Shown here: positions 1 through 64,000 of the stretch, piece by piece
How positions within the stretch are numbered: position 1 is the stretch's first letter
Layout: every line of letters starts with the position of its first letter
From: Ignavibacteriota bacterium
GTDB taxonomy: Bacteria > Bacteroidota > Ignavibacteria > Ignavibacteriales > Melioribacteraceae
Reading direction: 5' to 3'
DNA length: 64,000 nucleotides
Assembly (NCBI GenBank): GCA_002698995.1
Contig: PAAX01000014.1
Coordinates: 124,001 to 188,000, forward strand
Translations under genes and position numbers: made by a program
Notes under the pieces: model-generated
What the model was told of the DNA's origin: nothing
Seen by the model: the letters and a program-made list of their open reading frames with translations, nothing else
Database searches by the model: none

Positions 1-1028
1 GCAGGACCGATATACAATCCGGCTGCAAGCCAAGCTGTTGCAATCCAAAATATACCAAGTTGAGTATGCCAAGTTCTTGTTACTGAATATGGTAAATAAT
101 CAGAAAGCGGAATTCCATAAAATCCATGTCCTTCCACTGTGTAATGTGCTGTTACAACACCGAGTAAAATCTGAAGTAAAAATAATCCTGATACAGTCCA
201 GAAATATTTAATAACTGCCCTTTGAGAAGGAGTTGCCACTGCATTTAACAGAGGATCATCTGTTGGAATTTCACCAAGTTCTTCTTCCTCTTTTCTGGAT
301 GCATAAAACCAAGCCATTCCTGCTATACCGGCTAAAAGAAGAATGATGCTGACTCCCGTCCATACAATAGTATCTCCGGTAGGTTTGTTTCCTACTAATT
401 CTTCATGCGGCCAATTACTTGTGTAAGTTAATTCTTCACCTGGTCTGTTTGTTGAAGCAGCCCAAGAACTCCAAAAGAAAAATGCACTTAGCGCTCTTAA
501 CTTATAAGGATCGGTAACTGCATTTCTTTGAATAGCATAATCTTCATTTCCTTCAGTAAAGAGTCTGCTGTAATATTCTGTATTTGCTTCTATTGCTTTT
601 TTTCTGATCGGTTCAATTATTAATTTGTTTTCTGCTTTTTGATAATTATTAGTTCTTATCATTTTGGTTAAGCGTGATTTTAATCCTGCTTTTTCTTCAG
701 CCTTTAAATTATCATACGCCTTTCCATATTCATCATTTGACCATTCATTCAAAATAAATACCGCTTCTCTGTGAAGCCAGTCAGCTGTCCAATCCGGGGC
801 TTGATAACTTCCATGTCCCCAAATAGAACCGACTTCCATTCCCCCCATTGCCTGCCATACATTTTGACCCTTATCAATTAATCCTTCTTCAAAAACTATT
901 TCTCCTTCTGTTGTTATAACAGTATTAGGTTTTGGCGGAGCTTCTTGATAAATTTTCATTCCAACCCAGCCTAAAACCGCAAAGGAGAGAACTATAACTG
1001 CTGAAAATCCTATCCAATATTTTTTCAT
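1..1028 (-). CDS. norB: Quinol-dependent nitric oxide reductase, N-terminal part (cut by window edge)
   Basis: About 342 N-terminal residues are present; the gene runs off the left edge. I translated it by hand from the ATG at 1028. It starts with one membrane helix (MKKYWIGFSAVIVLSFAVLG), followed by a large periplasmic domain containing EVGSIWGHGSY and DWTADWLHRE, then FFFWSSWAASTNRPG, a second helix, and the stretch RTWHTQLGIFWIATAWLAAG, whose His is in the position of a haem ligand in this family. The N-terminal extension fused to the catalytic subunit is typical of qNor (single-subunit NorB/NorZ), which reduces 2 NO to N2O with quinol at the inner membrane. It follows ric by 9 bp, so the two are probably one operon for NO removal and repair. 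The catalytic metal-binding histidines lie outside the window and were not checked. Confidence 0.9.
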   Translation of the reverse strand, partial: MKKYWIGFSAVIVLSFAVLGWVGMKIYQEAPPKPNTVITTEGEIVFEEGLIDKGQNVWQAMGGMEVGSIWGHGSYQAPDWTADWLHREAVFILNEWSNDEYGKAYDNLKAEEKAGLKSRLTKMIRTNNYQKAENKLIIEPIRKKAIEANTEYYSRLFTEGNEDYAIQRNAVTDPYKLRALSAFFFWSSWAASTNRPGEELTYTSNWPHEELVGNKPTGDTIVWTGVSIILLLAGIAGMAWFYASRKEEEELGEIPTDDPLLNAVATPSQRAVIKYFWTVSGLFLLQILLGVVTAHYTVEGHGFYGIPLSDYLPYSVTRTWHTQLGIFWIATAWLAAGLYIGP

Positions 1029-1037
1029 TTTTTCCTC

Positions 1038-1796
1038 TTAAATTTTAGCTGTTAATTCTTGTTCTAAGCTAATTGCTTTTGGAAAAAGAATATTGTTTTC
1101 AAGATGAACGTGAATGTGTAAATCTTTTTCAAACTCTTCCAGCTCGCTGTAAGTCAATCTGAATGTATTGCATGCATCTTCGGGAGGATTATAATTATTT
1201 GTAATTTCTCTTATTCTTGCTGTCGATTCCCCCGCATTATCATGTTCTGCAAGCATCGATTTAATAGGAAATTCTACCGATTTGAAACCAGAAAGTTTTG
1301 GTTTTTCCTCAAATCTTTTGCAGTCAACAAGATATTTTATTAAATGAAAAAGTATTTTTTCTTCCTTTTCAATATGACTAAGCATTTCAGCTTTAAGTGA
1401 ATCAAATGTCGATTTTAATTCATATAAGAATGGATTTTTATCTACATGCTTAAATGTAACTCTATCTAAATGTTCGGTAATTTGAGGAATTGCATTTCTA
1501 ACATAATTGTGATGATTGTTCACAATGTAATCGGATAGAAAATCCAAATTCCATTCTTCAAATCTTTCCTTTGGTTTAGCTGATTCATCGTGATTTACAA
1601 TTTGATAAATTTCATTAAGAATTGAATTCTTATCTATCTCTTTTTCCTCACAAACTTCATTAAAGTTTTTATATCCTTTGCAGCAGAAGTCGATTCCGTA
1701 TTTTTCGAAAACGTGAGCAGTTTTAATATCCATCAGCAGAAAATCTTTAACCCGCGTATCCGGATTTATTTCCAAATTAAATTGTGTATGCTCCAT
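1038..1796 (-). CDS. ric: Iron-sulfur cluster repair di-iron protein (RIC/YtfE/ScdA family)
   Basis: The 252-residue length is usual for the family. The N-terminal ScdA_N/DUF542 domain carries the paired-cysteine motif DFCCKGYKNF (about residues 36-45). It is followed by a hemerythrin-like domain with metal-ligand histidines (NNHHNYVR near 94, LSHIEKEE near 140, AEHDNAG near 184, HVHLENNILFP near 228). Family members repair iron-sulfur centres damaged by NO or peroxide, in the cytoplasm. Its position directly before the NO reductase gene agrees with this role. The start ATG has a GGAG-type site (AAGGAGAAAGAA) upstream. Two palindromes lie 40-130 bp upstream and may control the pair. Confidence 0.92.
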   Translation of the reverse strand: MEHTQFNLEINPDTRVKDFLLMDIKTAHVFEKYGIDFCCKGYKNFNEVCEEKEIDKNSILNEIYQIVNHDESAKPKERFEEWNLDFLSDYIVNNHHNYVRNAIPQITEHLDRVTFKHVDKNPFLYELKSTFDSLKAEMLSHIEKEEKILFHLIKYLVDCKRFEEKPKLSGFKSVEFPIKSMLAEHDNAGESTARIREITNNYNPPEDACNTFRLTYSELEEFEKDLHIHVHLENNILFPKAISLEQELTAKI

Positions 1797-1838
1797 TTCT
1801 TTCTCCTTTTTCTATTTAATAATTTTATAAATGGAATA

Positions 1839-1861
1839 TTTTATCTTATTTTTAGATAAAA
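1839..1861. promoter_or_regulatory. Inverted repeat upstream of ric-norB
   Basis: TTTTATCT, 7 bp, AGATAAAA: perfect 8-bp arms, 43-65 bp before the ric start codon. The position suits an operator for a nitrosative-stress repressor or activator, but no specific regulator can be named from the sequence. Confidence 0.4.
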
Positions 1862-1889
1862 AAATAGTTCTCTTAAATTTTTCTGTAAA

Positions 1890-1923
1890 AGATAATATAT
1901 TCTATAATCAGAATATATTATCT
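1890..1923. promoter_or_regulatory. Perfect 14-bp inverted repeat between ric and the 2019 gene
   Basis: AGATAATATATTCT, 6-bp spacer ATAATC, then its exact reverse complement. It is centred about 110 bp from both divergent start codons (1796 minus, 2019 plus). The outer arms share the GATAA/TTATC core with the repeat at 1839-1861, so both may bind the same dimeric regulator. It is not followed by a T-run on the ric strand and has an all-AT core, so a terminator is less likely than an operator. Confidence 0.45.
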
Positions 1924-2018
1924 GCTTATAAAATAACAATAATCGGAGGTCTTGTCAAGTTTTATTTGGTTTTTACTTTATACAGAACTAATCTTATTTC
2001 TTCAATGTTATTACTTCC

Positions 2019-2282
2019 ATGATAAATAAAAATTTCAGTGAAGAAGAGATAAGCAGAATAATTGAAATGGCTTGGGAAGACAGAACTCCTTTCGAAGCTA
2101 TTGAAAAGGAATATGAATTAACAAATGCAGAAGTTATAAAGTTAATGCGTAAGCATATGAAGCGTTCTTCATTTGAAATGTGGCGGAAAAGAACACAAGG
2201 AAGAAAAACAAAGCATCAAAAATTATTTCCAAGAGAATATTACAGGTTTGTTTCTCCAAATCAAGGTAAAGTAAGAAAGTAG
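2019..2282 (+). CDS. DUF2805 / TIGR03643-type small protein
   Basis: An 87-residue basic protein beginning MINKNFSEEEISRIIEMAWEDRTPFEAI and ending in a conserved-looking WRKRTQGRKTKHQKLF / YYRFVSPNQGKVRK tail. I recognise this as the DUF2805 (TIGR03643) family, whose function is unknown. The helix-turn-helix-like first half (SEEEISRIIEMAWEDRTPFEAIEKEYELTNAEVIKLMR) suggests nucleic-acid binding, which is inference. It is divergent from ric-norB. No strong ribosome site is seen at the ATG. Confidence 0.75.
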   Translation: MINKNFSEEEISRIIEMAWEDRTPFEAIEKEYELTNAEVIKLMRKHMKRSSFEMWRKRTQGRKTKHQKLFPREYYRFVSPNQGKVRK

Positions 2283-2355
2283 AATTTCACTTTTAATTCT
2301 TTCAAAACTTATCGCACTTTTGTTATTTTTTAATTCAACAAAAAATGGGGTTGAA

Positions 2356-3018
2356 ATGAATGATAATTTTATTCCTCTTGAATTTACCCTTTTGTCTGAG
2401 CCTGAAATGTTTGAAAGATCGACTGAGTTTTATAATTCAATAAAGAAAAGAAGAACTGTAAGAGATTTTTCAAATAGAGAAATTCCTTTAGAAATAGTTA
2501 AGAATGCACTCCGCTCTGCCGGAACCGCACCAAACGGGGCTAATATGCAGCCTTGGCATTTTGTTGTTGTAACCAACAAAGATATTAAACATAAAATAAG
2601 AATTGCCGCCGAAGAGGAAGAAAGAGAATTTTATAATATCAAAGCGCCGCAAGAATGGTTAGATGATTTATCACCTCTTGGTACTGATGCAAGTAAACCC
2701 TTTTTAGAATATGCACCGGTTTTAATTGCAGTATTTGAAAAGAAATATGGAATTAATGAACTAGGTGAAAAAAAGAAATATTACTATACAAAAGAGTCTG
2801 TTGGAATTGCATGCGGAATTTTAATAACTGCACTTCATCAAAGTGGTTTGGCTACATTGACTCATACTCCAAGTCCAATGAATTTTTTAAACGAAGTATT
2901 AAATCGACCGGCAAATGAAAAACCATACTTATTGTTGGTTGTTGGTTATCCCAAAGAAAATACGATGGTTCCAAATATCAGCAAAAAGAGTCTTACTGAA
3001 ATAGCTGATTTTATATAA
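2356..3018 (+). CDS. Nitroreductase family protein
   Basis: The fold is recognisable from KKRRTVRDFSNREIP (FMN phosphate-binding Arg-Arg-Ser/Thr region), SAGTAPNGANMQPWHFVVVTN, the central SVGIACGILITALHQSGLATLTHTP stretch, and the C-terminal LLLVVGYPKE. It is a cytosolic FMN-dependent oxidoreductase of the iodotyrosine-deiodinase/nitroreductase type; the substrate cannot be told. The open frame extends to a TTG at 2320, but the ATG at 2356, preceded by GGGG, gives the normal family start (220 residues). It is the last plus-strand gene before a run of minus-strand genes. Confidence 0.85.
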   Translation: MNDNFIPLEFTLLSEPEMFERSTEFYNSIKKRRTVRDFSNREIPLEIVKNALRSAGTAPNGANMQPWHFVVVTNKDIKHKIRIAAEEEEREFYNIKAPQEWLDDLSPLGTDASKPFLEYAPVLIAVFEKKYGINELGEKKKYYYTKESVGIACGILITALHQSGLATLTHTPSPMNFLNEVLNRPANEKPYLLLVVGYPKENTMVPNISKKSLTEIADFI

Positions 3019-3043
3019 TCTATTTTCAGTAGAACATAATTCC

Positions 3044-3856
3044 TTATAGTGAAAAATCATACTGGAGAAACAAATCAAAAGGTGCAGTATAACCAAACTC
3101 AAAACTCATCAGCATTTTTCTTGCACCTATTAAAATTCTTCCGAAGTTTTCTATATTCTTAAACAGTCCCAATGAAATAGTATGCATTGCACCGTTAAGC
3201 TTAAATCCTGAAGTGCTTGCATCTCCTTTATGATCAAAATAAGTCTGATAACTTAAGAGATAAGACAAAAAGAAATTAGCAAAATCTTCGTTGTTATTTC
3301 TGTTAACGGTAAATCCTAAATATAGATTTACATTTTCGCTTGAACTATTTACTTCTACAATTTCCAAAAGTTCTTCATTACTCATAAAATGATGAACATA
3401 AGTCCCGTAAGTTAATTTGTAATTCAACTTCTGATGTTTGGCGCCAACATCAAACCGTATTGAATTCTTTTCATAAACAGAAAAGAAAGCTGCACCTAAA
3501 TGAGTTTCAAGGTATTCCTGTCCACCGATTTTTCCCAGACTTAATCCCCCTAAAAAAGCTACATGATCATCAATAGTAATTTCTGCTTCACCGTTAAATT
3601 GGTACTTAGGAATTTTGAAAGTGAAGTGAGAAAATGAAGTAGAATCATTTTCTGAAAGATCATCAGAAAAACTTGCACTTTCTCTATCCGATTTTGATAT
3701 TTGTCCACGAAATGTAAATTTACCAATATTGGTGGAATCCATAATTCTAATTGGGTGCTTAGTTAAAATGCCTTCTTCTTCAAGAGAGATAAGCTGATTT
3801 GAAACACAGCCAGTTAATAAAACAGCTATAACAGAAACAATCATTAGCACTTTCAT
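3044..3856 (-). CDS. Hypothetical lipoprotein, possibly beta-rich envelope protein
   Basis: 270 residues. The first 17 form a lipoprotein signal ending in the lipobox LLTGC, so the mature protein should start at Cys17 and be anchored in the envelope. The remainder alternates polar and hydrophobic residues in short strands (for example RFDVGAKHQKLNYKLTYGTYVHHF and SFEFGYTAPFDLFLQYDFSL) and ends in Phe-Ser-Leu. This resembles outer-membrane barrel-like proteins, but I do not recognise a family. It stands alone; the gene upstream (3968) is 110 bp away. Confidence 0.6.
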   Translation of the reverse strand: MKVLMIVSVIAVLLTGCVSNQLISLEEEGILTKHPIRIMDSTNIGKFTFRGQISKSDRESASFSDDLSENDSTSFSHFTFKIPKYQFNGEAEITIDDHVAFLGGLSLGKIGGQEYLETHLGAAFFSVYEKNSIRFDVGAKHQKLNYKLTYGTYVHHFMSNEELLEIVEVNSSSENVNLYLGFTVNRNNNEDFANFFLSYLLSYQTYFDHKGDASTSGFKLNGAMHTISLGLFKNIENFGRILIGARKMLMSFEFGYTAPFDLFLQYDFSL

Positions 3857-3914
3857 ATGTAATCTATGTGTTGTGATTAAATTCTTCTTTACAACGTCAA
3901 TTACAACATAATAA

Positions 3915-3940
3915 AGTGTTATGAATTAAACACTATAATT
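3915..3940. other. Small hairpin between the thioesterase and lipoprotein genes
   Basis: AGTGTT, 8 bp, AACACT. The stem is short and AT-rich. It could be a weak terminator for the 4378-3968 transcript or part of the promoter of the lipoprotein gene. Confidence 0.25.
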
Positions 3941-3967
3941 TTTTAATCGGCTTATAAGGAATAATTT

Positions 3968-4378
3968 TTAGATTGAATATTTTTCGATTATATCATCGGG
4001 AATTCTAATCGGTCTGCCGCTTGACGCAGAAACCATTGTGTATGTAACTTTTCCTTCAGCAGCAATTTTGTTAGTCTCTTTTTTAGTAATCCAAAAATTT
4101 ACAAATACTTGCGCACCGTGATAATCATTAACTTGAGTTTTGACAATCACTTTATCTGAAAGGATTAATCCTCTTTTATATTCTATTTCTACTTTGGAAG
4201 CAAACCATGAATATCCGCGCTTAATAAATTCTTCCATAGACATCTTATAATCTTTCTGCATTTGATCATATCTTGCCATAAGAATGTAATCCAGATATTT
4301 AGAATAGTGCACATGATTATTCATATCAATATCATCTGGTCTAACCGTAATTTCAGTTTCAAAAATGGAATATGCCAT
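3968..4378 (-). CDS. Acyl-CoA thioesterase, 4HBT (YbgC/FadM) family
   Basis: 136 residues, typical for a single hot-dog domain. The family signature is clear: ETEITVRPDDIDMNNHVHYSKYLDYILMARYD, with Asp-x-Asp-x-Asn-x-His leading to the catalytic Asp/His region, and later KVTYTMVSASSGRPIRIPDDI. Such enzymes hydrolyse acyl-CoA thioesters in the cytoplasm; chain-length preference cannot be read here. The start follows the stop of the DUF1028 gene by 2 bp, so it is co-transcribed with 4381-5364 and probably 5373-5810. Confidence 0.88.
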   Translation of the reverse strand: MAYSIFETEITVRPDDIDMNNHVHYSKYLDYILMARYDQMQKDYKMSMEEFIKRGYSWFASKVEIEYKRGLILSDKVIVKTQVNDYHGAQVFVNFWITKKETNKIAAEGKVTYTMVSASSGRPIRIPDDIIEKYSI

Positions 4379-4380
4379 AC

Positions 4381-5364
4381 TTATTTTACTACCTCTAAAA
4401 TTTTATTTAATGATTTTTCATCGACTGTTAACAAACCGTTTTTTACAATTCGTTTTGTCATTTCATGCCAGTTCATATTCTTTTCAAAAACAGATTTGAA
4501 TAATGGAAGCGCATCATCCAAATGACCGTTATTAGCAAGAGTAACTGCACGCCAGTAAAGCATTTCTTCATTCCCGGGAAACATTTCTTCTGCTAAAGAA
4601 TATTCTTTAAGGGCAGATTCCATGTCATTCTTCTCAACTGCCAAATCACCGTTATTCATATGTTCATAAGCTCTGTGAACTTTCAGCAATCTTTTTAATT
4701 CTTCTAAAGGATTTTTATGATCATCGACTCTAAGATCAACAAGTCTATCTTCCCAAGTTTTGCCGATTGATTTTCCTCTAAGTACCAACAAAGAAGCGGA
4801 CTGTTTTCCTCTAATATCGCCCCCTTCATTTTCTGCAGCTTCCAAAGCCGACATTAACCTTTCTGCAAGAGGAAGTCCTTTTGATTTATTAAATGCATCT
4901 TCCATCGCTTTGGGAACGGTGCTGTTAAGCATCATATTTGCTTGTACCGAATAATTTTGTGAGAAAATATTTGAAGCAAACTCAACACATTTACTTCCGG
5001 TATAAGAATAACTATTTCCCTCAACATCTAAAATCGCGAGCTGTCTAAAATCTCTTGCTTCATCATCTTCAATTAATTTTTTAACAGCTTCCTCGGGAGT
5101 AAATCCCTCTTTCAATAATTCCAATCCTCTAATACCAAAAGAGACATTAACAAAAGATTGAGTTGCAACAACTCCAACTCCAGCTTCTCCCCAAGCTACT
5201 ACTGGTCCGACTGAAAACCAATGAGATTGTACTGCTACTCCAATATCTCCGGTTTCATCATCTCTTGCAACAATTGAATAAGTATGTGCAAAGGGATCTT
5301 TGTTAATATTAATTTGTGCGGATATTGATAACATTATAGTTAACCATAAAATTATTTTTTTCAT
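4381..5364 (-). CDS. Secreted DUF1028 protein with C-terminal TPR
   Basis: 327 residues: an N-terminal signal peptide (MKKIILWLTIMLSISAQ), then a DUF1028 domain starting HTYSIVARDDETGDIGVAVQSHWFSVG and containing the glycine-rich AWGEAGVGVVATQSFVNVSFG and GGDIRGKQSASLLVLRG motifs. It ends with a tetratricopeptide-like section from about residue 235. DUF1028 has an Ntn-hydrolase-like look (an inference from the conserved His/Ser-rich N-terminus); the substrate is unknown. It lies in an operon with a lipoprotein upstream (9 bp) and a thioesterase downstream (2 bp). Confidence 0.85.
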   Translation of the reverse strand: MKKIILWLTIMLSISAQININKDPFAHTYSIVARDDETGDIGVAVQSHWFSVGPVVAWGEAGVGVVATQSFVNVSFGIRGLELLKEGFTPEEAVKKLIEDDEARDFRQLAILDVEGNSYSYTGSKCVEFASNIFSQNYSVQANMMLNSTVPKAMEDAFNKSKGLPLAERLMSALEAAENEGGDIRGKQSASLLVLRGKSIGKTWEDRLVDLRVDDHKNPLEELKRLLKVHRAYEHMNNGDLAVEKNDMESALKEYSLAEEMFPGNEEMLYWRAVTLANNGHLDDALPLFKSVFEKNMNWHEMTKRIVKNGLLTVDEKSLNKILEVVK

Positions 5365-5372
5365 ATTTCAAC

Positions 5373-5810
5373 TCAGTTATATTCTCTAATTGTTCCTTTA
5401 TCCAAATCAAATAGTAATTTAATTTTTTGATCTGATTGTACATCCAACTCAGTTTCATAAACGGCATCAATAGCATAATCGTTTGCTTTAAGATGTTCTT
5501 CCCAGTTACCGTTAAAATTGACTGACACCAAAAATTTTATTTTCTGATTTCCTTTACTTATTTCAATTGTAGTTGATGCAGATTCGCTTTGCAGATGAGG
5601 ATTAGATTCGCCTACTTTTATATCATTAGAAAATACTTCAATTTTAACTTGATGATCATAACCGTTTTCAATTCCGGCAAAAGAGTAATCAACAACCAAA
5701 TTAATTTTTTCTTCTTTTACTTCTTCTTTTGTTGATTCTTCTGAAGACGAACATGCAGAAATAATTAATACTAGAAGAACAAATGATAATGTAGTGACTT
5801 TATTTTTCAT
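5373..5810 (-). CDS. Hypothetical lipoprotein
   Basis: 145 residues. The signal peptide ends in ISAC (lipobox, Cys20), followed by a Ser/Glu/Lys-rich linker (SSSEESTKEEVKEEK) and a beta-rich domain with repeated KIKF/KIEV strands. No family recognised. A good ribosome site (AAGGA) precedes the ATG. It is the first gene of a three-gene operon with the DUF1028 protein and the thioesterase. Confidence 0.65.
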   Translation of the reverse strand: MKNKVTTLSFVLLVLIISACSSSEESTKEEVKEEKINLVVDYSFAGIENGYDHQVKIEVFSNDIKVGESNPHLQSESASTTIEISKGNQKIKFLVSVNFNGNWEEHLKANDYAIDAVYETELDVQSDQKIKLLFDLDKGTIREYN

Positions 5811-5891
5811 ATTGATCCTTAATTTTTATTTGCGCTAAATCACGACTCGCAAAAATTATAATTGATAAGAAGAAAACTTAAACTTGGACTT

Positions 5892-7145
5892 TTATTTCCA
5901 AACTACTTCATCTCTATTAAGGGGCATCGTCATACATCTGCAACCGCCACCACCCCTTGATAGTTCTGCGCCATCAATTGTAACAACCCATTTTTTATAA
6001 TCGTCGATGTTAATTAATTCGTCAACAATATCGCTGGCTTTAATAATTTCAAACCCATGTTTATTTAATTCATCAAGCGTATTAACATTTCTTCCGTAGC
6101 CAAAAATTTGTCCTGGTGCAGTTGCAAAAAAATTACATCCGCTGTGCCATTGTTCTCTTTCTTGAATCCAATCATCTGAACCGCCTCCGCATAAAATCGG
6201 TTCAATATCAAATTTCAATTTGTTCATTGCTTTAACAAGGTTTTCTTCCTCTTCAATTTTTGCAACTTTTCCGTTATCTACAATAATGTGAACTGTTTCG
6301 TAATCATGCCTGTTGAAAATTACCGGTTCATATACCATCGATTTATTAACATCAAGAAAAGTAAAAACCATATCTAGATGAATAAATGATTCCAACGTAT
6401 CAGGCAATTCTTGAATTATAATATGCTTTGTTTCTTTCTTGTCTTTAAAATGATCCAAAATAAAATCAACACCTTGAGTGGAAGTTCTTGTTCCTATTCC
6501 AATTAAAAGAACATCTTCTCTTGCAATAAGAATATCGCCCCCTTCAAACGTAATTTTGGAATCATAATTAACCGAACGGATTGGATTTATTGTTTGGGAT
6601 TTTAATAACGGATGATATTTAAAAATCGTTTCCATTATTAATGCTTCTCTTTCTCTAACTTGACTTTTCATTTTGCTAATAAGAACATCCTTTCCAATCG
6701 AAACAGAAGCATCACGGGTAAAGAAAAAATTGTGAAGAGGTTTTAGTTCGTATCGTTCATCACTCAAGTACTTTGTTAAAGTATCTTTAATCATCGGAAC
6801 ACCTTCAATCAATTCGACTGAAAGCCTTTCGCTGGAAAGCTGACTGAAATAATCAGATAGACAAAAAACTTCCTCATTCTTACAAATGTTTGAAATTAGA
6901 TGTTCTTTCGCTTCTTCAATTTCAACTACTGTTTTAAGTAAATCTACAACTTCAAATGTGTTTGTAACTTTCTTAAGAACATCGCTGAATTGGCGGTATT
7001 CTTTAATTGCAACAGCCAAATTAAGAATATCACTATAAAGAGCACGCTCAGCATTTTCGGGAGTCATATTCTCAACTTCTTGCCCTGGAGTATGAATAAT
7101 AACTCCGTTCAATTTTCCTATTTCTGAATTTACATTTATGTTCAT
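5892..7145 (-). CDS. arcA: Arginine deiminase
   Basis: 417 residues from the ATG at 7145. An in-frame TTG at 7193 would add 16 residues, but the family begins near INVNSEIGKLNGVIIHTPGQE, so the ATG is chosen. Catalytic motifs are present: FTRDASVSIG, FEGGDILIAREDVLLIGIGTRTS, GGGSDDWIQEREQWHSGCN, and the active-site cysteine in RGGGGCRCMTMPLNRDEV at the C-terminus. The enzyme hydrolyses arginine to citrulline and ammonia in the cytoplasm. The usual partners (ornithine carbamoyltransferase, carbamate kinase, arginine/ornithine antiporter) are not adjacent, so it may serve nitrogen recycling or acid defence instead of the complete ADI energy pathway (inference). Confidence 0.93.
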   Translation of the reverse strand: MNINVNSEIGKLNGVIIHTPGQEVENMTPENAERALYSDILNLAVAIKEYRQFSDVLKKVTNTFEVVDLLKTVVEIEEAKEHLISNICKNEEVFCLSDYFSQLSSERLSVELIEGVPMIKDTLTKYLSDERYELKPLHNFFFTRDASVSIGKDVLISKMKSQVREREALIMETIFKYHPLLKSQTINPIRSVNYDSKITFEGGDILIAREDVLLIGIGTRTSTQGVDFILDHFKDKKETKHIIIQELPDTLESFIHLDMVFTFLDVNKSMVYEPVIFNRHDYETVHIIVDNGKVAKIEEEENLVKAMNKLKFDIEPILCGGGSDDWIQEREQWHSGCNFFATAPGQIFGYGRNVNTLDELNKHGFEIIKASDIVDELINIDDYKKWVVTIDGAELSRGGGGCRCMTMPLNRDEVVWK

Positions 7146-7262
7146 ATCGTTTTGTAGTATTTCGGATTTGTAATTAACAATTAATTTAATCAATTGTGTA
7201 ATTTACTAAATTTATTCTTTATTGTTGGATTTAGCTTATAGAGAAAAAGGTTTATCGAGTGG

Positions 7263-8435
7263 TTATGATTTTCTTAATCTATAAAATATAAAAGCGGAAA
7301 TCAGCGACAAAACAAATGTTCCTATCCACAAAATTATCGATCCGAAATTATCATAAATAGCTGTGCCTATTAAAGGGGCTAAAATAAAGGAGAGACTAAA
7401 CATCATTTGGTAATAGCCCATATATTCTCCGCGTCTTCCTTTGGGAGCTAGTCCTGATATAAAAGAATTTCCGCTCGGAAATAAAATCATTTCACCAAAC
7501 GACCAGATCATAATTATAAAAACAATTCCGGGAATAGAAGTAAACAGCGCAAATAATCCAAATCCAATCCCGCTTAAAACCGCTCCCCATAGGAGAGATT
7601 TCCAGTCGGCTGTTTTTTTCATTGCATTATTAAGAGGAAGTTCAAACAAAATTATTAATACAGTATTAACAGATACCAGCAAACCGAACATAGATTTGGA
7701 ATATCCCAAATTATCAACCAAATAAATAGGAAGTGTGCTCATGTGCTGAAAGAAAACAATTGTAACCGGAAGCATTCCGAGTAAGAACAGAAGCAGATTT
7801 TTATCCCGGAAAACAGCTTTTTTCTCTATTGTTATTTCATCTTCATTCTTTTCGGAATTATCTGAAAGAGTTTCCCATTTTATTAACCAAATAAAAATTC
7901 CGGCAGAGATTGAAGTTACTGCATCAACATAAAACAATAGATGAAAATCAATTTCAGTTAATACTCCTCCCAAAACCGGTCCAATGCTCATTCCCAAATT
8001 AATTGCCAATCTGTATAATGCAAATGCCGGTTTACGAATCTCATCTGTAATATTATTAGAGATAAATGCCATACTTGCCGGGCGAAATGCTTCGGCAACA
8101 ACAGCCAGAACAAATGTCAGCGCTAAAATTGAGAAGTAACTTTCCAATAAACTATAAACAAAAAGTGTAACTCCCCCTAAAATTAATGAGAGTCTCATCA
8201 AAAGAAGTTCACCAACTTTATCGCTTAGCTTTCCTATAAACGGCGCAGAGATAAATGCACCAATTCCATAAACAGTTAAAATTAATCCGGCGCTGCTTAC
8301 GCTGTAATGTTTATCCTGAGTTAAATATAAAGCAAGAAAAGGAAGCACCATTGTTCCGATTCTGTTTATTAGAGTTGCTGCAGAAATAAGCCAAATGTTT
8401 TTGGGAATTTCTTTTAATCCGGTTATAAAGCCCAA
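7263..8435 (-). CDS. MFS transporter (drug:H+ antiporter type)
   Basis: 390 residues with about 12 predicted membrane helices. The loop 2-3 signature GKLSDKVGELLLMRLSLILGG corresponds to the MFS G-x-x-x-D-R-x-G motif, and FILAPLIGTAIYDNFG lies in helix 11. The family (MdtH-like) exports small hydrophobic compounds; the substrate is unknown. The only usable start is TTG at 8435, as the upstream codons show no ATG before the stop. Overlap with arcA is absent (118 bp gap). It may be a separate transcript that ends near 7262. Confidence 0.85.
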   Translation of the reverse strand: MGFITGLKEIPKNIWLISAATLINRIGTMVLPFLALYLTQDKHYSVSSAGLILTVYGIGAFISAPFIGKLSDKVGELLLMRLSLILGGVTLFVYSLLESYFSILALTFVLAVVAEAFRPASMAFISNNITDEIRKPAFALYRLAINLGMSIGPVLGGVLTEIDFHLLFYVDAVTSISAGIFIWLIKWETLSDNSEKNEDEITIEKKAVFRDKNLLLFLLGMLPVTIVFFQHMSTLPIYLVDNLGYSKSMFGLLVSVNTVLIILFELPLNNAMKKTADWKSLLWGAVLSGIGFGLFALFTSIPGIVFIIMIWSFGEMILFPSGNSFISGLAPKGRRGEYMGYYQMMFSLSFILAPLIGTAIYDNFGSIILWIGTFVLSLISAFIFYRLRKS

Positions 8436-8521
8436 TAGTTTTGCTTGCTTGTAGTTTTTAAAATAAATTAACTGGGATTACGACGTTTCAGTTTACTGTA
8501 AGTTTCTTTTCTAAAAATAAC

Positions 8522-8557
8522 GCTGTCTCACAAATTCGCAAAAATTTATGAGACAGC
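8522..8557 (-). terminator. Rho-independent-like hairpin after the 40-residue gene
   Basis: GCTGTCTCA and TGAGACAGC form a perfect 9-bp stem around an 18-nt loop. On the minus strand it is followed by GTTATTTTT, and it lies just past the stop at 8570. Confidence 0.6.
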
Positions 8558-8569
8558 AAAAAATCTTTT

Positions 8570-8692
8570 CTATTCAAAAAGTATTAGGTAAGCTAGATAG
8601 AGAACAGTTAATGCAGCGGTTGATATCAGCGCTCCAATAAATAAATAGAAAAAGAAATCAGAAGTCTTATCTTTTTGATTAGTTGTTTGCAT
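8570..8692 (-). CDS. 40-residue single-helix membrane protein
   Basis: The hand translation begins MQTTNQKDKTSDFFFYLFIG and continues with ALISTAALTVLYLAYLILFE before the TAG stop. A short charged N-terminus is followed by one long hydrophobic helix (about residues 13-38). A strong GGAG ribosome site lies 7 bp before the ATG. A hairpin terminator follows the stop. It is 53 bp downstream of the 112-residue gene, so the two probably share a transcript. Such one-helix proteins often serve as small subunits or regulators of membrane complexes; no family is recognised. Confidence 0.55.
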   Translation of the reverse strand: MQTTNQKDKTSDFFFYLFIGALISTAALTVLYLAYLILFE

Positions 8693-8745
8693 TTTAAACT
8701 CCAAGTTATAAAGTGATTAAAAAAGACGATATAGAAGAATCAACT

Positions 8746-9084
8746 TTATGTGCTTGTTGCAAACTCTGAGGTAAGAAAATCTCTTTCTTTAATTAATGGA
8801 AGAAATAAAGATGGAAGAAGTTCCGATTTATGCTTTCTGTGAGATTCAATATTTACATCGGGTACATCTAAAAAGGAAATTAGTTTAATTATAGGTAAAC
8901 GTTCGTGAGTGGACGAAGTAAAAAAGTTTATGTCCTTTGATTGATAACTGCTTATCCAGGTAAACTCCGAATTACCCGAGTTCTTGCTTGATAATAATTC
9001 ACAATAAGGATGAGTTACCGAACCGGCAATTAGAATTACTATTAAAAAAACTGCCGTAATTTTAAGGTTTTTTTTCAAGTACAA
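8746..9084 (-). CDS. Small exported hypothetical protein
   Basis: 112 residues: signal-like N-terminus (KKNLKITAVFLIVILIAGSV), two nearby features PYCELLSSKN and HRKHKSELL, and otherwise no recognisable domain. Cys28 is not in a lipobox. The only in-frame start is TTG at 9084; upstream codons contain no ATG or GTG. It pairs with the 40-residue membrane protein gene 53 bp downstream. Function unknown. Confidence 0.5.
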   Translation of the reverse strand: MYLKKNLKITAVFLIVILIAGSVTHPYCELLSSKNSGNSEFTWISSYQSKDINFFTSSTHERLPIIKLISFLDVPDVNIESHRKHKSELLPSLFLPLIKERDFLTSEFATST

Positions 9085-9149
9085 ATGCTCAAAAATTTCA
9101 TATGAATAATTATACTAAAAAAGAGAAATTATCAATTACAAATTTTCTC

Positions 9150-9767
9150 TTATATGTATTTGATAAATTTATTTTCCTCTTTTCTCTCGTAACCAGATTT
9201 AAGCAAATACTTTTGATGATCAGGTTGAGAACTCTCAACTATTAAATTTTTGTATCCTTTACCTCTTAAATAATCTCCTTCAGAAGAATAAAAATATTTT
9301 GACAGACTGAAATCACGGTAATCGGGAATTGCATAATCAAGTTTAATTTCAATTGTATCATCCGAAATCTTATTGTAAATAAATAAACCGGCCGGAATCA
9401 TATTTCTAAGAATGAAAACAAATTTCGATTCAATTAATTCTTCCTTATTAAAATCCGGGAAAAACTTTGAAATGTCTTTTTTGTAAAAATCTAAAAACCT
9501 TTGTAAATAAAAACTATGCTTCGGATCTATTTCAACAATTGAGAAATAATCCTTTTTTGTGTAGATAGTTATTAAATAATATACATCAACCATTGAGATA
9601 AAACTGTTCAAAATCATTACAGGATAAGCACCAATTATACCGCCGTATATTGCAAAAGTAGAAGCGCCGAAAAGGTTAATCCATCTTAGTTTAACAATGT
9701 TACTCATCATTAATGAAACAGCGATTAAAAAAGAACCGACATAACCAAAAACTTCGATAAAACTCAT
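9150..9767 (-). CDS. YgjV-like membrane domain with GNAT-like C-terminal half
   Basis: 205 residues from the ATG at 9767, chosen because AGGA lies 13 bp upstream; the open frame continues to 9815. Residues 1-70 contain 3 hydrophobic helices (VFGYVGSFLIAVSLMMSN, WINLFGASTFAIYGGIIG, YPVMILNSFISMVDVYYL), matching the YgjV inner-membrane family. The rest is soluble and resembles a GNAT acetyltransferase C-terminal half, with RGKGYKNLIVESSQPDHQKYLLKSGYERKEENKFIKYI giving the usual beta4-helix3-beta5 pattern. The acetyl-CoA loop (Q/RxxGxG/A) is poorly conserved, so catalysis is uncertain. Confidence 0.65.
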   Translation of the reverse strand: MSFIEVFGYVGSFLIAVSLMMSNIVKLRWINLFGASTFAIYGGIIGAYPVMILNSFISMVDVYYLITIYTKKDYFSIVEIDPKHSFYLQRFLDFYKKDISKFFPDFNKEELIESKFVFILRNMIPAGLFIYNKISDDTIEIKLDYAIPDYRDFSLSKYFYSSEGDYLRGKGYKNLIVESSQPDHQKYLLKSGYERKEENKFIKYI

Positions 9768-9880
9768 AATATTTATTCCTAAAAATAAAATTAATTTTTT
9801 AATAATCGGACACAAGAACTTTTATTATATTAAAGCGTCTTTATCCGGGTGCAAATTTACATTTAAAAGGAGAAAGAAAA

Positions 9881-10861
9881 ATGAAAAGAAGCATAAAAAT
9901 TGCCGGAATAATTTTTGGCGGCTTAGCTCTGTTAATAATTGCAGTAATAACTTATATAAATGTTGCATTTCCCAATGTTGATTCCCCTAAAAATATAACT
10001 GTTGAAATTACTCCCGAACGATTGGAAAGAGGAAAATATTTGGCTAATCATGTTTCTGTCTGTATGGACTGTCATTCGGAAAGAGACTGGAGTAAGTTTT
10101 CGGGTCCAATTAAGCCGGGAACATTTGGCAAAGGGGGAGATAGATTTGATCATTCAATGGGATTTCCGGGAATTGTTTACGCAAAAAATATAACTCCGGC
10201 TTCTTTATCAAATTGGAGTGACGGAGAAATTTTAAGAGCGATTACAATGGGCGTAACAAAGGAAAATGATCCTCTATTTCCAATAATGCCTTATTATTCA
10301 TATAACAATTTAACAGAAGAAGATGCTTATTCTATTATAGCTTACATAAAAACACTACAACCTATTGAAAGCAGTTTCCCCAGTGCCGACTTGGATTTCC
10401 CCCTAAATTTTTTGGTTAGAACAATGCCTATTAAAACTTACGAACCATCAAAAACGGTTAACAAAAATAATAAATTAGAATATGGTAAATATTTAGTAAG
10501 TATTGCCGGCTGTGCAGACTGCCACACTCCAACCGAAAAAGGTGAACCAATTCCAAATATGGATTTAGCCGGAGGAAATGAATATCATTTGCCTGGAGGA
10601 ATTTTAAGAGCAGTTAATATTACTCCGCATGAAACCAGTGGAATTGGAAGCTGGACTGAAGAAGCTTTTATCCAAAGATTTAAAATGTATGATCCAGACA
10701 GCACAGATTACATTGCAACAAATATAAATGACTTTAATTCTATAATGCCTTGGACAATGTACGCCGGTATGACCGAAGAAGATTTAAGTGCAATCTACAC
10801 TTACTTAATGAGCACAAAACCAATTGCAAATTCTGTAGCAAGATGGGAACCTAAAAAGTAG
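9881..10861 (+). CDS. Di-haem cytochrome c family protein
   Basis: 326 residues. An N-terminal membrane anchor or signal (residues 7-28) is followed by two haem-binding motifs, CMDCH (about 61) and CADCH (about 211), each opening one cytochrome c domain. Met residues in the two copies of a PIMPYYSYNNLTEEDAYSI / IMPWTMYAGMTEEDLSAIY segment are likely axial ligands. The duplication suggests two class-I domains, as in cytochromes that accept electrons from alcohol or sorbitol dehydrogenases. It is periplasmic and probably membrane-attached. There is a good AGGAG site. No dehydrogenase is adjacent, so its electron donor is unknown. Confidence 0.85.
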   Translation: MKRSIKIAGIIFGGLALLIIAVITYINVAFPNVDSPKNITVEITPERLERGKYLANHVSVCMDCHSERDWSKFSGPIKPGTFGKGGDRFDHSMGFPGIVYAKNITPASLSNWSDGEILRAITMGVTKENDPLFPIMPYYSYNNLTEEDAYSIIAYIKTLQPIESSFPSADLDFPLNFLVRTMPIKTYEPSKTVNKNNKLEYGKYLVSIAGCADCHTPTEKGEPIPNMDLAGGNEYHLPGGILRAVNITPHETSGIGSWTEEAFIQRFKMYDPDSTDYIATNINDFNSIMPWTMYAGMTEEDLSAIYTYLMSTKPIANSVARWEPKK

Positions 10862-10890
10862 TTTATTCAGATTCTTCTTGGCTGGTAACA

Positions 10891-11217
10891 ACGGTTGCCT
10901 TGTCATTCTCAAGGGAACAAAATGTAGCGAAGAGTCTTAAACTTAGTCGACTAGGAGAGATCGGTATTCTCAACAAAATGCGTCTCGAAACCGGTATGAC
11001 ATGAGCTAAATTGTCATTTCGGTTGAGTACGTTTTTTGTATTCATCCCGGAATCTCAAACTCGGTTAGAATCAAATTATCCGTTTAGTTTCTTTGTCGAT
11101 TACGATCCTCAGAATTACAAGTGATCGTCTTCTCATTCCGAACAGAGTGAAGTGAAGAATCTTGAACCTTTAAAATAAAGATGCCAGTATTCCAGAAATC
11201 GGAAACCGGTATGACAA
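10891..11217. repeat. Degenerate array of palindromic 'GTCATTCCGG' elements
   Basis: This stretch between the cytochrome and glyQS holds no gene. It contains eroded pieces of the same kind of element seen at 16438-17203: TTGTCATTCTC near 10898, GAGATCGGTATTCTC, CGAAACCGGTATGACA near 10986, TTGTCATTTCGGTTGAG near 11010, TCCCGGAATCTC near 11046, TCATTCCGAACAGAGTGAAG near 11134, and a terminal AAACCGGTATGACA near 11204. Alternating orientation and local CCGG symmetry suggest old REP-like units. A 60-codon reading frame here (10863-11045, minus) is repeat-derived and is not annotated. Confidence 0.55.
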
Positions 11218-11268
11218 AAATATTTGAATGAAAGCATATCTGAATCTTAAGAATTTTCTATAAGAAAA

Positions 11269-12759
11269 CTATTTTAGTTTTTTCAATAAGTATGTCAGCA
11301 GTTCATCTTGAGATACTCTTTCTTGTTCCATAGTATCTCTATTTCTAACTGTAACTGCATTATCTTCCAAAGTTTGATGATCAATTGTAATACAGAACGG
11401 TGTACCGATTTCATCTTGTCTTCTGTATCTTCTTCCTACAGCTCCTTTGTCATCATAAAATACTCTTAAATAAGGACGAAGTTCGGCTTCAATTTTTCTT
11501 GATACTTCCGGAATTCCATCCTTATTAACCAAAGGAAAAATTGCAGCTTTTATCGGTGCAAGCTTTGGATGAAACTTTAACACTACTCTTGTTTCATTAT
11601 TAACTTCTTCTTCATTATAAGCATCAACTAAAAATGCCATGAATGAACGGCTTGCTCCGGCAGATGTTTCAATTATGTAAGGGACAAATTTTTCTTTTGA
11701 TGCTTCATCAAAATACTGCTGAGATTTACCGGAGTATTCCTGATGTCTCCCTAAATCAAAATCAGTTCTGTTATGAATTCCCTCAATCTCACCCCAGCCG
11801 AATGGAAATTCATATTCAATATCTGTTGCTTCTTTTGCGTAATGTGCAAGTTTATCTTCTGGATGATCATGATATCTCAATTTATCCGGCGTCATTCCTA
11901 AATCTTTAAACCACTGAAGTCTTTTAGCTTTCCAGTCATCATAATGCTTTTTATCATCTTCCGGTTTAACGAAATACTGCATTTCCATTTGTTCAAATTC
12001 ACGGGTTCTGAATAAGAAATTTTTAGTGTTTATTTCATTACGGAAAGCTTTGCCAATCTGAGCAATACCAAAAGGAAGTTTTTGTCTGCTTGAATTAAGA
12101 ACATTTAAAAAGTTAACAAAAATTCCCTGTGCGGTTTCCGGTCTTAAGTAAATTGCATTTTTAGTGTCTTCAACCGGACCCAAAAATGTTTTGAACATCA
12201 AATTGAATTTGCGCGGTTTTGTAAATGATTCTTTTGTTCCGCATTGAGGACAGTTTAATTGGAGCAGCAAATCATAAGCAAGTTCTTCATTTTCTAAAAA
12301 CTTTTCGAACTTATCTTCTTTTTCATCAACTGTTTTTATTAGTTCATCAATTTTATCTTTTTTATCTTGATTAGCTTCTACAAATGCTTCAAACGCTTTT
12401 TCTTTCTTCTTTTCGTTTAACTGTTCTGCCAAAGTATCAACACGGAATCTTGCTTTACACTGCTTGCAGTCTATCATAGGATCGGTAAAATTTTCAACGT
12501 GACCAGAAGCTTCCCAAACTCTTGGATGCATCAAGATTGCAGCATCCAATCCTTCAACATCTTCGCGGTAAGTCATAAACTTCCACCATTCTTCTTTGAT
12601 GTTTTTAAGAAGTTCAACTCCTAATGGACCGTAATCCCAGCATCCGTTCAATCCACCATAAATTTCACTCGATTGAAAAACAAATCCTCTTCTTTTAGCC
12701 AAAGAAACAATTTTTTCAATTACATCATTTTTATTCTGCTGTGCGATGATAAACCTCAC
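11269..12759 (-). CDS. glyQS: Glycyl-tRNA synthetase, dimeric type
   Basis: 496 residues of the alpha2-type class II enzyme. Motif 1 region (IYGGLNGCWDYGPLGVELLKNI), motif 2 (FRNEINTKNFLFRTREFEQMEMQYF) and motif 3 (ETSAGASRSFMAFLVDAY) are all present. A zinc-like quartet is seen as CKQCKARF and CPQCGTKES. The C-terminal anticodon-binding domain starts near KFHPKLAPIKAAIFPL. It charges tRNA-Gly in the cytoplasm. GTG at 12759 is the only start that leaves the conserved AQQNKNDVIEKIVSLAKRRGF segment intact; no strong ribosome site is visible. Confidence 0.95.
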   Translation of the reverse strand: MRFIIAQQNKNDVIEKIVSLAKRRGFVFQSSEIYGGLNGCWDYGPLGVELLKNIKEEWWKFMTYREDVEGLDAAILMHPRVWEASGHVENFTDPMIDCKQCKARFRVDTLAEQLNEKKKEKAFEAFVEANQDKKDKIDELIKTVDEKEDKFEKFLENEELAYDLLLQLNCPQCGTKESFTKPRKFNLMFKTFLGPVEDTKNAIYLRPETAQGIFVNFLNVLNSSRQKLPFGIAQIGKAFRNEINTKNFLFRTREFEQMEMQYFVKPEDDKKHYDDWKAKRLQWFKDLGMTPDKLRYHDHPEDKLAHYAKEATDIEYEFPFGWGEIEGIHNRTDFDLGRHQEYSGKSQQYFDEASKEKFVPYIIETSAGASRSFMAFLVDAYNEEEVNNETRVVLKFHPKLAPIKAAIFPLVNKDGIPEVSRKIEAELRPYLRVFYDDKGAVGRRYRRQDEIGTPFCITIDHQTLEDNAVTVRNRDTMEQERVSQDELLTYLLKKLK

Positions 12760-12914
12760 TATTTTTATTTACGAACTGCAAATATAAAGAAATTTGAGGA
12801 ATTGAAAATTTTGTTGGATTTAATTATTTCAACAACAAAAATTGTATTGAAATATTAATTACTTTTTTCTACATTTTGTGTGCTTTATAGGCATACGGAT
12901 TATAAAATAGAAAA

Positions 12915-13190
12915 ATGAAATATTTTGATTGGGACGTTAAAAAGAATGAGATATTGAGAGAAACCAGAAACATCTCTTTTGAAGAAATTGTTTTTGCAAT
13001 TGCAAATGATAAATTATTAGATATTCTCGAACATCCCAATACTGAAAAATATCCGAATCAAAAATTGTTTATTGTTGAAATTTCCGATTATGCTTATGTA
13101 GTTCCATTTATTGAAGATGAGGAAAAATATTTTCTGAAAACAATTTATCCGAGTAGAGAAGCAACTAAAAAATATTTAAACATTGAGTAA
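12915..13190 (+). CDS. BrnT-like (DUF497) toxin of a type II TA module
   Basis: 91 residues. The DUF497 signature is visible: FDWDVKKNEILRETRNISFEEIVFAI at the start (usually FEWDxxKxxxNxxKHGISFEEA), then a beta sheet with KLFIVEISDYAYVVPFIEDEEKYFLKTIYPSREATKKYL. BrnT toxins are RNases of RelE-like fold that inhibit translation. The canonical KHG is changed to RN here, so the subtype diverges. The antitoxin candidate starts 4 bp downstream. Confidence 0.7.
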   Translation: MKYFDWDVKKNEILRETRNISFEEIVFAIANDKLLDILEHPNTEKYPNQKLFIVEISDYAYVVPFIEDEEKYFLKTIYPSREATKKYLNIE

Positions 13191-13194
13191 AAAC

Positions 13195-13461
13195 ATGAAA
13201 TACTTAAACAAAGAAGAAAAAGATATTATCGAGTCATTCAATAAAAATGAATGGAAGTCTACAAAAAACAAAGGTAAGACGGAATATGTAGAAGCCGCAA
13301 AGCAGAGCTTGGCAAAAAGTAAAAGAATAAATATTAGACTTACTGCTCAAGATTTTTATGCTATTCAAACTAAAGCTATAGAGGAGGGAATTCCTTACCA
13401 AACTCTTATTTCTTCTCTTATTCACAAATACAACAATGGGAAAATTAAATTTACTTCTTAA
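13195..13461 (+). CDS. BrnA/CopG-like ribbon-helix-helix antitoxin
   Basis: 88 residues from the ATG at 13195 (4 bp after the toxin stop); a TTG at 13183 overlaps the toxin stop and is less likely. The C-terminal half, SKRINIRLTAQDFYAIQTKAIEEGIPYQTLISSLIHKYNNG, is a ribbon-helix-helix motif as in BrnA/CopG antitoxins that bind DNA and neutralise the partner. The N-terminal half is a charged toxin-binding region. The toxin-first gene order is the same as in brnTA modules. Confidence 0.7.
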   Translation: MKYLNKEEKDIIESFNKNEWKSTKNKGKTEYVEAAKQSLAKSKRINIRLTAQDFYAIQTKAIEEGIPYQTLISSLIHKYNNGKIKFTS

Positions 13462-13519
13462 CTAATTTTTAATATCTAATTTACTCCCTCAATTTCTAAG
13501 AATGTGGATAGCTTTAGAG

Positions 13520-14065
13520 CTAAAATACTAATTTAATTCCAATACTGAACATATCATTTAATTTGTATAGCTCACCAAACTTTGAATCTTTTGAATAAGT
13601 TTTCGTAATTGGAATTTGATATGCGCCTTCAAGAAATAGCTTTTTAGAAATTCTAATTCCTCCACCAAGTGAGCTTATAATTATTGTTTTGCCTACATCA
13701 TAAGGTGCACTTGGAATATTTAAATGCGCATAAATACCAGGTTTCAGATAAAACTTTTCATGTAAGTAGTTTGTGGAGTAATAAAATCCTAAATCGAAAC
13801 CACCGTATCCTTGTGATCCTGATATATAACCAATCTCTCCAATTGCTGCTGCATATTTGTTAAAATCTGCTGTTAAATCTATATTGAATGAATATGCTGT
13901 TACACTATTATCTTTTTCACGAGTTATAGGTTCAATTCCAGGACCAAAAATTGTTGTAGAAGTAGTTTCAATGCTTACAAATTTTATAGAAAAGTTAGCT
14001 CCAACTTTAAAACTTTGGGACTGTGAAACTGTTACAAAAAATAAAAGCAGTATTATTCTTTTCAT
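13520..14065 (-). CDS. Small outer-membrane beta-barrel-like protein
   Basis: 181 residues. The signal peptide MKRIILLLFFVTVSQS is followed by alternating amphipathic strands (SFKVGANFSIKFVSIET, VTAYSFNIDLTADFNKYAAAIGEIGYISG, YQIPITKTY) and ends in a Phe (SIGIKLVF), a hallmark of outer-membrane barrels. The ribosome site (AGGAG) lies inside the end of the preceding lipoprotein gene, 7 bp separate the two, and translation is probably coupled. The function is unknown. Confidence 0.65.
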   Translation of the reverse strand: MKRIILLLFFVTVSQSQSFKVGANFSIKFVSIETTSTTIFGPGIEPITREKDNSVTAYSFNIDLTADFNKYAAAIGEIGYISGSQGYGGFDLGFYYSTNYLHEKFYLKPGIYAHLNIPSAPYDVGKTIIISSLGGGIRISKKLFLEGAYQIPITKTYSKDSKFGELYKLNDMFSIGIKLVF

Positions 14066-14072
14066 TTAATCT

Positions 14073-15008
14073 TTACTCCTGATTATAAGTCAAAGTTCTA
14101 AACTCTTGCAAAGGCACAGTTTCATAATATTCCCAATTATCATCTATACTACAATCTCTCGAATAGCACCTAAATTCTACCCTGTAGCGTCTTTCTTTCT
14201 TAACCAACCAATTCGTTTTCCATGCTTTATCTGCAAAATCAGGTAAATATTCATCTATATTTCCAGAATTTGGAGTAAACATCCAAAACTGAGTTAGTCC
14301 CAGGTTATTCGCATGACCTAGTAAATCATAAAATTCTCCAAAGTCATCATCAATAATTATCCAATTTCCCTTGACCCTAGCAGGACCATAAGCATTTAAC
14401 CAAGAAGTCCAATAGCTTCTTTGATCTCCCTCATATTCATCACACATAAAAAATGTATTTGTAGTTCTATTTTTTACCCATTGATAAATTTGAATTGCAC
14501 TAGTACTATACCCCCCAATTAAAATTGGTGATATATTACCTGATTGTTTTACGTAATTAGCAAAGTCAACCAATTCATCTGGAGAATATCTTACTTTTTC
14601 TATAGGTTCATCAATATAGTATTGTCCAAGTTGTCCAAAAATAACATCAAGAAAATGATATGCATCTAAATGATTGTTTGGTATAATTCCCATTATATTA
14701 GATCTTAAATACCCACTATTAATTGCCGTCGCTAACTGGTCGCCATATTGTACACTAATCATACTAAACCCATACTTGTTCTTTGCAAGTGAATAGTAAT
14801 AGGAATCATGTGGAAGCCATATACCTAATTTTTTATTTGAGACAGGAATATAATTTTCAACCTCCCAATAATATGTATATTTAACTAGATAGCTTAAGGC
14901 AAGTGGTTTAATCTCTTTTTTTAGACATGTTATTTCTGAATTAATTTTTGCTTCATTCTCTGTTATATTATCACAACTTATTAAGAGCGATATTATAACA
15001 ACAAGCAT
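14073..15008 (-). CDS. Hypothetical lipoprotein, start possibly set by a G/C-tract frameshift
   Basis: 311 residues from the ATG at 15008. The first 12 residues (MLVVIISLLISC) carry a lipobox but no basic n-region, and no ribosome site precedes the ATG. A better start is the ATG at 15079, but it reads out of frame because of a seven-base C tract (minus strand; 15057-15063 on plus). One more C would give a 36-residue signal with a Lys/Arg-rich n-region (MKTKNTPPSFFK...ILRII) joined to the lipobox. The mature part contains ILIGGYSTSAIQIYQWV and DDDFGEFYDLLGHANNLGLTQFW. It resembles a TIM-barrel glycoside-hydrolase-like pattern only loosely; no family recognised. Confidence 0.6.
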   Translation of the reverse strand: MLVVIISLLISCDNITENEAKINSEITCLKKEIKPLALSYLVKYTYYWEVENYIPVSNKKLGIWLPHDSYYYSLAKNKYGFSMISVQYGDQLATAINSGYLRSNIMGIIPNNHLDAYHFLDVIFGQLGQYYIDEPIEKVRYSPDELVDFANYVKQSGNISPILIGGYSTSAIQIYQWVKNRTTNTFFMCDEYEGDQRSYWTSWLNAYGPARVKGNWIIIDDDFGEFYDLLGHANNLGLTQFWMFTPNSGNIDEYLPDFADKAWKTNWLVKKERRYRVEFRCYSRDCSIDDNWEYYETVPLQEFRTLTYNQE

Positions 15009-15056
15009 GATAATTCGTAAAATTTTTAGATTGGAAAAATTAGATTTGAAAAAAGA

Positions 15057-15063
15057 GGGGGGG
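15057..15063. repeat. Seven-G homopolymer (C tract on the coding strand)
   Basis: G7 in otherwise AT-rich DNA, between a candidate ATG (15079, minus) and the lipoprotein frame. Its length would decide which frame the downstream reading phase follows. It may be a phase-variation tract or an assembly artefact. Confidence 0.55.
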
Positions 15064-15272
15064 TGTTTTTTGTTTTCATTTATAGTCTCAAAAATTTAGA
15101 TTGATAAATAAACTACTTAATACGACAGCAATATCCAAAGTGGATTTCAAAATGTCAAGCTAAAAATTTGATTTGTTATTTATAAAAACTTTTGAGTTTA
15201 ATTCAGAAGAATGTCATTCGCAACAAAATTCTGCTATTGTACAAATCTATCATTTGAAATAATAACTATATT

Positions 15273-16403
15273 CTATTCTAATCTCTTTTTAAATCTCAAA
15301 GTGCTCATCGTTAAAATAGTAATTCCCATTAAAAATAGTATTGTTAACTGGGGCCACAATTCTGCAAATCCAATTCCCTTTAAAATTACTCCTCTTATAA
15401 TTGTGATAAAATATCTTAGAGGTATTGCATAAGTAATAAGTTGAATTATATCTGGCATATTTTCTATTGGGAATGCAAATCCGGAGAGATAAACCATCGG
15501 CATCATAACAACAAATATAGCAATCATCATAGCCTGCTGCTGAGTTTTAGATATTGTTGATACGAACAAACCCAACCCAAGTGTAGATAGAATAAAAACA
15601 AAACTTGATAAAAATAAAAATAAGAAACTTCCTCTAACAACAATTCCAAAAACTATAAACATTGCTCCCAGAGCCAGAATTATAGATATAATTCCAAGTA
15701 TAAAAAAGGGAACCAGTTTTCCCACTATCAACTGATATGGTTTAATCGGCGTTACAATTAATTGTTCAAGAGTTCCGATTTCTTTTTCTTTTACAACTGC
15801 AAGAGAGGTTAACAATGAAGTTACAATCATTAATAATAATCCAAATATAGCTGGAACCATATAGTTTCTTGTCTTCAGTTCTTGGTTATACCAAAATCTA
15901 GTTTCAATGTTTATGTTGTTTACCGGCTTAAGTTTTAATCCGATTTTTGCAAAGTTCTCTTCCATCATTTTTTGATTGAATCTATTTAGAACATTTTGAA
16001 TATAGCCGGCAGAAATGGATGCTGTATTTCCATCCGATCCATCAAATAATAACTGAACTTCGGCAGTCCTTTTTTGTTCAATCTCTTTTTCAAAATTATT
16101 AGGTATTACTATTGCGCAGATTATCTTTGCTTCATTCAGCAATTCCGTTACTTCATCATAATCTTTTGCTGCATAATCATAATTAAAGATTTCAACTGCG
16201 GTAAAATCTTCAATTAATTTTCTGCTTGTTACACTTTTATCTTGATCATAAAGAGCAATATGAACTTTCTCAACATCCATATTAGCAGCATATCCTAAAA
16301 ATATTAATTGAATGATTGGTGCTACTAATACAATCATCCGCATTTTAGGATCGCGCTTAAACTGAATAAATTCTTTTCTAATTATTTCTAGGATTGTTTT
16401 CAT
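15273..16403 (-). CDS. ABC-2 type efflux permease (YbhR/YhhJ-like), second copy
   Basis: 376 residues: a cytoplasmic N-terminal amphipathic segment (ILEIIRKEFIQFKRDPKMRMIVLVAPIIQLIFLGYAA), a large periplasmic loop of about 150 residues, and five C-terminal membrane helices with the ABC-2 signature VVKEKEIGTLEQLIVTPIKPYQLIVGK. It forms the export channel with an ATPase and a TolC duct. The paralogue at 17230-18363 has the same layout, so the complex is probably a heterodimeric permease. It is separated from its partner gene by a repeat block and GIY-YIG gene. Confidence 0.88.
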   Translation of the reverse strand: MKTILEIIRKEFIQFKRDPKMRMIVLVAPIIQLIFLGYAANMDVEKVHIALYDQDKSVTSRKLIEDFTAVEIFNYDYAAKDYDEVTELLNEAKIICAIVIPNNFEKEIEQKRTAEVQLLFDGSDGNTASISAGYIQNVLNRFNQKMMEENFAKIGLKLKPVNNINIETRFWYNQELKTRNYMVPAIFGLLLMIVTSLLTSLAVVKEKEIGTLEQLIVTPIKPYQLIVGKLVPFFILGIISIILALGAMFIVFGIVVRGSFLFLFLSSFVFILSTLGLGLFVSTISKTQQQAMMIAIFVVMMPMVYLSGFAFPIENMPDIIQLITYAIPLRYFITIIRGVILKGIGFAELWPQLTILFLMGITILTMSTLRFKKRLE

Positions 16404-16437
16404 TATTCTTCTTACACTTTTAATTGCTTTTATTAAT

Positions 16438-16617
16438 GAGATTCCGGCTCTTCATTTCGTTCCGGCCGGAATGACAAGTCCTTCTGTAATGCCGGTTTGT
16501 GAAGCAATACCTGCATCTCAAACATTTCTGCTTTGAGATTCCGGCATTTCACTTTGCTGAAGCCGGAATAACAAGTCCTTCTGTCATGCCGGTTTGCGGA
16601 TCAATACCGGCATCTCA
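16438..16617. repeat. 97-bp palindromic repeat array, left side
   Basis: Two consecutive units start with GAGATTCCGG at 16438 and 16535 (period 97 bp). Each unit holds two imperfect palindromes: GAGATTCCGGC...GCCGGAATRAC and a TGCCGGT...ACCGGCATCTC half. It is more GC-rich than the flanking DNA. It faces a similar array at 16931-17203 on the other side of the GIY-YIG gene. The adjoining 16404-16437 carries no gene. Confidence 0.8.
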
Positions 16618-16627
16618 AATCCTTTAT

Positions 16628-16909
16628 TCATAACTGCTCGTACAAATCATCCCAATAAGGATTTAACCCATTAATCATATTTTCTTTGTATTCACGCTTC
16701 CATTTTTTCATTCTCTTTTCTTGCCTTATTGCTTCCTCAATACTATTAGTTTCTTGAAACCAGACAAGCTTATTGCAGTTGTATGTTTTAGTGAAGCCAT
16801 CAATAATTTTTTCTTTGTGCTCATAAATTCTTCTTTTAAGATTGTTTGTGACTCCGATGTATAGAACCTTGTTGTTTATGTTTGTTAGTATGTAAACGTA
16901 ATAACTCAT
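16628..16909 (-). CDS. Small stand-alone GIY-YIG nuclease domain protein
   Basis: 93 residues from the ATG at 16909. The open frame continues to 17200, but that extra part is translated repeat DNA. The domain is complete: YYVYILTNINNKVLYIGVT supplies the GIY and YIG strands, LKRRIYEHKEK the basic helix, and the C-terminus is basic (KRMKKWKREYKENM). These single-domain UvrC-like proteins are nucleases of unknown role. The gene lies between two arrays of 97-bp palindromic repeats, interrupting an ABC efflux operon, which suggests a mobile unit (inference). A conserved metal-binding Glu could not be assigned with confidence. Confidence 0.85.
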   Translation of the reverse strand: MSYYVYILTNINNKVLYIGVTNNLKRRIYEHKEKIIDGFTKTYNCNKLVWFQETNSIEEAIRQEKRMKKWKREYKENMINGLNPYWDDLYEQL

Positions 16910-16930
16910 TTCTGCTTTTATGTTATTTTT

Positions 16931-17203
16931 GAGATTCCGGTATCCCTTCCAGCATCGCCAAACTTGCGAGGCGAGCGGGAACCGGAATGACTTAATTATT
17001 TCACTCTTTCCTCTGTCGTGCCGGTTTGCAGAGCAATACCGGCATCTCTTACATTTCTTCTTTGAGATTCCGGCATTTCGCTTCGCTGCAGCCGGAATTA
17101 CGCATTCTTCTGTCATGCCGGTTTGCGAAGCAATACCGGCATCTCCTACATTTCTTCTTTGAGATTCCGGCACTTCACTTCGTTTTGGCCGGAATGACAA
17201 GTC
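16931..17203. repeat. 97-bp palindromic repeat array, right side
   Basis: Unit starts (GAGATTCCGG) are at 16931, 17064 and 17161; the last interval is again 97 bp, and the first unit has an extra 36 bp. Palindromic halves are as in the left array (for example GTCATGCCGGTTTGCGAAGC followed by AATACCGGCATCTC). This array fills the space between the GIY-YIG gene and the permease at 17230. Confidence 0.8.
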
Positions 17204-17229
17204 TTTTTGTTTTAAATCAAAGAACTTCT

Positions 17230-18363
17230 CTAATTTCCTAATCTCTTATTGTTTATCACATTAGCTAGAACTAAAAATAAAAGTGCGAATATCATAAGAT
17301 AAACCAACTGCAGCCAGAATACCTCAAAACCTACTCCCCGTAAAATTACTCCCCTTAAAGCAACTATATAAAATTTAGCAGGAGTTATATTCGTCAAGAC
17401 CTGAAGGATTGAAGGCATACTTTCAATTGGGAAAACGAATCCCGATAAAAGGAGCGAAGGAAGCAATGTAGCAAATGTTCCCCCTATAAATGCTACCTGC
17501 TGGCTATCAGAAACTGCTGATATAAATATTCCCAAACTTGTAGAAGCAAAAAGAAAGATGATTGTTGAAATCAAAAGAACCAAATAGCTTCCTTTAACAT
17601 ACACATCAAACAAAATCATTCCCGCAATAAGAATAAACGCAGCATTAATCAAAGCAATAACTAAGTATGGAATTGTTTTCCCAATCAGCAATTCTAATGA
17701 TGTTAACGATGATACATTTATTTGTTCTATTGTTCCTTTCTCTTTTTCTCTAACAAGTGTTAACGAAATTGAAATTGTTGCTGAAACAATTAGTATCATT
17801 GCAATTAATCCCGGAATCAAAAATTTTGTTGACTGCAACTCTGGATTAAACCAAAATCTTGTCTCAATTTTTATTGGAATGTTCTGCTTTATTCCTTTTG
17901 CCTCCAAATGCATCATCTGAATATTACTGTTGTATTTTATAACAGCTCCATTCAAATAATTTCCAATAAGCGATGCGGTGTTGCCGTCAACTCCGTCAAT
18001 CAAAACTTGTAGTGATATATCTTCTTTGTTTCTATAAATCTGTTTTGAAAAATCATTAGGAATTACAATTACTGCCTGTGCATCTTTTTTATCAAGCGTT
18101 GATTTGATTTGAGAATCCATCTCTAAATATTTGATAACCTCAAAATTGTAAGTAGCATTTAATTGATTGATTAATTCTCTGCTTTCTTTCGAATTGTCCA
18201 AATCATAAACAGCGAGCTTTATATTCTCAACATCAAAGTTGACTGCATAACCAAACATTGCAAGTAGAAATGCTGGAAAGAAGAATAAAATGATTAACAT
18301 TCTTTTATCTCTTCCCAATTGCTTAAATTCTTTTTTAGTTATTGCTTTAATTCGATTAATCAT
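17230..18363 (-). CDS. ABC-2 type efflux permease (YbhS-like), first copy
   Basis: 377 residues with the same plan as the 15273 paralogue: RIKAITKKEFKQLGRDKRMLIILFFFPAFLLAMFGYAV at the N-terminus, a periplasmic domain containing NDFSKQIYRNKEDISLQVLIDGVDGNTAS, and the signature LVREKEKGTIEQINVSSLTSLELLIGK before the helix bundle. The start overlaps the stop of the ATPase gene (ATGA), so translation is coupled. It exports a lipophilic or drug-like compound in a TolC-type complex; the substrate is unknown. Confidence 0.9.
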   Translation of the reverse strand: MINRIKAITKKEFKQLGRDKRMLIILFFFPAFLLAMFGYAVNFDVENIKLAVYDLDNSKESRELINQLNATYNFEVIKYLEMDSQIKSTLDKKDAQAVIVIPNDFSKQIYRNKEDISLQVLIDGVDGNTASLIGNYLNGAVIKYNSNIQMMHLEAKGIKQNIPIKIETRFWFNPELQSTKFLIPGLIAMILIVSATISISLTLVREKEKGTIEQINVSSLTSLELLIGKTIPYLVIALINAAFILIAGMILFDVYVKGSYLVLLISTIIFLFASTSLGIFISAVSDSQQVAFIGGTFATLLPSLLLSGFVFPIESMPSILQVLTNITPAKFYIVALRGVILRGVGFEVFWLQLVYLMIFALLFLVLANVINNKRLGN

Positions 18364-19286
18364 TTGTTGTATGTTTTTTCTAAAAGATTAATAAAGACAT
18401 CTTCCAATGTTGGAACTATTTTTTCTATTCTTCTTACTTCAGAAATATTTTTAATCTGATTTTTAATCAATTCAAAATTCTCAAAACCCTTATCAACACT
18501 GAGATGAATATTGTTGCCGAATATTGTAATGTCATTTACAAATTCTGCTTCCTCTAAAATTTCCATAGCTGAGACTGCATTTGTACATTCAATCTCTATA
18601 ATATCGTGATTAAGATATTTCGTTTTTAACTCTGAGGGATTTCCTTCAGCTATAATTTTTCCGGCATTAATCAGCATTATGTTATTACAAAACTCAGCCT
18701 CTTCTAAGTAATGAGTAGTTACAAAAATTGTAATTCCTTCTTCTGAAAGATTAACAATCAAATCCCAAAAACTTCTTCTGGAAATCGGATCAACCCCACT
18801 TGTCGGTTCATCTAAAAAAACAATTTTTGGTTTATGAATAACAGCTGTTCCAAGAGCCAATCTCTGTTTAATCCCACCTGGCAGAGAACCGGTAATAATT
18901 TTTTCTTTCCCAATGAGATTTGAAATTTGGAGAACCCATTTTTTTCTTTCTTCTAAATCTTTTCCTTTTAGACCGTAAACTCCACCAAAGAAGTTTATAT
19001 TTTCTTCAACTGTTAAATCATTATAAAGTGAAAATCTTTGCGACATGTATCCAATGTTAAGCTTAACTTTATCGGGATCGTTTGCTACCGAAAATCCTCC
19101 CACCAAAGCATCTCCTTCGGTAGGTTCAAGAATTCCGCAAAGCATTCTAATTGTAGTAGATTTTCCCGCACCGTTTGCTCCCAAGAATCCGAATATCTCT
19201 CCTTTTTTTACTTTGAAAGAGACATTATCAACGGAAACAAAATCCCCGAATTTTTTAGTTAGATTATTTACTTCAATTGAATACAT
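18360..19286 (-). CDS. ABC transporter ATPase (second, intact)
   Basis: 308 residues. Walker A GANGAGKST (about 36-44), Q-loop YMSQRF (about 91), signature GSLPGGIKQRLALG (the usual LSGG is SLPGG), Walker B KIVFLDEPTSGVDP, and H-loop TTHYLEEAE. The C-terminal extension of about 80 residues is usual for drug or lipid exporters. It overlaps the permease gene by 4 bp. It is similar to the frameshifted ATPase at 20657-21572, so a heterodimeric ATPase pair is likely if that gene is expressed. Confidence 0.92.
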   Translation of the reverse strand: MYSIEVNNLTKKFGDFVSVDNVSFKVKKGEIFGFLGANGAGKSTTIRMLCGILEPTEGDALVGGFSVANDPDKVKLNIGYMSQRFSLYNDLTVEENINFFGGVYGLKGKDLEERKKWVLQISNLIGKEKIITGSLPGGIKQRLALGTAVIHKPKIVFLDEPTSGVDPISRRSFWDLIVNLSEEGITIFVTTHYLEEAEFCNNIMLINAGKIIAEGNPSELKTKYLNHDIIEIECTNAVSAMEILEEAEFVNDITIFGNNIHLSVDKGFENFELIKNQIKNISEVRRIEKIVPTLEDVFINLLEKTYNK

Positions 19287-19330
19287 TTTTATTCATTAAT
19301 TTGTTTGAAAATCTCTTGATCTTGATATTC

Positions 19331-20647
19331 CTAATAAATCTTTTCACCGCTTGATACTAATAATTTTTTTAAGGCAATTATATAATCTGCTTTAGCATTT
19401 GCATCTTTTATTTGAGCTTCTAAAAACTCAACTTCTGCATCAAGTAATTCTGTGCTTGTTGCCGCCTGCATATTATATTTCTCTTTTGTAATTCTATAAT
19501 TCTCTTCGGTTGATTCTAAAAGCTGTAAGGCTGATTTAAGTTTTTCGCTTTCAGCATTAACCGATAAATAGTTTCTATAAACTTCCATTTGAATATTCTC
19601 TTTCAATATTTCTAAAGAGAGTTGAGACAGTTTATACTGCTGTTCTGCCTGTTCTGCTTTAAAGCTTGTTTTACCCCAGTTCCAAATCTCCCAAGAAAGA
19701 TTAACACCAACATCCCATGTATCATTGAACTTGTCCTGAGTTGGCATTATTCTTTGATTTGGTCTGTTGTAATAATAATTTCCAAAAATTGAAATTGTCG
19801 GGAACCAATCTGAGTTTGCTGCAGAAATCATATTCTTTCCGGCTTCTGTTATTTTTTCTGCCGACTTAAGTTCATTCCTCTGCTTATCCGCTTGTTTTAT
19901 ATACTCACTTATATCTTTCAATTCATAATCTGTTTGTTCTATTTCTTCTGTTGGAGTTAATTGTTTCTCAAGAGAAATTCCTATAGTTTTATTGAAAAAC
20001 ATTCTAGCTGTCTCTAGATTTTTTTTCCCTTCTATCAACTGGTAGTTTATGTTTGCTAACTGACTTTTCATTTTCAGCAGATCATTTTTCGTAACCAGTT
20101 CATTGTTAAAAAATTCTTCTGTGTTTTTTAAGTGTTCTTCAATTCTCTTTTTATTTTCTTTTAACAGGAGCACATATTTTTCAGCTTTATATAAATTCCA
20201 GTAAGCTTCATTAATTCTAAGTGCTAGATTATTGATCTCTTGATTGAATGATATTTCTTCTGCTTCAAAAGTTTTTTCTGCCGCAGATTTTAATGAAGAG
20301 AGTTTAAATCCCGTAAATATCGGCTGAGTTACAGATAAGCCAAGATTGTAATTATTCAAAACCGGCTCTTGAATTTTAATTGGGGTTGGTGAAAATGGAA
20401 CTGTTACTTCAAAGGGAGGCACTTCACTCAATCTTATGTAAGCCGCAGAAGCTCTAACAGTGGGCAATAAATATGTCCCGCTCTCTTCATACTTAGCTTT
20501 CGAGAGCTCAACTTTTGTTTTTGCTAGTTTCAATTCTTTGCTGTTAGCAATTCCTATTTCTATACTTTCTTTTAATGATATTTCTTTATTCTGCGCCATT
20601 GTTATTGTTAACGCAATCAAAAAGAATGTTATTAATTTCAATTTCAT
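19331..20647 (-). CDS. TolC-family outer-membrane efflux protein
   Basis: 438 residues. Signal peptide (MKLKLITFFLIALTITMAQ), then two repeated OEP domains of long coiled-coil helices (for example INEAYWNLYKAEKYVLLLKENKKRIEEHLKNTEEFF and NAESEKLKSALQLLESTEENYRITKEKYNMQAATSTELLDAEVEFLEAQ). It forms the trimeric outer-membrane duct. It lies in the efflux operon between the two ATPase genes. Confidence 0.92.
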   Translation of the reverse strand: MKLKLITFFLIALTITMAQNKEISLKESIEIGIANSKELKLAKTKVELSKAKYEESGTYLLPTVRASAAYIRLSEVPPFEVTVPFSPTPIKIQEPVLNNYNLGLSVTQPIFTGFKLSSLKSAAEKTFEAEEISFNQEINNLALRINEAYWNLYKAEKYVLLLKENKKRIEEHLKNTEEFFNNELVTKNDLLKMKSQLANINYQLIEGKKNLETARMFFNKTIGISLEKQLTPTEEIEQTDYELKDISEYIKQADKQRNELKSAEKITEAGKNMISAANSDWFPTISIFGNYYYNRPNQRIMPTQDKFNDTWDVGVNLSWEIWNWGKTSFKAEQAEQQYKLSQLSLEILKENIQMEVYRNYLSVNAESEKLKSALQLLESTEENYRITKEKYNMQAATSTELLDAEVEFLEAQIKDANAKADYIIALKKLLVSSGEKIY

Positions 20648-20656
20648 ATTGATGCC

Positions 20657-21572
20657 TTAATTTGCGTTTGTAATTAAATGCATAAAAACGTTTTCTAAAC
20701 TTGGAGTTACTCTTCTAAGATCATGAATTTCAATTGATTCATGCTCTAGTAAAGGTTTTATTTTTTGTTCAAGCTCAAGTTCATTTTCAAGAAGAAGACT
20801 AATTCTATCTCCGAATAAATGAACTTCATACTTTTGCTGATTTTTAATTAAAGAATAGGCTTTTCTCGCCGGAGTGCAGACAACTTCAAAAACTATCCGG
20901 GAAATTTCTTTTTTGATTTCTTCAGGTTTATTGCATGCTATTATTTCACCTTTGTTCATCATTGCTACTCTGTTGCATCTTTCTGCTTCATCCAGATATG
21001 GAGTTGTCATTATAATTGTCAGCCCATCCTTTTGTAATTCCGCAAGAATTTTCCAGAAATCCCTGCGTGAAACAGGATCAACACCGGTTGTAGGTTCATC
21101 TAAAAATAGAATTTTAGGTTTATGAATTAAGCTGCATGCAAGAGCTAATTTCTGCTTCATTCCTCCCGAAAGTTTATCAGCTAATCGATCTCTAAAGCTT
21201 GATAATCTTGTAAATTCTAGTAACTGATTTCTTCTATCTTCATAATCTTTAACATTATGAATCTCTGCAAAGAATTCGATGTTTTCATCAACGGTTAAAT
21301 CTCCATACAAGCTGAACTTCTGTGACAAGTAACCTATATTTTTTTTGGATTTCCTTTTTCTCTTTTGTTATATTTTTATTAAGAATTTTTACCTCACCTG
21401 AGTCAGGATTTATTAGCCCGCACAGCATTCTGATTGTTGTTGTTTTACCTGCACCATCAGGTCCTACCAAACCAAACATTTCACCGGATTTAATTTCCAA
21501 TGAAATCCCGTTCACTGCCTTAATTTCAGCAAAACTTTTTTCAAGATTATTTATGGTTATTATTGAATTCAT
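20657..21572 (-). pseudogene. ABC transporter ATPase split by a one-base shift in an A8 tract
   Basis: The N-terminal part (ATG 21572, Walker [10 protein letters not shown]) and the C-terminal part (signature LSGGMKQKLALA, Walker B KILFLDEPTTGVDP) lie in different frames. They meet at an A8 run on the coding strand (plus 21338-21345). With seven As the reading would be [25 protein letters not shown], exactly the sequence expected from the intact paralogue. So the protein is complete but for one base. Causes: true inactivation, a sequencing error, or transcriptional slippage on A8 that restores some full-length product. All other catalytic motifs are intact. The start is 2 bp after the stop of the fusion-protein gene. 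Confidence 0.85.
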
Positions 21573-21574
21573 TT

Positions 21575-22540
21575 TCAATCTAAATAAATTTTTACGTCTG
21601 CCGGAAGTCCGGGTTTTAATTCAAAGTTATTATTAGCTGCTTCAACCTTTACGGCAAATACAAGTTTTGTTCTTTCATCCTTAGTCTGAATAGTTTTGGG
21701 TGTAAATTCAGCTTCTTGTGAAATGTAAGTTATTTTCCCTTCATAAATTTTATCTGGATAAGTATCAATTTTAATCTCAGCTTTGTCTCCCAGATTTAGT
21801 TTTCCTAAATCGGTTTCCTGTACATAAACATAAATTTCTGCATTACTTAGATTACTAATCTTAAATAAAGATGACTGAGGAACTACCATTTCCCCAATTT
21901 CTACAAGTTGATTTGTAACTACTCCAGCAGTTGGAGCCGTAACAAAACAATCTGAAATTGTTTTCTTAATCAGGTTTAATGCCGCTTCGGCTTGATTAAC
22001 TTTAGCTTTAGCTGCTGATAGTTCTTCAGGTCTTGCAAAGTTTTTAAGCTTTCGTAAATTCTCTTCTGCTTGTCTTAATTGTGATTTTGTAATTTCATAT
22101 TTAGCTGATATTTCATCAAACTGTTTTTTGGTAATTGCTTTTTTTTCATAAAGATTTTTAAATCTTTGAAAATCGGCATAAACAGTCTCGTAATTTTGCT
22201 TTATCTGAAAGAGAGTTTCTTCAGCATTAGATAAATCTTCTTTTCTGGCACCATTAATTAAAAGATTATAATTAGCCTCTGCCGCTTCCAAAGCTGCTTC
22301 TGCTTGGCTTTTTTGAAGTTCATAATTTTCATGGTCTATTACCAGAAGAGTATCACCAATTACAACGGATTCTCCTTCAGAGGCATTTAGCTTTACTATT
22401 TGTCCGGCTGTTTTCGAGCTTACCGTTACAGAAACAGTTTCAATTGTTCCGCTTAATTCTAATTGGTTTTCATTATTATTTGAGCTGCATGCTGTAATAA
22501 TCAGCAGAAGAGTAATTAATGTAATTTGAATCGACTTCAT
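21575..22540 (-). CDS. Membrane fusion protein (HlyD/YbhG-type), lipoprotein
   Basis: 321 residues. A lipobox (ITACSS, Cys18) indicates a lipid-anchored periplasmic adaptor. It has a biotinyl-lipoyl-like half ([36 protein letters not shown]), a coiled-coil hairpin of about 90 residues, the second lipoyl half ([29 protein letters not shown]) and a C-terminal beta-barrel. It links the ABC permease to TolC. It begins directly after the TetR stop (TAAATG). Confidence 0.92.
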
Positions 22541-23146
22541 TTATTCACCCAATTTAATTTCTTTAAGAATTTTACGCCCCTTTTTGGTAAAGATTCCATT
22601 GAAGAGAATGGTAAGAGTATGCGTTGCCGCTACATTTGCCGAAAAATTATTGTGAAGTAAAAATTCGGGATTTATAACTCCTCTCGCACCAGATATTAGA
22701 ACGGTTATAATTATTTCATTTGGAATATCAACAATAACCTCTTCCCTTTTTCCTTGTTCTATAATTTTTCCAAGCTGTTCATACATAAGGGCTGTTCTAA
22801 AATTATCTATCTTCTCCCAAATTTGCGGATTGTAATATTTAATTTCTTTTATCCAATTATCCCCAGCCTTTAGGAGGAAATTGACAATGAAGAAATAAAC
22901 TTTTCTCAGTTTGACGATTGTGGTTTCATCGGAAGAGACGATATCAATATATCCATCTCTAACGGTTGCAGTGAAGTTATCTATTACACTCATTATTAAT
23001 TCATCTTTAGATGAAAAAAGTTTGTAGATCGTTTTCTTTGAAATCTTAAGATTTTTAGCTACATAATCCATTGTAACATTCTTAAGACCATTTTTAAAGA
23101 ACTCTTCTCTGCAAAAATTAATGATTTTTTCTTTTTCTTGGCTCAT
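22541..23146 (-). CDS. TetR-family repressor of the efflux operon
   Basis: 201 residues. The N-terminal helix-turn-helix is clear (EFFKNGLKNVTMDYVAKNLKISKKTIYKLFSSKDELI); the rest is a helical ligand-binding domain. It is the first gene of the MFP-ATPase-TolC-ATPase-permease operon. Upstream lie a TTGACA-17-TATATT promoter and GGAAACTA half-sites, pointing to self-repression. The ligand, probably an exported compound, is unknown. Confidence 0.93.
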   Translation of the reverse strand: MSQEKEKIINFCREEFFKNGLKNVTMDYVAKNLKISKKTIYKLFSSKDELIMSVIDNFTATVRDGYIDIVSSDETTIVKLRKVYFFIVNFLLKAGDNWIKEIKYYNPQIWEKIDNFRTALMYEQLGKIIEQGKREEVIVDIPNEIIITVLISGARGVINPEFLLHNNFSANVAATHTLTILFNGIFTKKGRKILKEIKLGE

Positions 23147-23147
23147 A

Positions 23148-23215
23148 GGAAACTATTCTGTTGTTTTTAGTTTCCAATATAATACATGGAAACTAATATG
23201 TCAAGCAATAGTTTC
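23148..23215 (-). promoter_or_regulatory. TetR-type promoter/operator of the efflux operon
   Basis: Four half-sites in alternating orientation: GGAAACTA (23148-23155), TAGTTTCC (23168-23175), GGAAACTA (23188-23195) and TAGTTTC (23209-23215), about 20 bp apart. A promoter on the minus strand, TTGACA at 23204-23199, 17 bp, TATATT at 23181-23176, overlaps them: one half-site lies in the spacer and one directly after the -10. Binding of the TetR dimer would block transcription. The leader is short (about 20-25 nt). Confidence 0.75.
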
Positions 23216-23245
23216 TATAGTTTTTACGAGGTGTCTATGACAAGG

Positions 23246-23809
23246 TTATTTAGAGTGTTTTATTATAAATTCTTCAATCTCTTTAAAATTGGATAACTCA
23301 ATAAATCTCCATTCTTTAATTTTTTCATTCTTCACTGCAAAAACAGATCGATTAATAGTCATTTCATATTTCTTGCTTATTGAGTTCTTTTTATATTGAT
23401 TGGAGTACTTTTTCCAAGCAGTCTCATTTTCATATTCTATCCAAGCAAGTATATCTTCAGCACGAGATATTAAATCTGAAGTACTAAGATTATCCGGTGG
23501 CGGAGGAATTTCTAAACTTAATTTAATTTTAGCATTAAGCCTTACTAAATTAAAACCATCTAATCGGTTTATTTCGCCAATGTTTAATATTCTAAAAGAT
23601 TCAATATTCTTCTTGTTGAATTCTTTTTCTCGTTTACCAAAATATTTTTCGTAATCGAAGTCATCAAAATGTTTTGGCAGCTGATTAAAATCTTTTTTCT
23701 TAAAGAGTTGAGAGTACTTCTCAAAGTCAGTTTGTATTTCATTTTTGTAATCACTTTGTGAAAAGAGACTAATTACAACAATTAGTAGACCGATAAGATA
23801 TTTTTTCAT
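23246..23809 (-). CDS. Secreted hypothetical protein
   Basis: 187 residues. Signal peptide (KKYLIGLLIVVISLFSQS) and a charged helical domain with LSLEIPPPPDNLSTSDLISRAEDILAWIEYE, then RSVFAVKNEKIKEWRFIELS, which resembles the end of a SnoaL/NTF2-like fold, as in small envelope proteins that carry a protein-specific cleft. No family assigned. There is an AAGGAAG ribosome site; the gene lies 25 bp after the stop of the 23835-24497 gene on the same strand. Confidence 0.55.
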   Translation of the reverse strand: MKKYLIGLLIVVISLFSQSDYKNEIQTDFEKYSQLFKKKDFNQLPKHFDDFDYEKYFGKREKEFNKKNIESFRILNIGEINRLDGFNLVRLNAKIKLSLEIPPPPDNLSTSDLISRAEDILAWIEYENETAWKKYSNQYKKNSISKKYEMTINRSVFAVKNEKIKEWRFIELSNFKEIEEFIIKHSK

Positions 23810-23834
23810 TCTGCTTCCTTTAAATATTTATAAG

Positions 23835-24497
23835 CTACCCTGCAGAAGCACCAATTGCAATTGCGCCTACAAATACTATGGCACTAAGTCCCAATATAAA
23901 CCAAAGCAGAAATGAATCTCCCCCGTCATCATATTCTTTACCCGGCATTGTATTAATTCTGGCAGCATCTGAAAGTCCTGACGAAGATCTTTTATTGAAT
24001 TTGGAATGATTAGAAGAATATTTTGCATCCGGACCATAATTTCCCGATTTGTACCATTGTTCCCATTTTGTATTAATAAAAACATATTCATATAGGTGCG
24101 TTGCTTTTAATCCTTTATCATCAAACTTATCTTTTGTGCTTTTGAATTCATCAAAGCTTCCGTTTCGCATCTCTAGACTGCTGGAAATAACTTCAATTTT
24201 TGCATCATATTTATCCTTGGCAAAAGGGTAAAAATTATTTTTCAACCATTCGTTAACTGTCTTTTTTTTATCAATGTCATAAATCTGAGATGTACCATCA
24301 GGCAGTTCATACGCTAGTGAAATGAACTCTTCAATTTTTACGACCTTTGTTTTAGTCTTATTGTATGTTGCATTAAACTTGATTTGACCTTGAATCCAAA
24401 TTATTACTTTAGATTCAGAATAATCCTCTGCATTTATAGAATTGAAATTTCCAACTAGATAAAAAATGATCAAAAACCAAAGAGTAGTTTTCTTCAT
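23835..24497 (-). CDS. Membrane-anchored hypothetical protein with N-terminal signal
   Basis: 220 residues. N-terminal signal peptide (residues 1-23), a charged domain, a disordered Ser/Asn-rich linker (SSNHSKFNKRSSSGLSDAARINTMPGKEYDDGGDS) and one C-terminal hydrophobic helix with small residues (FLLWFILGLSAIVFVGAIAIGASAG). A strong GGAGG site precedes the ATG. It is the first gene of a two-gene transcript with 23246-23809. The gene to the right is divergent. No family recognised. Confidence 0.55.
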   Translation of the reverse strand: MKKTTLWFLIIFYLVGNFNSINAEDYSESKVIIWIQGQIKFNATYNKTKTKVVKIEEFISLAYELPDGTSQIYDIDKKKTVNEWLKNNFYPFAKDKYDAKIEVISSSLEMRNGSFDEFKSTKDKFDDKGLKATHLYEYVFINTKWEQWYKSGNYGPDAKYSSNHSKFNKRSSSGLSDAARINTMPGKEYDDGGDSFLLWFILGLSAIVFVGAIAIGASAG

Positions 24498-24585
24498 TAA
24501 TCCTCCATTTTAAAAAAACTATTCGGATTGCGGGAGTTTTAATTGAGCTTTATTGTGATTTTAAGTTAAATAATAACTTAACTTG

Positions 24586-24613
24586 AAAAAATACCCCAAT
24601 TGAGGTATTTTTT
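24586..24613. promoter_or_regulatory. 28-bp near-perfect palindrome between divergent genes
   Basis: AAAAAATACC-CCAATTGA-GGTATTTTTT: ten-base arms are exact, and the whole run has one mismatched pair. It sits 59 bp before the LuxR-type gene and 89 bp before the minus-strand gene, so it reads as an operator for the adjacent regulator. The A/T-flanked stem also has a terminator shape, but no gene ends here. Confidence 0.5.
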
Positions 24614-24671
24614 GATTTAGTTTTAATAAAAGGCCCCTCAATAAGATATAGTGAATTAAATTGGTCTAACA

Positions 24672-25475
24672 ATGAACAAAAATATTGATAGCCTAATTAA
24701 TTTTTACAAAGAGCAAATTTCTAATCATATTTCAGAGGTTAAGCAATATCAAGTTTCAAAAGAATTAAAGCGATTTGCTTCCTTGTTTACACCGGGAAAG
24801 TTTTACTATTATGTAATTAATTTTCAAAATCTTGCAATGGATTTTGTAAGCAGCGGCACAAAGGATGTTTTGGGAATTGAACCATCGGATTTTACTGTAA
24901 ATGAACTACTGAATCGAATTCATCCTGAAGATTTAGAAGCGATGAAAAAGAAAGAAGCTCTTGCTGCAGATTTTTTATTGAATTTTTTAAGCGGTGATGA
25001 AAGTACACAGTATAAAGTAATTTATTTCTTTAGAATTCTTGGAAGGAATAATAAATACAAAAAGATTCTTCATCAAACCACAGTTCTTTCTGTTGCCGAA
25101 TCCGGTAAGCTTCATCATGTTTTGGGAATTCATACTGATGTAACTCATTACCCAATTTTATTCAATAATTATATTTCTCTTATTAGTCTTGAACATGAAA
25201 AATCATATTATAATTTAGATCCGAATATAAGCACAACATTTACAGATTTGATAAACGAACAAAATACTGTAAAAGACTTATGCTCCACGCTTACATCTAA
25301 GGAAAAGCAAATAGTTGCATATTTGGTCAAAGGTTATTCCAGTAAGGAAATTGCTTCTGAACTGAATATTTCCTTTGAAACTGTTAGGACACACAGAAAA
25401 AACATTTTGCGCAAAACAATGTGTAAAAATAGAGCAGAATTAATTTCACGCTGCATTATTGAAGGGACAATTTAA
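24672..25475 (+). CDS. PAS-like sensor with LuxR-type DNA-binding domain
   Basis: 267 residues. Residues about 45-165 form a PAS-like domain (FYYYVINFQNLAMDFVSSGTKDVLGIEPSDFTVNELLNRIHPEDLEAM, then VLGIHTDVTHYPIL). Residues about 205-265 are a LuxR helix-turn-helix: LTSKEKQIVAYLVKGYSSKEIASELNISFETVRTHRKNILRK. It is a one-component cytoplasmic transcription factor; the signal is unknown. The palindrome at 24586-24613 lies just upstream and is a candidate target. Confidence 0.88.
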   Translation: MNKNIDSLINFYKEQISNHISEVKQYQVSKELKRFASLFTPGKFYYYVINFQNLAMDFVSSGTKDVLGIEPSDFTVNELLNRIHPEDLEAMKKKEALAADFLLNFLSGDESTQYKVIYFFRILGRNNKYKKILHQTTVLSVAESGKLHHVLGIHTDVTHYPILFNNYISLISLEHEKSYYNLDPNISTTFTDLINEQNTVKDLCSTLTSKEKQIVAYLVKGYSSKEIASELNISFETVRTHRKNILRKTMCKNRAELISRCIIEGTI

Positions 25476-25517
25476 TATTAATATTTCAATTACGTTTTAG
25501 GAATTGGAAAATCTTAT

Positions 25518-26318
25518 TTATCTAATTACTTCCTTAATAAAATCATTGAGCAGTATATTAAATTCATTAGGATGAGTTAAGTGCATAAAATGATGCGCTC
25601 CATTAAGTAATTGAATCTCATTTTTCCATAAATTCAGAATTTTCAGTTTCTTCAAATACTCCAAATTAACAACAAGCTCATTTTCAGCTTGAAGAATTGC
25701 AACTGGTACACTTAATTCGCTTAAGATTTCTTTTTCACCACTAAATAAACTTTGGGTAATATTTGAAAGCAGAGTACTTCTAAAATTATTATCTGATCTT
25801 TTAATGTCTTCCTTAATTAATTGGTAATGCTGATTAAAATTACCGACGGCTAATTCATATAAAGCATTTAATTGATCTTCATTCGGTTCATCTAAAAAAG
25901 AAAATGCGTTTGAAGGATGAGGTAAAAATGCTTCTCCCAAATCTTCCAGTCTGCTTAATGGTGCGGTTCCGCAAAGAAAAAGTCCTTTTAAGTTTTTTAT
26001 TTTTGAAGATGCTTCAATAGCAATATTTCCACCAAGAGAAGAACCAACAATTACAACAGGTTGTGAAATATTTTGATTGATAAATTCTGCAATAATATCT
26101 CCCATTGATTTAATTGAATAAACTTCAGAAGGATTTTCAGCTTTTGCAGAATCTCCGTGTCCGGGAAGATCAACTGCCCATAAAGTATAATCTTTTAATG
26201 ATTCATCAGAAAACTGGTATTTAAAGCTTTCCAAAGAAGAGGCATTTGCATGTAAGAAAAGAATTGATAAACGACCATTATATTTTTTGACGTAGTTTAA
26301 ATGAAAATTTTTCATCAT
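25518..26318 (-). CDS. Alpha/beta hydrolase
   Basis: 266 residues. Oxyanion-hole region ILFLHANASSLESF, nucleophile elbow VIVGSSLGGNIAIEA (Ser), a probable Asp/Glu acid in the loop around AENELVVNLEYL, and the catalytic His in NGAHHFMHLTHPNEF. It is cytoplasmic. The substrate is unknown. The start ATG at 26318 has a weak ribosome site. Confidence 0.87.
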   Translation of the reverse strand: MMKNFHLNYVKKYNGRLSILFLHANASSLESFKYQFSDESLKDYTLWAVDLPGHGDSAKAENPSEVYSIKSMGDIIAEFINQNISQPVVIVGSSLGGNIAIEASSKIKNLKGLFLCGTAPLSRLEDLGEAFLPHPSNAFSFLDEPNEDQLNALYELAVGNFNQHYQLIKEDIKRSDNNFRSTLLSNITQSLFSGEKEILSELSVPVAILQAENELVVNLEYLKKLKILNLWKNEIQLLNGAHHFMHLTHPNEFNILLNDFIKEVIR

Positions 26319-26447
26319 ATATTTTGCATAATAATTTTTGTTATTTTTTTAAGTTACTAAGAAAAATTAAATTTGGCATTAATAGATTAGCGTTTTGCGT
26401 CAAGTCTTATGTCTATTGTCTAACAGCTACAGCGTAGCGGTCTTTTT

Positions 26448-28886
26448 CTATTTCAACAGCAGCATTTTACGAACTTCAGTAAAACTTCCCGATTGAATTT
26501 TATAGAAATAAACTCCACTGCTTAACCTAGAGGCGTTAAAGCTTACTTCATAATTTCCGGCAGACTTTTGTTCATTAACTAATATCGCAACTTCTCTTCC
26601 GAGAATATCATAGACTTTCAAAGTTACATACTCATTACTCGGTACTGAGTACTCAATACTTGTTGTGGGGTTAAATGGGTTTGGATAATTTTGTGCCAGA
26701 ACAAATTTGTTGCTTGTTAAAACTGATACCGATGGAGGCAGCTCAACTGCTAAAATTCTATCTGTAAAAAGAGTAAAACCCCCTTGTAGGCTTCCATCCA
26801 TAGTTGTGAAGTCTCCTCCCACATAAACATCACCTCCATCTACAGCAACTGAATAAACAATGCCATTTGGATTAGGATTCCAGAGGGCATTTGCGCTGCC
26901 GTCGGTTTTCTTTAGTTTGGCTAAATATTTTCTTGATACTCCCCCGATTAAAGTATACCTTCCTGTTGTATAAATATCACTTCCTTCATTTACTATTAAA
27001 TGGACAAGACCATTAGCATTAGGATTCCAATTTGTATCTAGCCTCCCGTCGTTATTGTCTATTTTAGCGATGTAATTTCTTGAGCCTCCGCCGATTCTTG
27101 TAAATGCTCCTCCTACATAAATTTCACTATTATCTATAGTTATTGAACGAACACCCCCGTTTGCGTTGGGATTCCAGTCAGCATCTGCGCTGCCGTCACT
27201 TTTGTTTAATTTTACTATCTTGTTTCTTGATACGCCACTGATTGTTGTAAAATCGCCTCCTACATAAATATAATTTCCATCAATAACCATTGAATTTATA
27301 AGACCATTTGGATTAGGATCCCAGCTTGTATCTGCGCTTCCATCTCTTTTGTTTAGCTTGGCTATATAATTTCTTTGAGCACCACCGATTGAACGAAATT
27401 CTCCGCCTACATAAATATCACTGTCGTCTATTAAGATTGAACGAACAAAAAAACTCGCATTAGGATTCCAGTTAGCGTCTAAGCTCCCATCATTTTTGTT
27501 TATTTTAGCAATAAAATTTCTTGAGACTCCACCGATTCTTCTAATTGTTCCTCCTACATAAATATCATTTCCATCTGTGGTTATAGAATATATATCACCA
27601 GTCACATTGGGATTCCAGCTTGTGTCTGCGATGCCGTCATTTTTGGTTAGTCTGGCTATACAATTTCTTGAAACTCCACCGAATGTAGTAAAAGTTCCTC
27701 CAACATATATATCACTACCCTTTAGAGAAATTGAATAAACTTGGCCACACGCATTAGGATTCCAGCTTGAATCTGCTCTCCCGTCAATCTTATTAAGTTT
27801 GGCTATACAATTTCTTGAAACATCACTGATTTCTGTAAATTCTCCTCCCACATAAACAGTGCTTTCATCAACAGCTATTGAATAAACATATTTGCTTGCA
27901 TTGGGATTCCAGTTTGCATCTAAGCTCCCTTCATTTTTGTTTATTTTAGCAATATAATTTCTTGAAACTCCACCGATTGAAGTAAAATAACCTCCCACAT
28001 AAATATCGCTACTATCTGCGGAGATTGTATAAACAAAACCATTTGCATTTGCATTCCAACTTACATCTGCATTTCCGTTACTTTTGTTTAGTCTGGCAAT
28101 ATACTTTTTTGATGCACCGCCAATTTCTGTAAAATAACCTCCCACATAAATATCGTCTGCATCCACTGATGCTGAACTAACTGAACCATTTGGAGCAGGA
28201 TTCCAGTTTGTATCTGCTTTCCCGTCACTTTTATTTAATTTCGCTACATACTTTCTTGATGCCCCTCCTATTGTTGAAAAACTTCCAACCACGTAAATTT
28301 CCTCTAAATCTACAGATATTGAGCTAACAGAGCCATTTGGAGCAGGATTCCAATTAATATCAGCAGTACCGTCATTTTTATTTAGTTTGGTTAATTTATT
28401 TATTGAGTGCCCACCAATTGTTGTAAAATCTCCTCCTACATAAATATCATCTCCATCCAAAGCTATTGACCGAACAGGAAAGTTTGAGTTTGGATTCCAG
28501 CCTTCATCCACGCTTCCCGTAAAGTTAATATGTGCTATATTATTTCTATCAAAAATACCTACTTTACTAAACTCTCCTCCTATATACCATCCTCCAGCTC
28601 CATCCGGTGCTGAAGCATAAACTGGACCATTAACTTTTGGAAATGTTTTGTCATAGTTATCATGCGTTGAGGTAAGCTTTACACCATGACCAGTATTTGG
28701 CCCAACATTAGTGAAATTTCCTCCTATATAAATATATTCGCTATCAACCGCCATTGCATATACACGCCCATCTGTAGTCCATATATCAGGGTTCGGAATA
28801 TCGGTTTGAGCAAATCCCACATTAGGAATAAAAAATAAGACCACCCAAATCAATAATGAACACTTTCTTAGTAAATATTTTTTCAT
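26448..28886 (-). CDS. T9SS-secreted protein with tandem WNPNANG-type propeller repeats
   Basis: 812 residues. Signal peptide (residues 1-26, ending VGFAQ). From about residue 36 to 700 there are 14 blade-like repeats, the inner ones 49 residues long, each with the pattern W(N/D)P(N)xxGxVxSIxxDxxxIYVGGxFTxIGGxSRNYIAKLNKxDG. Fourteen suggests two seven-bladed propellers (inference). The C-terminal 80 residues are a type A T9SS sorting domain (QNYPNPFNPTTSIEYS ... GNYEVSFNASRLSSGVYFYKI). It is exported and probably surface-attached, with a likely role in adhesion or polymer binding. Repeats 6 and 7 carry a Cys in SRNCIAK; the family is otherwise unnamed. Confidence 0.85.
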   Translation of the reverse strand: MKKYLLRKCSLLIWVVLFFIPNVGFAQTDIPNPDIWTTDGRVYAMAVDSEYIYIGGNFTNVGPNTGHGVKLTSTHDNYDKTFPKVNGPVYASAPDGAGGWYIGGEFSKVGIFDRNNIAHINFTGSVDEGWNPNSNFPVRSIALDGDDIYVGGDFTTIGGHSINKLTKLNKNDGTADINWNPAPNGSVSSISVDLEEIYVVGSFSTIGGASRKYVAKLNKSDGKADTNWNPAPNGSVSSASVDADDIYVGGYFTEIGGASKKYIARLNKSNGNADVSWNANANGFVYTISADSSDIYVGGYFTSIGGVSRNYIAKINKNEGSLDANWNPNASKYVYSIAVDESTVYVGGEFTEISDVSRNCIAKLNKIDGRADSSWNPNACGQVYSISLKGSDIYVGGTFTTFGGVSRNCIARLTKNDGIADTSWNPNVTGDIYSITTDGNDIYVGGTIRRIGGVSRNFIAKINKNDGSLDANWNPNASFFVRSILIDDSDIYVGGEFRSIGGAQRNYIAKLNKRDGSADTSWDPNPNGLINSMVIDGNYIYVGGDFTTISGVSRNKIVKLNKSDGSADADWNPNANGGVRSITIDNSEIYVGGAFTRIGGGSRNYIAKIDNNDGRLDTNWNPNANGLVHLIVNEGSDIYTTGRYTLIGGVSRKYLAKLKKTDGSANALWNPNPNGIVYSVAVDGGDVYVGGDFTTMDGSLQGGFTLFTDRILAVELPPSVSVLTSNKFVLAQNYPNPFNPTTSIEYSVPSNEYVTLKVYDILGREVAILVNEQKSAGNYEVSFNASRLSSGVYFYKIQSGSFTEVRKMLLLK

Positions 28887-29037
28887 AGCTCAATTTCCAT
28901 TTTATAACAAGCATGTATTTTTAATAAGTATTTAAAATTTATTTCCTTGAGCATAATGGTCGCAAAAGCCGTCTTATGAACCAAAAGTCATTTATTTCTG
29001 TCACTAAATGGTTCTAGACAGCATTAGAACCGCTTCT

Positions 29038-29128
29038 TTGTCTTTTCGAGGAAACGAAGTGGACGAGAAATCTTATCAAACAATGGAAAAGATTTCTCTC
29101 ATTCGCTTCGCTCAGTTCGAAATGACAA
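29038..29128. repeat. Inverted pair of short 'GTCATTTCGAAC' elements
   Basis: TTGTCTTTTCGAGGAAACGAAG...GAGAAATCTT (29038-29074) and AAGATTTCTCTC...TCAGTTCGAAATGACAA (29089-29128) face each other. Both resemble the GTCATTYCG elements found elsewhere in the window but belong to a different subtype. The surrounding 28887-29174 contains no gene. Confidence 0.5.
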
Positions 29129-29174
29129 CTCTCATTTTGAAATATCCTTTCGCACTATAACAGCCTTAAAATAC

Positions 29175-29822
29175 CTAAATAACAATTCCAAGTGCCTCTA
29201 ATTTTTGAGGATCATCTTCAAAAGCTATTCTGGCAACTTTTAGGAATTTGCTTGTCCAGTCATTCATTTCATCAATTGCTTTATCTCTTAACTCGGTTGC
29301 CTGCTGTGCTTCGCTTTTTTCTTTCTCTTGCTTTGCAGAAAGCTGAGTAATGTTTTGCAGCAATAAGTGCGCTTCATTCAACTTTTCTTCGGTAATAGAT
29401 AGTTTTGCTAATTCTGTTTTTACGGTTTCGTTTGTTTTAGCATTGTCGTAAAATAAATTAGCCTGAGCAACAAAGCCGGAAAAACTTTTTTTCCTTGAAC
29501 CGTTTAACCCTAATTCAGTCCAAATACTTGGGTTTTCTTCAAATGCAATCCTTGAAAGCTTTACGTGTCTTATATATAGTTTCTTTATTGATTCCAATGC
29601 GGAGTCAAGTTCTTCGCTTGCTTCGTATTGTTCAGAATATTCTCTTTTCTGCTCATTATACAGATCTTTAGCTGTTTCAAGCAGAGACTTTCCAATATTC
29701 ATTTCAGTTAAATCATATCCATATAATGCCATAGTTTCTAGTAGTTCTGCATTGTTAATTGTATTGTTAATCGCTAACTCGGCAGAATTTAATATTTCTT
29801 CAATTGATTGATTGTAAGACAT
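29175..29822 (-). CDS. All-helical hypothetical protein with internal duplication
   Basis: 215 residues, no signal or membrane segment. It contains two related ends, LSRIAFEENPSIWTELGLNG (near residues 90-110) and VARIAFEDDPQKLEALGIVI at the C-terminus, each after a long charged helix; this suggests two similar helical bundles. I do not recognise the family. A good AGGAG site is at the start. It is preceded by the 21-bp repeat array at 29870-29996. Confidence 0.65.
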   Translation of the reverse strand: MSYNQSIEEILNSAELAINNTINNAELLETMALYGYDLTEMNIGKSLLETAKDLYNEQKREYSEQYEASEELDSALESIKKLYIRHVKLSRIAFEENPSIWTELGLNGSRKKSFSGFVAQANLFYDNAKTNETVKTELAKLSITEEKLNEAHLLLQNITQLSAKQEKEKSEAQQATELRDKAIDEMNDWTSKFLKVARIAFEDDPQKLEALGIVI

Positions 29823-29869
29823 AACTATACTCCTTATTTTTTTATAGATTTTGCTTTAGCAGTCATAAA

Positions 29870-29996
29870 GATGCCGTGATTTGCCATTGCTAAGAAGCGA
29901 TATATCATTCCTAAAAAGCACGCTTTAGTTGCTAAATGCTGATTTATAACTGCTAAGGGATTCCCTTTTAATGCTAAAAGCAGATTAATTACTGCT
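29870..29996. repeat. Six 21-22 bp degenerate tandem repeats
   Basis: Units on the minus strand read AGCAGTAATTAATCTGCTTTT, AGCATTAAAAGGGAATCCCTT, AGCAGTTATAAATCAGCATTT and three more diverged copies (five of exactly 21 bp, one of 22). Each starts AGC/AGG and tends to contain a small dyad (AGCAG...CTGCT). The array sits 48 bp upstream of the 29822 start, in its leader or promoter. The rest of 29823-30574 holds no confident gene. Confidence 0.7.
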
Positions 29997-30418
29997 ACAC
30001 ATTACTTTACCTTTTATAGAACAACCAATTAAAAGAAAAGTATCATTTTTCAATTTCGAGCAACAAGCATATTAAGTTATTTCAATGAACAACGTTTACA
30101 AGGGCTAACAAGAAGTTATGAAAACTGGCTTCTTATTTAATTAATTCTATAAAATTAGATAGATAGTATTCTAAAGTCAATATTTCAAATTTATTAATGC
30201 AAAAAATAAATTATGATCTCGAATATATCAAGTTAAAAGGAGTGGTGGTTGATTTTTTGTTTAATTACAAGGAATACAACTTCATGGTTGAATTTTATAG
30301 AAATTAACTCAACTGTTTTAACTAGAGGCAATAAAGTTTACCTGATAACTCAAAGCATATCTTTGTTAATTAACCAATCTCGCAGCTTCGTTTCAGTGAA
30401 TATTAACAACTTTCTATG

Positions 30419-30463
30419 TAACAAATTTGCAGGGGACAAAAATTTTCGTCCACTACGTTGTTA
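30419..30463. other. attC-like folded element at the end of a doubtful small frame
   Basis: TAACAA...TTGTTA outer arms (30419-30424 and 30458-30463) and inner GGAC/GTCC arms suggest a hairpin as in integron attC sites, but the GTTRRRY end is not exact. A 71-codon frame (30249-30464) with AGGAG before a TTG start ends inside it. This might be a gene-cassette fossil. Confidence 0.2.
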
Positions 30464-30494
30464 GAAACTTTCTATTATACCGTCGTTGATAAAA

Positions 30495-30527
30495 AAACTC
30501 CCGCAATTAAATAAATTACGGGAGTTT
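30495..30527 (-). terminator. Terminator of the lamin-tail T9SS gene
   Basis: AAACTCCCG and CGGGAGTTT stem, 15-nt loop; on the minus strand the stem is followed by TTTT, 48 bp after the stop at 30575. Confidence 0.75.
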
Positions 30528-30574
30528 GAATTTCTAGTTTAGTCTTATGTCTAAAAGTCTTTTGTCTACAAATC

Positions 30575-33199
30575 TTACTTAACCAGCATCATTTTCTTTA
30601 CTTCTACAAAGTTGTCTGTCTTAATTCTGTAATAGTAAACACCGCTGTTAAGATTTGAAGCATCAAATGCATAGTTATGTATTCCGGCTTCTAAGCTTTC
30701 ATTAACTACGGTTGCAACTTCTTGTCCCAATACATTATAAACAGTAAGATTAACATTAGCTTGCTCAGGTAAAGAGAATCTAATATTAGTAGTAGGATTA
30801 AATGGATTTGGGAAATTTTGTGCTAATTCATATTCTACAGGAACGCCTACAACAACTTCAATAACTGAAGAATAACTAACTGTTCCGTCAAAATCGATTT
30901 GTTTTAATCTGTATGAATATTTTCCGGCTGAAACTTTATTATCAACATAAACATAAGAATTTATTTCAGTTGATGTTCCTCTGCCTTCAACAAAACTTAC
31001 TTTTTCCCAAGAAGAATTTTCAGTTGATTTTTGAATTTCAAATCCGCTGTTGTTTGTTTCAGTTGCTGTTGTCCATTCAAGCTTAACTTTATTATCTAAA
31101 GCTGTTGCTGAGAATGAAACTAATTCAACAGGAATAGTACCGTTTTCTAAAATATCTGCAGTACTTCTAGGTAATAATTGATATCCACCGTCAAATGGAG
31201 AGCTTGAATCAAACTGAATAAAAATACCAACAACATCTTTTGGCCAGGTAGGTTCTGTAGTACCGTCAATGTCTGTATCTTTATCAATTCTCAAAGTAAC
31301 AGTAGTTGTTCCACCGTCATCAGAAATAGTAAGATTCGCATTTGAACCTTCTGCCGGCCATGTTCCATCGGTTTTTGTAACACCAACTATACCAACCAGC
31401 ATACTTTCGTACATCTCGGGATTATCCAATAATTCTGCAACAGTTAAGACAACAGGGGTAACTTGACCAACAAATCCATTATCGGTAATATCAGTGTTTA
31501 TGTCATCCGGAATAATTTCCAATAATCCATTGAATTGATCTATTTGACCTGTTACTGTGTAACTGTTTCCTTCAACAAAAGGATAAACAGCACCTGGGAA
31601 ATAGACGTTAATAGCTGCTGTTGAACCCATTAAATAACCAAAAGTATTTCCAACTCCATCATAAGTGTCACCATCAGCTTGAGAAACACCTGTAACTCTT
31701 GCATAATAACCATCATAAACTGCAAAAATATTATCGTCAAAAACTTTTATGTCGGCAATATCTGTTGTTCCGGCAAAAAAGTATACTGCAGTACTTTGCA
31801 CAACATCATTAAGTCCATCATCAGCAGTTACTAAATATGATACGATATCACCATCATTATAAGCTGAGTTTGGAATTACTCCTTCATAAACTGAATTACT
31901 TAATGACATTGCAACTTCAACAGGAGCATTTTCATTAATTGTATAGAATAATAATACTTCTGTTAACCCATTATCGTCAGTTACTTCCGCTGTAACAGTT
32001 AAATCTTCATTTGCAGCAGGCACTTTAGCTGATGCTGTAACTGAAGCAATTACAGGCGAATCGTCTGTTCCACCTGATCCAACAGTATGTGATCCAAGAT
32101 AAGTAACTGTATTCTGCGGATAAATTAACCATTGTGAGTCTTCATCTGTAGTACCGGCAGAAGCTGCCCAGTCAGTTGTTCCATTTAAAATTTCCGGTTT
32201 TCTTACAAGTGTGAACTCTGATGTTGCTCCGGTTGCCCCAACTGTCCAATTTGTACCTGGATCAACACCTCTAACACCAATAACATCAATTGTAACCCAT
32301 GAGCCGTCAACATTTTTTTCTAGACCCATAAAATCGTCGCCATTGTAAAATGTTAAAGTGCTTAATAAATCACTTGCAGCAACTATTTCAGGTAAAACGC
32401 CTGTGGTGCTGGGATTACCAATTACAAATACATCCTTATCGGCAAGAGTACCGGATAGCACTACAGAGTCACTAAGTGCAACTGCACCATTATTTGCTCT
32501 GATAACTCTGTAATTTGAAAGATCAACTTCTGATCCGGTTGGATTATAGATTTCTAAAGCTTTATTACTGCTGCTTCCTTCAATATATTCTGAGAAAAAT
32601 AAATCATAACTTACCAATGGATTCATTGTATGAGCACCAATGTAAGTAAAAGTATTTTGGGGATAAATCAACCACTGAGAATCCTCATCTGTTGTTCCGG
32701 CAGATGCTGCCCAATCGGTTGTACCTTCAAAAATTTCCGGTTTTCTAACTAAGGTAAATTCAGAAGTTGCACCGGTAGCTCCAACTGTCCAATTAGTTCC
32801 GGGATCAACTCCAAATACTCCAATAGCATCTATAGTAACCCATGAGCCGTCAACATTTTTTTGAATACCCATGAAATCATCACCATTATAAAATGTTAAT
32901 GTGCTGGTTATATCTGAAACATTAAGAATCTCAGCGGCTGCCGATGCGTTTCCTATTACAAAAACATCGTTATTTGCAAGACTACCGCTTAACACTAAAG
33001 AATCACTTAAAGTAGTGCCGCCATTATTTGCCCTGATAACTCTGTAGTTAGAAAGATCAACATCTGATCCAGTAGGATTATAAATCTCAATCGCTTTATT
33101 GTTACTGCTTCCTTCTATATACTCCGAGAAAAATAAATCTTGTGCGCTTATTGAAGTTGCGACAAGAATCATAAAAATTATAGTAAACAACTTTCTCAT
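30575..33199 (-). CDS. T9SS-secreted lamin-tail domain protein
   Basis: 874 residues. Signal peptide (MRKLFTIIFMILVATSISAQ). Two consecutive lamin-tail domains of about 180 residues (DLFFSEYIEGSSNNKAIEIYNPTGSDVDLSNYRVIRANNGG, and again from DLFFSEYIEGSSSNKALEIYNPTGS) are nearly identical, a recent duplication. Then an OB-like segment (GVSQADGDTYDGVGNTFGYLMG), a fibronectin-like part ending SGFEIQKSTENSSWEKVSFVEG, and a type A sorting tail (AQNFPNPFNPTTNIRFSLP ... YYYRIKTDNFVEVKKMMLVK). Extracellular nucleases often carry lamin-tail domains, but no nuclease motif is seen here. Surface or released; binding role likely. Confidence 0.87.
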   Translation of the reverse strand: MRKLFTIIFMILVATSISAQDLFFSEYIEGSSNNKAIEIYNPTGSDVDLSNYRVIRANNGGTTLSDSLVLSGSLANNDVFVIGNASAAAEILNVSDITSTLTFYNGDDFMGIQKNVDGSWVTIDAIGVFGVDPGTNWTVGATGATSEFTLVRKPEIFEGTTDWAASAGTTDEDSQWLIYPQNTFTYIGAHTMNPLVSYDLFFSEYIEGSSSNKALEIYNPTGSEVDLSNYRVIRANNGAVALSDSVVLSGTLADKDVFVIGNPSTTGVLPEIVAASDLLSTLTFYNGDDFMGLEKNVDGSWVTIDVIGVRGVDPGTNWTVGATGATSEFTLVRKPEILNGTTDWAASAGTTDEDSQWLIYPQNTVTYLGSHTVGSGGTDDSPVIASVTASAKVPAANEDLTVTAEVTDDNGLTEVLLFYTINENAPVEVAMSLSNSVYEGVIPNSAYNDGDIVSYLVTADDGLNDVVQSTAVYFFAGTTDIADIKVFDDNIFAVYDGYYARVTGVSQADGDTYDGVGNTFGYLMGSTAAINVYFPGAVYPFVEGNSYTVTGQIDQFNGLLEIIPDDINTDITDNGFVGQVTPVVLTVAELLDNPEMYESMLVGIVGVTKTDGTWPAEGSNANLTISDDGGTTTVTLRIDKDTDIDGTTEPTWPKDVVGIFIQFDSSSPFDGGYQLLPRSTADILENGTIPVELVSFSATALDNKVKLEWTTATETNNSGFEIQKSTENSSWEKVSFVEGRGTSTEINSYVYVDNKVSAGKYSYRLKQIDFDGTVSYSSVIEVVVGVPVEYELAQNFPNPFNPTTNIRFSLPEQANVNLTVYNVLGQEVATVVNESLEAGIHNYAFDASNLNSGVYYYRIKTDNFVEVKKMMLVK

Positions 33200-33373
33200 T
33201 AGTCCTCCTTTTAAACGATTATTTTAGCCGCAATTTAGTAAATTTTTATCAAAATGAATTGAATTATCTATTAACAAAATGTTATTTCTAACCTCCCTTG
33301 ATTTTTTACTAAAATAGTTTAGCTTTCAGTATTGCATCAAATTCATCTTATAACAAATCTATAAGTTGGTAAA

Positions 33374-34210
33374 ATGGGAAAAGTTGTTTTAACGGTTATT
33401 GTTTCTGTAGTTTTGATTTTTATTCTCTTTTTATTCCTAGGTTCATTATTCACTAAAAAAAATATTGATGATCAGCTAAACAAGCTTTATTCTTCAAATT
33501 ACTCTGGTGAAAAGTTTACTTTGGACGATACAACCGATATTCCATTAATTGTGTCTAAATATTTAGATTACACTTTTGCTGATAGAACAAAAATTCCTAA
33601 ATACGCCGTGGTTAAGCAGAATGCTCTTTTTAGAACTTCCGAAAAATCCGAATTTTCAAAATTGACTGCTGTTCAGCATTATAATTTACGAAGTCCGGGT
33701 TTTGTTTGGGTTGCAGAATTAATGGCTTCTTCAATAATTCCGGTTAAAGCAATTGATACATATTTAAATGGGAAAGGAAATGTTTTAATAAAGCTTCTTT
33801 CCAGCATAACAATAAGTGATGAAACCGGACCAGAAATGGATCAATCATCATTAATGCGGTATTTTGTTGAGGCGCCGTTTGTTCCTTACATTTTACTTCC
33901 GAGCAATATTGTTAAGTGGAGTTTAATTAATCAATCAACTGCAAAAGTTGAAATTGTGTTAGATAATCAAAAATATGAAATGGCAATAAGCTTCAATCAA
34001 AAAGGGGAAATTGTTAAAGTATTCACTAAAGATAGATACAGAACTACTAATGCCGGTTATGTCAAATCCGGTTTTACTGCAAGATTTAATAACTACAAGG
34101 AGTTTAACGGAATTAAAATTCCCACTTATGCTGAGATTGAATGGAATGAAAAAGACAAAGATTTTATGTACGGAAAGTTCACAGTAGAATCAATTGAGTT
34201 TGTTTGGTGA
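33374..34210 (+). CDS. DUF6544/DUF6920-like protein with N-terminal membrane helix
   Basis: 278 residues. One N-terminal hydrophobic helix (LTVIVSVVLIFILFLFLGSLF) suggests anchoring, followed by a mainly beta domain with KNALFRTSEKSEFSK-like strands and ending KIPTYAEIEWNEKDKDFMYGKFTVESIEFVW. It resembles the DUF6544 (formerly DUF6920) family of unknown function; the assignment is tentative. The AlkD-like gene follows 3 bp later, so it may be in an operon with it. Confidence 0.6.
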   Translation: MGKVVLTVIVSVVLIFILFLFLGSLFTKKNIDDQLNKLYSSNYSGEKFTLDDTTDIPLIVSKYLDYTFADRTKIPKYAVVKQNALFRTSEKSEFSKLTAVQHYNLRSPGFVWVAELMASSIIPVKAIDTYLNGKGNVLIKLLSSITISDETGPEMDQSSLMRYFVEAPFVPYILLPSNIVKWSLINQSTAKVEIVLDNQKYEMAISFNQKGEIVKVFTKDRYRTTNAGYVKSGFTARFNNYKEFNGIKIPTYAEIEWNEKDKDFMYGKFTVESIEFVW

Positions 34211-34213
34211 GTT

Positions 34214-34849
34214 ATGACTTTGAGTGAAGTTTTAAATGATTTGAAATCACGTGAAAATTCTAAAAGCAGAGAGGGAATGTCGAGGTTTGGAATTAATCCC
34301 GAAAAGGCATTTGGTATTTCTGTTAAGTATTTAAGAGAACTTGGTAAAAAGATCGGCAAAAACCACAAACTTGCTCTGGAGTTATGGGAAACCGGGTTTC
34401 ATGAAGCAAGAATTTTAGCAACAATTATTGATGAACCGAATAAAGCTTCAAAATCTCAATTTAATAAATGGATTAATGATGTTAATTCTTGGGATTTATG
34501 CGATCAGCTTTGTAACAATTTGCTTGTTAAAACTGTCTATGCTTATGATTTAGCCTTTGAATGGAGCAAAAGTAAAACGGAGTTTAAGAAGCGAGCGGGA
34601 TTCACATTATTTGCAGTAATTGCAGTTCATTGGAAACACTTAGAGGATTTAGATTTTATAAAGGTTTTCCCGCGTATAATTGATGAAGCAACTGACGATA
34701 GAAACTTCGTTAAAAAAGCTGTTAATTGGGCGCTGAGACAAATAGGCAAACGCAATTCTAATCTAAATAAACTGGCAGTTGAAACCGCAGAAGTCTTAAC
34801 CTCTTCTGAAAATAAGTCTGCTAAATGGATTGGAAAAGATGCCTTGTAA
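34214..34849 (+). CDS. AlkD-like HEAT-repeat DNA glycosylase
   Basis: 211 residues built from short HEAT-like helical pairs (MTLSEVLNDLKSRENSKSREGMSRFGINPEKAFGISVKYLRELGKKIGKNHKLALELWETGFHEARILATII). AlkD-family proteins excise bulky alkyl-purine adducts (for example 7-methylguanine) without flipping the base. The W-N/D-S-W-D-L-C-D stretch (NDVNSWDLCDQLCNN) is a family signature. Cytoplasmic. Catalytic Asp/Trp candidates are present in that stretch but were not mapped in 3D. Confidence 0.85.
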   Translation: MTLSEVLNDLKSRENSKSREGMSRFGINPEKAFGISVKYLRELGKKIGKNHKLALELWETGFHEARILATIIDEPNKASKSQFNKWINDVNSWDLCDQLCNNLLVKTVYAYDLAFEWSKSKTEFKKRAGFTLFAVIAVHWKHLEDLDFIKVFPRIIDEATDDRNFVKKAVNWALRQIGKRNSNLNKLAVETAEVLTSSENKSAKWIGKDAL

Positions 34850-34889
34850 GAATTAACGGATAAGAATGTATTCATCAGATTGAAGGAAA

Positions 34890-35735
34890 ATGGATAAATT
34901 AAAAATAGATCCGACTTCTGCCTTATTCCTTAAGTGGGGATTAAAAGCTTTCAATCCTAATGCGATAGAAGCGTTTGTTAAGCATATTGATATAACCTCT
35001 GCCGATAAACTTTATGATGAATGCAGCCTAATCTGCAATTGGTATGATGAAGTAATTCTTAATAGAAAATATTTTATTGCCAAAACAATAGAAGAAATTT
35101 TAGCAAGAGAAAATCAAAACTACACAATCCTTAATCTGGCAGCGGGTAAAACTCCTTTGGCAATTCATCTTTTAACTAGAAACAAAGAGAGAATTACAAA
35201 AATAATTGAAGTTGATAATTGGGGAATGGAAGAGAAGCAGGAAATTTATGACAGATATTATCCCGAAATTTCCGACAAAATAAAATGTATTTCCGCAGAT
35301 ATAACTTCAGATTCATTTCTTTTATTTATACAGCAGATTATTAACGAATATTTTGAAGGAAATCCCTGTATTGTAATTTTGGAAGGAATCATTTATTATC
35401 TTAAACCCGATGAATTTATTAAAATAATCAAAAAGTTTAACTCACCTAAAAAATCAAATACTGTTATAATTGAATATCTCCTTCATGATTCCTTAATAAA
35501 AGATGATAGAAAAGAAATTCCATATAAAGTTTTTGAAAAATTAAAGAGTGAAATGTCAATCGAAACAATTTCTTCTTATAAAAGAGATTACATTACGACT
35601 TTATTTAACGAAAACGGCGGCGAATTTATCTGCAATAAAAATTTAATGGACATGGAAAAGGAAAGAACAGGAACCAACAAATATTTCAATGGAATTGAAG
35701 AAGGCTGGATTGAATGCTCTGTCTGGAAATTATAA
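34890..35735 (+). CDS. Class I SAM methyltransferase (LCMT/TcmP-like)
   Basis: 281 residues. The SAM-binding glycine-rich region is YTILNLAAGKTPLAIHL, with a following acidic residue in KIIEVDNW (binding the ribose), and ILEGIIYYLKPDEF matches the conserved GVxxYL segment of LCMT/TcmP-type methyltransferases. A full-length protein. The acceptor substrate is unknown. AAGGA precedes the ATG. Confidence 0.75.
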   Translation: MDKLKIDPTSALFLKWGLKAFNPNAIEAFVKHIDITSADKLYDECSLICNWYDEVILNRKYFIAKTIEEILARENQNYTILNLAAGKTPLAIHLLTRNKERITKIIEVDNWGMEEKQEIYDRYYPEISDKIKCISADITSDSFLLFIQQIINEYFEGNPCIVILEGIIYYLKPDEFIKIIKKFNSPKKSNTVIIEYLLHDSLIKDDRKEIPYKVFEKLKSEMSIETISSYKRDYITTLFNENGGEFICNKNLMDMEKERTGTNKYFNGIEEGWIECSVWKL

Positions 35736-35804
35736 CATAAGAAACATATAAAGATTAAATCACGTCTAAACACATTCTATTACACTAATTTATCCGGAGG
35801 AAAG

Positions 35805-35984
35805 ATGATACAAGTTGAAGAACGGGATGATCTTAACCCTATTTGCCCGCATTGTGCAGCAGAAATCAAAAGAGTATTTGCTAGAAAATTAGAAAGTGCA
35901 TTTGGAGTAAGATTCATTTACTTCTGTTCGAGCTGTAAAAAAACTCTCGGAGTTTCTCACAGAAAAGGTTTCTGGATGGGTTAA
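35805..35984 (+). CDS. 59-residue zinc-ribbon protein
   Basis: The hand translation begins MIQVEERDDLNPICPHCAAE and ends CSSCKKTLGVSHRKGFWMG. Two CxxC pairs (CPHC about residues 14-17 and CSSC about 41-44) can hold one zinc ion. The GGAGG ribosome site 4 bp before the ATG is ideal, and a terminator follows at 35992. A conserved-looking small protein; zinc-ribbon proteins often bind nucleic acid or act as adaptors. No specific family recognised. Confidence 0.75.
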   Translation: MIQVEERDDLNPICPHCAAEIKRVFARKLESAFGVRFIYFCSSCKKTLGVSHRKGFWMG

Positions 35985-35991
35985 TAATTTA

Positions 35992-36028
35992 ATTGGGATT
36001 AAATGTAACTTTTTAGTCCCAATTTTTA
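35992..36028 (+). terminator. Terminator after the zinc-ribbon gene
   Basis: ATTGGGATTAAA and TTTAGTCCCAAT (one G-T pair) around an 8-nt loop, followed by TTTTATC, 7 bp after the stop at 35984. Confidence 0.8.
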
Positions 36029-36071
36029 TCTCAACAACAAACAACAATTACATTATAGACGTGAGGCACAC

Positions 36072-37790
36072 ATGAAAAAATCTTTATTCTTATTTCTGTT
36101 TCTTTTAGTAAGCTTAATTCAAGCACAACCATCCGATGAAAAAATAAATACCCTTATAGAACGATTTGTTGAACTTGGACAATTCAGCGGTTCAGTTCTT
36201 GTTGCAGAAAATGATGAAATTATTTTAAGTAAAGGTTACGGTTTTGCAAATCAAGAGTGGGAAATTCCGAATTCACCTGATACTAAGTTTAGAATAGGTT
36301 CTGTTACAAAGCAGTTTACCTCAATGTTGATTTTTCAACTTCTTGAAGAAGGAAAATTAAGTCTTGATGACAAACTTTCCGATCATCTCGATTATTACAG
36401 AAAAGATACCGGAGAAAAAATTACAATTCTCCAATTGCTGAATCATACTTCCGGAATTCCAAGTTATACTAATGCCGATAGTTTCTTTCAAAAAACCGGG
36501 AAGATAAAAGCTGATCCCAAAGAATTTATTTTGGAATATTGCAGTGGTGACTTAGACTTTGAGCCAGGCTCTCAATTTGTTTATAACAATTCTGCATATT
36601 TTATTCTAGGAGCGGTTGTTGAAGAAATCACGGGAACGACCTATGAACAAGCGTTAACTAAAATGATTTTAGAACCATTAGAAATGAGCTGCACAGGTTA
36701 TGATTATCACTTAAAAATTATTGCTAAAAGAGCAGATGGGTATAGAAAAACTTATATTTTTCCTCAAAATGATGATTTTGTTGATATGTCAACTCCGTAT
36801 GCCGCAGGTGCGCTCTATTCAACAACCGGTGATTTATTTAAATGGCATAAAGGACTTTTATCAAACAAGCTGATCTCCGAAGAGACAAAAAAAATAATGT
36901 TAACACCCGTTAAGAATGATTATGCAAATGGTTGGTTTGTTCAAAAAATGAAATTTGAAAGTGGAGATTCTATTACTGCTTATTCTCACAGCGGCGGAAT
37001 AAACGGCTTTAATTCATTGATTTACAGAGTTCCGGAGAAAAATCAAGTTGTTATTGCTTTAGCAAATATGATTCCTGCTTCAGTTAATGCAATTGTAAGA
37101 GGTTCCATTGAAATATTAAACGGCGAACAAGTTGATTTTCCACATACGTCATTAGCCTCTCTAATTGCAAAAAAAGTGAAAGACGATCCGCAATTTGATA
37201 TTTACAATTTCTATCAAAAATTTAAAAACTCAGAGGATTTTAATAATTTCCCAAGTGTTGAAAGAGAAAATAATTCTTTAGGATATGAACTTCTGAACAA
37301 TAACTTATTTGATGCAGCGATTGACATTTTTAAAATTAATACCGAATTATATCCCCAATCTTTTAATGTTTACGATAGTATGGGAGAGGCTTTGGCTAAA
37401 GCAGAAAAGAATGAAGAAGCTATTGCTAGCTATCAAAAAGCACTTGAATTAAATCCAAATTTAATCTCATCAATTGAAGCGTTGAAAAAACTTGGTGTTG
37501 ATATAAAGGTTCCTGAAAAGATTCAATTAACCGATGATGAAATTAAACTGATTTCAGGAAAATATGAGCTTTCTTCAAGTTTTGTCATTACTATTTACAA
37601 TGAAGATGAAAAGATAATGGCAAAAGCGAGCGGTCAGCCGTCAATTGAACTTACTCCAACATCAGCAACCAATTTTTATAATAATCAAATTCCTATTCAG
37701 ATTGAATTTAACAAGAATGAAGAGGGTGTAATAGAATCATTAAGTTTATTTCAGAATGGTCAAAAATATCCGGGAAAAAAGGTTGAGTAA
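36072..37790 (+). CDS. Beta-lactamase-fold serine hydrolase with C-terminal TPR
   Basis: 572 residues. Signal peptide (MKKSLFLFLFLLVSLIQAQ). The class C-like catalytic motifs are all present: SVTK (Ser-x-x-Lys, in FRIGSVTKQFTSM), YNN (in YNNSAYFILG) and HSGG (in YSHSGGING). A tetratricopeptide section (about residues 405-470, ALAKAEKNEEAIASYQKALELNPN) and a C-terminal beta region follow. Such proteins are periplasmic or outer-membrane esterases or peptidases, seldom true lactamases. There is a GTGAGG site. Confidence 0.88.
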   Translation: MKKSLFLFLFLLVSLIQAQPSDEKINTLIERFVELGQFSGSVLVAENDEIILSKGYGFANQEWEIPNSPDTKFRIGSVTKQFTSMLIFQLLEEGKLSLDDKLSDHLDYYRKDTGEKITILQLLNHTSGIPSYTNADSFFQKTGKIKADPKEFILEYCSGDLDFEPGSQFVYNNSAYFILGAVVEEITGTTYEQALTKMILEPLEMSCTGYDYHLKIIAKRADGYRKTYIFPQNDDFVDMSTPYAAGALYSTTGDLFKWHKGLLSNKLISEETKKIMLTPVKNDYANGWFVQKMKFESGDSITAYSHSGGINGFNSLIYRVPEKNQVVIALANMIPASVNAIVRGSIEILNGEQVDFPHTSLASLIAKKVKDDPQFDIYNFYQKFKNSEDFNNFPSVERENNSLGYELLNNNLFDAAIDIFKINTELYPQSFNVYDSMGEALAKAEKNEEAIASYQKALELNPNLISSIEALKKLGVDIKVPEKIQLTDDEIKLISGKYELSSSFVITIYNEDEKIMAKASGQPSIELTPTSATNFYNNQIPIQIEFNKNEEGVIESLSLFQNGQKYPGKKVE

Positions 37791-37810
37791 ATAGAAGAAA
37801 AAGTAAAAAT

Positions 37811-37856
37811 GAGTGTTAAATCTAGCTTAAATATTAATTTTTGCTTTGTAACACTC
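37811..37856. promoter_or_regulatory. Inverted repeat overlapping the fbaA promoter
   Basis: GAGTGTTA (37811-37818) and TAACACTC (37849-37856), exact 8-bp arms. The right arm begins directly after the TTTG box at 37845. It may be an operator, or a weak terminator of the hydrolase gene. Confidence 0.35.
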
Positions 37857-37876
37857 TTTCTAAAATGATATTTTTG
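37845..37876 (+). promoter_or_regulatory. Bacteroidota-type promoter of fbaA
   Basis: TTTG at 37845-37848, 20 bp, TATTTTTG at 37869-37876, matching the -33 TTTG / -7 TAnnTTTG arrangement. The fbaA start codon lies 34 bp beyond it. Confidence 0.6.
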
Positions 37877-37910
37877 TCATTTTATGTCTATATAAATAAA
37901 GGAGAATAAA

Positions 37911-38942
37911 ATGCCGGTTGTAGATTATTTAAAATATCAGGAAATGCTGGAGAATGCAAAAAAGAACAAATTTGCATATCCTGCAATAAACGTTGTCTCT
38001 GAAACTTCGGCAAATGCAGTTTTAAAAGCTTTTGCAGAAGCAAAATCAGATGGAATTATACAAGTCAGTACAGGCGGCGGTGAATTCGCCTCAGGTACAG
38101 CTTTAAAAGATGCAGCTTTGGGAGCTATTTCTTTAGCTCAGCATATTCATTTAGTTGCCGAAAGATATGATGTAAATATTGCTCTTCATACAGATCACTG
38201 CCAGGCTAAAAAAGTTGAGTCATTCCTAAAGCCTTTATTAGCTGAATCAAGAAAAAGAGTTGAGCGTGGAGAAAAACCGTTATTCAATTCTCATATGTTT
38301 GATGGAAGTGAACTTCCTTTAAAAGAAAATATGGATATTGCAGTTGAACTTCTGAAAGAATGTAAAGAATTAGGAATAATTCTGGAAGTTGAAGCAGGAG
38401 TTGTTGGTGGTGAAGAAGATGGAATTAACAATGAAGATGCTCCGGCAGAAAAACTTTACACAACTCCGGATGATATGCTTTATGTTTATGAAAGACTTTC
38501 GGAAGTTAAAGATGCACAATATATGTTTGCTGCTACTTTTGGAAATGTGCATGGCGTTTATAAACCAGGTAATGTAAAATTAAAACCGATAATCCTAAAA
38601 CAGGGTCAAGATGCAGTAGTTGCAAAATATGGCGAAGCTGCAAAGTTTATGCTAGTATTCCACGGTGGAAGCGGTTCTTCATTAGAAGAAATTAGAGAAA
38701 CTTTGGATTACGGTGTTGTAAAAATGAATGTTGATACCGACACTCAATATGCTTTTACCAGACCAATAGCCGAACACATGTTCAAGAATTATGACGGCGT
38801 TTTGAAAATTGACGGAGAAGTTGGTAACAAAAAAATGTATGATCCTCGCGGTTACTTAAAGAAAGCCGAAGAAGCAATGAAAGATAGAGTAATTGTTGCT
38901 TGTAATGATTTGAGATCAACAGGAACAACTTTAGGAAGATAA
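37911..38942 (+). CDS. fbaA: Fructose-bisphosphate aldolase, class II
   Basis: 343 residues, normal for the class IIA enzyme. Zinc ligands and catalytic residues are visible: ALHTDHCQAKK (Asp and His), EAGVVGGEEDGI, and ATFGNVHGVYKPG and FHGGSGSS (zinc His and Gly-rich phosphate loop), followed by VKMNVDTDTQYAFTRPI. It cleaves fructose 1,6-bisphosphate in glycolysis and joins trioses in gluconeogenesis. AGGAG lies before the ATG. A 58-residue membrane protein gene follows 27 bp downstream. Confidence 0.96.
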   Translation: MPVVDYLKYQEMLENAKKNKFAYPAINVVSETSANAVLKAFAEAKSDGIIQVSTGGGEFASGTALKDAALGAISLAQHIHLVAERYDVNIALHTDHCQAKKVESFLKPLLAESRKRVERGEKPLFNSHMFDGSELPLKENMDIAVELLKECKELGIILEVEAGVVGGEEDGINNEDAPAEKLYTTPDDMLYVYERLSEVKDAQYMFAATFGNVHGVYKPGNVKLKPIILKQGQDAVVAKYGEAAKFMLVFHGGSGSSLEEIRETLDYGVVKMNVDTDTQYAFTRPIAEHMFKNYDGVLKIDGEVGNKKMYDPRGYLKKAEEAMKDRVIVACNDLRSTGTTLGR

Positions 38943-38969
38943 TTTTTAACCATATTATTTGGAGAAAGA

Positions 38970-39146
38970 ATGGAAAACACTCTTTATAACATATTAATTT
39001 TGGTTGCTATTATTTTTGTATTGGAGCTTTTAGATTTACCTGAAATAATTAAGAAAAAATTCAAAGGTGAAAAAAGCAACAAAGAACTTGAAAATAAAAT
39101 TAAAGAACTTCAAGAACGCATTACAAAACTAGAGAATAAAGATTAA
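38970..39146 (+). CDS. 58-residue membrane protein with C-terminal coiled coil
   Basis: The hand translation begins MENTLYNILILVAIIFVLEL and ends ELQERITKLENKD. One hydrophobic helix (residues 5-22) is followed by a charged heptad-like coil. GGAG lies 5 bp before the ATG, and a terminator is at 39203. It lies in the fbaA transcript. Function unknown; the form suits a small assembly or regulatory factor. Confidence 0.6.
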   Translation: MENTLYNILILVAIIFVLELLDLPEIIKKKFKGEKSNKELENKIKELQERITKLENKD

Positions 39147-39202
39147 TTTTAGCTTTCTAAAGCAAAGCGTTTCCATTCTACCCTAAAGAAATGATTTAGT
39201 TT

Positions 39203-39230
39203 AAAATCCCGCTTAATGCGGGATTTTTTA
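39203..39230 (+). terminator. Terminator of the fbaA transcript
   Basis: AAAATCCCGC, TTAAT, GCGGGATTTT: perfect 10-bp stem with a T-run. Confidence 0.85.
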
Positions 39231-39386
39231 TTTATCCCAACAAAGAATTTTTTATCTAATAGGACTTTTAGTCTATATTAAATTTGTGTTAAGAACAGCT
39301 ATTTGATAAATTTACAATTCATATCGAGAAACAAATCTCTATTTCGTTCGTCATAATTAACCAAAAATAAAATAAAGAGGAAGAAA

Positions 39387-41723
39387 TTGTATTTTAGGAT
39401 TTTAATTTTCACAACTATTTTTTCATTTTCATTATTTGCTCAGACTTTCAGTTACAGTGGAACTGTTCTTGAAAAATCAACAGGTGAAGCTTTAATTGGA
39501 GCCAATGTTTATTTAGATGAATTGAATTTTGGTGCAAGCACTAATATCAGCGGTTATTTTGTTATTCCAAATATTCCAAAAGGAAATTACACTTTAATAG
39601 TTAGCTATGTTGGATTCAAAACCGAAGAAGTAAAAATTTATGTTCAGAAGGACTGCCAAAACTGTATTACTATTGAATTAAGTGACGAAGCAGTTCAAAC
39701 CGGCGAAGTTGTAGTTTCAGCCGATTCAGTTAGAACAATTGATAAGCTTTTTGCAAAATCCGTTTCAAAAATTGATTTAACACCAAGACAATTAAATCAA
39801 ATTCCTCAGGCAGTTGAGTCTGATCTTTTAAGATCGCTTCAAACATTACCGGGAATTACATCACTATCAGATTTCTCATCTGCTCTTTATGTTAGAGGAG
39901 GAACTCCTGATCAAAATCTTTATTTAGTTGATGGAACTGATGTTTACAATCCCGAACATGCTTTTGGGATTTTCTCGACTTTCAATACTCAGGCAATTAA
40001 AAAAGTTGAAATGTCGAAAGGAGGATTTGGTGCAGAATATGGTGGTAGATTATCATCAGTTTTAGATGTAACAAACTTAGACGGCAACAGAAAAGAGTTT
40101 GTCGGTAATTTTAATCTTAGTCTTCTTTCAGCTTCAACTACTTTGCAAATGCCGGTCGGATCAATCGGTTCAATTTCCGGTTCTTTTAGAAGAACATATT
40201 TTGATCAAACTATTGCAAAATGGATTGATGATATTCCGCAGTATTACTTTTACGATGGCAACCTAAAAGGATATTTTGATTTAGATAAATCAAACAAACT
40301 TACTTTTTCCGTTTTTAACAGCAGAGATGACTTAGATTTTAAGCTCGATCCGGATGCAGAAGAATCTCTTTCATTTTTATATAACTGGGGAAACTTAACC
40401 GGCAGCTTAAACTGGAAACATATCTTTTCTACTAAACTCTTTGCCAGCTTTTGGGCTACTGCAAGCAGATTCAATTCCAATTTTGATTTTGATGCGGTTG
40501 AATTTACAGAACATAATAAACTTACAGACTATGCCGCAAAAGGAGCTTTAGAATATTATTACTCTAAAAATCTTAATATTAAATTCGGCTTAGAGCAAAA
40601 AATTCTTCACCTAGTTTTGAAACAAGATGCAAACACAGGTAAAGTAGATGTTGATGTTAGAAGACAGCATACTGCCGGCTATATTACAACAGATTGGATG
40701 CCGTCGGAGAGACTAACACTTCAATTTGGTTTGAGAGGCAACCTGTTCAATACAAATGATTATCAATTTGATCTTGCTCCAAGATTTACTGCAAAATATA
40801 GATTGACAGATAACAGCAACCTAAAATTTGCAGCAGGAAGATATTTTCAATATCTGAATAGAATTCCACGATTATTTTTCTCAAGCATTTGGATATCTGC
40901 AGATGAAAATATTAAACCCTCAAGTTCGGATCATTTTATTTTAGGTTATCAGCAAGAAATTGGAGCTGTTTACGAATTTGAAGTTGAAGCATACTATAAA
41001 ACTTATAAAGATATTTATCAATATAATCAGCTGCTCGGAAGTGATGTTGAAGCTTCGGGATACGATGAAAATGGAAATCCAATATATTCTACAAGCAAGG
41101 GTGTATTTACAAGAGGAGACGGACATTCATACGGAATTGAATTTTTACTTAGAAAAGATGTTGGTGCTTTAACCGGCTGGGTTTCTTATTCATTGTCTAA
41201 AACAGAACATAAGTTTGACGGAATAAATCAGAATAAATATTATACTCCGCGTCACGATAGAACTCATATTGTAAATGCTGTATTGAATACAAATTTAACA
41301 GAACTTTTTTCCGGAAGCAGAGATTCTGAATCTAACTGGATTTTTAGTATGAACTTTGTTTATGCATCCGGACAGCCGATTACAACTCCGGGTTCTGCAT
41401 ATTATATTAATCCATTGCCGGCATGGGATAACATTCCGGTTTCCGGCGGTGAAGGAATTCCGGGATATAAACTTTATCCATCTGATATAAATACATTCCG
41501 TCTTCCTGATTATATGAGAATGGATATAAGCATTACTTGGGAAAATAATTTCGATTCTTGGTCAATCTCTCCATACTTGCAAATCTTCAATATCGGCAAC
41601 AGAGGAAATGTATGGTTTGTTAATTACAACCGAGAATTCAATAGTGGAAATATTGAACAAAAAATAGATAAGACAAATATGCTTCCGATACTACCAAGTA
41701 TTGGTGTTAAAGTTAATTTTTAA
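39387..41723 (+). CDS. TonB-dependent receptor with carboxypeptidase-like N-terminal domain
   Basis: 778 residues. Signal peptide (MYFRILIFTTIFSFSLFAQ). A carboxypeptidase-regulatory-like domain (SGTVLEKSTGEALIGANVYLDELNFGASTNISGYFVI) is followed by a plug domain (LRSLQTLPGITSLSDFSSALYVRGGTPDQNLYLVDGTDVYNPEHAFG) and a barrel ending with a terminal Phe (SIGVKVNF). It imports a substrate across the outer membrane with TonB energy. The start is TTG, with AGAGG 6 bp before. It is paired with the DUF4249-like lipoprotein gene 21 bp downstream. Confidence 0.92.
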   Translation: MYFRILIFTTIFSFSLFAQTFSYSGTVLEKSTGEALIGANVYLDELNFGASTNISGYFVIPNIPKGNYTLIVSYVGFKTEEVKIYVQKDCQNCITIELSDEAVQTGEVVVSADSVRTIDKLFAKSVSKIDLTPRQLNQIPQAVESDLLRSLQTLPGITSLSDFSSALYVRGGTPDQNLYLVDGTDVYNPEHAFGIFSTFNTQAIKKVEMSKGGFGAEYGGRLSSVLDVTNLDGNRKEFVGNFNLSLLSASTTLQMPVGSIGSISGSFRRTYFDQTIAKWIDDIPQYYFYDGNLKGYFDLDKSNKLTFSVFNSRDDLDFKLDPDAEESLSFLYNWGNLTGSLNWKHIFSTKLFASFWATASRFNSNFDFDAVEFTEHNKLTDYAAKGALEYYYSKNLNIKFGLEQKILHLVLKQDANTGKVDVDVRRQHTAGYITTDWMPSERLTLQFGLRGNLFNTNDYQFDLAPRFTAKYRLTDNSNLKFAAGRYFQYLNRIPRLFFSSIWISADENIKPSSSDHFILGYQQEIGAVYEFEVEAYYKTYKDIYQYNQLLGSDVEASGYDENGNPIYSTSKGVFTRGDGHSYGIEFLLRKDVGALTGWVSYSLSKTEHKFDGINQNKYYTPRHDRTHIVNAVLNTNLTELFSGSRDSESNWIFSMNFVYASGQPITTPGSAYYINPLPAWDNIPVSGGEGIPGYKLYPSDINTFRLPDYMRMDISITWENNFDSWSISPYLQIFNIGNRGNVWFVNYNREFNSGNIEQKIDKTNMLPILPSIGVKVNF

Positions 41724-41744
41724 TAAAGTTTTATGAGGAAAGAA

Positions 41745-42611
41745 ATGTTTAAGAATTTATTAATAATTGTATTAACTCTCATTTTTATCACAACTGCATG
41801 CGGTGATCCTGTAGTTGAATTGGAAGATGAGTACGAGCCTAAAATTGCTGTATCTGCTTATATTTATCCCGAAAAAAGAGTTGAGAATATAAGAGTAATG
41901 AGAAATTTCCAGCTAAGCGGAGATATTGATTCTTCTTCAATAATATTAACTCCTTTTTCAAATAATGTAAACATCAGTATAAATGATGTTCCTCTTAATT
42001 TTGATTTGAAAACATTCTCATATTATACAGACAATCTGCAGATTGATTACAATAAAGAATATACGATAAAAATAAGTGCGGTTGTTGATGGAAAGCAGCT
42101 TTACACTGAATCTAAAACTGTTACTCCGCAGAAAGGATTTAAAGTAACTGCAAAAGATTTGGGTGAAATAAAATATAGAGAAGTCTCTCCCACTATTAAT
42201 TTCACTGTTTCTCCCGGAACAGGTTTCTATGCGTTTTCTATTAATGCATTAGAAGCGGGTGTTAATAATTTTATATTTGATAATCCGTATGAGCCGAATG
42301 TGAAACCTGAAGACTTAGAGGACAGATTGAATTTCTATAAATTTCAGATGAATATGGTTCTTAATTTAAATCTGGCTGCAAATGATATTTATGAATATGA
42401 AATTTCCGGTTTAGATACTTGGTTCTATGGAAATTATGAAGTTGTAGTTTATGCGGGAAATAAAAACATGGAAGATTTTGTATTAACTGCTGGCAACGTT
42501 CAAGAGTTTGACGGAAATTTTCATGAACCGAGAATGTATTTTGAAGGGGATGGCATAGGTGTTTTTGCCGGTGCTATTGCAGATACAGTAAAATTTAAGC
42601 TTGTAAAATAA
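41745..42611 (+). CDS. DUF4249-like lipoprotein, partner of the TonB receptor
   Basis: 288 residues from the ATG at 41745, chosen because GAGGA lies 6 bp before it; the ATG at 41733 has no site. Lipobox ITTACGD. The mature part has the DUF4249 plan: KIAVSAYIYPEKRVENIRVMRNF, a beta-sandwich, and C-terminal GDGIGVFAGAIADTVKFKLVK. In this group such lipoproteins sit beside TonB receptors and are thought to help substrate capture (inference). A bidirectional terminator follows. Confidence 0.75.
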   Translation: MFKNLLIIVLTLIFITTACGDPVVELEDEYEPKIAVSAYIYPEKRVENIRVMRNFQLSGDIDSSSIILTPFSNNVNISINDVPLNFDLKTFSYYTDNLQIDYNKEYTIKISAVVDGKQLYTESKTVTPQKGFKVTAKDLGEIKYREVSPTINFTVSPGTGFYAFSINALEAGVNNFIFDNPYEPNVKPEDLEDRLNFYKFQMNMVLNLNLAANDIYEYEISGLDTWFYGNYEVVVYAGNKNMEDFVLTAGNVQEFDGNFHEPRMYFEGDGIGVFAGAIADTVKFKLVK

Positions 42612-42620
42612 GGTTAAGGA

Positions 42621-42653
42621 AAATCCCGCAAAGTTAAATTATTGCGGGATTTT
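42621..42653. terminator. Bidirectional terminator between the lipoprotein and YeeE genes
   Basis: AAATCCCGC, 14-nt loop, GCGGGATTTT. It ends both converging transcripts (42611 plus, 42664 minus). Confidence 0.8.
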
Positions 42654-42663
42654 ATTTTTGATT

Positions 42664-43848
42664 TTAACAGCCTCCCAAAACTCTTTTTGATTCCTGCACA
42701 ATAACTTTTGGTTTTGATGCTTCAATTATTGCAGGTAATGCTTTTGCAGCTTCTACTCTAAATCTATATGTATCAAATTTATTTTTATCTTTTACTTCTG
42801 AAGGCATTTCAAATTTTAGAATATCTTCTTGAAAGCTCTCGAGTCCACCTTCCAAAATAATGATATTGCCGTAACCAATATCTTTTGCTGCTAAAGCAGC
42901 AATAACGGCGGATTTTTCATCATTTCCATAAATCAAATTTTCTTTTCCCTTTGTATTAAATACTCTCTGCCATTCTTTGTTCAAGAATCTTGTATAATCT
43001 GCATTAATCGCATTTGGTAATGCAAATTCTTTGAATTCATCAACAGTTCTAACATCAATCAACTGCAGAGTTTTATCACCATTTATTATTCTTGCAGCTA
43101 ATTCGTCAACAGACATTTTTTGAAATTGATATGTTTCCACATCAGCTTTTTCATAAATATTTTCAATATGTTCTTTGTGCGGTGGAATAAACATTGCACT
43201 TAATCCAATCAAAAGTGCAAAAGCTCCTATAGGCAATAAAATTTTTGATTTTGTTACACAAACTTTTTCCCCTTTGTTTACTTTGTTTTCAATCTTAGTA
43301 ACAAAGTAAAAAGCAGAAACTGCAACCGCTACCATAACAAAAGCAAACAAACCTTGCGACATACCAAGAGTATCAAAGATCTGCGGACTTCCAAAATTTG
43401 AAGCTAAATAAAGTCCTTCAAATAAAGGGTAACCTTCAATAAAAATAAAAACTCCAATTGCAGATCCAAGCACAAAATACATTGCATCAATTTTACCTAT
43501 TGCCGCTGCACAAATACTTGTTCCGGGACAAAAGCCACCAATTACAAATCCAATTCCCATTATAACACCGCCAACAATTGCAGACCATAAGAAGAGGGGA
43601 TTAATATAAACCAAATCCATATTTATCAAATGGAAGTGATCCATTATCAAAACTCCTATCATTGCTGTAATTCCGGCTGTAAAAAATACTCTTAGCACGG
43701 TAAAATCATAACCGTAGAATAGACCAACCAGCTTTTTTGAAGTTGAAAATCCCGCTTGTTCTAATATAAATCCAAAACCGATTCCAATTAAAAAAGCTAC
43801 AATAAAATTTAATTCATTTCCGATAATATCAGGTACTAAAGGTCCCAT
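42664..43848 (-). CDS. YeeE/YedE transporter fused to a cysteine-less rhodanese domain
   Basis: 394 residues. The first 195 form 6-7 membrane helices with the sulfur-transporter loop GIGFVIGGFCPGTSICAAAIGK (Cys motif). One more helix follows. From about residue 245 a rhodanese-like fold is seen (LIDVRTVDEFKEFALPNAINADYTRFL ... ILEGGLESF), but the expected active-site Cys is replaced: IYGNDEKSA where YCxxGxRS is usual. So sulfur transfer by that Cys is impossible; binding or docking remains. The C-terminus ends GGC. It is the last gene of the four-gene module with an octahaem cytochrome. Confidence 0.8.
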   Translation of the reverse strand: MGPLVPDIIGNELNFIVAFLIGIGFGFILEQAGFSTSKKLVGLFYGYDFTVLRVFFTAGITAMIGVLIMDHFHLINMDLVYINPLFLWSAIVGGVIMGIGFVIGGFCPGTSICAAAIGKIDAMYFVLGSAIGVFIFIEGYPLFEGLYLASNFGSPQIFDTLGMSQGLFAFVMVAVAVSAFYFVTKIENKVNKGEKVCVTKSKILLPIGAFALLIGLSAMFIPPHKEHIENIYEKADVETYQFQKMSVDELAARIINGDKTLQLIDVRTVDEFKEFALPNAINADYTRFLNKEWQRVFNTKGKENLIYGNDEKSAVIAALAAKDIGYGNIIILEGGLESFQEDILKFEMPSEVKDKNKFDTYRFRVEAAKALPAIIEASKPKVIVQESKRVLGGC

Positions 43849-43860
43849 CTTAAAACTCTC

Positions 43861-44394
43861 TTATTTTGTTAACCAAAGTTTTCTAAAGAAATAAGCAAAC
43901 AGGTAAGCTCCACCGAAAATGCTGAGCATTGTTAAAATTCCGCCTGTTGAAAAAATTGCCATTCCGCTTAAAGCTGCTCCGCTTGTACAGCCTCTTCCAA
44001 GCTGAGAACCGAAACCAAATAATGCTCCACCAATCATTGCTGCGGCTATTCTTGTTCCGGATTTAATTGCCGGTGATTTTTCCAATGTAAGATTTAACCT
44101 ATTTGAAATTAATCCGGATAAGAAAGCTCCCAATAGAGCACCAATAACTTCAAATACCAGCCATGATTTCAACGGATTATCGCCATGAGTTTCATAGTAC
44201 TCTTGATAATATTCAGAATTTTCAACATGAGCCGGAGCCACAACTTCAGTTCCACTCATTACAAAACTTTTAACAGCTCCGCTTGCTCCAAGTCCTCTAC
44301 CTGTAATAAATATTGTAAGAAGAAGGAGAAGTCCTAGCAAAAAGCCTGCTAAGTAAGGATTCATATACTTTGTTTTTTCCATTTTCAAAACCAT
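43861..44394 (-). CDS. YeeE/YedE-type sulfur transporter half
   Basis: 177 residues (173 from the ATG at 44382). Four to five helices with the conserved GSQLGRGCTSGAALSG motif and a GRGLGASGAVKSF loop, typical of the DUF395/YeeE family (thiosulfate or sulfide uptake, TsuA). It is separate from, but adjacent to, the larger YeeE-rhodanese gene, so the two may act together as two halves. The start overlaps the cytochrome b stop (TAATG). Confidence 0.8.
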   Translation of the reverse strand: MVLKMEKTKYMNPYLAGFLLGLLLLLTIFITGRGLGASGAVKSFVMSGTEVVAPAHVENSEYYQEYYETHGDNPLKSWLVFEVIGALLGAFLSGLISNRLNLTLEKSPAIKSGTRIAAAMIGGALFGFGSQLGRGCTSGAALSGMAIFSTGGILTMLSIFGGAYLFAYFFRKLWLTK

Positions 44395-45056
44395 TAATTA
44401 TTTGTTTCTAATTTAACTTCTTTATTTACTTTTGATTCTTTTTCATGATCATCATCTTCAAGTTCTTCATAACCTGTAATCATAGCTTTAAGATTAGATA
44501 GAATTGTATGTCCGGTTGTAATCAAATAAATATGAGCAACTACAAATGCAATCAATAAGAAAGCTCCAAGTGTATGAATTACAGCTATAATTTCCAGACT
44601 TTCAATATTAATTGTTGCCATTCCTTGTCCTTGCGGATATCTATAAAACATATAGAACAATCCCGAAATTACCATTATGGGAATTACAAGCAGCTTTAAT
44701 CCCAAGTAAGTTAATCTCTGCAAAGGATTTAATTTGCTCAAAACTGTTTTCTTTGTTGGATGAGGAGCATTTCTAAAAATGCCAAGCAAATAGAAATCTA
44801 TTTGTGATTTTAAATTTTTAAAAGTAGGCAAATACTGCTTCCACTCCCCGGTTGTAAAGTGCCAGAAGATTGCAAATACTATAAGTATCAATAAAGCATA
44901 CGCTGCTATGTTGTGATATTTTACAGCATTTTCAAAACCAAAGAATGAAATTGAAGCATGAATTTCAAATCCGGTTAATCCCAAAAAGAAAATTAAAAAT
45001 GCTTGAGTCCAATGCCAAAATCTTTCGAATGATCTATAAATATAAACTTGTTTCAT
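44394..45056 (-). CDS. Membrane cytochrome b (DUF4405/b561-like)
   Basis: 220 residues with four hydrophobic helices. Histidines that can bind haem: ERFWHWTQAFLIFFLG, YHNIAAYALL, IFWHFTTGEW, VIHTLGAFLLIAFVVAHIYLITTGH. The pattern is of Ni-Fe-hydrogenase-type/formate-dehydrogenase-gamma-like cytochromes b that take electrons from quinol. It follows the octahaem cytochrome gene by 2 bp and would connect it to the membrane quinone pool. Confidence 0.87.
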   Translation of the reverse strand: MKQVYIYRSFERFWHWTQAFLIFFLGLTGFEIHASISFFGFENAVKYHNIAAYALLILIVFAIFWHFTTGEWKQYLPTFKNLKSQIDFYLLGIFRNAPHPTKKTVLSKLNPLQRLTYLGLKLLVIPIMVISGLFYMFYRYPQGQGMATINIESLEIIAVIHTLGAFLLIAFVVAHIYLITTGHTILSNLKAMITGYEELEDDDHEKESKVNKEVKLETNN

Positions 45057-45058
45057 CG

Positions 45059-46633
45059 TTAATTTCCCGCTTTATTATTTTTCTTTGCGATAAAAACTCT
45101 AATTGCGCCATGAGTCAAAACTCCAAGTAGAGTTAAAATTATAATTAACTTTCCAAAGAATTCTACATAAGAGTTGTAATCTCTTCCCGGCATATAAAAA
45201 TCTGTTAAGTTAGCTAATCTACTGTTTTCTCTTGAATGGCATGATTCGCAGCTTAATGATTCTTCTTTTGGTGCAACCATATGATTTATTGGCCAGTACA
45301 TTTCTGTTTCAATAAAATCATATTCACCGCTGTATGGAAGACCGATTCTACTCATCCCATATTCTGAAGCTTCGTTCCAATTGAAATCAACCCAATATGC
45401 TCCTTCTCCTTTTTTCTCATCCCACAAGTGAGGCTGAATAAGAAGCTTATTTACAGGATCATAAATTTGTTTTGCTTTATGAATTTTTACAGGGATAATC
45501 TTTGAGTTAAAGTCTCCATATGCTCCATGCAATTGATTGAGCACAAGAGGTTTAGTTGTATCTTTAATTTCATCGCCAAGAAGATAATGATCTGCAGTTC
45601 CGTTAAACCAAACGTAATCCGGAGTTAGGTTATTTCCCCATTCAAATGATCCCTTGATAGACATATAAGTATGATTGCCAAGTGAATCTTCTTCTGTGTA
45701 TGGTTTTCCATCTTTTAGTTTTCCGGCAGTTGACCAATCCCAATACATTTTTGTTGAATTTGCTTTTGCATATGCTGGAATATGGCAAGTCTGGCACGCC
45801 ACTTTAATTGTATGTTCATTTAGAATGTTATCTTCGTGAGGAGTTTCAGTATGACATTGCTCGCAAGTTGATCGGTTAACATTCATTGATGATAAAGAAT
45901 AAATCTTTCCCTTCATTTGGTGATTTTCTGTTGTATGACAATCAACGCAGATTAAATTAGCTCCTTCAACCGCCATATGAACATCGATACTTCTATCAGG
46001 TGTAAACATTGACATTTCTAAATCACCATGTTTAACATTATTTCCGCCGCCGCCAAAGAAGTGACAGACACCGCAATTATCTCTAGTCGGCTTACCAATA
46101 TGCTGTGCAATTTCATTTAGATTTAGAGCCGGATCAGGATAACCCGATTTGTTCTGTGCTTTGATATATGTTCCGGAATTATCATGGCAAACCATGCAGT
46201 CAATATTTGCTTTATCTGTGAATGTGAATCCTTCTTCACTCATACCAAAACCGATATGGCATTTGGCGCATGCTTGTTCGTTTGTTTGTGTACCGATACA
46301 AAAATTATTCACCGCATTCTTCTTTCCTAAGTACACAATTCCTCTTCCTTCAATGTATTCGGGTCTTTCCCAATTCCAGTGAGAGGACTGCATAATTTCT
46401 TGATCTCTTGTGTTATGACATGTTACACAAGCTTCGGTAACATCTTGAGGCTTATCAAAGTGCTGGTCTAATATCGCAAATTTGCTGTGATCAACAGTTG
46501 GTTTTTCAGCTGCCGAATATTTCTCTTTCAAATCAACAACTTTTGGGGGATAATAAATATCACTTTTCATTACAGAAATTGCTGTAATAATTATAATTGC
46601 TAAAAAAGTAAGTGCTAATAAAATCTTTCGCAT
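45059..46633 (-). CDS. Octahaem cytochrome c, tetrathionate-reductase (OTR)-type
   Basis: 524 residues. A signal/anchor helix (MRKILLALTFLAIIIITAIS) at the N-terminus and a second hydrophobic helix near the C-terminus (FFGKLIIILTLLGVLTHGAIRVFI). Eight haem motifs: CVTCH, CAKCH, CMVCH, CGVCH, CVDCH, CEQCH, CQTCH, CESCH. The order and spacing resemble octahaem tetrathionate reductase-type cytochromes, which reduce tetrathionate, nitrite or hydroxylamine. Substrate not fixed by the sequence; the neighbouring sulfur transporters point to a sulfur oxyanion. AGGAG precedes the ATG. It is first in the four-gene operon. Confidence 0.9.
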   Translation of the reverse strand: MRKILLALTFLAIIIITAISVMKSDIYYPPKVVDLKEKYSAAEKPTVDHSKFAILDQHFDKPQDVTEACVTCHNTRDQEIMQSSHWNWERPEYIEGRGIVYLGKKNAVNNFCIGTQTNEQACAKCHIGFGMSEEGFTFTDKANIDCMVCHDNSGTYIKAQNKSGYPDPALNLNEIAQHIGKPTRDNCGVCHFFGGGGNNVKHGDLEMSMFTPDRSIDVHMAVEGANLICVDCHTTENHQMKGKIYSLSSMNVNRSTCEQCHTETPHEDNILNEHTIKVACQTCHIPAYAKANSTKMYWDWSTAGKLKDGKPYTEEDSLGNHTYMSIKGSFEWGNNLTPDYVWFNGTADHYLLGDEIKDTTKPLVLNQLHGAYGDFNSKIIPVKIHKAKQIYDPVNKLLIQPHLWDEKKGEGAYWVDFNWNEASEYGMSRIGLPYSGEYDFIETEMYWPINHMVAPKEESLSCESCHSRENSRLANLTDFYMPGRDYNSYVEFFGKLIIILTLLGVLTHGAIRVFIAKKNNKAGN

Positions 46634-47044
46634 TTTAGTGCTCCTAAAGAAGAAAATTTTAACATATCATTGGATGATTTTATCGTAATAAGGATTCTTT
46701 AAAATTTCTTATCAATCAAATTTTTCTGATATTTTTCAATTTCTATACCACAAAAATTATTTTCATATTTTATGATTATAAAAGATTGGCAAATTCTTTG
46801 AATTTAGTCTTATTTACGGGTTTTTAAAATTGTTTTATTCTCTGCTGATTTCCATCAACAAAAAATATTCTTTTATACTATAAAAGAATTTCTCAAATTC
46901 AGTTAATAATCTCCATGTTTCTCAATAATGATAAGGATGAAAGGGATAAATGGATTTAATATTTTATTTTATGGGGTCAAGAAATGTCTTTATTTGATTA
47001 AAGAGAAGCAGACTTTAATCTACCTCTCTTTTAGAATTGAAAAT
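46634..47044. other. Intergenic region upstream of the octahaem module
   Basis: 411 bp without a gene. It should hold the promoter of the octahaem operon. The strongest feature is a 23-bp palindrome at 46867-46889. An AAAGAG...CTCTTT hairpin-like stretch near 47000-47031 may end the desaturase transcript. No clear TAnnTTTG box was found. Confidence 0.6.
46867..46889. promoter_or_regulatory. 23-bp AT-rich palindrome
   Basis: ATTCTTTTATA, C, TATAAAAGAAT: perfect 11-bp arms. It lies 234 bp upstream of the octahaem cytochrome start. A candidate operator; it could also be a weak hairpin. Confidence 0.4.
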
Positions 47045-48010
47045 CTAATTTGCTGCTAATCCGCCTCTGTTGCTTCTCACCATTCTGGAATAAAGAGAAA
47101 GATTTTTATCAAATAAAAACCTGAATAATAACTTCACATATGATGTGTGATAAATTAAATTATCATAAAACTCCGGAGCCTTCTTTTTCAGTTGTGGAAG
47201 TCTATTCCAAGGAATTGATGGAAAATCATGATGCTCGTTATGATAACCGACATTTAATGCAACTATATTAACCGGACCATAATAACTGTATGTTTCCTGC
47301 GGCGGATATGTTAAATAATGTTCCTGTATCCATCTAGCACCAACCGGATGGAGTCCAATTGAAAAGAAAAAAGAAAAAACCAAGTAAAGAAAAGATGTCC
47401 ACCCAAAAGTTAAAATTATAAATGCATCAAATCCAAAAACAATCAGCCAGTTTAAGAGAGTCCAGCCATTCATAAATTTTATTTCTTTTAATCTAGGTGG
47501 ACGCAATGCTTGGAATACCGGAAATAGAAGCAGCCAAAAAGCTTTTCCGATAAATGAATTACCAATAAACTTTGCTTCCCACTTACTGGCTAAATCTGCA
47601 TCAAGATAATAATCACCTTGAAATGAATGATGTTTCATGTGATATGCTCTAAATGAAATTGCACTTGGCAGTACATTTGTTAAGTCTGCTAAAATTCCGG
47701 ATAAATGATTTGATGCGCGGTTCTTAAATATCAAATTATGTGACGCATCGTGAATCAATACATAAGCACAATGACTTGCAAACGCACCAATTACATAGGC
47801 AAATATTAAGGCAAGCCACCAAGCCGATTCCGACAAGAGAATTGAAATTGTTGTCTGAATACCGATAACTAAAAGTATAATCAAAAAGCTGTATGGATTT
47901 CTGCCAATTAAATTTCTTACTTCCGGATGTGCTTTTAATATCTCTCTTGTTCTTTGTTTGTGAGGTTCGGGATTTTGGGAATAACTAAAATCTAATTTTT
48001 GTGATGACAT
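47045..48010 (-). CDS. Fatty-acid/sphingolipid delta-4 desaturase-like (DES family)
   Basis: 321 residues. The three His boxes match DES-type sphingolipid desaturases: HDASHNLIF, HMKHHSFQG and NEHHDFP in GYHNEHHDFPSIPW. The flanking EPHKQRTREILKAHPEVRNLIGRNP and KKAPEFYDNLIYHTSYVKLLFRF are also like the eukaryotic DEGS enzymes, which place a 4,5-double bond in dihydroceramide. Four or more membrane helices. The lipid substrate in this bacterium is inference. GAGG lies before the ATG. A carotenoid hydroxylase-like gene lies 90 bp upstream on the same strand. Confidence 0.85.
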   Translation of the reverse strand: MSSQKLDFSYSQNPEPHKQRTREILKAHPEVRNLIGRNPYSFLIILLVIGIQTTISILLSESAWWLALIFAYVIGAFASHCAYVLIHDASHNLIFKNRASNHLSGILADLTNVLPSAISFRAYHMKHHSFQGDYYLDADLASKWEAKFIGNSFIGKAFWLLLFPVFQALRPPRLKEIKFMNGWTLLNWLIVFGFDAFIILTFGWTSFLYLVFSFFFSIGLHPVGARWIQEHYLTYPPQETYSYYGPVNIVALNVGYHNEHHDFPSIPWNRLPQLKKKAPEFYDNLIYHTSYVKLLFRFLFDKNLSLYSRMVRSNRGGLAAN

Positions 48011-48100
48011 TTCTGCCTCGCTTATTTCTTAATTCAAAATAATAATTAAAAGTCAAAGATGTCTTAAAAAGATTAAAGTGTATAGAGAATAGATAATCTC

Positions 48101-48562
48101 CTATTTTTTCAATTTTCTTGAGAACAATTCATAATCAAAAAGAAATAATCCGTATGGCTCGTTCCCAATTTTCTCGGCGGATTGATGATGTTTTTGATGT
48201 GCTTTTTTGATGATGTTTATAATTCTGTTGTCTGTTTTTAACTTTGCGAATCTTTTATGAGTATATACATCATGAATTATAAAATAAAGTATTCCATAAA
48301 TTGTTATTCCCAATCCAATTGGGAAATAAATCGATTCGAGAATATTTTCCTGCAGACCAGCAATCATCAGCACAATTGCAGAAATAGAAAATGAGAGTGA
48401 AAACAAATCATTCATCTCAAAAAGTGAATGCGAGCTTTCATGATGTGTTTTATGAATCTTCCAAAATAATCCATGAAAAATATATCTGTGCAGAATGTAA
48501 GAAAGTAATTCCATCAAAATAAAAGAGAGTGCAACAAGAGATATAAATTTTAGAATACTCAT
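48101..48562 (-). CDS. crtZ: Beta-carotene hydroxylase-like (CrtZ/sterol desaturase superfamily)
   Basis: 153 residues from the ATG at 48562; the open frame begins at 48604, but the first helix starts at the chosen Met. Di-iron His clusters: LHRYIFHG, IHKTHHESSH, HDVYTHKRF, HQKHHQSAE. The size and arrangement are those of CrtZ, which hydroxylates carotenoid rings at C3. A short neighbouring DUF2905 gene ends 1 bp upstream, so the two are co-transcribed. Confidence 0.72.
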   Translation of the reverse strand: MSILKFISLVALSFILMELLSYILHRYIFHGLFWKIHKTHHESSHSLFEMNDLFSLSFSISAIVLMIAGLQENILESIYFPIGLGITIYGILYFIIHDVYTHKRFAKLKTDNRIINIIKKAHQKHHQSAEKIGNEPYGLFLFDYELFSRKLKK

Positions 48563-48563
48563 T

Positions 48564-48764
48564 TTACTTTCTGAAGAGATAAAGGATGAATGAAATAACT
48601 GCACTTATTAAAATCATTGTTGCAATTGGAATGTAAATCTTAAATCCCGGCTTGTTAATTATTATATCCCCGGGAAGTCTTCCAATCGGAAGTTTTGAAA
48701 TATACGGCCAAAGCAGACCCGTTACTAAAATCAATATTCCAACAATAATCAGAATTCTTTGCAT
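48564..48764 (-). CDS. DUF2905 family membrane protein
   Basis: 66 residues with two helices and the DUF2905 signature WPYISKLPIGRLPGDI, followed by INKPGFKIYIPIATMILISAVISFIL. Function unknown. It is the first gene of a run of minus-strand genes; the divergent gene at 48834 starts 69 bp away. Confidence 0.88.
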   Translation of the reverse strand: MQRILIIVGILILVTGLLWPYISKLPIGRLPGDIIINKPGFKIYIPIATMILISAVISFILYLFRK

Positions 48765-48833
48765 TGAATTAATTAATTTTACTTTCTAAACTAAAATTTA
48801 CAAATATTGGTTCTATTTTATAAAGAGGAATAA

Positions 48834-49049
48834 ATGATAAAAAAAGAATTGTTAGATATTTTGTGCTGTCCCGAATCAAAAGCAGATTTGGTTTTGGATG
48901 GAGATTTTTTAGTTTCTACTGATAAAGAGACTAGAAGAAAATATAGAATTGAAGATGATATTCCAATAATGCTTATAGATGAATCCGAACAACTCACATT
49001 GGATGAATGGAAAGTGATAATGGCAAAGCATGGGAAAAGTTTAGACTAA
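48834..49049 (+). CDS. Trm112-family protein
   Basis: 71 residues. Typical start MIKKELLDILCCPESKADLVLDGD and DDIPIMLIDE, as in bacterial Trm112/YcaR proteins, which support other enzymes (often methyltransferases). Only one Cys-Cys-Pro is seen, so a full zinc site is absent. GAGGA site. First gene of a tightly spaced plus-strand run. Confidence 0.85.
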   Translation: MIKKELLDILCCPESKADLVLDGDFLVSTDKETRRKYRIEDDIPIMLIDESEQLTLDEWKVIMAKHGKSLD

Positions 49050-49092
49050 CCCTCATTCTTTTTGTCTGATTATTCAAAGAAAATTTTACAAA

Positions 49093-50532
49093 ATGATTAT
49101 TAAAAGCGACAAGTCATCATTTCAAAGCTATTTAACCGATTCTTCAAACTATAAAGGTAATGCAGAAAAACTATTTATGCCTGAGTCAATTCAAGAACTT
49201 AAGGAATTAGTAATTGACTGCAATAGAAAAAAAACCAAATTAACAGTTTCGGGAAACGGCACAGGTTTAACCGGCGGCAGAGTGCCGGATAACGGATTTA
49301 TTATTTCACTAGAAAAGTTTAATGAAATTCTTAATCTTGATGAAAAAAATAAAACTGTTACTGTTCAGCCTGCTGTTTTGCTTAATGACTTGCAGTCCTT
49401 TGTCGAACAGAAAAATCTTTTTTATCCCCCTGATCCAACCGAGAGAAATTCTTTTATCGGGGGAAATATTGCGACCAATGCATCGGGCGCAAGAACATTT
49501 AAATATGGTCCAACTAGGGATTATGTAAACAAACTTAAAGTTTTAAATCCAAATGGAGAAATTTTGGAATTAGATCGCAATATTAACGATCGTTCATTTA
49601 AGTTCTTGAAGAATTTTAACATTAAAAAACCTCTGACAAGCAAAAATGCATCGGGATTCTTTTGTGAAGAAAACTTGCATTTAATTGATCTTTTCATCGG
49701 TTCTGAAGGTTTGCTTGGAATTATAATTGAAGCAGAATTAAAGTTAATAGATCTCCCAAAGGAAGTCTTTTCTGCAGTAGCTTTTTTTGATTCAGAGAAT
49801 GATGCATTAAATTTTATTGAAGAATCCAAAACACTTTCTTTCAATAATCAATCAATTATTGGCGCAAGAGGATTAGAATTTTTTGATGAACATTCGTTAA
49901 TATTTTTATCTAAAGATTTTCCTAATATTCCTAATTCAGCAAAAGCGGCTGTTTGGTTTGAACAGGAAATAATAAGAAATGAAGATGAAATTTTTGAAAA
50001 TTGGTCATTTCTGCTTGAAAAATATAAATATTCAGCAGATTCCGCTTGGTTCGCATCTGATCCTAAAGATTATGAAAAATTTAAGGATTTCAGACATTCA
50101 ATCTCGTGGAAAGTGAATGAATATATTGCACAGAAAAATTTTAAGAAAGTCGGTACAGACGTGGCTGTTCCGGATAAAGATTTTCATGATTTTTATTTTT
50201 GGTGTAAGAAGTTGGTATCGGATTCAAATTTGCATTTTGTTTCTTATGGTCATTTCGGAAATTCGCATCTTCATTTAAACATGCTTCCCAAATCGGATGC
50301 CGAATATAAAACAGCTAAAGAGAATTATTACTTGATCTGCAAAAAGACTGTCGAATTAAATGGAACAATCTCTGCCGAACACGGTATAGGTAAACTTAAA
50401 AGAGAGTATTTTGAATTGATGTATTCGGAAGAGGAAATTCTGCAAATGGCAAAAATTAAGAAACACTTTGATGAGAATCTTATACTGAATATTGGCAATA
50501 TCATTGATCCACGATTTTATGAAATGGTTTGA
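49093..50532 (+). CDS. FAD-binding D-lactate/glycolate oxidase-type oxidoreductase
   Basis: 479 residues. The PCMH-type FAD motif is SGNGTGLTGGRVPDNGFIISLEKFNEI, then GGNIATNASGARTFKYGPTRDYV. The C-terminal part has GHFGNSHLHLNMLP and the catalytic-domain end SAEHGIGKLKREY. It oxidises a 2-hydroxyacid; D-lactate is most likely. Cytoplasmic. A 43-bp gap separates it from the Trm112 gene. The next gene begins just after its stop (TGAAATG). Confidence 0.85.
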   Translation: MIIKSDKSSFQSYLTDSSNYKGNAEKLFMPESIQELKELVIDCNRKKTKLTVSGNGTGLTGGRVPDNGFIISLEKFNEILNLDEKNKTVTVQPAVLLNDLQSFVEQKNLFYPPDPTERNSFIGGNIATNASGARTFKYGPTRDYVNKLKVLNPNGEILELDRNINDRSFKFLKNFNIKKPLTSKNASGFFCEENLHLIDLFIGSEGLLGIIIEAELKLIDLPKEVFSAVAFFDSENDALNFIEESKTLSFNNQSIIGARGLEFFDEHSLIFLSKDFPNIPNSAKAAVWFEQEIIRNEDEIFENWSFLLEKYKYSADSAWFASDPKDYEKFKDFRHSISWKVNEYIAQKNFKKVGTDVAVPDKDFHDFYFWCKKLVSDSNLHFVSYGHFGNSHLHLNMLPKSDAEYKTAKENYYLICKKTVELNGTISAEHGIGKLKREYFELMYSEEEILQMAKIKKHFDENLILNIGNIIDPRFYEMV

Positions 50533-50533
50533 A

Positions 50534-52513
50534 ATGATTGAGAATGGAATAAAAAATGAGTTTGTCATTCCGGGTTTTGATTTATCGAAATACCGGAATC
50601 TAAAGAACTACAATCTGCTTAATCTAATAAGATTCAAGAATTCGCTTCGTTCAGTTGGAATGACTTGTCTAATTTTAGTAATAAGTTTTGTACTTCTTTT
50701 AAGTTCTACAAATGCACAAGATCAGAATCTCCTTAATAAATTTAGATTGGCTCAAAGTTACGAACAGGCAAATCAACTTGAAAAAGCTAAAGAACTTTAC
50801 ACTGAGATTTATAATCTTCAACCAAATAACAATCAGTTTGTTGAGGCATTGAATCGAGTTTATGTCAGATTAAAAGAATATGATAATTCAATTTCCCTTT
50901 TAACCACTTCAATCAATAGAAATCCTCAGGATGTTTTAAAATTTGGTATGCTTGGTTCAACATATTATTTGATGGATAACAGCCAAAAAGCATTTGATGC
51001 TTGGGAAGAAGGATTGAAAGCAATTCCGAATTCAGTTGTTACTTATAGAGTTATTGCAAATTATGCTATTGAAAATCGCGCTTTTGATAAAGCAATTGAA
51101 ATTCTTCAAGAAGGAAAAAAGATTAATAATGATCCCAGAATTTTCTCTTATGATTTGGCTAATCTTTATTCAATTACAATGAATTTTGAAGGAGCTGTAA
51201 AAGAATATGCCGATTTATTGGATCAAGATCCAAATCAGCTTGCAGTAATAAAAAACAGAATGGCTCAATATTTAAACAGACCGGGAGCAGTTTCACAAAC
51301 TGCAGAAGCGCTTAAATCCATAATTGAGGGCGAGCCCAAATCAATTTTATATGATCTTCTGAGTTATACATATATTCAAGGAAGTGATTATAAAAATGCT
51401 CTCGAAGTTTTAATTGAAGCAGATAAAAAATATATAAAGAACGGCTCTGCCGTTTTTAATCTTGCCGAAGCATCTCTTAATGACAATCAAATTGAAATTT
51501 CCGTAAAAGCATTTAATTATGTTTTGGAAAATTATCCCAACTCTCCATTTGCATTAGCTGCTAAAATTGGATTTGCGAAAGCAGAAGAAGCTAGATTAGA
51601 AAACACTCTAATTAATAATAATTCTTGGAAACCTTATTCTGTAAATAATTACACAAATAAAGATAGTTACCAAAAAATAGTAAGAATATACGAATCGTTT
51701 ATTGAGAGTGAGTCGGTAAGAAACCCTTATTATTTTGAAGCTTTATACCGAATTGCTTTCATTGAAAAGCACAAGTTAAATAATATTGAGAAAGCTGATA
51801 GTCTCTTTTCTTTAATTACAGAAAGAGCTCCGGTTTCCGAATATGGCAGCAATTCTTATTTAGAACTTGGAGATTTGTTTATTTTAAAAAATGAGTTAGA
51901 AATTGCAGAAGAACTCTTGCAAAAGGGATTGAATCTATACAGAATAACTCCCAATCAGCAGAATTTATTTAGATATAAATTAGCAAAAGTATACTTCTGG
52001 AAAGGTGAATTTGATAATTCACTAAAACATCTTGCAGAGATAACAAAAGATTTAAAGGACAATACAGCTAATGATGCGCTTCAATTAAGTTTTATAATAA
52101 ATATCGGGAAAAAAGATTCAGTAAGTTTAGTGAAGTATGCTGAAGCTGATCATTTTGCAGAGCAGGGAAAATTCAATCTTGCAGCAGATAATTTCAGACT
52201 GTTAAGTCAAAATGAAAATCTGCTTATACTTAATGATATTTCCAAATTAAAATATGCCGAAATGCTTGCTGCCTTAGATTATTTTCCTGAAACTGTGAAG
52301 ATTCTGGAAGAAATTGTAAATTTAAAAACTAGAAATATATTCTCTGATAAATCATTATACTTTTTGGGGGAAGTTTACGAATTTGGATTGAAAGATTTAA
52401 ATTCAGCTAAGTCTATTTATCAAAAACTTCTTGAAAATTACCCAAACTCAATTTATTTTGAAAGTTGCAGAGAAAAACTCAATGAATTAACAACAAATAA
52501 AAGTAATACATAA
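50534..52513 (+). CDS. TPR protein with repeat-derived N-terminal region
   Basis: About 659 residues from the ATG at 50534; alternative ATGs are at 50492, 50519 and 50660. The part from 50660 ([20 protein letters not shown]) is a signal-like helix; the preceding 42 residues are encoded by a palindromic repeat (50564-50664). Then about 12 tetratricopeptide repeats (for example [23 protein letters not shown]). Secreted or periplasmic scaffold protein. The stop overlaps the clpX start (ATAATGAGC), so the two are coupled. Confidence 0.7.
50564..50664. repeat. Inverted repeat element inside a coding sequence
   Basis: GTCATTCCGGG at 50564 and TTGGAATGAC near 50655-50664 face each other, about 100 bp apart, like the elements at 10891, 16438, 16931 and 29038. 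The reading frame of the TPR gene passes through it, and the final AATGAC contains the ATG at 50660. Confidence 0.75.
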
Positions 52514-53763
52514 TGAGCGAAAAAACAGATAAGTCAGTAAAATGTTCGTTTTGCGGAAGAGACGGAAGCGAAGTACAAAGTATGGTTGCGGGACCCGATG
52601 TTTATATCTGCGATATCTGCATTGGAACAAGTGTAGATATTCTTAAGAAAAACTTGGCAGCTTATAATACAAAATCGAGTAAAATTAGTTCTTTAACTCC
52701 TAATCTAATAAAGAAAAAATTAGATGAATACGTAATTGGTCAAGATAAAGCTAAAAAGGTTTTATCTGTTGCGGTTTATAATCATTATAAAAGAATAAGC
52801 TCTAATAATAACTTTATTGAACTTGATGATGTGGAAATTGAAAAGAGCAATATTCTTTTAATTGGTTCTACCGGTGTTGGTAAAACTTTAATTGCGCAGA
52901 CACTTGCTAAAATTCTTGATGTTCCTTTTGCTATTGCAGATGCAACAACATTAACAGAAGCCGGTTATGTTGGCGATGATGTTGAAACTGTTCTTGTTAG
53001 ATTACTGCAGGCAGCCGATTACAATTTAGACAAAGCACAAAAGGGAATTGTGTACATTGATGAGATTGATAAAATTGCGCGTAAAAGTGAAAGTACATCA
53101 ATTACCAGAGATGTTTCCGGTGAAGGAGTTCAGCAGGCTTTACTAAAAATATTGGAAGGCACTGTTGCGGGAGTTCCTCCTAGAGGCGGAAGAAAACATC
53201 CTGAACAAAGCCTTATTAACATCAACACAAAAAATATTCTTTTTATTGTGGGAGGTGCTTTCGACGGCATCGATCCTATAATTTCAAGAAGAATTAATAA
53301 AAGCTCAATCGGTTTTGATGCAGAAACAGATAAATCTAAAGACTTAACCAAAGATGATTTAGTGAGTTTAATTCAACCAGAAGACTTACTAAAATATGGT
53401 CTTATTCCCGAATTAATAGGAAGACTTCCGGTAATTGCTCCGCTTCACTCTTTAAGCGAAGAAGCTCTAAAAAATATATTAACTCAGCCTAAAAATGCTA
53501 TTGTTAAACAGTTCAAAAAATTGTTTATGCTTGAAGGTGTGGAGCTTGAATTTGAAAAAGGGGCTTTGGATGCGATTGTAAAAATTGCAATTGAAAGAAA
53601 AACCGGTGCCAGAGCTTTAAGATCAATTGTTGAAAATGTTCTTCTTGAAGTTATGTACGAATTACCCAACATGAACAATGTGGAAAAATGTTTGATAACC
53701 AAAAAGACTGTAGTAAACGGAGATAAACCGGTTTATATAGAGTCGGATAGAAAATCAGCTTAA
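52513..53763 (+). CDS. clpX: ATP-dependent Clp protease ATP-binding subunit ClpX
   Basis: 416 residues, normal length. The N-terminal zinc finger is present ([11 protein letters not shown] ... CDICIG). Walker A is GSTGVGKT, Walker B is [13 protein letters not shown], and sensor/Arg motifs [22 protein letters not shown] and RRGGRKHP-like stretches are intact. It unfolds substrates for ClpP. It overlaps the TPR gene end by one base. clpP is not in the window nearby. Confidence 0.97.
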
Positions 53764-53778
53764 TTTTTCTTGCACCCT

Positions 53779-53821
53779 AAAAGTGATTCTTGTTTTTCCT
53801 TTATCTGCAAGAATCACTTTT
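53779..53821. terminator. Bidirectional terminator after clpX
   Basis: AAAAGTGATTCTTG and CAAGAATCACTTTT, perfect 14-bp stem with a T-run on both strands, between the converging clpX and 53822 genes. Confidence 0.9.
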
Positions 53822-54334
53822 TTATTTTACTTCCTTATTTCTTCCAATTAATAAATACAAACTGTAAAACATCATGGTTATTAATTGAATGTATATTGGT
53901 GTGGAAATCAAATCACCGTTAATCAATAAAGAATTTATAAGGATTAATTTTACAGAGTAATAAAACGTCTTGCTGATTGAAATACTGAACAACATAGAAA
54001 TAAAATCATTTTTAATTTTTTCTTTAATAAAAAAGAAAAGTGCAACATTCAAAAGCAATTCAGCCATTATCAAAAAACTTTTAATAAAGACCGGGTGAGC
54101 AGAAACTAGAAATGAAAAAATGGGAAGAGCTAAAGCCACAATAAAAGCATTTCTTTTTGAAGTATGAACAACCGCAAGAATTACAGCCAAACGCATTGGC
54201 TCAATTAAATATATAGGAAGTGCCGTAAGATGAGAAAGCGCCGGCACAAAAAAGATAAATAATACAGCAGCAAAATTGAAAATAGAACTCTTCAAAAAAT
54301 CTTTTGTATAAAATTTACTTAATACAAATTCCAT
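53822..54334 (-). CDS. Multi-helix membrane protein, ECF-S-like
   Basis: 170 residues with five to six hydrophobic helices (for example IFNFAAVLFIFFVPALSHLTALP, IEPMRLAVILAVVH, LALPIFSFLVSAHPVFIKSFLIMAELLLNVALFFFI). The short length and helix pattern resemble substrate-binding S components of ECF vitamin transporters, but no motif confirms this. Single gene between a terminator and the divergent DUF362 gene. Confidence 0.55.
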   Translation of the reverse strand: MEFVLSKFYTKDFLKSSIFNFAAVLFIFFVPALSHLTALPIYLIEPMRLAVILAVVHTSKRNAFIVALALPIFSFLVSAHPVFIKSFLIMAELLLNVALFFFIKEKIKNDFISMLFSISISKTFYYSVKLILINSLLINGDLISTPIYIQLITMMFYSLYLLIGRNKEVK

Positions 54335-54438
54335 CTTAGTCTCAATTTATTTTCTTGAAGCGAATATAATATATTTATATTTTAATAGAAATAAATAAGA
54401 CAAAGAAATCAACTTATTAGGATTTAAGGTCTTAAAAA

Positions 54439-55365
54439 ATGAAAAGACGAGAATTCTTCAGTCGTTCTGTAAAAGCAGGCTTAGCTGCCGGTGCATATTA
54501 TACTTTCAGCGGAAGCTTGAATTTACTTGGTAATCCTAAAACTACTCAATCGGAAATTTACGATTTAGCCGCTATTAAAGGGGGAGAGCCGGATGCAATG
54601 TTTGACATTGCAATTCAATCTTTTGGCGGAATGAAAAAGTTTGTTAAACCTAATCAGACTGTAGTTGTAAAACCGAATATCGGCTGGGATGTATCTCCGG
54701 ATCGTGCCGCCAACACAAACCCTAAACTTATTTCAAGAATAATTAAACATTGCTTTGATGCCGGAGCTAAAGACGTTTATGTGTTTGATCATACTTGCGA
54801 CAACTGGACAAGCTGTTATTCAAACAGCGGTTTGGAAAAAGCAGCTAAAGATGCAGGAGCTAAAGTTGTTCCCGGCAATAACGAAAGCTACTATCATAAA
54901 GTTGAAATTCCAGAAGGAAAAAGATTAAAAGAAGATAAAGTACATGAACTGATTTTAGAATCGGATGTATTTATTAACGTTCCCATTCTTAAAAATCACG
55001 GCGGAGCAGATCTTACAATTGCCATGAAAAACTTAATGGGAATAGTTTGGGATAGAGGTTACTGGCATAGAAATGATCTTCATCAATGTATAGCTGATTT
55101 TTCAACATACTCCAGAAAACCGGATTTAAATATAGTTGATGCTTATAATGTTATGAAGCAGAACGGTCCAAGAGGCGTTTCTAAAGCCGATTTAGTTACA
55201 CTTAAATCTTTGCTCGTTTCAAAAGATATTGTTGCTATTGATGCTGCTGCTGCAAAGCTTTTCGGAAAAGAACCAAAAGAGGTTAAGTATATAAAATACG
55301 CCGATGAAATGAACATCGGCACTATGGATTTATCAAAGCTAAAAATAAACAGAGTAATTCTTTAA
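54439..55365 (+). CDS. DUF362 protein with Tat-type signal
   Basis: 308 residues. MKRREFFSRSVKAGLAAGAYYTFSG shows a twin-arginine-like start (KRREFF) and a hydrophobic stretch. The DUF362 core has KPNQTVVVKPNIGWD, DVYVFDHTCDNW and the NVPILKNHGGADLTIAMKNLMGIVWDR region. It has few Cys and no clear cluster-binding site. The following genes (1 bp to 55367, then 55586) form an operon with a polyferredoxin. Export through Tat suggests a folded redox-related role in the periplasm (inference). Confidence 0.85.
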   Translation: MKRREFFSRSVKAGLAAGAYYTFSGSLNLLGNPKTTQSEIYDLAAIKGGEPDAMFDIAIQSFGGMKKFVKPNQTVVVKPNIGWDVSPDRAANTNPKLISRIIKHCFDAGAKDVYVFDHTCDNWTSCYSNSGLEKAAKDAGAKVVPGNNESYYHKVEIPEGKRLKEDKVHELILESDVFINVPILKNHGGADLTIAMKNLMGIVWDRGYWHRNDLHQCIADFSTYSRKPDLNIVDAYNVMKQNGPRGVSKADLVTLKSLLVSKDIVAIDAAAAKLFGKEPKEVKYIKYADEMNIGTMDLSKLKINRVIL

Positions 55366-55366
55366 T

Positions 55367-55582
55367 ATGCATCATGCACCTTTTCATTTTATTTTAATAA
55401 TTATATTCTTGATTGCGCTATGTTATCTCTTCTACAGACTTATCCTTATTTATAATCAAATTAAAATCCTTGATAAGAAGTTTGGAGAAAAGGCATTCAA
55501 AGAAAAGCTTGACAGCTTAATTGAACAAAACGAAGAGAACAAAATTAGAGTGTTGAATGAAGAATTTGTAAATGAAACTTAA
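55367..55582 (+). CDS. 71-residue membrane protein
   Basis: One N-terminal hydrophobic helix (FHFILIIIFLIALCYLFYRLILIY) followed by a charged helix (KILDKKFGEKAFKEKLDSLIEQNEENK). It starts 1 bp after the DUF362 stop and is followed within 3 bp by the polyferredoxin gene, so it is a component of the same operon. No family recognised. Probably a small connecting or stabilising subunit (inference). Confidence 0.65.
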   Translation: MHHAPFHFILIIIFLIALCYLFYRLILIYNQIKILDKKFGEKAFKEKLDSLIEQNEENKIRVLNEEFVNET

Positions 55583-55585
55583 CGT

Positions 55586-57151
55586 ATGAAATTAAGAAAT
55601 TTAAGAACCGCTAGAATTTTCACTTCAATTCTATTTTTTACCGTTGCTTTAATTTTGTTCGTAGATATTACTGGATTTATTCAACAAAATTTTTCAACTG
55701 AAATTATATTTCTTCAGTTTATTCCTTCGCTGATCGGCTTTATCGGTGCTTTGGGGCTCACTTCCATAGGATTTATAATTATCGTTATTGTTACTTTATT
55801 ATTTGGAAGAGTTTACTGTTCATCGGTTTGTCCGCTTGGTATTTTACAAGATTTAATAATCTTTGCTAAAAGGAAAATTGGAAAAACGTCATTCAAGAAA
55901 CAAAAATTCAGCTATACAAAACCATTTAGTAAAACCAGATTTTTATTTTTAAGTTCAGCAATTCTCCTTTTACTCTTTGGGATTATTACTGGAATTACTT
56001 TGTTAGATCCGTACAGTAATTTTGGTAGAATAATTACTAGTCTATTTAGACCGATTATAATTGGATTAAACAATTTACTTGTTCTGCTGCTAGAACTCTT
56101 TAATAATTACTCAATATATCCAATTGAATTTAAGGGAATAAACTTTTTCTCATTTCTCTTTTCAATTTTTGTTTTTGGTTTGATTTTATTTATGTCAATA
56201 ACGCATGGTAGATTGTTCTGCAATTCTGTTTGTCCCGTTGGAACTCTACTTGGCTACATTTCTAAGTTATCATTCTATAAAATTAAAATTGATGAATCGA
56301 CATGCAAAGAGTGCGGTGTTTGTGCGAAGGTATGTAAAGCAAACTGCATAGATCTAGAAACAAATTTTGTTGATGATACAAGATGTATAAACTGCTTTAA
56401 CTGCTTGGAAGTATGTCCCAGTGCGGGTATAACATATCAAAGAAAGAAAGCCGTTAAAGACCTGCCAAGTGAAAGCAAAAGAGATTTTATCAAAAATATT
56501 ACAATCTTTTTAATTGGTGCAAATATACTAAGTAAAGCGCAGGATAAAATTAAAGTCTATAAAGAAAGCACAATCCCGATTATTAGGAAAAACGGAATTT
56601 CGCCTCCCGGATCAATATCATTAGAACATTTTAATGAGAATTGTACTGCATGTCATTTATGTGTTTCGGCTTGTCCAACTCAAGTAATTCAACCATCCTT
56701 TTTAGAATATGGATTGCTTGGAATTATGCAGCCATTGATGAATTACAAAATCGGTTTCTGCAATTATGATTGTGTCGTCTGCGGCGATGTTTGTCCAACA
56801 GGAGCAATAACAAACCAATTCATTGATAATAAAAAATTGATTCAACTTGGTGTTGCAAAATTTGTAAAGGAAAACTGCATTGTATATTCCCAAGGCACCG
56901 ATTGCGGCGCATGCGCAGAACATTGTCCTACAAAAGCTGTTAAAATGGTATTGGACATTGAAGTAAATAAAAAAGCTCCAGTTATTAATGAAGAGATATG
57001 CATAGGCTGCGGTGCATGTGAATATGCTTGTCCAACAAAACCATATAAATCAATCTATATTGAAAGCAATCCTATTCACAAGCTTGCTCAAAAACCTAAA
57101 GAAGAAGAATTAAAAGAAAAAGTAGATCTTAAAGAGGAATTTCCCTTTTAG
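55586..57151 (+). CDS. NapH-like membrane polyferredoxin with many 4Fe-4S motifs
   Basis: 521 residues. About four membrane helices, with two CxxxCP loops (RVYCSSVCPLG, LFCNSVCPVG) typical of NapH/CcoG. From about residue 233 there are repeated 4Fe-4S ligand motifs: CKECGVCAKVCK, CINCFNCLEVCP, CTACHLCVSACP, CVVCGDVCP, CGACAEHCP, CIGCGACEYACP. So about six clusters and a route for electrons between quinol and a periplasmic or cytoplasmic partner. It is the third gene of the operon with DUF362 and the 71-residue protein. Confidence 0.87.
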   Translation: MKLRNLRTARIFTSILFFTVALILFVDITGFIQQNFSTEIIFLQFIPSLIGFIGALGLTSIGFIIIVIVTLLFGRVYCSSVCPLGILQDLIIFAKRKIGKTSFKKQKFSYTKPFSKTRFLFLSSAILLLLFGIITGITLLDPYSNFGRIITSLFRPIIIGLNNLLVLLLELFNNYSIYPIEFKGINFFSFLFSIFVFGLILFMSITHGRLFCNSVCPVGTLLGYISKLSFYKIKIDESTCKECGVCAKVCKANCIDLETNFVDDTRCINCFNCLEVCPSAGITYQRKKAVKDLPSESKRDFIKNITIFLIGANILSKAQDKIKVYKESTIPIIRKNGISPPGSISLEHFNENCTACHLCVSACPTQVIQPSFLEYGLLGIMQPLMNYKIGFCNYDCVVCGDVCPTGAITNQFIDNKKLIQLGVAKFVKENCIVYSQGTDCGACAEHCPTKAVKMVLDIEVNKKAPVINEEICIGCGACEYACPTKPYKSIYIESNPIHKLAQKPKEEELKEKVDLKEEFPF

Positions 57152-57330
57152 TTTTTCCGTTTTAATCCATTAATCAACTCTACCGATTATCGTATTAGGT
57201 TTTGATAAAAAGGCTTATATTTAATTATTGTTTAAAATTGATACTAATATTTTTGATTATAATTTAATAACAAACGAGTAACATTAACTTAACAGTAGTT
57301 GCTTATTTTTCTTATAAAAAGAGGAAGTAG

Positions 57331-57537
57331 ATGGAATTAAAAGAAGGTGATTTAATTAAATATACATTTCCAACTCCGGTAAATAATGAAAAAAAAGAAT
57401 TCTATGGAACAGTGGTTGATTTTGGTGAGAATTACATTCAGATTAAAGATAAATCAAGTGTAGTTATAAAAGTATCATATAAAAATTTTGAAAATATTGA
57501 AAAGCTTGACGATAAACCTGATGCAATGGCAATATAA
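57331..57537 (+). CDS. Short hypothetical protein
   Basis: 68 residues, SH3-like beta pattern (LKEGDLIKYTFPTPVNNEKKEFYGTVVDFGENYIQIKDKSSVVIKVSYKNFENIEKL). GAGGA lies before the ATG, and a TATTTTTG -7-type box lies at 57248-57255. The fold may be like a KOW/Tudor-type barrel (inference). No family known. Confidence 0.6.
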   Translation: MELKEGDLIKYTFPTPVNNEKKEFYGTVVDFGENYIQIKDKSSVVIKVSYKNFENIEKLDDKPDAMAI

Positions 57538-57590
57538 AAGCCCCTCGTGCAGAGGAGCTTATACAAGACTATCTCATCTTGTCGGCTAGC
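57536..57590. other. Hairpin-rich leader/terminator segment
   Basis: AAAGCCCCTC...GAGGAGCTT and ACAAGA...TCTTGT form two short stems in the 115-bp gap between converging genes. This may be the end of the 57331 transcript; it is too short and irregular for a confident RNA call. Confidence 0.3.
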
Positions 57591-57652
57591 ATTTAAACCG
57601 AATTTCCAGCTAAGGATTACCCGGTATATACTAACATTTACAAAAGTACAAA

Positions 57653-57979
57653 TTAAATTGCGTTGAATGCAATTCTACTGTTAAAATCAGAATCATCGTC
57701 ATCTTCATTCATATCAATTCCAAGTCTTTCAGCAATAATTTTCTCTTCCAGATCTCCGAACCATTTTTTGTACTTTAAAATTTCAAACAAAAGTTCATTC
57801 TCTTTTTTGAATAAATGATTTAAAATTCCTTTTTCTTCAAGCGAGAGATTGTCGATCTCTTTTATATTTATGCTGCTTATAAGTTTCTTCTTTTGGTTAA
57901 ATACAATCTGAAGTTCATTAATCAGATTTTCGTAATAAGGAGTATTATTAATTAGCAACTCATATTTTAACGCTGTCAT
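57653..57979 (-). CDS. Hypothetical helical protein
   Basis: 108 residues, no membrane segment. A charged helical pattern (ELQIVFNQKKKLISSINIKEIDNLSLEEKGILNHLFKKENELLFEILKYKKWFGDLEEKIIAERLGIDMNEDDDDSDF) ends in an acidic tail. AGGAG 5 bp before the ATG. It stands alone, 73 bp downstream of the DUF456 gene. No family recognised. Confidence 0.6.
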   Translation of the reverse strand: MTALKYELLINNTPYYENLINELQIVFNQKKKLISSINIKEIDNLSLEEKGILNHLFKKENELLFEILKYKKWFGDLEEKIIAERLGIDMNEDDDDSDFNSRIAFNAI

Positions 57980-58052
57980 ATTAACTCCTATTGTTTTTGT
58001 GAAATATAAAATTTTGTGATTAATCCTCCGTTAAAAACGTATTAATATTTTG

Positions 58053-58541
58053 TTAAATATGTTTTATTACTTCTGCAATAAATTTATAGGTAAGATAAAA
58101 AGAGAGTGAAAGCTTGAGCACAATTGCAATCAAACTGAAAATGAAAGTTACAATTCCCGCTCTCATAGCATCTGAATTTGATTTTCCCGAAATCATTTCT
58201 CCAAATACTGCTCCCATGAATGTTCCAACAATCAATCCAAATGGTGGGAAGAATAATAATCCAATAATCATTCCCAAAACCGATCCCCAAATACCATAAG
58301 AAGAAACCTTATAGACTTTTGCTCCCCAAATAGGGAGAATATAATCCAGTACCAAAACAATTATGGTAAGAATTCCTGTCACTAAAAGAAGTGTTGACGA
58401 TAATTCAATTTCCGGTATTAATAAAAGAAGAAGAAGCGCAGCATAATTTAATGGAGGTCCCGGTAATGCCGGCAGAATACAACCAAGTATTCCTGTAATG
58501 GAAAGTAAAATTCCTATTATAATAATCACTGTTTCAATCAT
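58053..58541 (-). CDS. DUF456 family membrane protein
   Basis: 162 residues with about four helices. Glycine-rich loops GILGCILPALPGPPLNYAALLLL and GIWGSVLGMIIGLLFFPPFGLIVGTFMGAVFGEMI are the DUF456 hallmark. Function unknown. It overlaps the glycosyltransferase gene by 4 bp (ATG within the stop region), so the pair is coupled. Confidence 0.87.
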   Translation of the reverse strand: MIETVIIIIGILLSITGILGCILPALPGPPLNYAALLLLLLIPEIELSSTLLLVTGILTIIVLVLDYILPIWGAKVYKVSSYGIWGSVLGMIIGLLFFPPFGLIVGTFMGAVFGEMISGKSNSDAMRAGIVTFIFSLIAIVLKLSLSFYLTYKFIAEVIKHI

Positions 58542-60412
58542 TGCAAAACCATATTTGGTAAGGCTCCTGGTGATACTTCTTTTAATTTTCGAGTGAATTT
58601 TGTTAAGCTTACACTATCATCTTTTTTGCTGCTTATCAGCATTAAATAATAAATTGAAAATGAATTAAGCGGATCATTCATATAAACTTTAAAAAAGTTT
58701 TTATAAGATTCATCAAATAACCCTTGATGAAAACGAAGCAGCCCAATCATTAAATATCCTTCTTCCGTTCTGCAGCTTTTTTTAATAATGCTTTGTGCAT
58801 ATTCCTCAATTTTATCAATTAGAGATTCATCTTTCGATTTTATGAATTCCAAAAGCAAATTGTTCCCTTTAATAAAATCAATAACCCATTTCCTTGAGTA
58901 ATTCGAACAAGTATCATTACTTATTAACATTGATTTTCTCTTAACAAAAAAGGGGAGCATTTGATTCAATTCAGAACTGTAAAGTAATTCAACATAATAT
59001 TGATTTACAAATCTTTGATCCGAAAATAATGCCGCTTCCGGAAATGCAGTCGGCTTATAACCAGCCGGAAAAATTATGAAGTCCGGTTTTCTACTAAAAA
59101 TATAATCTATGTTGTAAGTTCTTTCTTTCCATCCAACCGGAATATTTTCATCTATTTCTTTTACTTCAATTGGATTATGAGCAATAAATTTGTCTGTTAA
59201 CCCAACCATATCAACTAAATTACCTTTATAGTAATAACCAAAAGAGCCAATAGTAGAAACAGTTGCAGTTGAATTCTCATCGCTTCGTTCATTTAAATAC
59301 TCTGCATAAATTTTCATCTTTTTAACCAGACCAATTTCATGTTCTCTTGTATATTTTATAAAATCCTTTTGATAATCTGCTTTAATGAAGGAAGCTGCAA
59401 TAATTATTAACACCAATAATATTTTTAATGATTGCTTAGTAGTATTGCTGAATACTAAGGTTGAAATTGAGAGATAAATCAAAGGTAAAACCGGTAGAAA
59501 AAATCTATTGTGCGGTAATATATCTCCACCAATGTAAATAATATAAACCAAATAAAAAGCAGATAGAACCAAAGTTAATCTTAACAATCTATTCTTCTCT
59601 TTTCTAAAGAAGATAAACAAAGGAATGAGTAATAAACCGTATAGTAAGTCCCTAACAATAAAATTATATATGTATTCAAAACCTCTTTCTATATATGGTA
59701 GAATAAGATTTACTTTTGCATAATACGTATTCGGGAAGGGAAATCCGTAATAGAGTATTCTCAATAAAAACAATAGAAGCAATAGCAGAAAGAGAACAAT
59801 TATTCTAATTAAAAAAGATTTTCGATTTTCCTTTAATTGATATTTTGATTTATTAATTATGTAATCATATAAAAGAATAATAAAAAATAACGCAGCTGCT
59901 TCCTGTCTAGTTATCACAGCAAGAAATGATACAACAAAAAAGTAATTATTATTAAAAAGATTTTCTTTTGAGATATAAGTAAAAACCATTAATAAAACTA
60001 GAAGCACAAAGAATGATGTTTCCATTCCGCTTACTGTCCAATAAATAAATCCCAGACTGGAAATCATTAACAAAGCATTTGCAATAAAAATATAAATAGA
60101 ATTTTTAAATCGATTGCTGAATAGATAAATTAGGAACAAAACTACTGCCCCAAAGAATATTGACAAGTATTGTGAAGCAATTATTAAATCAAAGCCAAGA
60201 ACTTTAACAATTATTAAAATGATTAACCAAGAAAGAGAAGTAAATCCTTCAACATATTCAGCGGAATTATAAACTAATCCATTCCCATTTAAGAAATTAT
60301 CTATATATCTGAAATTTATAAATGTATCGTCTTGTATAAATCTATTCTGCTGAATTAATACCGTATAAACAATTAAGGCTGATATGAAAATAATTGCTTT
60401 AATGTATTTCAA
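58538..60412 (-). CDS. GT-C-type membrane glycosyltransferase with C-terminal domain
   Basis: 624 residues. About 10-11 membrane helices in the first 360 residues. The N-terminal loop motif IQDDTFINFRYIDNFLNGNGLVYNSAEYVEGFTSLSW, with the acidic Asp-Asp pair, matches the arabinofuranosyltransferase/mannosyltransferase-like GT-C families, which use polyprenyl-phosphate sugars. The C-terminal part is periplasmic, helical and TPR-like. TTG at 60412 follows a GAGGA site. The transferred sugar is unknown. Confidence 0.83.
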   Translation of the reverse strand: MKYIKAIIFISALIVYTVLIQQNRFIQDDTFINFRYIDNFLNGNGLVYNSAEYVEGFTSLSWLIILIIVKVLGFDLIIASQYLSIFFGAVVLFLIYLFSNRFKNSIYIFIANALLMISSLGFIYWTVSGMETSFFVLLVLLMVFTYISKENLFNNNYFFVVSFLAVITRQEAAALFFIILLYDYIINKSKYQLKENRKSFLIRIIVLFLLLLLLFLLRILYYGFPFPNTYYAKVNLILPYIERGFEYIYNFIVRDLLYGLLLIPLFIFFRKEKNRLLRLTLVLSAFYLVYIIYIGGDILPHNRFFLPVLPLIYLSISTLVFSNTTKQSLKILLVLIIIAASFIKADYQKDFIKYTREHEIGLVKKMKIYAEYLNERSDENSTATVSTIGSFGYYYKGNLVDMVGLTDKFIAHNPIEVKEIDENIPVGWKERTYNIDYIFSRKPDFIIFPAGYKPTAFPEAALFSDQRFVNQYYVELLYSSELNQMLPFFVKRKSMLISNDTCSNYSRKWVIDFIKGNNLLLEFIKSKDESLIDKIEEYAQSIIKKSCRTEEGYLMIGLLRFHQGLFDESYKNFFKVYMNDPLNSFSIYYLMLISSKKDDSVSLTKFTRKLKEVSPGALPNMVLQ

Positions 60413-60468
60413 TCTATCCTCGGAGTAGTTCTATATGAAAGATAAAAAAGATTTGATCGATAATCACA

Positions 60469-60493
60469 AGGTCTGTAATAAATCAACAGACCT
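60469..60493. promoter_or_regulatory. Inverted repeat upstream of the glycosyltransferase gene
   Basis: AGGTCTGT, 9 bp, ACAGACCT: exact 8-bp arms, 57-81 bp before the start codon at 60412; an operator candidate. No T-run, so not a terminator. Confidence 0.35.
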
Positions 60494-60596
60494 CGCAAAT
60501 TATCTATTACTCTTGGGAGGAGAGTATAACAAATATAAAATCCAATTTGCTTTGCTGAGTTAAGTAATTATTAAATTGATGTTAGAAAATTGTAAA

Positions 60597-60625
60597 TAAA
60601 AAAAAGCCGGAATAGCTCCGGCTTT
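60597..60625 (-). terminator. Terminator after ahcY
   Basis: AAAGCCGGA, ATAGC, TCCGGCTTT; on the minus strand the stem is followed by a run of Ts. It closes the nucleotidyltransferase-metK-ahcY operon. Confidence 0.9.
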
Positions 60626-60651
60626 AAATTTAACTATACTGCAAGTTGGTA

Positions 60652-61980
60652 TTAATATCTGTAATAATCGGGTTTAAAAGGACCTTCTACAGTAACACCA
60701 ATATACTCGGCTTGATCAGGTGATAGTGTATCTAACTCGGCACCAACTTTTGCTAAGTGGAGTCTTGCTACTTCTTCATCCAAATGTTTTGGTAAAGTAT
60801 AAACTTTGTTTTCATATTGATCTGCATTATTCCAAAGTTCAATTTGAGCAAGAGTTTGATTTGTGAATGAATTAGACATTACAAAAGATGGGTGACCGGT
60901 TGCACATCCTAAATTGACAAGTCTTCCCTCAGCTAAGACTATAATATCTTTACCATCAACTTTATACTTATCAACCTGAGGTTTAATTGTATCTTTTGTA
61001 TTACCGTAATTTTTATTTAACCAAGCCATATCAATTTCATTATCAAAATGACCGATATTGCAAACAACAGCTTTATCTTTCATAAGTTTAAAAGCTTCAC
61101 CGGTTACAATATCTTTATTGCCTGTTGCAGTTACAATAATGTCTGCTTCCGGAACCGCTTTTAAGAATTTCTTAACTTCATATCCTTCCATTGCAGCCTG
61201 TAATGCACAAATAGGATCAATTTCAGAAACAATTACACGAACACCAGAATTTTTTAATGATTCAGCAGAACCTTTGCCAACATCACCGTAACCGGCAACA
61301 ACAGCTACTTTTCCCGCCATCATCAAATCTGTTGCTCTACGTAATGCATCCACTAATGATTCGCGACATCCGTATTTGTTGTCAAATTTTGACTTTGTAA
61401 CTGAATCATTAACATTAAAAGCCGGAATCGGAAGAGTTCCTTTTTTTACTCTTTCATATAATCTGTGTACACCGGTTGTAGTTTCTTCAGATAATCCTTT
61501 AATTCCTTTGGCAAGTTCAGGATACTTATCTAAAACCATATTCGTTAAGTCGCCGCCGTCATCAAGAATCATATTCAAAGGTTTTCTTTCTTCACCAAAA
61601 AACAATGTCTGCTCAATACACCAATCGAATTCTTCAGCATTCATTCCTTTCCATGCATATACGGGAATTCCAGCTGCTGCAATTGCTGCCGCAGCATGAT
61701 CTTGAGTTGAAAAGATATTGCAAGAAGACCAAGTAACATCTGCACCAAGTTCAACTAGAGTTTCGATTAGAACTGCAGTTTGAATTGTCATATGCAGACA
61801 GCCTGCAATTCTAGCACCTTTAAGAGGTTTTGAATCTCTATATTTTTCGCGTAAAGTCATTAACCCGGGCATTTCAGCTTCAGCTAATTCTATCTCTTTT
61901 CTTCCCCATTCTGCTAATGAAATATCTTTAACTTTATATGGGGTATATTCTATTTCTTTCTTCATTTCTACTTCGTTCAT
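60652..61980 (-). CDS. ahcY: Adenosylhomocysteinase
   Basis: 442 residues. NAD-binding [18 protein letters not shown], conserved [11 protein letters not shown], catalytic-region [21 protein letters not shown] and the C-terminal FKPDYYRY that closes the active site of the neighbouring subunit. Splits S-adenosylhomocysteine into adenosine and homocysteine, relieving product inhibition of methyltransferases. AGGAG before the ATG; 13 bp after metK, so co-transcribed with it. Confidence 0.97.
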
Positions 61981-61993
61981 TTTTACTCCTTTA

Positions 61994-63136
61994 TTAAACG
62001 TATTTCTTAAACGTTGGTACTAAATCTAATTGTTCCCAAGTAAATGATTTTTCTTTTCTTCCGAAATGACCGTATGAAGACGTTGCTTGATAAATCGGCT
62101 GTCTTAATTTTAATCTTTCAATAATTCCTTTTGGAGTTAAGTCAACTTCTTTCATTATCATTTTAGAAATTTCTACATCGGAAATAACACCTGTTCCTTT
62201 TGTATCAACATAAACTGAAACCGGCTCGGCAACACCTATTGCATAAGCAACCTGCACAAGGCATTCTTTTGCAAGCTTTGCAGCTACAACATTTTTTGCT
62301 ATATGTCTGGCAGCATAAGTAGCACTTCTATCAACTTTAGAAGGATCTTTGCCGGAGAAAGCTCCACCGCCATGAGGGGCCCATCCGCCGTATGTATCAA
62401 CAATAATTTTTCTTCCTGTTAAACCGCTGTCTCCATGAGGTCCGCCTATTTCAAATCTGCCGGTTGGATTAACATAATATTTAGTTTTCTTATCTAAATA
62501 TCTTGCTGGAATTACAGTTTTAACAACATGTTCAATTACATCTTTCTTTATCTGTGCTTGTTTTACTTTACCATCATGCTGAGTAGAAATAACAACAGCA
62601 TCAACTCTTAATGGTTTATGGTTATCATCATATTCAATTGTAACTTGAGATTTTGAATCGGGACGTAAGTAAGGCATCAGACCATTATTTTTCTTTCTTA
62701 TATCTGCAAGTTTCTTAACAAGTTTGTGAGCATACATAATCGGCATCGGCATTAATTCCGGAGTTTGATCGCATGCATAACCGAACATAATTCCCTGATC
62801 ACCTGCTCCTCCTTTATCAACACCCATTGCTATATCTGGTGATTGAGAATGGATAGCATTTAAAACACCGCAAGATTCAGAATCAAATTTATATTCTGCT
62901 TTAGTATAACCTATTTGTCTTATAGTGTCTCTAACAACTTTTTCAACATCAACATAAGCGGTAGTTGTAACTTCACCGCCTACAACAACCAGACCGGTAG
63001 TAACAAAAGTTTCGCAAGCGACTCTTGCATTTGGATCTTGAGAAAAAATCGCATCAAGAACTCCATCAGATATTGCATCACTTACTTTATCCGGATGTCC
63101 TTCTGATACAGATTCTGAAGTAAATAGATATGACAT
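61994..63136 (-). CDS. metK: S-adenosylmethionine synthetase
   Basis: 380 residues. ATP-binding motifs [36 protein letters not shown] and [27 protein letters not shown]. The P-loop-like segment is intact. Makes SAM from methionine and ATP in the cytoplasm. Together with ahcY downstream it forms a methyl-cycle pair. No SAM riboswitch was seen in the short (30 bp) gap upstream; it is transcribed with the nucleotidyltransferase. Confidence 0.98.
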
Positions 63137-63166
63137 TTATTATCCTCTTTATATATGATTTAATTA

Positions 63167-64000
63167 TTAATAAAATTCAATTTCGGATGAATCGCCGGCA
63201 TTCAATTTCTTAAAATTCCCTTTAATTATTGCATTGCTGCCAACTATTGAATTATCAAGCATTGTTTTATGAACAATACCATTTTCATTTATTATGGAAT
63301 TCTTAATGATAGAATCCTTTATCTCGCATCCCTCTGATATTGTAGCATAGGGACCTATTACAGAATTACTGATTTTTGCTGTATCAGCAATAAATACGGG
63401 CTCATTAATTACTACGTTTTCAATTGGAATTGCTTTACCATTTTGCGAAAGTAAAAATTGATTTGTTGAAAGGAGTGTTTCCGGTTTACCGCAGTCATAC
63501 CAACCCTCAACCGGGAATGTTGAAATTTTCTCTCCTCTTTCTATCATGATTTGAAGAGCATCAGTTAGCTGTAATTCGTTTTTTGTTCTAATATCCTTTT
63601 CAACTAATTCATTCAAAGCATCTGCAAGTGATTTGGAATTTTTGAGATAATATAACCCAACTAAAGCCAGCTTTGATACCGGTTCTGTCGGCTTTTCGAC
63701 AAGTTTTGTTATAAAATCATTTTCTGTAATAGCAACACCAAACCTTCTAGGATCATCAACTGTTTTAACACCAAGAGCGGAAGTTTTTAAACTGAAAATC
63801 TGCTTCATGTTCACATCAAAAACCGTATCGCCAAGAATTATAAATATTTCCTCTTCATCAAATGTTGGAATTGCCGTGTAAATTGCATGCCCCAAACCAA
63901 GCATTTCTTTCTGTTCAATAAAATCAGCTTTAATCTTAGGATATTTTTCAGTTACATATTTCTCTATCTTATCACCAAGATAACCGACAACAAAAGTAGC
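63167..64000 (-). CDS. Sugar-phosphate nucleotidyltransferase, partial (runs off the right edge)
   Basis: At least 277 residues; the frame is open to the window end (from hand translation, upstream of the Met at 63904 it reads ATFVVGYLGDKIEKYVTEKY). The NTP-transferase domain has LGLGHAIYTAIPTFDEEEIFIILGDTVFDV and EKPTEPVSKLALVGLYYLK; GWYDCGKPETLLSTNQFLL is a conserved end of the catalytic domain. A left-handed hexapeptide helix follows (AKISNSVIGPYATISEGCEIKDSIIKNSIINEN). It resembles glucose-1-phosphate thymidylyl/uridylyl-transferases; the exact sugar cannot be assigned. First seen gene of the metK-ahcY operon. Confidence 0.85.
   Translation of the reverse strand, partial: ATFVVGYLGDKIEKYVTEKYPKIKADFIEQKEMLGLGHAIYTAIPTFDEEEIFIILGDTVFDVNMKQIFSLKTSALGVKTVDDPRRFGVAITENDFITKLVEKPTEPVSKLALVGLYYLKNSKSLADALNELVEKDIRTKNELQLTDALQIMIERGEKISTFPVEGWYDCGKPETLLSTNQFLLSQNGKAIPIENVVINEPVFIADTAKISNSVIGPYATISEGCEIKDSIIKNSIINENGIVHKTMLDNSIVGSNAIIKGNFKKLNAGDSSEIEFY

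Follow-up and report, generated by a model that had tools for sequence, protein, structure and literature searches.

The 64,000-nucleotide stretch of DNA analysed here (the window) contains at 16628-16909, on the reverse strand, a complete open reading frame coding for a GIY-YIG nuclease of 93 residues, set among nine hairpin elements that occupy 16438-17199 and alternate in orientation when read at the base level. On the same strand lie two ABC-2 permease genes, the upstream partner of an interrupted operon at 17230-18363 and the downstream partner at 15273-16403, both of which are whole. The gap between them, holding the nuclease gene and its hairpins, measures 829 bp from aligned end to aligned end.

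The nuclease gene and its hairpins in a permease operon

The predicted protein belongs to the GIY-YIG superfamily, matching PF01541 with an E-value of 9.6e-19 and 67.9 bits against a cut-off of 22.6. The catalytic residues Y6, Y17, R27 and E64 are invariant across 60 aligned sequences. An AlphaFold model (pLDDT 97.2) predicts one compact domain in which residues 69-71, here K69, W70 and K71, form the turn joining the Glu64 helix to the next helix. UPF0213/YhbQ-like GIY-YIG proteins have the same fold, and the best solved relative, 1zg2 (UPF0213 protein BH0048), is 30% identical to the window protein in the Foldseek alignment. Weak similarity to TIGR01453 (23.7 bits) and phage GIY-YIG homing families raises the alternative that the protein is a free-standing, group I intron-type homing endonuclease, which would home into a fixed double-stranded site. 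However, the TIGR01453 score falls below the cut-off of 56.05, the protein is modelled as a single compact domain, the sites differ between genomes and the flanking permeases are intact, and we regard this alternative as very improbable. A phage origin was rejected because a search of 50,697 phage records at E 1e-5 gave no match, as was a defence system, for which all PADLOC matches were weak (the best being 17.8 bits to UzuA).

The same permease gap spans 7-120 bp in 25 of the 27 loci of relatives that have both permeases, and 320 and 491 bp in the remaining two, each with a different insert (three further loci were unusable or belong to a different operon, and two duplicate genomes G002 and G019). 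The block thus separates permeases that normally adjoin, as the first-pass annotation had it, and the relatives provide the empty site that it proposed to look for. A small, different open reading frame, presumably of the four-helix-bundle type, fills the gap in G019 (loci L133/L165) and in G002 (L137/L164); the gap is perhaps a hot spot for insertion.

The hairpins have the general form TGTC-[AT..stem-loop..AT]-CT, and are referred to here as GTC-tagged hairpins. Those of the window consist of TGTC or a close variant, a stem starting with AT, a loop of 12-16 nt or more, a stem ending in AT, and a CTC tail, and two stem types, ATTCCGGC and ATGCCGGT, occur at the locus. A strict rule fits four of the nine elements, covariance model R1 finds seven, two of these weakly, and the other two, missed by both rule and model, were added from repeat family D2. 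On the 3' side of the gene the outer left element (16438-16476, reverse strand, stem ATTCCGGC; rule and model) is followed by a degenerate hairpin with GTAATG on its tag side (16483-16519, forward strand; family D2 and base-level reading), one whose tag is altered to GTTAT (16535-16573, reverse; model) and, nearest the gene, one with the ATGCCGGT stem (16582-16616, forward; rule and model). The nearest element on the 5' side is a long-loop hairpin (16931-16992, reverse; weak model match of 18.1 bits and base-level reading), beyond which lie a GTCGTG variant (17012-17048, forward; family D2 and base-level reading), a GTAAT variant (17064-17102, reverse; weak model match of 17.3 bits and repeat spacing analysis), a second ATGCCGGT hairpin (17111-17145, forward; rule and model) and the outer right ATTCCGGC hairpin (17161-17199, reverse; rule and model). 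The two elements nearest the gene form an inverted pair with their GTC tags pointing outward.

The 97-bp period that had been noticed in these arrays corresponds to an inverted hairpin pair plus a spacer of about 15 bp. Direct repeats with a spacing of 97 are present on either side of the nuclease gene, confirming that it is enclosed by arrays of this period; Tandem Repeats Finder reports 1.9 copies of period 97 with 83% matches at 16437-16619, and on the other side a single row, of period 47, across 17007-17158. A known RNA family was rejected, as no Rfam match was found in 16000-17700 up to an E-value of 0.5.

Similar elements had also been described as scattered through the window, which proved true in part: there are two good solitary ones, at 29091-29126 (reverse strand, TTCGA type, as at the paralogue on contig C9; rule) and at 50564-50600 (forward strand, TCCGG type; rule and model), and two further rule matches, at 1331 and 4493, look like chance. 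A separate tandem array of 147-bp units, in 11.3 copies, is present at 26812-28469. In the source genome as a whole the elements cluster at nuclease genes: a 400-kb sample yields just three elements with a G+C-bearing stem, and the three genes of the clade have four, four and three rule-fitting elements within 500 bp. The covariance model gives 10-11 matches in this genome among just 38 candidates scored.

Hairpins beside homologues

A first set of 103 loci comprises the best 80 of 570 homologues in named genomes, 20 from relatives and the three of the source genome; the queries were these three paralogues, and taking the best 80 favours close homologues. After omission of four of the 103 loci with less than 200 bp on one side, a GTCAT-hairpin lies within 500 bp of the gene at 91 of 99 loci, drawn from many phyla, and on both sides at 64. 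At control positions in the same loci the counts are 68 of 1000, and 4 of 1000 for both sides; these positions were random and hence mostly coding, and other small GIY-YIG genes of the source genome and its relatives are a better-matched control. Among 59 stretches with such genes, representing 46 loci and including some pairs that are fragments of one gene, only four have a hairpin within 400 bp, and two of these four are a single gene (L119), with L121 appearing to be a broken member of the clade. In a validation set, mostly from Bacteroidota, hairpins are found at 63 of 85 loci and on both sides at 49 (two of 87 having been dropped for short flanks). Near-identical loci were kept in the counts for the first set, and in the shared-repeat comparison and hairpin scans below.

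The association also appears when the form of the element is not prescribed. Repeats common to the upstream and downstream 500 bp (score of at least 40) occur at 42 of 76 loci, four of 80 being omitted for short flanks, compared with 6 of 443 controls. Perfect hairpins, whatever their foot, reach a density of 2.46 per kb near homologues versus 0.37 per kb in controls; a GTC foot is present in 125 of 398, the next most frequent being TGG with 39. T or C precedes GTC in 568 of 608 elements of the two sets combined, and of the 197 elements detected when the start of the stem was left free, 185 have a stem beginning with AT. The nearest pair is inverted with GTC outward at 43 of 64 loci in the first set, an arrangement that is weaker in the validation set (22 of 49). 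Rule-fitting elements are missing from 8 of 99 and 22 of 85 loci, respectively, and three of the former eight, all Elusimicrobia, have an element with a different tail.

A chance origin of the repeats is ruled out by the shared-repeat counts and by the 91 of 99 loci against 68 of 1000 controls. Two checks had been proposed at the outset, whether homologues have flanking repeats and whether the repeats are equally common elsewhere. Repeats of the same class do accompany most homologues in both sets, and they are far from equally common at random positions, at other GIY-YIG genes or at the Y1 transposase loci considered below. The nuclease-hairpin association is real, and more general than was first supposed.

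The association extends to whole genomes. Of 198 Bacteroidota genomes surveyed, 82 have the nuclease clade and 75 have matches to the hairpin model, the same 75 being recovered with a rebuilt covariance model. Both occur in 57, the gene only in 25, the repeat only in 18 and neither in 98, an odds ratio of 12.4 that treats related genomes as independent; put otherwise, 25 of 82 gene-positive genomes have no repeat match and 18 of 116 gene-negative genomes have repeats. The number of candidates scored per genome was about 38, so that repeat counts for individual genomes are lower bounds. Of genomes with at least 20 model matches, 28 of 30 have the nuclease clade; G066 and G215 are the exceptions, and G066 has a more distant GIY-YIG gene (E 1.2e-20). 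The pair counts of models R1 and R2 prove nothing, because the elements were chosen for pairing.

Related subfamilies have neighbourhoods of their own. A tRNA gene is nearby in 21 of the 59 outgroup GIY-YIG stretches versus 1 of 103 loci within the clade, and a sister subfamily adjoins tRNA genes both in the source genome (L012, L014, L015, L017 and L021) and elsewhere (L309, L312, L313, L314, L316 and L317); these genes are often in tandem, each with a partial tRNA copy, as if inserting and sparing the tRNA. A second sister subfamily, of the YILKCSD/YILECSD type (L301, L304, L308, L310 and L320), has other flanking repeats, several of which have a common TTCGA..CTCA core with a variable outer stem. 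At loci L048, L056, L073, L091, G016 and G025 the proteins end in sequences such as DAETSSA and DPETSSG that look like a translated downstream hairpin; gene and repeat overlap at these loci, because the ATGAC of the hairpin supplies the stop codon. GIY-YIG frames of 534-598 residues at L030, L071 and L078 continue into IPAFAGM-type peptides resembling translated repeats. A homologue on plasmid p1 of Planktothrix agardhii (L292) has a type IIL restriction enzyme gene on one side and drmA, a DISARM gene, on the other.

Residues 69-71 and the inner stem

Differences between proteins were compared with differences between stems at 159 distinct loci by partial Mantel correlation, with correction for the rest of the protein, a procedure that ignores part of the phylogenetic dependence; near-identical loci (at least 95%) were removed for this and for the held-out tests. 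The correlation peaks at residues 64-69 (0.25) and 67-72 (0.235), with the best segment outside the 64-72 region, residues 7-12, reaching 0.112. Residues 69, 70, 71 and 74 together give 0.271, compared with a maximum of 0.193 in 300 random sets of four variable columns; these residues were picked on the first set and scored on the combined set, and prediction of held-out loci is the clean test.

The identities of residues 69-71 correspond to particular inner stems: NWH to CTGA at 21 of 23 loci, AGS or GGS to GCGA at 16 of 18, KWR to TCGA or CCGA at 14 of 17, and KWN to CCC stems at 11 of 12. When a rule learnt from 89 loci was applied to 56 held-out loci, it gave the four inner stem bases without error in 40 of them, where 9.5 are expected, and none of 5000 permutations did as well; the most similar protein, compared without the residue segment, is correct at 21 of 56. 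Fourteen of 70 held-out loci were left out of this count as their residue triple is absent from the learning set, and the held-out set shares some genomes with the first. The rule fails at 16 of 56 loci, and for the window protein KWK points to CCTG where the actual stem is CCGG.

Paralogues within one genome provide a further comparison. When stems were swapped among 15 pairs from 11 genomes, a gene's own stem fitted better in 14 pairs, the swapped stem in none, and one pair tied; residues and stems both differ in these pairs, and G000 and G214 contribute three pairs each. The window gene, whose hairpins are of the TCCGG/GCCGG type, is among those included; its two paralogues, located on contigs C17 and C9, have CCCG and TTCGA hairpins, and the three genes carry KWK, KWN and KWR at residues 69-71. 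Preference for a gene's own stem within a single genome means that host background alone is insufficient as an explanation. The covariation is most simply explained if the protein recognises the hairpin directly and, judging from these sequence comparisons, the protein very probably binds it.

These data also bear on the alternative that the repeats are terminators or mRNA hairpins which, like small selfish genes, simply collect in permissive intergenic sites. Such a shared neighbourhood would agree with the position of the repeats between operon genes and with another small gene occupying the same permease gap in two relatives. However, hairpins are rare at other small GIY-YIG genes, and three residues predict the stem even between paralogues of one genome, such that we give this alternative hardly any weight; terminators or passengers were rejected on the control stretches and the swap outcome of 14 of 15.

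Known repeat systems, spread and proposed mechanism

The closest known elements are the CGTC-tagged REPs, reported in 2013 from five phyla (Di Nocera et al., PMC3733652). They are defined there by an unpaired CGTC, TGTC or CCTC tag and by AT as the first and last bases of the stem; the published families have 4-5 nt loops, others being allowed in some, and CCA tails, and Neisseria dRS3 is counted among them. The window elements agree with this description (PMC3733652) in their unpaired TGTC tag, AT..AT stem, inverted dimers and intergenic dispersal, but their loops are longer (12-16 nt or more) and their tails read CTC. They differ also in having a GIY-YIG gene as a regular companion, whereas the CGTC REPs are reported to be apparently without a dedicated transposase (PMC3733652).

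The nearest approach to the published form is seen beside alphaproteobacterial homologues, several of which are flanked by exact CGTC..CCA elements. In Rhizobium sp. CIAT894, CGTCATCCCAGGGCTTGACCCTGGGATCCA precedes the gene by 22 bp and recurs in inverted orientation 33 bp beyond it. Short loops and CCA tails characterise the elements next to the L294, L295, L297 and L298 genes. The homologues of S. meliloti (L293) and Spirosoma (L296) have rule-fitting elements on their upstream side only. A homologue in N. gonorrhoeae (NZ_CP119140; 45.6% identity over 97%) is flanked on both sides by the dRS3-type sequence CGTCATTCCCGC..GCGGGAATC, and the KWN triple of this protein agrees with its CCCG stem under the residue rule. 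The records NZ_CP119140.1 (N. gonorrhoeae, 2.17 Mb) and NZ_AP026896.1 (Aeromonas caviae, 4.94 Mb) are labelled as plasmids and look like whole chromosomes.

A Neisseria family named Ssn was reportedly described in 2025 as site-specific single-stranded nucleases that act on NTS repeats and affect transformation. We presume that the gonococcal homologue is the published Ssn and that the window protein belongs to the same family. Ssn, too, is a small GIY-YIG protein of a single domain that has a dispersed repeat as its cognate element, but the window stem is CCGG and the source genome has few copies away from the gene. In view of Ssn, the statement in the first-pass annotation that no such system was known would be out of date. 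Among the papers searched we found none joining GIY-YIG nucleases with REPs; one, PMC9465073, names both a RAYT and a GIY-YIG gene, listed separately and with no link between them.

The units also resemble the REPtrons formed by RAYT transposases and GTAG REPs, in which a small nuclease gene likewise lies between inverted tagged hairpins with more copies dispersed (PMC3733652), and the analogy drawn with REP elements and RAYTs at the outset fits closely. The enzymes differ, RAYT being a Y1 HUH enzyme serving a GTAG tag, in contrast to the GIY-YIG protein and GTC tag found here. One could suppose instead that Y1 transposases of the RAYT type move the present repeats and that the GIY-YIG gene either travels as a passenger or supplies a resolving nuclease, given that GTAG REPs are linked to Y1 transposases (PMC3733652) and that the source genome has four Y1 matches. 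A GTC-hairpin is found within 700 bp at none of these four Y1 loci, however, on which basis we rejected Y1/RAYT as the partner; the Y1 genes reported from CGTC-positive species all lack flanking CGTC repeats (PMC3733652), and the covariation with GIY-YIG residues would be left unexplained. We consider this arrangement very unlikely.

We consider it likely that the block is a unit of a nuclease and its cognate repeats, in which a sequence-specific nuclease of GTC-tagged REPs parallels the RAYT-REP system with a different chemistry. In such a unit, conserved parts of the protein would read the constant feet of the hairpin (GTC-AT ... AT-C), and the turn formed by residues 69-71, together with residue 74 and beside the catalytic Glu64, would read the inner stem bases. 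The nuclease would then most likely nick the tagged foot of the hairpin in single-stranded DNA, as formed in replication or DNA uptake; by analogy with what is reported for Ssn, cutting of single strands is probable. Cutting would allow the gene and its repeats to be copied together, to undergo gene conversion or to insert between genes, and here the unit would have inserted into an ABC-transporter operon, in a role like that proposed for RAYT transposases at GTAG REPs.

Several loci bear on the spread of the unit. In the relative G001 the nuclease gene is in a different ABC operon, before a permease and after what looks to be an ABC ATPase gene. In Azospirillum lipoferum 4B it lies between sufB and sufC, which are without it in A. 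ramasamyi, A. oryzae and Azospirillum sp. B510 (93.7-94.7% identity). G015 contains two copies of the gene 6.4 kb apart whose identity begins within the upstream hairpin, runs through the gene and stops a little beyond the outer limit of the downstream hairpin, after which they diverge, a duplication bounded by the repeats. From such sequence comparisons the nuclease-hairpin block looks like an insertion, and absence in relatives could be loss instead of an empty site. Neither a target-site duplication nor an exact junction was readable at the empty sites, because the intergenic DNA is not conserved, and at an empty site in Shinella, of about 82% identity, nothing aligned across the gap. Two equal-scoring copies in G214 did not align to each other at the DNA level, flanks included, and two in G154, the same over at least 2.8 kb and near opposite ends of one contig, may be a contig end overlap and were therefore not used. 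The empty sites and the one repeat-bounded duplication suggest active mobilisation of the unit, a speculative step to which we give somewhat less than an even chance. The earlier proposal that the nuclease mobilises or maintains the repeats thus holds as to the link between them, and the traces of movement are these empty sites and this duplication, with no transposition seen.

A tenable, if not the favoured, alternative is that recognition serves the host, with the nuclease directing DNA uptake or recombination by cutting single strands at the repeats, and with gene and repeats kept together solely because the gene is regulated or bounded by its own target. Steering of DNA uptake is what Ssn reportedly does in Neisseria, and the dRS3 elements on both sides of the N. 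gonorrhoeae homologue are in keeping with it, as are the distribution of the family across phyla and its conserved catalytic residues. The source genome encodes a ComEC-type protein as well, but since 10 of 14 control genomes likewise have ComEC, its presence says little. Against a host function are the patchy presence of the gene among the 198 genomes, the multiple paralogues of single genomes, which each have a stem type of their own, and the different operons occupied in relatives together with the repeat-bounded duplication, all of which look like the spread of a unit.

Returning to the unit of nuclease and cognate repeats, we see about even chances for a broader interpretation, in which small GIY-YIG nucleases would be the missing enzymes of the CGTC REPs, with a three-residue code (NWH-CTGA, A/GGS-GCGA, KWR-TCGA/CCGA and KWN-CCC), and would form a superfamily of minimal nuclease-hairpin selfish units, other branches of which take tRNA genes or other repeats. 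The family itself has reportedly been described, and it is the tie to the CGTC REPs and the residue code that make an open question testable. If the nuclease is the enzyme of the CGTC REPs, the origin and spread of these repeats could be tested with a 93-residue protein and short oligonucleotides, and a three-residue specificity rule, if true, would provide single-strand-specific nucleases with selectable specificity.
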